Positions 1 through 27,370 of a stretch of 27,370 nucleotides of DNA are shown one piece after another. The notes under the pieces are model-generated. The model was not told where the DNA came from. It searched no databases and was given only the letters and a program-made list of their open reading frames with translations. Both the position numbers and the translations under genes were made by a program. The DNA is from an uncultured Clostridia bacterium (GTDB lineage: Bacteria > Bacillota > Clostridia > Monoglobales > Monoglobaceae): NCBI GenBank assembly GCA_934454115.1, contig CAKSFQ010000027.1, positions 1 through 27,370 of the forward strand, written 5' to 3'. The first letter of the stretch is position 1; each line of letters begins with the position of its first letter.

Positions 1-2
1 AT

Positions 3-866
3 ATCGGTGAGCGCGCTTTTGCCAACTGCGCAAATCTTAATGAGGTTACATTGAATTCAGAGGAAATAACGTTTGATGTTGATGTGTTTATCGGAACCGG
101 ATTTATACAGTTTTATATCCCGTGCACGGCAGATGAGTATGCGATGCACGAAAAAATATCCGATGCAAAGGGTGACGGGAATTTTAGTTTTTCACTTATG
201 CACACTACGCTGGTTGAGAGTATGACGGAAAAGGATATTTTCGGTGAAAACATGATTTATTGTGAGGACTGTGGTTTTAAAGGGAGTAAATACCTGGATG
301 ATACCCCTTTGCTGTTTTCGGACGTAGCGGAGGATGCATGGTACTATTCTTATGTGCAGACGGCGTACAGCTTCGGCATCATAAACGGCAAAAGCAAAAC
401 GATATTTGACCCGAACGCAGGACTTACCTGTGCGGAGGCGGCAAAGATTGCGGCGGTGATTCATAACTATAACCGCCATGACGGCGAGAAGACGGAATTC
501 CAAATGATCGGTGAAAACTGGTATGATGTTTATGTGGACTACTGCTACGCCAACGCAATCATTGAGGATTATGTCGTTTTCGACTGGAATGCCAATGCAA
601 CGCGCGCGCAGATGGCCTATCTGTTTTCGCGGTGTGATACGGAGCAATATTTGATCAATGACGTTCCGCTCACGGACATTCCCGATGTTCACGACACAAC
701 GCCTTTTGCTTATGAAATTTTAGACCTCTATAATAAAGGTGTTGCGGTCGGAAGCGATGAATATATGACATATTACCCCGATTCGCAGGTAAAACGGAGC
801 GAGGCAGCGGCGTTGATTTCGCGAATCCTTTGCTATGACATGCGCATTGAATTGCCGAAAGGGTGA
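3..866 (+). CDS. BspA-type leucine-rich repeat and SLH-domain surface protein, 5'-truncated by the window
   Basis: The reading frame is open to the left edge, so the start lies outside the window; the TTG at 51 is not a credible start. The first visible residues (IGERAFANCANLNEVTL) match the consensus of a BspA/LRR_5 leucine-rich repeat. The rest carries three S-layer homology repeats at roughly nt 315-470, 505-640 and 660-840. The second has the usual TRAQ motif and the third KRSE, but the first reads TCAE and lacks the normal arginine. SLH triplets anchor exported proteins non-covalently to secondary cell-wall polymers, so this is probably a cell-surface adhesin-like protein. The stop overlaps the beginning of the next gene region by a few bases. 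The family call is firm; the ligand is unknown. Confidence 0.85.
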   Translation: MGERAFANCANLNEVTLNSEEITFDVDVFIGTGFIQFYIPCTADEYAMHEKISDAKGDGNFSFSLMHTTLVESMTEKDIFGENMIYCEDCGFKGSKYLDDTPLLFSDVAEDAWYYSYVQTAYSFGIINGKSKTIFDPNAGLTCAEAAKIAAVIHNYNRHDGEKTEFQMIGENWYDVYVDYCYANAIIEDYVVFDWNANATRAQMAYLFSRCDTEQYLINDVPLTDIPDVHDTTPFAYEILDLYNKGVAVGSDEYMTYYPDSQVKRSEAAALISRILCYDMRIELPKG

Positions 867-871
867 TTTTA

Positions 872-1414
872 GTGAGCATCGCAAAAGTATTTGCAATCCT
901 TGTGGCGGTTGTTGTAAGTCTGTTCGGGTGTAAGGCGATAGAAAAAAAGATTTTTATATTGGATGGCCCGGGTATGGTGTATGTGGACCGAGAGCACCGC
1001 ACCGAGTACGCAAACGCACTTCCGTTTGATGAACATGATGGATTTCCCCATTGGGCGGTCGCATATCTCGGAAAGGGCAATGAGGGTGAAAATGCAGCCG
1101 GGGAATACATCGAAAGACTCTTTGCGGGGCTTTCCCGGGAAAAACGCGATGCAATCGAACATTATGATTACGGCGGTGAAAAATGGTATCTTGTTATTCC
1201 GAGACACCGGGATGAGAATGATATTGTGAGAGGCAATGATAAAGAAAATGCGGTACGGATTATGTCCGGCGAGGCATTTACAATCAATTGCGGTGACGAT
1301 GTTAAAATATACACCTATACGCATGGCGGAAATGAGCTTATACTGCAAACGGATAAAAACGGCAGACTAACGCATGCCGACGAGGTGTGGGATATTACAG
1401 AATACAAGGAATAA
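872..1414 (+). CDS. Small membrane-anchored hypothetical protein, possible lipoprotein
   Basis: I do not recognise this family. The GTG at 872 is preferred over an in-frame GTG at 863 because AAAGGG at 858-863 sits about 8 bases upstream of it. The protein is about 180 residues. It starts with a hydrophobic segment (SIAKVFAILVAVVVSLFGC) ending in a cysteine, which is either a lipobox with an unusual phenylalanine at -2 or a plain membrane anchor. The remainder is charged and soluble-looking, with a short beta-rich C-terminal part. It directly follows the SLH protein and precedes the SPFH gene by 21 bases, so it probably belongs to the same transcription unit. Exported location is inferred; function is unknown. 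Confidence 0.7.
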   Translation: MSIAKVFAILVAVVVSLFGCKAIEKKIFILDGPGMVYVDREHRTEYANALPFDEHDGFPHWAVAYLGKGNEGENAAGEYIERLFAGLSREKRDAIEHYDYGGEKWYLVIPRHRDENDIVRGNDKENAVRIMSGEAFTINCGDDVKIYTYTHGGNELILQTDKNGRLTHADEVWDITEYKE

Positions 1415-1435
1415 AACTTGAGAGGAGAACAAATT

Positions 1436-2770
1436 ATGGGACTTTTAAAAGCAGGCGCAGGGGCGCTTGGCGGCGTTCTGGCTGACCAATGGAGAGAATT
1501 TTTCTACTGTGAGAGCCTAGGTGCGGACACGCTTGTTGCAAAGGGCGAAAAGCGCACGGGAAAAAGAAGCTCTAACACGAAAGGCAGCGACAACATTATT
1601 TCAAACGGTTCGATCGTTTCGGTAAACGAGGGTCAGAGCATGATCATTGTGGAATCGGGCAAGATTGTTGAGTTTTGTGCTGAGGCAGGCGAATTTGTCT
1701 ACGATAATTCCACCGAGCCGAGCATTTTCTGCGGCAATCTGGGTGAAAGCATTAAGCAGAGCTTTGCGCAGGTCGGCAAGCGTTTTACCTTTGGCGGCGA
1801 ACCGGGTAAGGATCAGAGGGTTTATTATTTTAACACAAAGGAGATTACGGGCAATAAATTCGGCACGTCTTCTCCTGTTCCGTTCCGCGTAACAATCGAT
1901 GAGTCGATGAATTACAAGTTGTCGGTGGATTTAAGGTGTAACGGCGTGTATTCTTATAAAATCGTTGATCCCGTTATGTTTTATACAAACGTGACGGGCA
2001 ATGTGGAATATACTTATGAACGATCAGAAATTGATGAAATGCTAAAGGGTGAGCTTTTGGATGCGCTTCGTCCGGCATTTGCACAGATTTCAGCGATGAA
2101 AATTATGTATTCCGAAATCCCGGCGCACACCAAAGAGGTGACGAGGGCGCTATCGGAGGAGCTGAAAACCGAATGGAAGGAAAAACGCGGGATTGCGCTT
2201 TTCGCTGTCAGCATCAACGGTGTATCGATTCCCGAAGACCAGAGAAAGAAGATCACCGAGTGGGAGGAAAACGTGATGACAACAAATCCGAATATTGCGG
2301 CGGCGCGCATTGTCGGCGGTCAGACTGACGCGATGCGAACGGCGGCGGCAAATGAAGGCGGTATGGGCGCCATGGGCGGATTTTTTGGAATGAATATGGC
2401 ACAGAATGTGGGCGGTATGAATGCAGGAAATCTGTTTGCTATGGGTCAGCAGCAGCAACAGCCGCAGCAGCAACAGCAGCAACAGCAGCAGCCGTCAGCG
2501 GCTTCGTGGAGCTGCGAATGCGGTCAGACGGGCAATGTCGGAAAGTTTTGTCAAAACTGCGGAAAGCCGCAGCCTGCAGCGGACGGATGGAGCTGTTCCT
2601 GCGGTACGGTAAATAAAGGTAGATTCTGTCAAAACTGCGGAAATCCAAAGCCTGCAGGAGCGCCGCTCTACAAGTGTGACAAATGCGGATGGGAGCCGGA
2701 GGATCCGGCAAATCCGCCGAAGTTCTGCCCGGAATGCGGCGATATATTTGATGATAACGATAAACAATAA
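1436..2770 (+). CDS. SPFH-domain (YdjI-type virion-core-like) protein with Q tract and zinc ribbons
   Basis: ATG 1436 is chosen because GAGGAG at 1421-1426 gives good spacing; the reading frame itself opens at TTG 1418. The 444-residue protein starts MGLLKAGAGALGGVLADQW, typical of the Bacillus YdjI group of SPFH (stomatin/flotillin-like) proteins. The SPFH core fills about residues 20-310. A Gly/Met-rich linker follows, then a glutamine tract coded by CAG/CAA at 2447-2491. The C-terminus holds three short zinc ribbons: two of CxC...CxxC form (WSCECG...FCQNCG and WSCSCG...FCQNCG) and one CxxC...CxxC form (YKCDKCG...FCPECG). SPFH proteins scaffold membrane microdomains, and in B. subtilis ydjI is linked to the PspA-type envelope-stress operon. 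The neighbouring membrane proteins fit such a role, but that is inference. Confidence 0.88.
   Translation: MGLLKAGAGALGGVLADQWREFFYCESLGADTLVAKGEKRTGKRSSNTKGSDNIISNGSIVSVNEGQSMIIVESGKIVEFCAEAGEFVYDNSTEPSIFCGNLGESIKQSFAQVGKRFTFGGEPGKDQRVYYFNTKEITGNKFGTSSPVPFRVTIDESMNYKLSVDLRCNGVYSYKIVDPVMFYTNVTGNVEYTYERSEIDEMLKGELLDALRPAFAQISAMKIMYSEIPAHTKEVTRALSEELKTEWKEKRGIALFAVSINGVSIPEDQRKKITEWEENVMTTNPNIAAARIVGGQTDAMRTAAANEGGMGAMGGFFGMNMAQNVGGMNAGNLFAMGQQQQQPQQQQQQQQQPSAASWSCECGQTGNVGKFCQNCGKPQPAADGWSCSCGTVNKGRFCQNCGNPKPAGAPLYKCDKCGWEPEDPANPPKFCPECGDIFDDNDKQ
2447..2491 (+). repeat. CAG/CAA microsatellite coding a glutamine tract
   Basis: Fifteen consecutive codons encode five Gln, one Pro and nine Gln inside the SPFH gene, between the membrane-scaffold domain and the zinc ribbons. 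The repeat unit is 3 bp, so slippage would change linker length without breaking the frame. Confidence 0.9.
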
Positions 2771-2789
2771 AACGGAGGAATTTAGTGTG

Positions 2790-3950
2790 ATGAAAAAGTT
2801 ATTAGCATTAGTTTTAATGATCGGAATGATATTCTCACTTGCGGCATGCGGCGGCGACAAATCGTCAGGCGGCGGAAAGGCAAAAAAAATCGACTATGCA
2901 AATATGACCGAGGATGATCTGGTGAAAGCGTTTATCAAGGACGAACAGAATATAACCGTGGACGAATTTGTAAATCTTGTATCCACTTATTCCTATGCAA
3001 CCATCAACGATAAGCTGGAGCTGGACGAAAATATTACCGATAAAGCGATCAAAAAACTGAAGGACAATAAGGCAACACTCCCTGCGCCAAAGGAATATGT
3101 CGAGACACTCCTTAAAAGCGATTCGCCGCAGGTGAGGGGTTATGCGTTTTCCAATATAGCTTCATTTTTGGGAGCAAGCGATTCGCATATTGCAGCGGCC
3201 AAAGAAATACTTAAGAACGAAAAAGAGCCATATGTCATCCTATGTGCAGTAGGGGCGCTTGGCAACGAGGGCGGCAAGGACGCAGAAATCGGCAAATTCC
3301 TGCTTGACGCGGCAAAGAACGAAAACGCAGTTGTAAGAAGAAAGGCTGCATTTGCGCTTGGCAGTTCGTGGAACAAGACTCTTGACGGAGCGGTTGATGC
3401 AGAGATCGAGCTGATGAAGGATTCGGACAACGAGGTTCGGGCAACGGCATACGAAGCCTCCGGCAGACTCGGCGATGACAGGGTGGTTGCGCCCATCGCG
3501 GAAATGCTGAAAAACGAAGCGGATGCAGACCTTCATTCAAGCGGTATAAGAGGACTTGTCTGGCTGTGGTATGATTATCCGTCGCACGAAAGTACAAGCG
3601 AGGCGGCATACAGGGCTACGATAGACTACTTTAAAACCACACCGGGCAGCGACAAGGTTCCCGCATGGGCAGCCGTAACAAGCTTTACAAACAAATCCGA
3701 GCAGAACTATGCGGCGTGGAAGGAAAAAGCAACCTATTTCAATACGGATGAGCTCTATGAGGTCATGCTCGGACTTGTGAAAAATGAAAACTTGGGCCGC
3801 ATGACGCGCGGATATGCCTGCAAGCCCGTTGCGACACACTGCACAAAAGAGCAGTTTGAAGCGTTTGGCGAGGTTGTAAATGCTCTTACCGATAAAAATG
3901 CGAAATTCATACAGCAGGAATATCAAAACCAGGCGGCTAAGCTTGAATAA
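2790..3950 (+). CDS. HEAT-repeat lipoprotein
   Basis: GGAGG at 2774-2778 precedes GTG 2787 and ATG 2790; the ATG gives a standard lipoprotein signal peptide (MKKLLALVLMIGMIFSLAAC) with lipobox LAAC, so the mature protein should be tethered to the outer face of the membrane. After a Gly/Ser linker the body is alpha-helical with repeated HEAT/PBS-lyase-like units: phrases such as VRRKAAFALG, VRATAYEASGRLGDDR and PYVILCAVGALGNEGG recur at about 30-40 residue spacing. Such repeats are protein-binding scaffolds with no enzymatic activity. It lies 19 bases after the SPFH gene and 21 bases before the TMEM43-like gene. Domain assignment is confident; the binding partner is unknown, although the operon suggests an envelope complex. 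Confidence 0.85.
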   Translation: MKKLLALVLMIGMIFSLAACGGDKSSGGGKAKKIDYANMTEDDLVKAFIKDEQNITVDEFVNLVSTYSYATINDKLELDENITDKAIKKLKDNKATLPAPKEYVETLLKSDSPQVRGYAFSNIASFLGASDSHIAAAKEILKNEKEPYVILCAVGALGNEGGKDAEIGKFLLDAAKNENAVVRRKAAFALGSSWNKTLDGAVDAEIELMKDSDNEVRATAYEASGRLGDDRVVAPIAEMLKNEADADLHSSGIRGLVWLWYDYPSHESTSEAAYRATIDYFKTTPGSDKVPAWAAVTSFTNKSEQNYAAWKEKATYFNTDELYEVMLGLVKNENLGRMTRGYACKPVATHCTKEQFEAFGEVVNALTDKNAKFIQQEYQNQAAKLE

Positions 3951-3971
3951 CCACAGAACGGAGGAATGACA

Positions 3972-4814
3972 ATGAAAAAAATAATCGGTGTTATACTGAT
4001 TATAGGAGGCATACTCTTTGCTGCGCTTGCCCTGAAAGCAATTTTTTCCGTTCCGGAAACCTATGAGCGGATTAAAAGCGCCGTAACCATAAAGGACGGC
4101 AAGATTAATCCCGAAAATGAGGGAAAGCTGGTGGTTGTTTCAGGAACGCTGAAACCGGCCGAACAGCTTCAGGATCCCATAACGGGCGTTAAGCTCCCGG
4201 GGGTAACGGCAAAAAGAACGGTTTGGACTTATGAACGGGATACCAACAGCGATGATGAACAGGTGTGGGACTGGAAGCCGGAGAGTACCGACTACAGCGA
4301 AAAGGCGAATTTCGGAATCAACGCCGAGATCCTTACAACGACCATGCTTGCCGCACCTACCTTGCTCGGTGAGTTTAAGGTGGAGAGCAAACTGCTCAAT
4401 CCGCTTATAAGAAACACGGAATTTACGCAATATGATGAGCAAAGCCTTAATGCAGGATGGAATCTGCTCTCAGGCGGAAAAGAAAGCCGCTACTGCATTT
4501 CAAAAGAACATTGGCTGCCGAAAAAATCGACAGGTACGTACTCAACAACGGGATACGGATCTCAAAAAGTATCCTACGGTATCGTTTCATCCGACGATCC
4601 GCTCGAATATACGATTGTCGGCGTACAAAAGGAGGGTAACCTGGTAGAAGCCGATGACATTGGCGCGGTTACAACCATTAAGGGAATTATGACGGCGGAA
4701 GAATTTGCCGAGGAGAACAAAAAAGGTGTGCGCGGCGGCTCGATTTTCGGTATAGTAACCGGGATACTGCTTGCAATCATCGGTGTGGGAATGATGGTAT
4801 TTCGGAGGCAGTAA
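3972..4814 (+). CDS. TMEM43-like membrane protein
   Basis: Start ATG 3972 is preferred to ATG 3966 because GGAGG at 3960-3964 abuts the latter and is 7 bases from the former. The protein of about 280 residues has one N-terminal membrane helix (IIGVILIIGGILFAALAL) and one C-terminal helix (IFGIVTGILLAIIGVGMMVF), with a large extracytoplasmic domain between. That layout, plus phrases such as EGKLVVVSGTL and a later LLNPLI/W-rich segment, resembles the TMEM43 family (PF07787). Bacterial members are of unknown function. It sits three genes into a compact operon with SPFH and HEAT proteins, so a membrane-organisation or envelope-stress role is a reasonable inference. Family assignment is by topology and recognisable motifs, not by search. 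Confidence 0.7.
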   Translation: MKKIIGVILIIGGILFAALALKAIFSVPETYERIKSAVTIKDGKINPENEGKLVVVSGTLKPAEQLQDPITGVKLPGVTAKRTVWTYERDTNSDDEQVWDWKPESTDYSEKANFGINAEILTTTMLAAPTLLGEFKVESKLLNPLIRNTEFTQYDEQSLNAGWNLLSGGKESRYCISKEHWLPKKSTGTYSTTGYGSQKVSYGIVSSDDPLEYTIVGVQKEGNLVEADDIGAVTTIKGIMTAEEFAEENKKGVRGGSIFGIVTGILLAIIGVGMMVFRRQ

Positions 4815-4816
4815 AA

Positions 4817-5398
4817 ATGAGGACAAATAAAAAAATCTTTTCGGGCGGCGGAACCTATATTTCAAAAGTGGCAATTGCAAGGCTTACATTAAAAAAGCAC
4901 ATACAAATGATAATAGGCGGATTCTTCACGGCAATTTTTCTGTATGGAATTATTGCGGGGACTGTGGGGCATAATGAAAAGCTTCGCGAGGCCTTGATTA
5001 CCGATATTGTCATGCTTGTTCCGTCCGGATTGCTTTTGTTAAACGGCATTAAAAACGGCAAAAACGCAGGGCGTGCATATCGCTATAATGCAATCTTTAT
5101 GTGCGATGTTGATGGCACCGTGACAATTGAGGAGCTTGCAAAGCAATCCGGAAAACCGCCATACAAGGTGCTCTCGGAGCTCGAAAAGCTTTTTGAAAAA
5201 GGAGTATTCTGTGACTGCACCTTGCAAAAGCAAGGTGTACCCTGTGTGATTCTTTCGGGCAGAGAGGGCACTAAAACCAGCTTTGTCAATGTCGTGTGCG
5301 AAAAATGTAACGGAACAACAAAAATCCGTGCCGGAAGCTCCGGTAAATGCGAATATTGCGGAAACGCAATATTCGCAAGCCGGAAAACGGGCGGTTAA
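4817..5398 (+). CDS. Two-TM protein with helix-turn-helix-like segment and C-terminal zinc ribbon
   Basis: ATG 4817 lies two bases after the previous stop, with GGAGG at 4804-4808. Residues about 30-80 hold two hydrophobic helices (IIGGFFTAIFLYGIIAGTVG; IVMLVPSGLLLLNGI). A cytoplasmic stretch follows whose pattern (VTIEELAKQSGKPPYKVLSELEKLFEKGVF) looks like a winged-helix or PCI-type fold. The C-terminus is a zinc ribbon, CEKCNG...CEYCGN. The combination of membrane pair, wH-like domain and zinc ribbon resembles adaptor proteins found beside SPFH/PspA genes, but I cannot name the family. It is the last gene of the operon before two hairpins. No enzymatic motif is visible. Confidence 0.72.
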   Translation: MRTNKKIFSGGGTYISKVAIARLTLKKHIQMIIGGFFTAIFLYGIIAGTVGHNEKLREALITDIVMLVPSGLLLLNGIKNGKNAGRAYRYNAIFMCDVDGTVTIEELAKQSGKPPYKVLSELEKLFEKGVFCDCTLQKQGVPCVILSGREGTKTSFVNVVCEKCNGTTKIRAGSSGKCEYCGNAIFASRKTGG

Positions 5399-5414
5399 AG
5401 AACATGGAAAGGGA

Positions 5415-5494
5415 GACAGATTATGAGGATATGGAATGTATGGCATGGCATATATTCGGCATACGTACATTGGTATAGGTCTGTCCTTTTTTAT
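5415..5494 (+). terminator. Nested stem-loop with U tract after the envelope operon
   Basis: GACAGA at 5415-5420 pairs with TCTGTC at 5480-5485, and inside it AATGTA at 5435-5440 pairs with TACATT at 5466-5471. CTTTTTTAT follows directly. The loop is long, so this may be a structured RNA or a weak terminator; it lies 17 bases after the operon stop. Confidence 0.4.
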
Positions 5495-5514
5495 CGTTTT
5501 TGAAGAACAGTTTT

Positions 5515-5560
5515 AAGGTGTGTTCGCTTTCAATGCTTTGAATGCGGATGCGCCTTTTTT
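5515..5560 (+). terminator. Strong intrinsic terminator of the envelope operon
   Basis: A stem of about 13 pairs (5515-5527 with 5544-5556, several G-U) continues into an inner TTCAA/TTGAA stem and is followed by a run of six T at 5555-5560. This closes the operon that ends at 5398. The 210 bases between 5399 and 5608 otherwise show only the preceding hairpin. Confidence 0.8.
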
Positions 5561-5608
5561 ATTATCTGACATGGTTATCGGTGTGTAGCGAGAGGAGGCG
5601 AAAAGAAA

Positions 5609-5911
5609 ATGAAAAAATATGTGTGATAGCTTAAATCTTATCGGCAGTGACAGCAACGGTTGTATGCGCCGGGGGATATCGCTTTTATAACGGCGTTGAT
5701 ATTGACGAGCATTGGGCGCAGTATTTTCACAAAGGGGGAAAATATAACAATCATGCCGGAAAGACGCCCCCTGCCAAAAGCATACGGCGACGGATACGTC
5801 GGACGGGATATAATGTCCGAAGGGCCAGAGGACATCATTCTATTCTCCGGTCAGAAAAATGAGGAAAATCATATACAGACTATGAAAATGGGTGATAACA
5901 GATGGATATGA
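5609..5911 (+). pseudogene. Decayed small membrane/secreted protein gene
   Basis: A good ribosome site (GAGGAGG, 5592-5598) precedes ATG 5609, which gives MKKYV and then stops at 5624. In the neighbouring frame the sequence continues as a hydrophobic, signal-peptide-like segment (ILSAVTATVVCAGGYRFYNG, after one TAA at 5632) followed by VDIDEHWAQYF. From about 5737 the original frame resumes as KGENITIMPERRPLPKAYG and runs to a stop at 5911, overlapping the next gene. Read together this looks like one gene of about 100 codons broken by two frameshifts and a nonsense codon. I do not recognise the family. A set of chance frames is the alternative. Confidence 0.4.
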
Positions 5912-7521
5912 AATTAACGTTTATAGGAGCAGCGCATGAGGTCACAGGCTCCTGCACATTACTTGAGGCTTTCGGAAAGCATATTTTGATTGACTGCGGC
6001 ATGGAGCAGGGCAGCGATACCTATGAAAACTGCGCATTACCCGTTGCTCCGGCAGAAATTGATGCGATTTGCCTTACCCATGCGCATATAGATCATTCGG
6101 GAATGATCCCCGCGATGGTTGCAAAGGGATATTCGGGGCCGGTGTACTGTACGGCGGCGACGCTGAGACTTTGTGATATTATGCTGCAAGATTCCGCGCA
6201 TATTCAGGAGCAGGAGGCGCAGTGGCAAAACAGAAAGGCGGAGCGCTCGGGCGGAGAACGGTATGTTCCTGTGTATACCGTGGCCGATGCGGTAGAATCC
6301 CTCAAACGATTCAAGGGGTACGGGTATCATGAACCGATTGAAATATTTGATGGCATAACTGTAAAATTTTGCGACGCAGGACATTTGCTTGGCTCAGCAA
6401 GTATTTATATCACATTAAAGAAAAACGGAGAGGAACGATCGGTTTTGTTCTCGGGTGATTTGGGAAACATCGACAGACCGCTTATAAGAAATCCCCAGAA
6501 ACCGTCCTATGCCGATTATGTGATTATAGAATCAACCTATGGCGACAGAATTCACGGAGAGCGCCCCGACTATATTGCACAGCTAACAAAGGTAATGACG
6601 GAAACCTTTTCAAAAGGCGGTAACCTTGTTATACCCTCCTTTGCAATTGGAAGAACGCAGGAGCTTTTATACCTGTTTCGAACAATTAAGGAACAAAAAC
6701 TTATGAACAGATATGAAAATTTTGTTGTGTATGTCGATTCGCCGCTTGCCGTTGAGGCCACAAGGATCTATGAGGATCATTTGACGGAGTATTACGATGA
6801 GGAGACGCTTGCGCTTGTAAAGCAAGGTATCAATCCGTTATCGTTCCCCGGATTAAGACTGAGTGTGACGATAGAAGAATCCAGAGCAATTAACTATGAT
6901 TTGATCCCAAAGGTGATCTTATCTGCATCGGGCATGTGTGAGGCAGGACGCATCAGACACCACCTGAAGCATAACCTGTGGAAGGAAAACAATACGATTC
7001 TTTTTGTCGGATATCAAGCGGAGGGGACGCTCGGGAGAAAACTGATGAATGGAGCAAAACATGTGTCGCTGTTCGGAGAGGATATACAGGTCAACGCGAG
7101 AATTGAGTCGATCGTTGGTATAAGCGGTCACGCGGACAGGGATATGCTTCTCGGCTGGCTCGGCAGTATGGAAAAGCCGCCGAAAAAGGTGTTTGTCAAT
7201 CACGGCGCCGATATTGTTTGCGATGCTTTTTCGCAGACAATATACAACAAGCTTGGATTTGATGCGACGGCGCCGTACAGCGGTGATGAATATAATCTTG
7301 CAACGGGAGAATGGAGCGCAAGAGGAAGAATTGTAAAGCTCACAAAAGTATCAGAGGGCAGACGAAGAGCCAATCTTGCTTTTGACAGACTGATGGCGGC
7401 GTGTCAAAGACTTAAGACGGTCGCGGAGCTCAGCCGTGAGCTTCCCAATAAGGAACTGGCTAAATTTACGGATCGCATTCACGACTTGTGCGATAAATAT
7501 GCACGAAAAATAAAACCGTAA
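5902..7521 (+). CDS. Beta-CASP metallo-beta-lactamase-fold nuclease (RNA-processing type)
   Basis: The 539-residue protein has the full metal-binding set of the metallo-beta-lactamase fold: H60-A-H62-I-D64-H65, H161 (CDAGHLLGSA), D186 (FSGDLG) and H410 (ISGHADRD). Between them lies a beta-CASP insertion with ESTYGDR, NLVIPSFAIGRTQELL, VDSPLAVEAT and SASGMCEAGRIRHHL. This matches the Ysh1/CPSF73-like bacterial MBL family (COG1236), which hydrolyses RNA phosphodiesters; the bacterial members are mostly uncharacterised. No KH domain is present, unlike archaeal aCPSF1. The C-terminal 60 residues are helical and basic. ATG 5902 (or 5908) follows the decayed gene with a four-codon overlap. All catalytic residues are intact, so it should be active in the cytoplasm. 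Confidence 0.9.
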   Translation: MDMKLTFIGAAHEVTGSCTLLEAFGKHILIDCGMEQGSDTYENCALPVAPAEIDAICLTHAHIDHSGMIPAMVAKGYSGPVYCTAATLRLCDIMLQDSAHIQEQEAQWQNRKAERSGGERYVPVYTVADAVESLKRFKGYGYHEPIEIFDGITVKFCDAGHLLGSASIYITLKKNGEERSVLFSGDLGNIDRPLIRNPQKPSYADYVIIESTYGDRIHGERPDYIAQLTKVMTETFSKGGNLVIPSFAIGRTQELLYLFRTIKEQKLMNRYENFVVYVDSPLAVEATRIYEDHLTEYYDEETLALVKQGINPLSFPGLRLSVTIEESRAINYDLIPKVILSASGMCEAGRIRHHLKHNLWKENNTILFVGYQAEGTLGRKLMNGAKHVSLFGEDIQVNARIESIVGISGHADRDMLLGWLGSMEKPPKKVFVNHGADIVCDAFSQTIYNKLGFDATAPYSGDEYNLATGEWSARGRIVKLTKVSEGRRRANLAFDRLMAACQRLKTVAELSRELPNKELAKFTDRIHDLCDKYARKIKP

Positions 7522-7556
7522 ACAGAAATCTATGAGAACTAAGATTTTTTCGGATC

Positions 7557-7587
7557 GCGAAATTATGAGCGTGCAGATTTCGCTTTT
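7557..7587 (+). terminator. Possible weak terminator after the MBL nuclease
   Basis: GCGAAAT (7557-7563) pairs with ATTTCGC (7577-7583), followed by TTTT. The stem is only 7 bp and the tail is short. Confidence 0.35.
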
Positions 7588-7640
7588 GATCGGGTATAAC
7601 AGCATATTAAAAGTAAAGGTAAAAATTTCTGCCGCTTGTC

Positions 7641-7669
7641 TTGACAAAGGATAGAATTTACGATATAAT
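7641..7669 (+). promoter_or_regulatory. Consensus sigma-A promoter of the rubrerythrin operon
   Basis: Perfect -35 TTGACA at 7641-7646, 17-bp spacer, perfect -10 TATAAT at 7664-7669. The predicted transcription start falls at about 7676, inside the adjoining palindrome. Confidence 0.92.
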
Positions 7670-7671
7670 TA

Positions 7672-7694
7672 TTATTAGGAACTATTCCTAATAA
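7672..7694 (+). promoter_or_regulatory. Palindromic operator at the rubrerythrin transcription start
   Basis: A perfect inverted repeat: arm TTATTAGGAA at 7672-7681, centre CTA, arm TTCCTAATAA at 7685-7694. It begins two bases after the -10 and covers the expected start site, the classic position for a repressor that blocks RNA polymerase. A PerR-like gene at 10471 in the same run is the obvious candidate regulator, but the arms do not match the Bacillus PerR 7-1-7 box, so the assignment is open. Confidence 0.75.
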
Positions 7695-7722
7695 AAAATA
7701 AAGCAGAAAGGGTGTCGTAGTT

Positions 7723-8265
7723 ATGAGAAATAATCAGTATGCGGGGACAAAGACCGAAAAAAACTTAATGGAAGCTTTTGCAGGAGAGTCGCAGGCAAGA
7801 AACAAATACACATATTTTGCCTCTGTTGCAAGAAAGCAGGGCTTTGAACAAATTGCGGCATTGTTTCTGAAAACTGCCGAGAATGAAAAGGAGCATGCAA
7901 AGCTTTGGCTTAAGGAGCTTTCGGGAATCGGGGACACGGCTGAAAACCTGAAAGCTGCCGCAGAAGGCGAGAATTATGAGTGGACGGATATGTACGACGG
8001 TTTTGCAAGGGATGCCGAGGAGGAGGGTTTTTCCGAGCTTGCGGAAAAGTTCCGTCTTGTTGCCGCTATCGAAAAGAGTCATGAGGAGCGCTACCGTGCT
8101 TTACTGAAAAATGTTGAAACGGCAGAGGTTTTTAAAAAGAGCAGCATTAAGGTTTGGGAATGCCGCAACTGCGGTCATATCGTCGTCGGCGAAGAAGCGC
8201 CTGAGGTATGTCCGGCATGTAATCATCCGCAGAGTTACTTTGAAATCCATGCCGAAAATTATTGA
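7723..8265 (+). CDS. rbr: Rubrerythrin (NAD(P)H-linked peroxide scavenger)
   Basis: The 180-residue protein has the standard rubrerythrin layout. An N-terminal ferritin-like four-helix bundle carries the diiron ligands (E22 in AGESQA, E55 and H58 in ENEKEH, the glutamates of [10 protein letters not shown]117 and H120 in IEKSHEE). A C-terminal rubredoxin domain has C147/C150 and C163/C166. Rubrerythrin reduces hydrogen peroxide to water in the cytoplasm of anaerobes using electrons passed through its rubredoxin site. ATG 7723 follows AGAAAGGGTG. The gene heads a run that continues with superoxide reductase and a PerR-like regulator and is driven by the consensus promoter and operator directly upstream. 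All metal ligands appear intact. Confidence 0.95.
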
Positions 8266-8276
8266 GGATACAGATT

Positions 8277-8579
8277 ATGAATCATCCGATCAATCAGGCT
8301 GCACTGTTTCGGTATCTGTTGAGCGGGAGGTCGATCTAGGCTCGCACATCATGTTTATCGGCAGCGTTAAAGAGGCGGATGTTCTATCCGACGGCGAAAC
8401 GGTAACATACGGATATTATCAAAAAAACATAAAACCAAAGCCCGAGAAAAAAAGGATTTTTATGCAAAATATGCGGATATGTGTATGACGGTGATGTGTT
8501 GCCGGAAGATTACATATGCTCGATCTGCAAGCACGGAGCCGTTGATTTTGAACCGTTGAAAGGAGGAATATCGTTATGA
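8277..8579 (+). pseudogene. Broken flavin reductase-rubredoxin fusion (high-molecular-weight rubredoxin) remnant
   Basis: Three pieces of one gene lie in shifted frames between rubrerythrin and superoxide reductase. ATG 8277, with GAGG at 8264-8267, reads MNHPINQAALFRYLLSG and stops at 8337. The neighbouring frame gives the end of a flavin reductase domain (EREVDLGSHIMFIGSVKEA, then LSDGETVTYGYYQK) up to an A7 run at 8447-8453. Then the first frame resumes as a rubredoxin domain (FLCKICGYVYDGDVLPEDY, then CSICKHGAVDFEPL) to a stop at 8577-8579 that overlaps the next start. Intact homologues are about 200 residues or more; here about half is missing, most of the flavin domain. Such proteins feed electrons to flavodiiron proteins or superoxide reductase. 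An assembly indel could explain the A7 shift but not the large deletion. Confidence 0.8.
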
Positions 8580-9025
8580 AACAACAATTTTACGAGTGTG
8601 GTCACTGCGGAAATATGATTGCGTTTGTCAAAGACAGCGGATTTCCTGTTGTCTGCTGCGGCGAGGAAATGCACGAGTTGGTTCCCGGCGTGACGGACGC
8701 ATCTCTTGAAAAGCATATTCCGGTTTATACATTAAAGGACGGAATCGTAGCGGTCGAGGTTGGTTCCATTCCTCATCCAATGACGGAGGAGCACCATATC
8801 GAGTGGATTTCGCTGCAGACCAAATACGGCAATCAGCGTAAGGAGTTATGTCCTTCGGGTGCGCCGCGCGTCAGCTTTGCCGTTTGTGAGGGCGACGAGA
8901 TTGAAGCGGTGTTTGCTTACTGTAATCTGCATGGGCTGTGGGAGGCCGGCGGCGAAAAAAGAAGGTACAGCTATTTTCCGGGGTGTAATCCGAAGGATTT
9001 TTTCCGCCCGAACGCAGAAAACTGA
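8576..9025 (+). CDS. dfx: Desulfoferrodoxin (superoxide reductase)
   Basis: ATG 8576 overlaps the stop of the preceding remnant (ATGA) and has AAAGGAGGA just upstream. The N-terminal desulforedoxin-type FeCys4 site has C8, C11, C27 and C28 (ECGHCGN...VCCGEE). The catalytic iron site has the E45-K-H47 loop, H67 and H73 (IPHPMTEEHHIEW), and C116 with H119 (YCNLHGLW). The enzyme reduces superoxide to hydrogen peroxide in the cytoplasm, which the upstream rubrerythrin would then remove. At 149 residues it is some 20-25 longer than the usual two-centre form; the extra C-terminal tail (YSYFPGCNPKDFF) has no recognised role. Key residues are all present. Confidence 0.95.
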   Translation: MKQQFYECGHCGNMIAFVKDSGFPVVCCGEEMHELVPGVTDASLEKHIPVYTLKDGIVAVEVGSIPHPMTEEHHIEWISLQTKYGNQRKELCPSGAPRVSFAVCEGDEIEAVFAYCNLHGLWEAGGEKRRYSYFPGCNPKDFFRPNAEN

Positions 9026-9060
9026 AAAACAAAAAAATAAATGTAAAAGGAGATGAAAGT

Positions 9061-10425
9061 ATGTCGGTAAAGAACTTTTCGGAAATTAGCCCGGAGATTT
9101 TTGCATTATCGGAAAAATGTATGCAAAACGGAATAATCGATAAGACGCTTTATGAAAAGCACCATGTAAACAGAGGGTTAAGAGATTTAAGCGGAAAGGG
9201 CGTTGTGACCGGCCTTACGGAAATTTCCACCATAAATTCCTCAAAAACCATAGATGGGAAAAGCGTTCCGTGCCGCGGTGAGCTTTATTACCGAGGGATC
9301 GACATCTGCGACATTGTAGAAGGTTTTTTAAAAGACGGACGGTTCGGATTTGAAGAAACGGTCTATCTTCTGCTGTTTGGCGAGCTTCCGGACAGGGAAG
9401 AACTTGAGGACTTTAACAAGCTGCTTGCCAAAAGCAGGGTGCTGCCGCGCAATTTTGTGCGCGATGTGGTTATGAAAGCGCCGAACAAGGATATTATGAA
9501 CTCGCTCGCACGCAGCGTGCTGACGCTTTATTCGTATGATAAAAACGCAAACGATTTATCGATACCGAATGTTTTACGCCAGTCGGTACAGCTTATCGCA
9601 AACTTTCCGCAGCTTATGGTATATGCGTATCAGGCATATAACCATTATGTAGCGAAAAAAGGATTGTATATCCATCATCCTGACGATGACCTTTCGGCGG
9701 CGGAAAATATTTTGCTTCTGCTCCGCCCGGATCAGGTGTATTCAAAGGCTGAGGCGATGCTGCTTGATATGGCGCTTGTGCTTCACGCGGAGCACGGCGG
9801 CGGAAACAACTCGACCTTTACAACGCATGTTGTGACCTCGTCCGGTACAGATACCTATTCGTCAATGGCGGCGTCGCTCTGCTCCTTAAAAGGGCCGAAG
9901 CACGGCGGAGCCAACATAAAGGTGCATGATATGTTTGAGGATATAAAGGCGCATGTGTCAGACTGGAAGGATGACGATGAGATTTCGGCATATCTTATAA
10001 AAATTCTTGAAAAAGAAGCGTTTGACAGAACGGGACTTATTTACGGAATGGGACACGCAGTGTATTCGCTGTCCGATCCGCGCGCGGAGATATTCAAAAA
10101 ACATGTCGGCTATCTTGCATGGGAAAAGGAGCGCACCGATGAGTACGATCTGTATAACAGTGTTGCAAGACTTGCAATCGATGTTATCGGCAAACGGCGG
10201 AAAATTTATAAGGGCGTGAGTCCAAACGTTGATTTTTACAGCGGCTTTGCTTATTCAATGATGAATTTGCCGGAGGAGCTTTACACGCCCCTCTTTGCAA
10301 CGGCCAGAATTGCCGGGTGGAGCGCCCACCGCATTGAGGAAATTATAAATGCGAATAAAATTATACGACCGGCATATACTGCTGTTGCCCCGTACAGAGA
10401 ATATGTTCCGCTTGATGAACGCTGA
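9061..10425 (+). CDS. Citrate synthase
   Basis: The 454-residue protein is a full-length citrate/2-methylcitrate synthase. Catalytic residues by alignment with the pig enzyme pattern are H245 (LHAEHGGGNNST), H332 (GMGHAVYS) and D391 (NVDFYSG), with the conserved KGPKHGGAN loop between them. It condenses oxaloacetate and acetyl-CoA; in many anaerobes this serves glutamate synthesis through an incomplete TCA branch. The long N-terminal extension (about 50 residues before the core) is typical of the clostridial group. AAAAGGAGAT precedes ATG 9061. It is only 35 bases after dfx with no visible terminator, so it may share the stress promoter, which is unusual. A strict choice between citrate and methylcitrate activity cannot be made from sequence. 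Confidence 0.93.
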   Translation: MSVKNFSEISPEIFALSEKCMQNGIIDKTLYEKHHVNRGLRDLSGKGVVTGLTEISTINSSKTIDGKSVPCRGELYYRGIDICDIVEGFLKDGRFGFEETVYLLLFGELPDREELEDFNKLLAKSRVLPRNFVRDVVMKAPNKDIMNSLARSVLTLYSYDKNANDLSIPNVLRQSVQLIANFPQLMVYAYQAYNHYVAKKGLYIHHPDDDLSAAENILLLLRPDQVYSKAEAMLLDMALVLHAEHGGGNNSTFTTHVVTSSGTDTYSSMAASLCSLKGPKHGGANIKVHDMFEDIKAHVSDWKDDDEISAYLIKILEKEAFDRTGLIYGMGHAVYSLSDPRAEIFKKHVGYLAWEKERTDEYDLYNSVARLAIDVIGKRRKIYKGVSPNVDFYSGFAYSMMNLPEELYTPLFATARIAGWSAHRIEEIINANKIIRPAYTAVAPYREYVPLDER

Positions 10426-10470
10426 ATTACGAAATCGAAATATGGCAAAATATAGGGGAGCGTATCAATC

Positions 10471-10863
10471 ATGCTAAAACACAGAGAAACAAAGCAGCGC
10501 AGGCTTGTTCTGGAAACGGTCAGAAAACATACGGATCATCCGAGCGCAAATCAAATCTTTGAGGAGGTTCATGCAATTGACGGTAAGATCAGTCAGGGCA
10601 CCGTCTATCGGAATCTAAACTGCCTGTCGGAGGATGGCGAGATACTGCACATCAAAGTGCCGGGGGCGGACAGATATGATTTAAGAACCGACCTTCATTA
10701 TCATATAATCTGCCTTCAATGCGGAAAGGTAATTGACATTCCGTTTGATTACCTGAAAGACCCGGACAAACAAGCGGCGGACAGGACCGGCTACACCGTG
10801 TTTCGACACAGAACAGTGTTTGAGGGGATCTGCCCGGAATGTAAAAAGAAAAGCTGTATGTAG
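10471..10863 (+). CDS. perR: PerR-like Fur-family transcriptional repressor
   Basis: The 130-residue protein has a Fur-family winged helix (SQGTVYRNLNCL recognition helix) and dimerisation domain. Regulatory metal ligands correspond to those of Bacillus PerR: H23 (DHPSAN), D70 (DRYD), H76 and H78 (LHYH), D89 (KVID). Aspartate rather than glutamate at the D70 and D89 positions favours peroxide-sensing PerR over iron-sensing Fur. The structural zinc site is C81/C84 and C121/C124. Such repressors leave DNA when an iron-bound histidine is oxidised by peroxide. It sits downstream of rubrerythrin and dfx, its expected targets. AGGGGAG at 10454-10460 supports ATG 10471. PerR versus Fur is an inference from ligand identity. 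Confidence 0.88.
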   Translation: MLKHRETKQRRLVLETVRKHTDHPSANQIFEEVHAIDGKISQGTVYRNLNCLSEDGEILHIKVPGADRYDLRTDLHYHIICLQCGKVIDIPFDYLKDPDKQAADRTGYTVFRHRTVFEGICPECKKKSCM

Positions 10864-10933
10864 TATTATATTTTGACTTTTGACGCCGCATACAGCGCAG
10901 CTGTATTACGCGATCGGAAAGCGGGGAGATGAT

Positions 10934-11620
10934 ATGCATATTGCGGGGATTCAGAAATTGTCCCTTTTGGACTATCCGGGAAAGGTTGCCTGTACAGTGT
11001 TTCTTTCCGGCTGTAACCTTCGGTGTCCATACTGTCATAACGCGGAATTGATTTCCCCCCGGTATGTCGGAGAGGGAATTTCACAGACTGGACTTATGGA
11101 CTTTCTTGACTCGCGCGCCGGAAAAATTGATGGAGTCTGCATTAGCGGCGGAGAGCCGACGCTTTACCCCGGGCTTTTAGAGATGATAAAAGCGATCCGC
11201 AAAAAGGGGTTTTCGGTGAAGCTTGACACGAACGGGACGAATCCGGAGATGATCAAAAAGCTTATCGATGAAAGCCTTATCGACTATGTGGCTATGGATA
11301 TCAAGAATAGCCGTATGCGCTATGATGAGACCTGCGGCGCCAAGGTTTTGCCGCAGGCAGAAAAAAGCGTTCGTCTCCTGATGAACGGAAATATTGATTA
11401 TGAATTTAGGACAACCGTATGCAAACCGCTGCACACCGTAAACGATATGAAGGATATCGGACTATGGCTGCAAGGAGCAAAAAGATATTTTATACAACAG
11501 TTCGTCGATTCCGGCAATGTTTCTAAAAAGAACCTGACGCCTTTTTCGCCGGAGGAGATGAAACAGCTTGAAAACGCAATCCTTCCGTATATACCAAACA
11601 CCCGTGTCCGTGGGGTATAA
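10934..11620 (+). CDS. nrdG: Anaerobic ribonucleotide reductase activating protein (radical SAM)
   Basis: ATG 10934 with GGGGAG just upstream is preferred to the in-frame ATG 10880, which lacks a ribosome site. The 228-residue protein carries the radical SAM CxxxCxxC motif (C27-NLR-C31-PY-C34) binding a 4Fe-4S cluster, the GGEPT motif at ISGGEPTLYP, and a conserved start (IAGIQKLSLLDYPGKVACTV). It cleaves S-adenosylmethionine and places the glycyl radical on NrdD. It lies 14 bases before nrdD, and the two must work as a pair under anaerobic conditions. Length and motifs fit the larger clostridial NrdG type. The PerR-like gene ends 70 bases upstream. Confidence 0.93.
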   Translation: MHIAGIQKLSLLDYPGKVACTVFLSGCNLRCPYCHNAELISPRYVGEGISQTGLMDFLDSRAGKIDGVCISGGEPTLYPGLLEMIKAIRKKGFSVKLDTNGTNPEMIKKLIDESLIDYVAMDIKNSRMRYDETCGAKVLPQAEKSVRLLMNGNIDYEFRTTVCKPLHTVNDMKDIGLWLQGAKRYFIQQFVDSGNVSKKNLTPFSPEEMKQLENAILPYIPNTRVRGV

Positions 11621-11634
11621 AGGAGCGATGAAAC

Positions 11635-14040
11635 ATGTACAAAGTAAGAAAAAGAGACGGAAGATTGGCGGAGTTCGACCTTGAACGGATTTCAACCGCC
11701 GTCACCAAAGCGTTTGACGCAACGAAAACACCGCACACGCCCGATGTTATTCATCTTTTGACACTTCAGGTAACGGCTGATTTTGTCCCAAAGGTTAAAA
11801 ACGGAAAAATCAGTGTAGAGGACATTCAGGACAGCGTGGAGGCTGTTTTGCAGCGTTCGGGTTATGCGCCCGTGGCAAAGGCATATATTCTGTACCGAAA
11901 AAACCGTGAAAGGCTGCGTAAGATCCGCTCTACCATGCTGGACTATAAAAAGCTGGTGGATGACTATTTGCGCGTTTCGGACTGGCGTGTGAAGGAAAAT
12001 TCGACCGTGACCTATTCGGTCGGCGGTTTGATTCTGTCCAATTCCGGTGCAATTACGGCGAACTACTGGCTCAGCGAGATCTATGACGAGGAAATTGCAA
12101 ATGCGCACAGAAATGCAGAAATGCACATTCACGATCTTTCTATGCTTACGGGTTATTGTGCCGGGTGGAGTTTAAAACAGCTCATTTCAGAGGGGCTCGG
12201 CGGCGTTACCGGAAAGATTACGAGTGCGCCGGCAAAGCATCTTGCGACGCTCTGCAATCAGATGGTAAACTTCCTCGGCATTATGCAGAACGAATGGGCG
12301 GGTGCGCAGGCTTTCTCAAGTTTTGATACTTATCTTGCTCCTTTTGTACGTACGGATCATCTAAGCTATAACGAGGTAAAGCACTGCATCGAAAGCTTTA
12401 TTTTCGGTGTGAATACGCCGAGCCGCTGGGGAACCCAGGCGCCGTTTACCAATATAACGCTTGATTGGACTGTTCCGCCGGACCTGGCCGCCTTGCCGTG
12501 TATCGTCGGCGGAAAGCAGATGAATTTTACGTACGGTGATTGCAAAAAAGAAATGGATATGATCAATAAGGCGTTTATTGAGGTGATGATTGAGGGCGAT
12601 GCCGAGGGGAGAGGATTTCAGTATCCTATACCGACCTACTCGATTACAAGGGATTTTGATTGGAGCGAAACAGAAAACAACCGTCTGCTCTTTGAGATGA
12701 CCGCAAAATACGGCACGCCGTATTTTTCAAACTACATAAACTCGGATATGGAACCATCTGATGTTCGAAGCATGTGCTGCCGTTTGCGTCTTGATCTAAG
12801 AGAACTGCGCAAAAAGAGCGGCGGATTCTTCGGCAGCGGCGAGTCGACAGGCTCTGTCGGCGTGGTAACAATCAATATGCCGCAGCTTGCATATCTTTCT
12901 GCTGATGAAACAGATTTCTTTGCAAGGCTGGATCGTCTTATGGATATTGCGGCGCGCAGCCTGAAAATCAAGCGCACAACCATTGAAAAACTGATGGACG
13001 CGGGACTTTATCCCTATACGAAGCGTTATCTCGGAAGCTTTGACAATCATTTTTCAACCATAGGACTTGTCGGAATGAATGAGGCGGGATTGAATGCGAA
13101 ATGGCTGAATGTGGGGTTGGTACATGCAGAAACACAGGATTTTGCTGTTCGCGTGCTTAACCACATGCGGGAAAGACTCTCTGATTATCAGGAGCAGTAC
13201 GGCGATTTGTACAATCTTGAAGCGACGCCGGCAGAATCCACCGCATACCGTCTTGCAAAGCACGACAAGGCACGCTACCCGGAGATTGTCACCGCAAACG
13301 AGGGCGGCACACCGTATTATACAAATTCAAGCCATCTGCCCGTGGGTTATACGGAGGATGTTTTCTCGGCGCTGGATATTCAAGACAAGCTGCAGCCGCT
13401 TTACACAAGCGGAACGGTGTTTCATACCTTCCTCGGCGAAAAGCTGCCGGATTGGAAATCGGCGGCAGCGCTTGTAAGAAAAATTGCGGAAAACTATGAA
13501 TTACCGTATTACACGATGTCTCCGACCTACTCGGTTTGTGCAAATCACGGATATCTTTCCGGCATGCAGGGCGTATGCCCGGTCTGCGGAAATGCAACGG
13601 AGGTTTATAGCCGTATTACCGGTTATTACCGCCCGGTGCAGAACTGGAATGATGGAAAAAGTCAAGAATTTTTAGACAGAAAAACCTACCGTGTCGACTC
13701 GGAAAACGTGCCGAAAAAGCATAGTGAAAATGCGGAAGCGCATTCTCCGGTGCAACGTTTTGAACTTTATACAACATCGGTTTGCCCGAATTGCAGGCTG
13801 ATAAAGCCTGTCTTAGAGGATGCAGGTATTGAGTTTGAAGTGCGCGATGCGGAAATTTTCGAGAATGAGGCAAGGGCCCTCGGCCTGACGCAGGCTCCGT
13901 CACTTGTGGCTTATGGTGATAAGACTGTCATTTATGCCGGAATCGGCAGGATCAAAGAATTTATCGAGAGTAAAAAAGCAAATACGCTGCCGGAATCCTG
14001 TGCCGACGAGATTTCTGACTGTGCAAGCAGCAGAGGTTGA
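11635..14040 (+). CDS. nrdD: Class III (anaerobic) ribonucleoside-triphosphate reductase with fused glutaredoxin-like domain
   Basis: Residues 1-95 form an ATP-cone allosteric domain (KVRKRDGRLAEFDLERI). The ten-stranded barrel follows, with NYWLSEIYDEEIANAH and TQAPFTNITLDW. Near the end are zinc ligands C635/H638-region and C648/C651 (CPVCG), then the glycyl radical site G663 in SRITGYYRPV. The enzyme reduces NTPs to dNTPs without oxygen. Unusually, about 80 residues follow the radical loop: residues 705-785 are a thioredoxin/glutaredoxin-like domain with C717-P-N-C720 and a cis-proline-like QAPSL. This suggests the NrdD2-type chemistry, where a redoxin rather than formate supplies electrons, here in cis. 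The start ATG 11635 has AAAGGAGCG upstream. Confidence 0.93.
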   Translation: MYKVRKRDGRLAEFDLERISTAVTKAFDATKTPHTPDVIHLLTLQVTADFVPKVKNGKISVEDIQDSVEAVLQRSGYAPVAKAYILYRKNRERLRKIRSTMLDYKKLVDDYLRVSDWRVKENSTVTYSVGGLILSNSGAITANYWLSEIYDEEIANAHRNAEMHIHDLSMLTGYCAGWSLKQLISEGLGGVTGKITSAPAKHLATLCNQMVNFLGIMQNEWAGAQAFSSFDTYLAPFVRTDHLSYNEVKHCIESFIFGVNTPSRWGTQAPFTNITLDWTVPPDLAALPCIVGGKQMNFTYGDCKKEMDMINKAFIEVMIEGDAEGRGFQYPIPTYSITRDFDWSETENNRLLFEMTAKYGTPYFSNYINSDMEPSDVRSMCCRLRLDLRELRKKSGGFFGSGESTGSVGVVTINMPQLAYLSADETDFFARLDRLMDIAARSLKIKRTTIEKLMDAGLYPYTKRYLGSFDNHFSTIGLVGMNEAGLNAKWLNVGLVHAETQDFAVRVLNHMRERLSDYQEQYGDLYNLEATPAESTAYRLAKHDKARYPEIVTANEGGTPYYTNSSHLPVGYTEDVFSALDIQDKLQPLYTSGTVFHTFLGEKLPDWKSAAALVRKIAENYELPYYTMSPTYSVCANHGYLSGMQGVCPVCGNATEVYSRITGYYRPVQNWNDGKSQEFLDRKTYRVDSENVPKKHSENAEAHSPVQRFELYTTSVCPNCRLIKPVLEDAGIEFEVRDAEIFENEARALGLTQAPSLVAYGDKTVIYAGIGRIKEFIESKKANTLPESCADEISDCASSRG

Positions 14041-14120
14041 TCATAAAGGACAATAAGTTTGTACATCAATAGAGATGTGGAGTCTGTAACGATTCTATCT
14101 TTTATGCGAGGAGATACTAT

Positions 14121-17069
14121 ATGAAACGAAAAAACAGAACGCTGTCTGTGCTGCTTTCTGCGGTAATACTGCTGATTTTGCCGGTTCTGCCAGCAAAGGC
14201 GGAAGATGCCAAACCGAATATAAAAATCGGAGAATATATCTGCTTGGGAACCTATGATAACGAGCCTATTTTGTGGCGATGCGTGGATATTGACGATAAC
14301 GGGCCGTTGATGCTTTCCGATAGGGTACTATGCGATTACCTGCCCTATGACGCGCGGACCAGTGAAAATTCCGCAACGGCCTCTCACAGACGCAACAGCT
14401 ATCGCAGCAAATATGGCTCTAACCACTGGCGTGACAGCAATATGCGTTCCTGGCTCAATGCTGAGGAACAAACGGTAACCTGGCTTTGCGGCAATCCTCC
14501 AAAAGCCGGCTATGTCACTGACGGGCATGCATACGACGATAAGGCCGGCTTTTTAAGCGGCTTTAAGAAAGACGAAATTTCCGCAATCAAAACGGTCACG
14601 CAGCGTTCGATTGTTTCTCACCCGGAGTACAGTGCGGGCTACATTGATGCGCCCGGAATCGATTTGCCTTACAATACCGATATTCAAACGGTTGCCGACG
14701 GATATGACAGAGCTTATTATGAAAATATTATTGACAAGGTATTTCTTCTGGATGTCAAGCAGCTCAACACGGTTTATCGAAATTTAAGGGGCTACTACAT
14801 TGCAAAGAATAAAAGCGGAGTGCCCTGGAATTACTGGCTGCGGACACCGATTACGGACTGTAATCATGATATGCGCTATGTGGACACACGCGGTAATATT
14901 TGGCGCGATGCTCCGTATAAAGGATACTACGGTGTCCGACCGGCATTTTATCTGGATGCGGAGTATTATATTGTTTCATCGGGCAGCGGTACGGAATCCG
15001 ATCCATATATCGGCGCTGCACCGGATAAGCCGGAAGATGGTATCAGCCTTTCCGGCGCAGTGAGGGATACCGGAGACGGAAACTGGGATGTTGACACGGA
15101 TCAGTACCTTCAGGTAGAGCTGAGCGAGCTGTATTCTACAGATCGTGCATACGCCAATCCAACGATTCCTGTGTATGTGATCCAGAAAACTCGTGATGAT
15201 ACAGAAAACATGGTGATTCTGTACTTAGCCGAGGGCTACGGCAAAAGTCAACAGAAACAGTTTGTCGATGATGTCCGGCGTCTGTGGCAGGAAGTATTGA
15301 AAACGGAACCGTACCGCAGCATGGCAGATTGCTTCAATGTCTATGCGCTCTGCACAGCATCGGTGGACGGTTACGGTGGCAACAGCACTTTTTTTGCTGC
15401 AAGCAAAACGGGCATTTCTGTAAACAAAGGTCAGTGGAGAAACCATGTGTTGGAGCGCATTATAGGGCCTGCCTTTATTGAAAAAATACATGACGCACAT
15501 ATTCCCAACACAACAAAGCCGAACGAATTCTCATGGGATGATGAATACAGCCCATACTATTATGTTTATGAACACATCGATCAGTTCGTAATCCTGGCAA
15601 ACAGCGGCGAGTATTTCGGCGGTTCTCACGACAATGCGAAAATCGGAATTCACTATATCCTTGCATCATCGGGCAGCTCTCTCTCTCCGTTTACCCAGAG
15701 ACATGAACTGGGGCACGGACTGCTGCACCTGGGCGACGAGTATAATACGTATGGGCAGCCTTTGCCTGAAGGGACGCTCAAAACATCACTGAATATGTCT
15801 GACACAAAGGATCCAAACAAGGTGAAGTGGAAGAATATGCTTGGATTCCGCAACACCTATACCTGCCCGCATTATGACAGCTCGTATATGTATAATTCCA
15901 GCAGGGAGTGTCTCATGCGAGAGCCTTATAAGATGGAGTTCTGTGAGGTATGCAAACTTCAGGGATTCAAGCGCATGAGCCAGCTGATTGCCGATCCGGA
16001 TAACTTGTATGTTGCCATCCCCGAGGTAAAGGAGTATACGGGAAAATACAGAAATCCATCTGAGAATGCTTCTGCCTTTGAGGCTGCAAATAGCAGCGGT
16101 TATTCCCAATATGAAGCCGACCGGAGCAATCGCCTTTTGAGCGGAACGAGCAAAAACCGATTTAATCCCGGTTTTAGGGGCAGCGAGATAGAGCTGCGTA
16201 CTATCGTTCAGAATCTGTCGGATACCGAAAAAAAGACAGTAACTCTGCGGATGTGGGTGGAACACGCTGATGGAACGAAGGCAATTACGTCAGACGGCGC
16301 GGAGGTTTCGGCAGAGAAGAGCTTTACCGTTCCCGTCTGGAGCGAAAAGCCTAATTTCTGGCAGAAGGGAGCGCTGGACTATACAGGCAGCGACTTTGAT
16401 TCCGGACTTGTTAACTGCTCTCTCGTTTATACTATCCCTCAGGATGCAGTTCTGCAAAACGGCGATACCATTGGCTTTGAAGTCGTGGATGACGCCACGG
16501 GGAAAACGCTTGCTGATGACAGCACAGAAACCCAAAACTACGCTGACGTTAAGATAGAGTACAAGCTGGAGGATGGAACCGATGTTCCCAACACCAAAAC
16601 CACAGTGCTTCCGGTCGCGGAAGGAACAAAGGTAAACTGGAAGCTCCCGGAGGAGCTGCATGGTTACACGCTTGTCAGATCGGAGGGGATGGACGAGACA
16701 GTTGGCGCCGGAGGCCTGACGATTACCTGCTATTATAAGACGAGTGAGGATCAGCCGGCAATGTCGTTTATCATTACGGACGAAAGCGGTGCGGCAGCGG
16801 GTCACCCGCTAAAGACGGGTGAATATAAGGCAAGCCTTCTTTTGCCGAAGGGTCAAAAAACAGCGACGGTTATTATTGCAAAGTATGTTAACGGAGTGCT
16901 TAAAGAATTAAAGATTTCTGAGCCGAAGGCGGCGCAGAATATAATCGAAACCGATGTTATTACGATAACGGACGAGGATTTAACAAAGCAGACCGAAATC
17001 AAAGCATTTGCCTTTGAAGATATGGGGAATATCAAATCAGTATATGATTTTCAGCATCTAACAAAATAA
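14121..17069 (+). CDS. Secreted M64-type zinc metallopeptidase with DUF6273 and MucBP-like domains
   Basis: The 982-residue protein begins with a Sec signal peptide cleaved after AKA (residue 27). Residues 35-280 resemble DUF6273 (EPILWRCVDI, SNMRSWLN, DKVFLLDVKQL, YWLRTP, GVRPAFYL), a domain common in Firmicutes surface proteins. Residues 355-660 form a peptidase with H528-E-L-G-H532 and DEY at 539-541, the HExxH...DEY pattern of MEROPS M64 (IgA peptidase family). Residues 690-800 are beta-rich, and residues 805-870 look like a MucBP repeat (VKIEYKLEDGTDVPNT). No sorting signal or SLH repeat is visible, so it is probably released. AGGAGA precedes ATG 14121. Substrate is unknown; a host or dietary glycoprotein is only a guess. 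Confidence 0.85.
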   Translation: MKRKNRTLSVLLSAVILLILPVLPAKAEDAKPNIKIGEYICLGTYDNEPILWRCVDIDDNGPLMLSDRVLCDYLPYDARTSENSATASHRRNSYRSKYGSNHWRDSNMRSWLNAEEQTVTWLCGNPPKAGYVTDGHAYDDKAGFLSGFKKDEISAIKTVTQRSIVSHPEYSAGYIDAPGIDLPYNTDIQTVADGYDRAYYENIIDKVFLLDVKQLNTVYRNLRGYYIAKNKSGVPWNYWLRTPITDCNHDMRYVDTRGNIWRDAPYKGYYGVRPAFYLDAEYYIVSSGSGTESDPYIGAAPDKPEDGISLSGAVRDTGDGNWDVDTDQYLQVELSELYSTDRAYANPTIPVYVIQKTRDDTENMVILYLAEGYGKSQQKQFVDDVRRLWQEVLKTEPYRSMADCFNVYALCTASVDGYGGNSTFFAASKTGISVNKGQWRNHVLERIIGPAFIEKIHDAHIPNTTKPNEFSWDDEYSPYYYVYEHIDQFVILANSGEYFGGSHDNAKIGIHYILASSGSSLSPFTQRHELGHGLLHLGDEYNTYGQPLPEGTLKTSLNMSDTKDPNKVKWKNMLGFRNTYTCPHYDSSYMYNSSRECLMREPYKMEFCEVCKLQGFKRMSQLIADPDNLYVAIPEVKEYTGKYRNPSENASAFEAANSSGYSQYEADRSNRLLSGTSKNRFNPGFRGSEIELRTIVQNLSDTEKKTVTLRMWVEHADGTKAITSDGAEVSAEKSFTVPVWSEKPNFWQKGALDYTGSDFDSGLVNCSLVYTIPQDAVLQNGDTIGFEVVDDATGKTLADDSTETQNYADVKIEYKLEDGTDVPNTKTTVLPVAEGTKVNWKLPEELHGYTLVRSEGMDETVGAGGLTITCYYKTSEDQPAMSFIITDESGAAAGHPLKTGEYKASLLLPKGQKTATVIIAKYVNGVLKELKISEPKAAQNIIETDVITITDEDLTKQTEIKAFAFEDMGNIKSVYDFQHLTK

Positions 17070-17150
17070 AGGTGAAAGGATGCTCCGGAGGACTGCAATT
17101 ATCCGCCATGTGCAGCAGAAAAAGATCAATTCGGCGAGGTGAAATCGATA

Positions 17151-17243
17151 ATGCCGGAAATATTGTCTCTGTATTGTGCGGGGGAAGCTCCGGGATTTAG
17201 GAAAAGACGGAAAACGATGATAGTAAAGGAGATGCGGCAATGA
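17151..17243 (+). CDS. Possible 30-residue basic peptide
   Basis: ATG 17151 is preceded by GAGGTG at 17136-17141 and gives a 30-residue peptide (MPEILSLYCAGEAPGFRKRR plus ten residues) whose stop overlaps the next start as ATGA. The frame stays open upstream to about 17082 without a start codon, so it may be the tail of a lost gene. No family recognised. Confidence 0.25.
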   Translation: MPEILSLYCAGEAPGFRKRRKTMIVKEMRQ

Positions 17244-17332
17244 GCAAAGGAATAAAAATACTGATAGGAGTTGTGGCAGCGTTTGCAATAGGGATAGCGG
17301 TGTTTGTTGCATTGCTTGCAAGCGTTGAATAG
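17240..17332 (+). CDS. 30-residue single-helix membrane peptide
   Basis: AAAGGAG at 17225-17231 stands 8 bases before ATG 17240. The product is one hydrophobic helix (IKILIGVVAAFAIGIAVFVA) with a basic N-terminus (MSKG) and an acidic end (ASVE), so it should insert in the membrane. It precedes the CXXC peptide and the ferredoxin-like membrane protein and may be a small component of that redox system. I do not recognise it. The good ribosome site is the main argument for its reality. Confidence 0.45.
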   Translation: MSKGIKILIGVVAAFAIGIAVFVALLASVE

Positions 17333-17430
17333 GAAAGAGTGTGACGGCGATAATAGAAAAAGCAGGCAGGCGCCGCGCTGACTTTTAAAAACAAGGTCTT
17401 TTAAGAAAAAGGGAAAGGGTGAGAGAATTG

Positions 17431-17574
17431 ATGCATATAAAAAAGGCGGCGGCGCAGGCCGTACTTTTAGCTGCCGGAATTGTCCTGCTGTGCTTTGGCG
17501 TTTTGCGCGGTGAGGCAGCGACAGTGCTGAGTAAAGCAATTAGATTATGTCTGGAGTGTGTGGGGATTGGGTAA
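17431..17574 (+). CDS. CD1871A-family CXXC motif-containing small membrane protein
   Basis: This 47-residue protein has one membrane helix (AVLLAAGIVLLCFGVLRGEA) and ends LCLECVGIG, a CxxC motif at the C-terminus. This is the signature of the CD1871A family, small proteins regularly found next to a 4Fe-4S membrane protein and a TlpA-like lipoprotein in Clostridia, which is exactly the context here. A role in passing electrons or disulfides across the membrane is likely but unproven. AAAGGGTGAG lies upstream of ATG 17431, and its last codons overlap the start of the ferredoxin-like gene, implying translational coupling. Confidence 0.85.
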   Translation: MHIKKAAAQAVLLAAGIVLLCFGVLRGEAATVLSKAIRLCLECVGIG

Positions 17575-18472
17575 GAAGTTTTCAGGTACATCGCAAATTC
17601 TGTCCCGTTTTCGCGGACACATTCAGGCAGGGATCGCGTTACTGACCAATCCGCATCTGCCCAATTTTTTGAGGGGTGAAATTTACCGCGGAGCGGGAAA
17701 AACCGTATGTGTACCGGGTCTGAACTGCTATTCCTGCCCCGCAGCCTCCGGCGCCTGTCCTATCGGGGCGCTGCAGGCGGTAACGGGATCTGCAAGGTTT
17801 AGGTTCTCTTATTATATCACAGGGACTATGATTCTGTTCGGGGTGTTGTTAGGACGCTTTATCTGCGGCTTTTTGTGTCCGTTTGGATGGTTTCAGGAGC
17901 TGCTGCATAAAATCCCAACAAAAAAGGTTTCAACCGAAAGGATGAAATATTTGACCTGGATTAAATATGCGGTTCTTTTGGTGACGGTATTTTTATTACC
18001 GGCATTCGCGGTGAATGATGTCGGAATGGGTGATCCCTTCTTCTGCAAATATCTCTGTCCGCAGGGAGTGTTGGAGGGGGCGATACCGCTGTCTATTGTC
18101 AGTTCCGGGATTCGTTCGGCGCTTGGCGCGCTGTTTGCTTGGAAATTTTGCATTTTAATTGCCGTGATTGTGCTGAGCGTGGTGTTTTATCGCCCATTCT
18201 GCAAGTGGCTGTGTCCGCTCGGCGCATTCTACGCTCTGTTGAACAAGGCTTCATTGCTTCAAATGAAAGTGGATGAAAGCCAATGTGTAACCTGCGGAAA
18301 ATGCGCCAAAGCATGCAAGATGAATGTGGACGTAACGAAAACGCCCAATCATACCGAATGTATCCGCTGCGGAATGTGCGTCCGAGCCTGTCCGACGAAC
18401 GCTGTTCGTTTTCAATACGGGTTTGGAAGAGGTAAAAATAAAAGCAGTAAAAACATCGCAGATAAGAAATAA
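17558..18472 (+). CDS. NapH/CcoG-like 4Fe-4S binding membrane protein
   Basis: About 304 residues. GTG 17558 or TTG 17567 could start it; GGAG at 17553-17556 fits the TTG better. It has several membrane helices (YYITGTMILFGVLLGRFICG, YAVLLVTVFLLPAFA, FCILIAVIVLSVVFY), the twin NapH-type motifs GFLCPFGWFQELL and KWLCPLGAFYALL, and a cysteine-rich NCYSCPAASGACPIG segment. The C-terminus is a two-cluster ferredoxin domain (CVTCGKCAKAC and CIRCGMCVRACPTNAV). Such proteins carry electrons across or along the membrane. With the CXXC peptide upstream and the TlpA-like lipoprotein 21 bases downstream, it probably feeds electrons to an extracytoplasmic thiol-disulfide system. Confidence 0.88.
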   Translation: MWGLGKKFSGTSQILSRFRGHIQAGIALLTNPHLPNFLRGEIYRGAGKTVCVPGLNCYSCPAASGACPIGALQAVTGSARFRFSYYITGTMILFGVLLGRFICGFLCPFGWFQELLHKIPTKKVSTERMKYLTWIKYAVLLVTVFLLPAFAVNDVGMGDPFFCKYLCPQGVLEGAIPLSIVSSGIRSALGALFAWKFCILIAVIVLSVVFYRPFCKWLCPLGAFYALLNKASLLQMKVDESQCVTCGKCAKACKMNVDVTKTPNHTECIRCGMCVRACPTNAVRFQYGFGRGKNKSSKNIADKK

Positions 18473-18493
18473 CAAAATCAGGAGGAACAAACA

Positions 18494-19411
18494 ATGAATA
18501 AAAAGAAGACTCTGGCATTGGCGTTGGCGCTTGTGCTGACGGCATTTTCTCTGACAGCTTGCGGCATCGCGGACAAAATTAAATTCAACAGTATGGAAAA
18601 TGAACCGAAAAACGCCGAAGAAGCGGCGGCCATGCACCAAGACCTGATGACGCAGGAAAATACGATTTTGGCAGAAAATACAGAGCTTTGGGAAAAGGTG
18701 TTTGCTGCGGCGGACAAAGGCATGACGCTGCAGGAGAACGGAAAAAACTACGGCGATTTCTTGCTCAAAACCATTGACACCGTCAAGGAACGGTTTACGG
18801 AGGACGAGCTTAAATTGCTTAAGGGTGAAGCGGAGAAAATCCGGGATATTGAAAATAAGCTGACTATGATTGAGAAAAAATATCCCAATGCCGCTCAAAA
18901 ATCGTCAGATAATGATATGAGTATGCCCTCCGGTAACGGCGTCACAGGAAATTTTCCGTCCTTTGAAGGAAGAGATCTGGACGGAAATGAGGTAAAGAGC
19001 GACGAACTCTTCTCCGGGAATGCCGTCACCGTGGTAAACTTTTGGTTCACCACCTGCTCGCCTTGCGTGGGTGAGCTTTCTGAGCTTGATGCGCTGAATA
19101 AGGAGCTTTTGGAGAAAGGCGGTTCGCTGATCGGTATCAATTCTTTTACGCTGGACGGAGACGAGGCGGCTATATCCGAGGCAAAGGCGGTTTTGAAAAA
19201 GAAAGGCGCTGCCTACCGAAACGTATACTTTGATTCAGGCAGTGAGGCAGGAAAGTTTGTCGAAAATGTATACGCTTATCCCACAACATATGTGGTTGAC
19301 CGCAGCGGCAGCATCGTAGGAGAGCCCATCGTCGGCGCCGTTACCGGCAAATCGCAGATGGAGAAGCTGAAATCGCTCATCGATCAATGCATTGCTGCCG
19401 ACATGGGATGA
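18494..19411 (+). CDS. TlpA-family thioredoxin-like lipoprotein
   Basis: AGGAGG at 18481-18486 precedes ATG 18494. The signal peptide ends in lipobox LTAC with C23 as the lipidated residue. Residues 35-130 are helical and acidic (coiled-coil-like: LMTQENTILAENTELWEKVF). Residues 150-300 form a TlpA/AhpC-like thioredoxin fold with active-site C188-S-P-C191 (NFWFTTCSPCVGELSEL) and a YPTTYVVDR loop carrying the cis-proline. It is expected to act as a disulfide reductase or oxidoreductase on the outer face of the membrane, with electrons from the upstream NapH-like protein and CXXC peptide. Last gene before the terminator at 19548. Confidence 0.9.
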   Translation: MNKKKTLALALALVLTAFSLTACGIADKIKFNSMENEPKNAEEAAAMHQDLMTQENTILAENTELWEKVFAAADKGMTLQENGKNYGDFLLKTIDTVKERFTEDELKLLKGEAEKIRDIENKLTMIEKKYPNAAQKSSDNDMSMPSGNGVTGNFPSFEGRDLDGNEVKSDELFSGNAVTVVNFWFTTCSPCVGELSELDALNKELLEKGGSLIGINSFTLDGDEAAISEAKAVLKKKGAAYRNVYFDSGSEAGKFVENVYAYPTTYVVDRSGSIVGEPIVGAVTGKSQMEKLKSLIDQCIAADMG

Positions 19412-19547
19412 GAAAAATAGGGAAATAACAACCAAGCAGCTATTTTTTTCATAGCTTTGCGCTGTGCTTTGGGTTATACCGCATCAGCCGAAGAAGAGAA
19501 ATAATATTATCATAAAGCCTTTTTAAAATGAGGGGTTCAGACGGCAT

Positions 19548-19597
19548 AAAAGCCGCCCGACATAGAGGCAATATGCCTTTTTGCCGGGCGGCTTTTT
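19548..19597 (+). terminator. Strong terminator between the redox cassette and the recombinase
   Basis: AAAAGCCGCCCG at 19548-19559 pairs with CGGGCGGCTTTT at 19585-19596 (12 bp), with an inner AGGCA/TGCCT stem and a T run. A-tract and T-tract on either side make it potentially bidirectional. It isolates the recombinase from upstream transcription. The rest of 19412-19765 holds no gene. Confidence 0.92.
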
Positions 19598-19728
19598 ATA
19601 ATGTTGAAAAAACGCAAGCAATTTTTATATCGTTTTATCAAAGCAGATGCGTTTTTTCGGCAATTTTAATAAAATTTGGGAGAAAGGAAGAAACTGTTGA
19701 CAGCTTCGATTTATATATTTTGACTAAG

Positions 19729-19737
19729 TGGTACAAT
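19729..19737 (+). promoter_or_regulatory. Likely extended -10 promoter of the recombinase
   Basis: TG at 19729-19730, one base, then TACAAT at 19732-19737 form an extended -10 element 29 bp before the start codon. No good -35 stands at 16-18 bp; TTGACA at 19697 is too far and TTGACT at 19720 too close. Weak basal expression is expected. Confidence 0.5.
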
Positions 19738-19765
19738 ATATAGGACAAGAAAGGAAGCGGTCAAT

Positions 19766-20611
19766 ATGAAGTTACAGAGCATAACCGAAAAACAAATTCA
19801 AAAATTTAAAAGGTATCTTGTAAATGAAGAAAAGTCGGATGCTACCATCGAGAAATATATTCGTGATATTACGGCATTTTCCGGATGGCTTGGCGGAGGA
19901 ATCCCGTGCAAGGAAAAAGTGATTCAATACAAGGAGTGTCTGATTGCGCAATACAAAACTGCAAGCGTTAACTCCATATTATCCTCGCTCAATACTTTTT
20001 TTGAATATGCAGATTGGCACAAAATGAAGGTAAAAACCTTAAAGATGCAGCGCCAAATTTTTGCGGATCAATCCAAGGAGCTTACTAAGGCAGAGTATGA
20101 AAGATTGCTGATGGCGGCAAAGGATAAGAAAAATGAAAAGTTATATTACCTGATACAGACGATTGCAAGTACAGGCCTTCGGGTTTCCGAAATTCAATTT
20201 GTGACCTGTGAGGCCATAAGACGCGGACAGGCAGTGATAAGCTGCAAGGGAAAAATACGACAGGTGTTTCTGCCGAAAAAACTGTGTGTCATTCTGAAAA
20301 AGTATGTGTCAGAGCATGGCATTAAAAATGGCAGCGTATTTGTTACAAGAACCGGCGCTCCTCTTGACAGGTCAAATATATGGAGAATGTTAAAGAATCT
20401 TTGTGAGAGTGCGGGTGTGTCAAAGGAAAAAGTGTTTCCTCATAACTTTCGCCATTTATTTGCAAGAACCTATTATTCCCTGCAAAAGGATATTGTAAGG
20501 CTTGCCGATATACTCGGTCATTCCAACATTAACACCACAAGAATTTACACCACGGAAAGCGGAATGGAGCATATGAAGCAGCTACAAAAACTCGGTTTCT
20601 TAAGGACATGA
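19766..20611 (+). CDS. Tyrosine recombinase, probable DNA invertase for the adjacent promoter
   Basis: The 281-residue XerC/D-size protein has an N-terminal SAM-like core-binding domain (residues 5-90) and a catalytic domain with the full set: R139 (STGLRVSEI), K163 (CKGKIRQ), H226 and R229 (PHNFRHLFA), H252 (LGHSNINTT) and Y261. It should cut and rejoin DNA through a 3'-phosphotyrosine bond. It stands alone after a strong terminator, with its own weak promoter and a GGAAG ribosome site. Its stop is 5 bases from the left 24-bp repeat of the putative invertible segment. That placement argues it is a dedicated invertase rather than XerC/XerD housekeeping or a prophage integrase; no phage genes are near. 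Confidence 0.93.
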   Translation: MKLQSITEKQIQKFKRYLVNEEKSDATIEKYIRDITAFSGWLGGGIPCKEKVIQYKECLIAQYKTASVNSILSSLNTFFEYADWHKMKVKTLKMQRQIFADQSKELTKAEYERLLMAAKDKKNEKLYYLIQTIASTGLRVSEIQFVTCEAIRRGQAVISCKGKIRQVFLPKKLCVILKKYVSEHGIKNGSVFVTRTGAPLDRSNIWRMLKNLCESAGVSKEKVFPHNFRHLFARTYYSLQKDIVRLADILGHSNINTTRIYTTESGMEHMKQLQKLGFLRT

Positions 20612-20615
20612 AAAA

Positions 20616-20639
20616 ACAACATAATAGCGATTATGTTGT
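20616..20639 (+). repeat. Left inversion site (IRL), 24 bp
   Basis: Arms ACAACATAAT (20616-20625) and ATTATGTTGT (20630-20639) are perfect complements around the core AGCG. The whole 24 bp is the exact reverse complement of 20886-20909. A likely recombinase binding and crossover site. Confidence 0.92.
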
Positions 20640-20789
20640 AACCAAATATTTTTTTGTATGGAATGGCGCAATAAGCTAAAAAAAATTTAAAAATTTTGAA
20701 AGAATTTTTTTATAAAAATGCTTGTGAAATAGACCAATGACATGCATTTTCTACATTGGCCTGATTTGCTGTACTGTTTTTTATTACAT

Positions 20790-20801
20790 GATTCATGAAT
20801 C
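20790..20801 (+). promoter_or_regulatory. 12-bp palindrome upstream of the invertible promoter
   Basis: GATTCATGAATC is a perfect palindrome ending 22 bp before the -35 box, a position suited to an activator or repressor. No cognate regulator is visible in the window. Confidence 0.35.
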
Positions 20802-20823
20802 GAGGAAAAGAAACTGCAAACTG

Positions 20824-20852
20824 TTGACAAATTCGACTTTATATGATAAAAT
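20824..20852 (+). promoter_or_regulatory. Sigma-A promoter inside the invertible segment
   Basis: TTGACA at 20824-20829, 17-bp spacer, TAAAAT at 20847-20852. The predicted start is about 20859, giving a leader that passes through the right repeat before the polymerase gene. It is the only strong promoter seen ahead of the polysaccharide operon. Confidence 0.88.
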
Positions 20853-20885
20853 ATATGTAGGTATGTATACTGTTCTTTCGATGGC

Positions 20886-20909
20886 ACAACATAATCGCTA
20901 TTATGTTGT
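20886..20909 (+). repeat. Right inversion site (IRR), 24 bp
   Basis: Same 10-bp arms as the left site around the core CGCT, the reverse complement of the left core AGCG. In RNA it would fold into a 10-bp hairpin in the leader of the operon. Confidence 0.92.
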
Positions 20910-20967
20910 AATCGTATTGAACGCATATGATTTAAAACAATTGGGAGGAAACGGAGGCGCGGGAGCA

Positions 20968-22122
20968 TTGATAGAAGGATTGAAAAAGAAAGAGGTTGGA
21001 ATTCCTTGTATTCTTGCCTGTGTGTACTTTCTCGCGCTGCCGCTTACCATTACAATAAACTCCGCAGGAAATTCCTTTTTAAAGCTGCTGACCATACCCA
21101 TTGCCGGGTATTTTGTGGCAAACTGGTTTTTCTATCGAAAAAAGCTGGAGCTTAACGCGATTCACTTATTATCATTTTTATATCTGATAACGGTTGTTAT
21201 GACACTGTTTGCGGACAGAAGTCCGGTTGCCCTGCAATATGTGAGAGGCTATTTTGAAACGATGGGTTTGATGTTTCTTATAACCATGCGAAAATATACG
21301 GAAAATGAAATCAAAGCGTTTGAGCTTACACAGCTTGCACTCCTCGGCGTGATGATTACGCTCGGATTTATCGGTGCGGATTGGTACGGCGACAGAAACA
21401 CGATGACAATATTCGGAACGACAAGTGATCCAAATTACTTTACCGGATTTTTTCTTCTGCCTATGGCGGTTGCAATGAAAAAAATACGCGAGAACAAAAT
21501 CTATATCGTTGTGTGTGCGGTTTTGCTTGCTCTCGGGGCGTATATGGTTTTTACCTCCGGCTCGCGCGGCGGACTGTTCGGGCTTGCGGTTATGATAATG
21601 TCATACGTGTTCATAAATGCAAAGGGGGCAAAACAGCGTATTATCGGCATTTGTACGGCAATCGGCATGGCAGTGATTTTGTGGACGATTGTTATTCCGC
21701 TTTTGCCGGATGACGTTTCGGCGCGCTTTAGTATAAAGGAGCTTATCGAATCGCATGGCACGGGACGCGGCGATATATGGCTTTCCATGCTCGACACGAT
21801 CAAACGCTCGTCGCGGGAGTTATTATATGGCAGAGGAATCTTTGCTTATCACGAAATGATGATAGACGGAAGACTGGTGCAGGTGGTGGCACACAACCAA
21901 TTGATACAGTTGCTCTATAATCAGGGCATACCGGGGTTTGTAACATTTATTCTGATGTCTCTTGCAGCAGTATTGAGAAATATAAAAAAACGGGGATATA
22001 TCTCGGCGGCAATGCTTGGTATATTGGCTCTTTCTATGACGCTTACCATCAATACGAGCATCAAGGCGTATTGGAATCTGCTGATTTATGCGGCATTTTC
22101 CTTTGATACACCCGAAAAATGA
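20968..22122 (+). CDS. O-antigen ligase/polymerase-like membrane protein (Wzy/Wzy_C type)
   Basis: TTG 20968 is chosen because GGAGG at 20953-20957 lies about 10 bases upstream and the following residues run straight into the first membrane helix; the frame is open further upstream to ATG 20863. The product of about 384 residues has some ten membrane helices and the Wzy_C hallmarks: TSGSRGG after a helix, then a large outer loop with GTGRGDIWLSML, LLYGRG and AHNQLIQLLYNQGIPG. Such proteins polymerise or ligate polysaccharide repeat units on lipid carrier at the outer face of the membrane. It is the first gene of the operon under the invertible promoter. Polymerase versus ligase cannot be decided; a polymerase fits the neighbours. 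Confidence 0.87.
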   Translation: MIEGLKKKEVGIPCILACVYFLALPLTITINSAGNSFLKLLTIPIAGYFVANWFFYRKKLELNAIHLLSFLYLITVVMTLFADRSPVALQYVRGYFETMGLMFLITMRKYTENEIKAFELTQLALLGVMITLGFIGADWYGDRNTMTIFGTTSDPNYFTGFFLLPMAVAMKKIRENKIYIVVCAVLLALGAYMVFTSGSRGGLFGLAVMIMSYVFINAKGAKQRIIGICTAIGMAVILWTIVIPLLPDDVSARFSIKELIESHGTGRGDIWLSMLDTIKRSSRELLYGRGIFAYHEMMIDGRLVQVVAHNQLIQLLYNQGIPGFVTFILMSLAAVLRNIKKRGYISAAMLGILALSMTLTINTSIKAYWNLLIYAAFSFDTPEK

Positions 22123-22136
22123 AAAGGAGATTCTGT

Positions 22137-23591
22137 ATGATATTTAGGAGTAAAACGCCGTATCCGGAGAAAAAAATATCGAATGAAAACGCGGAATACC
22201 CTGAGAATATACTGCTTGCGGAGAACCATAGAAGTAAAATGCCGAAAGTAAAGCAGAGTTATTTGCTGAAATGCATCATTATAGTTGCTGCGGTTGTTGC
22301 CGTCTGCATAATCGCGGGAAATCTGAATACGGCATACACAACCGTTTCAATTTCATTTTCTGAAATAACGAAGGGGTGCAATCCGGACGGATCGCCGTTT
22401 GATATTTATGAGGTGCTGAGCGACGAGGTCTTAGCAAACGCTTGTGACAGGCTGGATGATAAGCTAAGCCCCGATATGCTGAAGGAGCATATTTCCGTTA
22501 CCGGCATCACCACGGACGGCAGTTTTAACGCAATAAGGCAGAATGTTCTCGATGGAAACGATACATATTCATACTTTCCGTCAAAATATACAATTTCATA
22601 TTCGGTCATCTCGGATTCGATTAAGGCAAATGGTGTGCCGGCGTCCGTCGGAGCGGTTTTGAAACAGTTTGTGTTGCCGTCAAAAGGAAAAATAATAGCT
22701 GCCGTTGCCGACAGCTATAAGGAATATTATGAAGATAAGTATATTTTCACAAGCGCTGTGTTTGATGTGGACTGGTCAGAAACAAAATCACTCGATTATT
22801 TCAACCGTGCCGGTGAGATGCAAAACGTTATAAACCGCATAAACAGGTATTTGTCAAGCCGTTACGATGAGGACGTGAGGTTTGTTTCAAAGGACGGTGT
22901 GAGCTTCGGCGATCTGAGTGCGGAACTGTCAAGAATAACGGACAACGATGTCGAAACGTACAAGGCGTTTGTGATCCAAAACGGGATTACCGCCGACAAG
23001 GACAAGCTTTTAAAGCAGTTCTGCTATGTATCAAAAGAAAAATACGAGCAGACACAGAGAAACCGCGGTGAATATAACATTATGCTGGACGGGATATCCG
23101 TGTATGACCCGCTTGTCACGAAGGTAGTGTTTATTCCGGCGTTGGATTCGGACAATGTATTTTATATGAACAGAACAAAAATCGGAATAGATTACCTGAC
23201 GGAAAACGCAAGCAAAGCGAACCTCTCCGGTGACGAGTCGGAAAACGAGGCGCATTATTACGACTATCTGATAGATCAATTTTCCGCATTTGAAGAAAGC
23301 GCGGATTGGGTTAAAAAGGCCGCAGATAAGCAATGCGACGATATTACGGCGAAAATAGACGAATTCTTAAAAAGAGCCGCCGCCGTAAATGACGAGTACA
23401 TCAATCATGTATCTTATGAAACATTGTATATAAGCGGTATAGGTTACGGACATGGAGTTATTTTCTCTGCTGTGACGATTGCCAAAATAACGATTATATG
23501 GTCTGCGGCGCTCTATGTATGGTGGCTTATCTATTCTCTTTTGAAAAGAAAAAAGACCAAAAAGGAGGAAATCGATAATGCTGCTGCGTGA
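22137..23591 (+). CDS. Polysaccharide co-polymerase-like membrane protein 1 (Wzz/chain-length type)
   Basis: ATG 22137 with AAAAGGAGA upstream is preferred over ATG 22119, which overlaps the previous stop. About 484 residues: a basic cytoplasmic N-terminus, a membrane helix (CIIIVAAVVAVCIIAGNL), a large extracytoplasmic helical domain, and a second helix near the end (ITIIWSAALYVWWLIYSLL) followed by a lysine-rich tail. This two-helix topology with a big external domain is that of polysaccharide co-polymerases setting chain length. No Walker motif or tyrosine kinase domain is present. The sequence is divergent, so the call rests on topology and context between the polymerase and a second similar protein. 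Confidence 0.6.
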   Translation: MIFRSKTPYPEKKISNENAEYPENILLAENHRSKMPKVKQSYLLKCIIIVAAVVAVCIIAGNLNTAYTTVSISFSEITKGCNPDGSPFDIYEVLSDEVLANACDRLDDKLSPDMLKEHISVTGITTDGSFNAIRQNVLDGNDTYSYFPSKYTISYSVISDSIKANGVPASVGAVLKQFVLPSKGKIIAAVADSYKEYYEDKYIFTSAVFDVDWSETKSLDYFNRAGEMQNVINRINRYLSSRYDEDVRFVSKDGVSFGDLSAELSRITDNDVETYKAFVIQNGITADKDKLLKQFCYVSKEKYEQTQRNRGEYNIMLDGISVYDPLVTKVVFIPALDSDNVFYMNRTKIGIDYLTENASKANLSGDESENEAHYYDYLIDQFSAFEESADWVKKAADKQCDDITAKIDEFLKRAAAVNDEYINHVSYETLYISGIGYGHGVIFSAVTIAKITIIWSAALYVWWLIYSLLKRKKTKKEEIDNAAA

Positions 23592-24945
23592 TTTTTTAAA
23601 CGGGCTTTATGAGCATAAAAAAATATTTGTGATACTGCTTGCTGTAAGCGTTATTCTTTGCTCCTTAAAGCTGAAGCTTGACGAAAGCTATACATCGGAG
23701 ATACTGATAAAGTATATCGGCGCAAAGGCGGAGGATGGACTTTCCGAAAACGGCGAAAAAATCAATCCTTATGAAATAAAAAGCTCGATTGTGATAAAAA
23801 ACGCATTGACGGAGCTTGGGTTTAAGACGGCAAACATTGAGGAGATCAGCCGTAACATTACAGTTACCCCCATCATACCCACCGCTGAACAGGAAAAATA
23901 TGCATCGTGGATTGATAAATTCTCGGACTATGAAAAAAACGAGGATGAAAAAAAGAATACGGTGTATTACTCGGTAAAATATACTACATCAAAGGGAAAT
24001 GACTACGCCAAGCGTATGCTCAGCGCCGTTTTCAGTCAGTATCGCATATATTATGTCGAAAACTATACCTACAGCTACGGAATAACCAATCTGTCGGGAG
24101 ATGTGGCGATGCAGTACGATTACTATGATACGGTGGATATGCTGCGCAAGAAAATAAACGCGAACATTGAGTACCTGGCGAGAGTTTATGAGGCGGAAAA
24201 GGATTATCGTTCGCCGCAGACGGGGTATTCACTTTTGGATTTGATTGCAGAGTATAAATCACTTAACGAACGGGACATATCGGTTGCGGAGCGTATGGTT
24301 GTCGAAAATGGTATCACAAAAAATGCGTGGTATTTGAGAAGCGCTTTAAACAATAAAATGACGGATGCGGCGTATGATATTGACCTTAACAACAAGAAAG
24401 CGGAAACGCAAAAAGGGCTAATGGCGGTTTATTCCGACAAAAATAAGCAGTATCTTTGGGACAGAGACGGACGGAACAAGGACGACGATGAAAGCGAAGG
24501 TGCACAGGTGCGTGAAAACGTTGAGCGCGACTATAACTATGTTCAAAATAAGTCGGTATATGATCAGCTTGTTTTAGACTATGTCAAATACCGTACTAAC
24601 GCGTTGAATACAGATATCGACAGACGGCGCTATGAGACAGATGCGAACAGCCTTCCCGACGGATTTTCAAATAAGGAGCTTCAAAACGCGCTTGAGACGC
24701 GCCTTGAAAGTGCGTGTGAAAAATTTAACAAACTTTATTCACTCACAAAAGATACAATAGATGATTATAACTCATACAAGTCTGCGCAGAGCATAGCCTG
24801 CATTTCGGGTGTTGTGGCGCATAAAACCGTAAGCACGGTATTTTACTATGCGGTGGGTCTTGTGCTTGCGCTGATGCTTGGTTTTCTGATATGCGGCGTG
24901 TTGGTATATATTAGGAAGGACGAAACAGAAACGGCGGGAGAATAA
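23578..24945 (+). CDS. Polysaccharide co-polymerase-like membrane protein 2 (Wzz type)
   Basis: ATG 23578 overlaps the previous gene by 14 bases and has AGGAGG at 23562-23567. The 455-residue protein has an N-terminal helix (FVILLAVSVILCSLKL), the short beta segment typical of Wzz (YTSEILIKYIGAKA), a long external coiled-coil-rich domain, and a C-terminal helix pair region (VFYYAVGLVLALMLGFLICG) with a short charged tail. The N-terminal part (RDFLNGLYEHKKIFVILL) resembles Wzz-domain proteins more clearly than its neighbour does. It probably partners the upstream protein and polymerase to control chain length or export. No kinase domain. Confidence 0.7.
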   Translation: MLLRDFLNGLYEHKKIFVILLAVSVILCSLKLKLDESYTSEILIKYIGAKAEDGLSENGEKINPYEIKSSIVIKNALTELGFKTANIEEISRNITVTPIIPTAEQEKYASWIDKFSDYEKNEDEKKNTVYYSVKYTTSKGNDYAKRMLSAVFSQYRIYYVENYTYSYGITNLSGDVAMQYDYYDTVDMLRKKINANIEYLARVYEAEKDYRSPQTGYSLLDLIAEYKSLNERDISVAERMVVENGITKNAWYLRSALNNKMTDAAYDIDLNNKKAETQKGLMAVYSDKNKQYLWDRDGRNKDDDESEGAQVRENVERDYNYVQNKSVYDQLVLDYVKYRTNALNTDIDRRRYETDANSLPDGFSNKELQNALETRLESACEKFNKLYSLTKDTIDDYNSYKSAQSIACISGVVAHKTVSTVFYYAVGLVLALMLGFLICGVLVYIRKDETETAGE

Positions 24946-24946
24946 T

Positions 24947-25963
24947 ATGGAATTGGAATTGTGCGGATATTTTGATCATAATTTCGGCGATGATTATATG
25001 CAGAAAATAACGGCGCATTATATGCCGGAATATAATTTTTACGTAGACGCGCGCAATTCTCTCTCACGCTTGCTGCTTGACGAAAAAAATGTCAGCTTAA
25101 AAAATAGTGAACAGAAGAAAAACCTCCCAAAGCTGTTGGTCACCGGTTCCGGGTTTATGGTGAACAGCCGTGCGGCGCTGCGGTGTGAGCTTGTATGGTT
25201 TTTCAAACGAAAGCGCATTGCTGATTACTGTATCGGCTGCAACATCGAGCCGTTTCAAAGCAGACTTGCCGAATGGCTTGTCATACATAAACTGAGGAAA
25301 TTTAAGTGCATCATATGTCGTGACAAGAATAGCTTTTTATGGCTTCAAAAAAAGTGTCCGAATACAATGGTCTCCTATATGCCGGATATTCTGTTCGGAA
25401 TGCCAAAGGGTTGGCTTCCGGAAAAATCGGACGGCGATAAACTCGGTATATCGCCTATCCGCTGTGCCGGGAATTACGGCAGTTACTATTTACAAATGGC
25501 ACAGGCTGCTGATTACTGGATTAAAAATACCGGAAAAGGCGTGATACTTCTTGCCTTTGATGTCGGTTCTGAAGACGATATATCCGCATGTGAAAAAGTG
25601 AAAAGCCTGATAACCCATAAGGACGCGGTTGAAATTGTGAAACATGGAGTCAATGGAGAGATTCCAAACGCATTTTCTAAGTGCCGTAAGGTCATCGGCG
25701 CAAGATTTCACTCAGCTGTGCTCAGTCTGAAAATGAACATAGATTTTTACCCGATTACAGATCGGCAAAAAATGCGAAATTTGTTATCCGATATCGCTTA
25801 TCCCATAGCCGGGTGTGATATTCGCTCGGTCGATATAGGAAAAATTCAGAATTTTCTGATATCTGAGCCGCTTCGCTTCAAACCGTGTAAGCATTATGAA
25901 ACGGACGTTGACAAAGCCTTTGCGGCGATGAAGGCACAAATTGAAGAAAGGAGATGGTTGTGA
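24947..25963 (+). CDS. Polysaccharide pyruvyl transferase family protein
   Basis: The 338-residue protein shows the family pattern: an N-terminal FGDD (residues 13-16) after a CGY strand, a LVTGSGFM strand-loop, CIICRDKNSFLWL, a VSYMPDILF strand, and the C-terminal GARFHSAVLSLKMNI motif, in which the R and H are conserved in pyruvyl transferases. These enzymes transfer pyruvate from phosphoenolpyruvate to a sugar, giving an acidic ketal. Its place between co-polymerase and priming-transferase genes suggests it decorates the polysaccharide made by this operon. ATG 24947 follows the previous stop by one base. Acceptor sugar unknown. Confidence 0.85.
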   Translation: MELELCGYFDHNFGDDYMQKITAHYMPEYNFYVDARNSLSRLLLDEKNVSLKNSEQKKNLPKLLVTGSGFMVNSRAALRCELVWFFKRKRIADYCIGCNIEPFQSRLAEWLVIHKLRKFKCIICRDKNSFLWLQKKCPNTMVSYMPDILFGMPKGWLPEKSDGDKLGISPIRCAGNYGSYYLQMAQAADYWIKNTGKGVILLAFDVGSEDDISACEKVKSLITHKDAVEIVKHGVNGEIPNAFSKCRKVIGARFHSAVLSLKMNIDFYPITDRQKMRNLLSDIAYPIAGCDIRSVDIGKIQNFLISEPLRFKPCKHYETDVDKAFAAMKAQIEERRWL

Positions 25964-26667
25964 TGGAAACCGTAATAAAAAGCAATACCGAAAAGGTAAT
26001 ATTGCCGTTTACAAGAACGGATGAAATATATGAGGTTGAAAAAATAACCTGTCTGCCGCCAAAACCGATATACGGCTTTATAAAGCGAGCGGTTGATATG
26101 ATCGCTGCGCTTTTCGGAGTGATACTTCTTCTGATCCCAATGATTATTACCTATATATGCGTGGCGGTAACGTCAAAGGGAAACCCGATATACAGACAGG
26201 AACGGCTCGGACTCGGCGGTAAGCGGTTTTACATATATAAATTCAGAACAATGGTTGAAAATGCCGAGGAGGACGGAATCCGCTGGTCACTCGGCGAGGA
26301 TGATGAACGGCTGACGGCGGTCGGCAGGGTTTTAAGAAGAACAAAATTTGATGAGATACCGCAGCTATTTAACTGCCTTGCGGGTGATTTGTCGCTTGTG
26401 GGGCCGCGCCCGGAAAGAGCGGTTTTTTATAAATGCTTTGAGGCCTATATTCATGGTTTTTCACAAAGACTTATGGTAAAGCCGGGCATTACAGGGCTTG
26501 CGCAGATAACCGGTCTGTTTTTAAGACCGGAGGAAAAAATCAAATACGATATAGAATATATAAAAAATCGTTCGCTTTTATTGGATATAAAAATACTGCT
26601 ATTAACGGTTGCCGTTGTGATAAGGGGGGATGGACAAAAGGGGCCAAAGTGGGGCAGCGGCAAATGA
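25963..26667 (+). CDS. Priming sugar-phosphate transferase (undecaprenyl-phosphate type)
   Basis: ATG 25963 overlaps the previous stop by one base and has AAAGGAG 9 bases upstream; ATG 25954 abuts that site and is less likely. The 234-residue protein is a short-form bacterial sugar transferase (PF02397): one membrane helix (MIAALFGVILLLIPMIITYI), then YRQERLGLGGKRFYIYKFRTM, the catalytic-region LRRTKFDEIPQLFN, LSLVGPRPE, and VKPGITGLAQI. It moves a sugar-1-phosphate from a nucleotide sugar to undecaprenyl phosphate at the inner face of the membrane, starting each repeat unit. It lies fifth in the operon and would commit precursor to the phase-controlled polysaccharide. Confidence 0.93.
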   Translation: METVIKSNTEKVILPFTRTDEIYEVEKITCLPPKPIYGFIKRAVDMIAALFGVILLLIPMIITYICVAVTSKGNPIYRQERLGLGGKRFYIYKFRTMVENAEEDGIRWSLGEDDERLTAVGRVLRRTKFDEIPQLFNCLAGDLSLVGPRPERAVFYKCFEAYIHGFSQRLMVKPGITGLAQITGLFLRPEEKIKYDIEYIKNRSLLLDIKILLLTVAVVIRGDGQKGPKWGSGK

Positions 26668-27370
26668 AGAAAATATTGTTTATAGCTACGGTGGTAAAAA
26701 CGCACATCAACACGTTTCATTTGCCATACATAAAAATGTTTAAAGAATGCGGTTACAAAACGGTGGTTGCCGCAAAAAACGATTATGAGGACGGTATGGT
26801 AAGTATTCCGGACTGCGATTTATATATAGACATTCCTTTTAATAGAAATCCGTTTTCAGCGAGCAATGTCAAGGCATACAAAATGCTGAAAGCAGTCATA
26901 GACAACGGAAATTTTGATATTATAGAGTGCAATACCCCCATCGGCAGCGTGATCGGCAGACTTGCCGCAAGAGACGCGAGAAAAAAGGGAACCAAAGTCA
27001 TTTACATTGCGCACGGATTTCACTTTTTTAGGGGCAGTTCAAAATTGGCTTGGCTTATCTTTTACCCCGTTGAAAGATTGCTGGCGCATATCACCGATGT
27101 TTTGGTTACGATTAACCGTGAGGACTATGAAAGAGCGTCAAAAAAATTCAAAGCAAAACAAATCGTTCACATAGACGGAATCGGTGTGGATTTGGAAAGG
27201 ATCGAAGACAGCCGCCCGGACAAAAGCAGGGTGCGCCGTGAGTTTGGGATAAAGGAGAGCGATACGGTTCTTATATCGGTCGGAGAGCTTCGTAAACTGA
27301 AAAATCATCGAACAATTATTGAGGCAATGGCAAAAATCGAAAACAAAAACCTGCATTATATTATCGCAGG
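26664..27370 (+). CDS. Glycosyltransferase family 4 protein (EpsD-like), 3'-truncated by the window
   Basis: ATG 26664 overlaps the previous stop (ATGA) and the frame runs off the right edge after 235 codons. The N-terminus is a GT-B donor/acceptor domain: MKKILFIATVVKTHINTFHL, IIECNTPIGSVIGRLAAR, IYIAHGFHFFRGSS, VLVTINREDYERA, and HIDGIGVDLERI. The start of the nucleotide-sugar domain follows (VLISVGELRKLKNHRTIIEA). This matches GT4 enzymes of exopolysaccharide loci such as EpsD. It would add a sugar to the lipid-linked unit begun by the priming transferase. Donor and linkage cannot be predicted. Confidence 0.9.
   Translation, partial: MKKILFIATVVKTHINTFHLPYIKMFKECGYKTVVAAKNDYEDGMVSIPDCDLYIDIPFNRNPFSASNVKAYKMLKAVIDNGNFDIIECNTPIGSVIGRLAARDARKKGTKVIYIAHGFHFFRGSSKLAWLIFYPVERLLAHITDVLVTINREDYERASKKFKAKQIVHIDGIGVDLERIEDSRPDKSRVRREFGIKESDTVLISVGELRKLKNHRTIIEAMAKIENKNLHYIIA

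Follow-up and report, generated by a model that had tools for sequence, protein, structure and literature searches.

In Bacteroides, the Mpi-type switches have inverted repeats that flank a promoter ahead of polysaccharide genes, and many promoters of this kind are inverted by one global serine recombinase to which they are not linked. The RecV recombinase of C. difficile is not linked to each of its sites. In the fim system of E. coli, the control of fimE RNA depends on orientation. According to a passage of PMC9993118, a tyrosine integrase inverts the fim switch, whose promoter segment measures 314 bp; a passage of PMC5903667 describes RecV as a master recombinase responsible for several sites. 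Inverton group 139 and invertase group 35 are described in passages of the PhaseFinderDC study of a defined gut community (Microbiome 2025; PMC11892184). According to these passages, group 139 consists of 33 invertons, 32 of them in Clostridia and nearly all near a tyrosine-type recombinase. Reads showed a change of orientation for a member in Clostridium sp. D5, which by its coordinates has 26-bp arms and a 205-bp spacer, and for one in Intestinimonas butyriciproducens, with 14-bp arms and a 227-bp spacer.

We analysed a locus of an uncultured Clostridia bacterium (Monoglobaceae). The window, that is, the whole stretch of 27,370 nucleotides analysed, covers positions 1-27,370 of contig CAKSFQ010000027.1 (GCA_934454115.1). 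Our results make it very probable that the window holds a self-contained promoter-inversion switch linked to its recombinase. As in the Mpi-type switches, the repeats flank a promoter before polysaccharide genes, but the recombinase is of the tyrosine type by its Pfam match and lies next to the switch. As far as the passages on the RecV switches (cwpV, the flagellar switch and CmrRST) describe them, the locus shares with them a Clostridia host, a tyrosine recombinase and a putative inversion upstream of surface or motility genes. In contrast to a master recombinase, the enzyme adjoins the switch in the window, and all 13 cassettes retrieved from G007 and G008, two named species, likewise have a recombinase next to them. 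The locus is like fimS (FimB/FimE) in having a promoter segment and a tyrosine-type enzyme, and differs from it in host, sites and recombinases. It shares a Clostridia host and a tyrosine recombinase within 5 kb with group 139 and invertase group 35 as outlined in the passages, and it is probably of the group 139 kind, the likeness being one of host and recombinase description and not of repeat motif. For a Clostridia lineage that has received little study, the locus provides a concrete on/off switch of surface polysaccharide that can be tested. The switch consists of the following features:

19691..19740, plus strand: probable recombinase promoter region, including a TTGACA stretch at 19691-19712 (promoter match)
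19766..20611, plus strand: tyrosine recombinase, probable invertase, 281 aa (ORF, Pfam match, alignment)
20616..20639, plus strand: left recombination site ACAACATAAT-AGCG-ATTATGTTGT (inverted repeat); read leftward, a hairpin and then a T-run, like an intrinsic terminator
20640..20885, no strand: invertible segment, 246 bp (between the sites; reverse alignment to the L012 segment)
20824..20852, plus strand: promoter TTGACA-17-TAAAAT with TG before the -10, facing the operon, i.e. ON (consensus match)
20886..20909, plus strand: right recombination site ACAACATAAT-CGCT-ATTATGTTGT (inverted repeat)

The recombinase matched the Pfam families Phage_integrase (4.7e-27) and Phage_int_SAM_1 (1.4e-6), and the solved relatives scoring best against it were XerC-like, XerA and XerD. 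Its closest proteins matched at 99% and 88%. Residues R139, K161 or K163, H226, R229, H252 and Y261 stand at what we take to be the usual catalytic places of tyrosine recombinases. They were invariant or nearly so in an alignment of 20 sequences (A1), which agrees with the original prediction of a recombinase with all catalytic residues directly before the left repeat; only the spacing had to be corrected, from 5 to 4 bases after the stop codon. The TTGACA stretch before the gene is like the invertible promoter at 19 of 22 bases. A promoter shared by recombinase and operon was considered and rejected as a general rule: in the relatives, own pairs scored 15.31 on average (52 loci) versus 15.18 for random pairs (n = 208), one of which also reached 19/22. 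Thus, the resemblance is not a general feature of the relatives.

The two repeats are complementary at 24 of 24 positions and lie 270 bp apart from start to start, with 246 bp between them. Each is itself a palindrome with 10-bp arms and an asymmetric 4-bp core. With a free core and up to three mismatches, the site pattern occurred in the window in only two places, the left and right repeats, and 100 shuffled windows gave 0 matches. The promoter between them is near-consensus (11 of 12 positions, 17-bp spacer). Because it faces the operon, the sequenced copy is called ON. Two of the listed ORFs of at least 80 aa cross the segment, one of 93 aa on the minus strand and one that extends the first operon gene upstream; neither is a credible gene inside the segment. 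The predicted exact inverted repeats around a consensus promoter and no gene, in the ON orientation, were thus found as described.

We propose that the linked recombinase would bind the common arms of both sites and exchange strands within the identical 4-bp cores. Given the asymmetry and inverted arrangement of the cores, this exchange would turn the 246-bp segment around. In the ON state, transcription from the promoter would cross the right site and enter the polysaccharide genes. In the OFF state, it would point at the recombinase, and the transcript would probably end at the hairpin and T-run of the left site before becoming antisense to the recombinase gene.

Related bacteria carry a large family of such switches, of which the window switch is one and in which opposite orientations are visible. 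We surveyed 84 loci: 80 loci of relatives, three plasmid loci and the window. The relatives' records are mostly Clostridia or groups within it, and a few are titled only Bacilli, Bacillota or bacterium. Some relatives sit on large plasmid records. Their site signature has the arms ACATAAT/ATTATGT around a free core (ACATAAT-NNNN-ATTATGT) with a recombinase adjacent, and it could be used to find many such switches in draft genomes. With up to two mismatches, the motif occurred 150 times in the 142 kb lying within 900 bp of the recombinase ends of the 84 loci, and 10 times in the remaining 961 kb. Both sites were present in 60 of the 84 loci, with common arms and with cores that vary between loci; in 67 left-right combinations the cores were reverse-complementary 65 times, the same once and otherwise related once. 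No pair was found in 24 loci. Of these, 12 end no more than 392 bp from the recombinase; some of the 12 uncut loci carry altered sites. The segments of the 60 paired loci are 124-516 bp long, and most have a promoter: a score of at least 11 was reached in 42 of 59 segments versus 2.2% of 590 shuffles. The promoter faced the downstream genes (ON) in 13 loci including the window, faced the recombinase (OFF) in 39 and was unclear in 8. Among the 40 clear segments (score of at least 11), the median distance from the -10 end to the faced site was 38 bp in the 8 ON and 37 bp in the 32 OFF segments. A single-sequence scan of genome contigs found no relative. A search with the recombinase in the families of G019 and G024 gave a best match of 68% identity. 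The anaerobic ribonucleotide reductase had full-length matches of 72-76%, which, like the titles of most relatives, point to a Clostridia host; within the order of G017 its best full-length match was 76%, and partial ones reached 79%.

Six co-oriented genes follow the right site in the window:

20968..22122, plus strand: Wzy_C O-antigen ligase/polymerase-like membrane protein, TTG start picked by eye (Pfam)
22119..23591, plus strand: 490-aa protein without a significant Pfam or NCBIfam match (profile search)
23578..24945, plus strand: 455-aa protein without a significant Pfam or NCBIfam match (profile search)
24947..25963, plus strand: polysaccharide pyruvyl transferase (Pfam/NCBIfam)
25954..26667, plus strand: bacterial sugar transferase, polyprenyl glycosylphosphotransferase family (Pfam/NCBIfam)
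26649..27370, plus strand: glycosyltransferase family 4-like protein, truncated where the window ends (Pfam/NCBIfam)

Hydrophobic stretches near both ends of the 455-aa protein, noted by eye, suggest a chain-length (Wzz-like) protein. The predicted six-gene polysaccharide operon therefore stands as a polysaccharide-type set with four family matches. The description as an exopolysaccharide switch was too narrow: in the relatives, the genes after the switch are varied, and large surface proteins are prominent. The statement that the operon has no other visible promoter also held, as 20860-27370 contains 11 promoter-like sites versus a shuffle mean of 14.3, and the promoter scan found no plus-strand match there above 9/12, the plus-strand ones being 9/12. 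Presumably, the operon depends on the segment promoter. It is improbable that the segment inverts but mainly regulates the recombinase or another gene, the operon being transcribed mostly from an undetected or read-through promoter. The operon does extend past the window end, and in 39 of 60 loci the promoter aims at the recombinase. However, the first downstream ORF was co-oriented in 57 of 59 loci, the plus-strand promoter matches downstream do not exceed 9/12, and a leftward terminator-like structure at the left junction would block transcription toward the recombinase. Such a structure occurred at the recombinase-side junction in 39 of 60 loci and at the opposite junction in 13 of 60, where it would stand in the way of ON transcription. 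In the window, the left-site hairpin has a predicted folding energy of -8.3 kcal/mol with an A+T-rich stem, and rightward reading of the right site found no terminator-like structure.

The inversion itself was assessed by comparing relatives. Between L057 and L074, the flank aligned collinearly at 83%, and the segment aligned in reverse at 76% along the 289 bp that reach from one site to the other, although their promoter directions were called from weak promoters (score 9.5). The window and L012 also have collinear flanks and a reversed segment, more weakly than this pair. After masking of the promoters, 80 pairs could be aligned among 51 segments. The promoter calls correctly predicted the direction of 61 of them, including 35 of the 36 pairs at E ≤ 1e-5 and all 25 pairs at E ≤ 1e-7. 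All but one of the 19 contrary pairs had E > 1e-5. Five rounds of a shuffled-query control gave 2 pairs at 1e-5 and none at 1e-7. The masked window segment was reversed relative to L012 (1.6e-8, among the 25) and to L022 (5e-5). L011 and L013 align both ways (collinear over 1709 bp at 65%, reversed over 284 bp at 68%), and the collinear alignment of L054 and L074 extends about 86 bp into the segment.

The draft genome G066 has one end of the segment attached to both flanks, so that both segment junctions are present in a single assembly. Contig C2, on the recombinase side, begins with the same 77 bases as contig C42, on the downstream side. This overlap holds 16-17 segment-internal bases, which the related G072 showed at its downstream-side end only. 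Contigs C7 and C5 of G073 have an exact 77-base overlap at the left site. Contig ends lay within 300 bp after the recombinase in 11 of 80 loci and before it in 0 of 80, and the assembly breaks coincide with the sites. It is very unlikely that the promoter is fixed between palindromic terminators or protein-binding sites and that the recombinase acts elsewhere. The sites do form hairpins, the window locus is represented by one copy in one orientation, and the three cassettes common to G007 and G008 are alike in orientation (3/3); against this stand the reversed segments next to collinear flanks, both junctions in G066, the nearly always reverse-complementary cores and promoters facing either way among loci. 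An integrated mobile element, with the repeats as its attachment sites, the recombinase as its integrase and the segment as a degenerate remnant, is hardly credible: the family matches are integrase/Xer proteins and some relatives lie on plasmid records, but the sites are inverted and not direct, the recombinase is outside the segment, the 60 segments are short and mostly carry a promoter, and neither a DNA match in 50,697 phage records nor a relative in a scan of viral contigs was found. Thus, the clustered sites, both promoter directions at mirrored distances, reversed segments by collinear flanks and breaks at the sites support the original reading of a self-contained ON/OFF switch through the relatives. 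We infer that the segment would also invert in the window's own population, with this recombinase as the probable catalyst and exchange within the core.

We also considered, and rejected, the idea that selection keeps the cores of one genome distinct. Among the matches listed, a hand count gave identical cores in 2 of about 84 within-genome cassette pairs, and about 2 would be expected at the frequency of 0.025 seen in the pool, so nothing points to avoidance of identical cores. Palindromic cores occurred in 0 of 60 pairs versus about 4 expected if cores were equally likely; this is weak evidence because related loci share cores. Tentatively, many Clostridia would carry several such self-contained switches with common arms, so that the recombinases could cross-act, and private asymmetric 4-bp cores may serve as addresses, with the left site as a one-way terminator that spares the recombinase and lets OFF cells return. 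The address idea would follow from site anatomy, and within genomes the cores are no more distinct than chance. The passages of PMC11892184 mention neither private cores nor a terminator for group 139. A site doubling as a terminator against its linked recombinase was not described in literature titles and abstract beginnings, which are no proof of absence; the recombinase-side junction as a terminator against the OFF-facing promoter is possibly a new detail. If real, the left-site terminator would explain how a switch can turn a promoter toward the gene of its own recombinase and yet leave that gene active.

A tyrosine recombinase gene in the window is followed by two inverted repeats with a promoter between them, and polysaccharide-type genes lie beyond:

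19766-20611, tyrosine recombinase
20616-20639, left 24-bp repeat (recombinase side), core AGCG, 4 bases past the recombinase
between the repeats, a 246-bp segment with one near-consensus promoter
20824-20852, the near-consensus promoter
20886-20909, right repeat, exact reverse complement of the left one, core CGCT
downstream of the right repeat, six genes in one orientation, of surface polysaccharide type; the window end cuts the sixth

Each repeat is a palindrome, ACAACATAAT-NNNN-ATTATGTTGT, in which the 4-bp core is the sole asymmetric part. With the core left free and up to three mismatches allowed, this site pattern had no further match in the window and none in 100 shuffles. The original prediction described a recombinase-linked invertible promoter controlling an exopolysaccharide operon. 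Its exactly reverse-complementary repeats, its promoter between them and its six co-oriented genes were all recovered; the recombinase does adjoin the repeat, at 4 bases and not at the predicted 5 bp. The sites, promoters and reversed segments of relatives make the proposed ON/OFF switch, inversion of the promoter by the linked recombinase, very likely. The direction of the promoter indicates that the sequenced copy is ON for the operon, as predicted.

To collect relatives, we used a protein search, which gave at least 8000 candidates, all homologues at E <= 0.001 (120 listed). A scan of genome contigs with a single recombinase sequence found no relative; the scan with a 20-sequence alignment gave at least 590 stretches and at least 482 relatives, and the best 80 were kept. 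Three plasmid loci, taken from 582 plasmid records with a match, were added. Thus, the comparison set comprised 80 contig loci, three plasmid loci and the window (84 loci). The motif ACATAAT-NNNN-ATTATGT, with up to two mismatches, was counted 150 times in the 142 kb lying no more than 900 bp from a recombinase end and 10 times in the 961 kb beyond. Both sites were present in 60 of the 84 loci. Their cores were reverse-complementary in 65 of 67 left-right combinations; one combination had the same core twice and one had another relation. Among the 60 cassettes (site pair with segment) there were 36 distinct cores, strand ignored. A role of the cores as addresses is plausible but unproven. Of the 24 loci without a site pair, 12 stop at the locus end within 392 bp and the other 12 do not; altered-site pairs were seen in L003, L061, L069 and L080. 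L069 keeps the architecture (8842-8866 and 9062-9086) with changed arms (ACCACGGAAT replacing ACCACATAAT), which suggests that arm sequences can diverge along with the recombinase.

Of 10 whole genomes holding such loci, 9 contained the exact motif (reversed-pattern control, 0/10). In one family it was present in 30 of 70 genomes (control, 1/70), and 31 of the 70 carry a recombinase relative at E <= 1e-60. In the genomes of [Clostridium] symbiosum ATCC 14940 (G008, source of L071) and Clostridium transplantifaecale (G007, source of L077), a recombinase adjoins one site in 13 of 13 cassettes, the sites on G008 contig C229 being outside this count. The three cassettes common to both genomes showed no orientation difference, a point against inversion. 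In L071, sites lie 112, 6282 and 6564 bp past the recombinase, and the core AATG recurs about 6 kb on, with its partner at the contig end; this points either to another cassette with an identical core or to a scaffolding artefact at an N gap. In twelve loci (L001, L004, L011, L040, L041, L043, L051, L062, L083, L014, L022, L028), one segment end, near the recombinase, carries two sites separated by less than 90 bp; nine of the twelve have the same core, as if the sites had been duplicated in tandem. The segment of L055 contains a nearly perfect 62-bp inverted repeat (5110-5171 and 5299-5360).

Of the 60 segments, 13 (the window included) have their best promoter pointing away from the recombinase and 39 have it pointing towards the recombinase (OFF); in the other 8 its direction is unclear. 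Scoring covered 59 segments, one with N being dropped. It turned out that 42 of the 59 score at least 11, against 2.2% of 590 shuffles, and 28 score at least 12, against 0 of 590. Where the direction is clear and the score is at least 11 (40 segments), the median distance from the end of the -10 hexamer to the faced site is 38 bp (8 ON) or 37 bp (32 OFF), with outliers from 4 to 226. Comparing 51 promoter-masked segments yielded 80 aligned pairs, 61 in the direction predicted by the promoter calls; this rose to 35 of 36 at E <= 1e-5 and 25 of 25 at 1e-7. Five rounds with shuffled queries gave in total 36 pairs at 1e-2, 2 at 1e-5 and 0 at 1e-7.

Reversal was also seen between individual relatives. 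L057 and L074, with recombinases 88% identical, are collinear over the recombinase gene and the left site (83%), align in reverse from left to right site (76% over 289 bp) and are collinear again over 47 bp around the right site. In the pairs L057/L082 and L054/L074 the upstream flank is collinear and the segment reversed (67% each), the collinear L054/L074 alignment extending about 86 bp into the segment. L054 and L057, both called ON, are collinear from end to end; L011 and L013 align in both directions and give an ambiguous picture. The window and L012, whose recombinases share 64% identity, are collinear to the left site, after which 188 bp of segment are reversed (65%, 5e-14); masking of the promoter leaves a reversed match of 57 bp (79%, 1.6e-8). 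Promoter-masked matches of the window were also reversed with L022 (5e-5) and weak and direct with L021 (0.002).

In 11 of 80 loci the contig stops no more than 300 bp past the recombinase; in none does it stop within the 300 bp before the gene. In five genomes, contig ends or starts lie 0-4 bp from a site motif (G070 C23 and C25, G026 C4, G073 C1 and C5, G019 C83, G072 C71). Two G066 contigs, C2 on the recombinase side and C42, share their first 77 bases, which hold 16-17 segment-internal bases; in the related G072 these were found once, at the segment end distal to the recombinase. The rest of C2 matches the G072 recombinase side (89%), and C42 matches G072 C71 (97%), whose start overlaps the end of the G072 segment contig by 30 bases. 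This is most simply explained by both junctions having been present in the G066 reads. Less simply, the shared bases may belong to an unusually long inverted repeat in G066, since its whole segment is absent from the contigs examined. At the left site in G073, two unmerged contigs have an overlap of exactly 77 bases, as expected of a branch point.

Read leftward, the window's left site is predicted to fold into a 10-bp hairpin with six T after it (-8.3 kcal/mol). Of 60 loci, 39 have such a leftward hairpin with a T-run at the left junction or close to it, and 21 show no terminator-like structure there by this criterion; rightward structures occur at 13 right and 5 left junctions, and recombinase coding controls gave 5 and 5. 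An A-run lies outside the left site in 28 of 60 loci (background 11% in the recombinase, 16-17% in segments and downstream), and 5 of the 60 have a T-run beyond the right site (background 8% downstream, 16% in segments). Some loci (e.g., L042, L074, L078 and L082) have instead a distinct G+C-rich hairpin in the interval from the recombinase to the left site. When recombinases were clustered at 70% identity, most members had the left structure in 17 of 29 clusters and the right structure in 5; the corresponding counts were 7 and 1 of 15 clusters at 65%, and 3 and 1 of 7 at 60%. We infer that the predicted terminator may halt transcription from the OFF-facing promoter and would thereby block antisense RNA across the recombinase; this role of the left site is plausible, though unproven. 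In L013, L040 and L083, a T-run follows the right site and makes it terminator-like in the ON direction, so expression of the genes beyond it may depend on read-through or anti-termination.

The switch is best filed under an already known kind, probably the Clostridia inverton with a tyrosine recombinase. The closest published object, likened by its description, is inverton group 139. According to passages of PMC11892184, this group, which goes with invertase group 35, comprises 33 invertons of a defined gut community, 32 from Clostridia; nearly all group 139 invertons adjoin a tyrosine-type recombinase, and reads show orientation shifts in Clostridium sp. D5 and Intestinimonas butyriciproducens. 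A passage of PMC5903667 gives Clostridia as 14 of 15 inversion-positive Firmicutes samples. Neither a recombinase-side site acting as terminator nor the anatomy of shared arms and private cores was found in these passages of the two papers.

The first downstream ORF of at least 90 aa is co-oriented in 57 of 59 loci. We matched 57 first ORFs and 71 of 85 listed following ORFs to families; among the best 25 of 87 families in each set, none occurred in more than 5 of 57 first or 4 of 71 following ORFs. The matches listed include repeat-rich surface proteins, cohesin, dockerin, isopeptide, leucine-rich repeat and S-layer homology domains, polysaccharide genes (Wzz, CpsB/CapC, sugar transferases), TetR regulators (4 of 57 first ORFs) and single EAL and GGDEF matches. 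Thus, surface features are prominent yet not the sole targets, and the polysaccharide operon of the window is one case. Two of its six proteins had no significant family match, relaxed limits included. Elsewhere in the window, an inverted repeat at 19548-19596 (23 bp, 87% complementary, T-rich end) is probably the terminator of the thioredoxin-like gene that ends at 19411. A 982-aa protein (14121-17069) with a signal-peptide-like start, judged by eye, matches IgA peptidase M64 and DUF6273; the latter was also found downstream of switches in some relatives.
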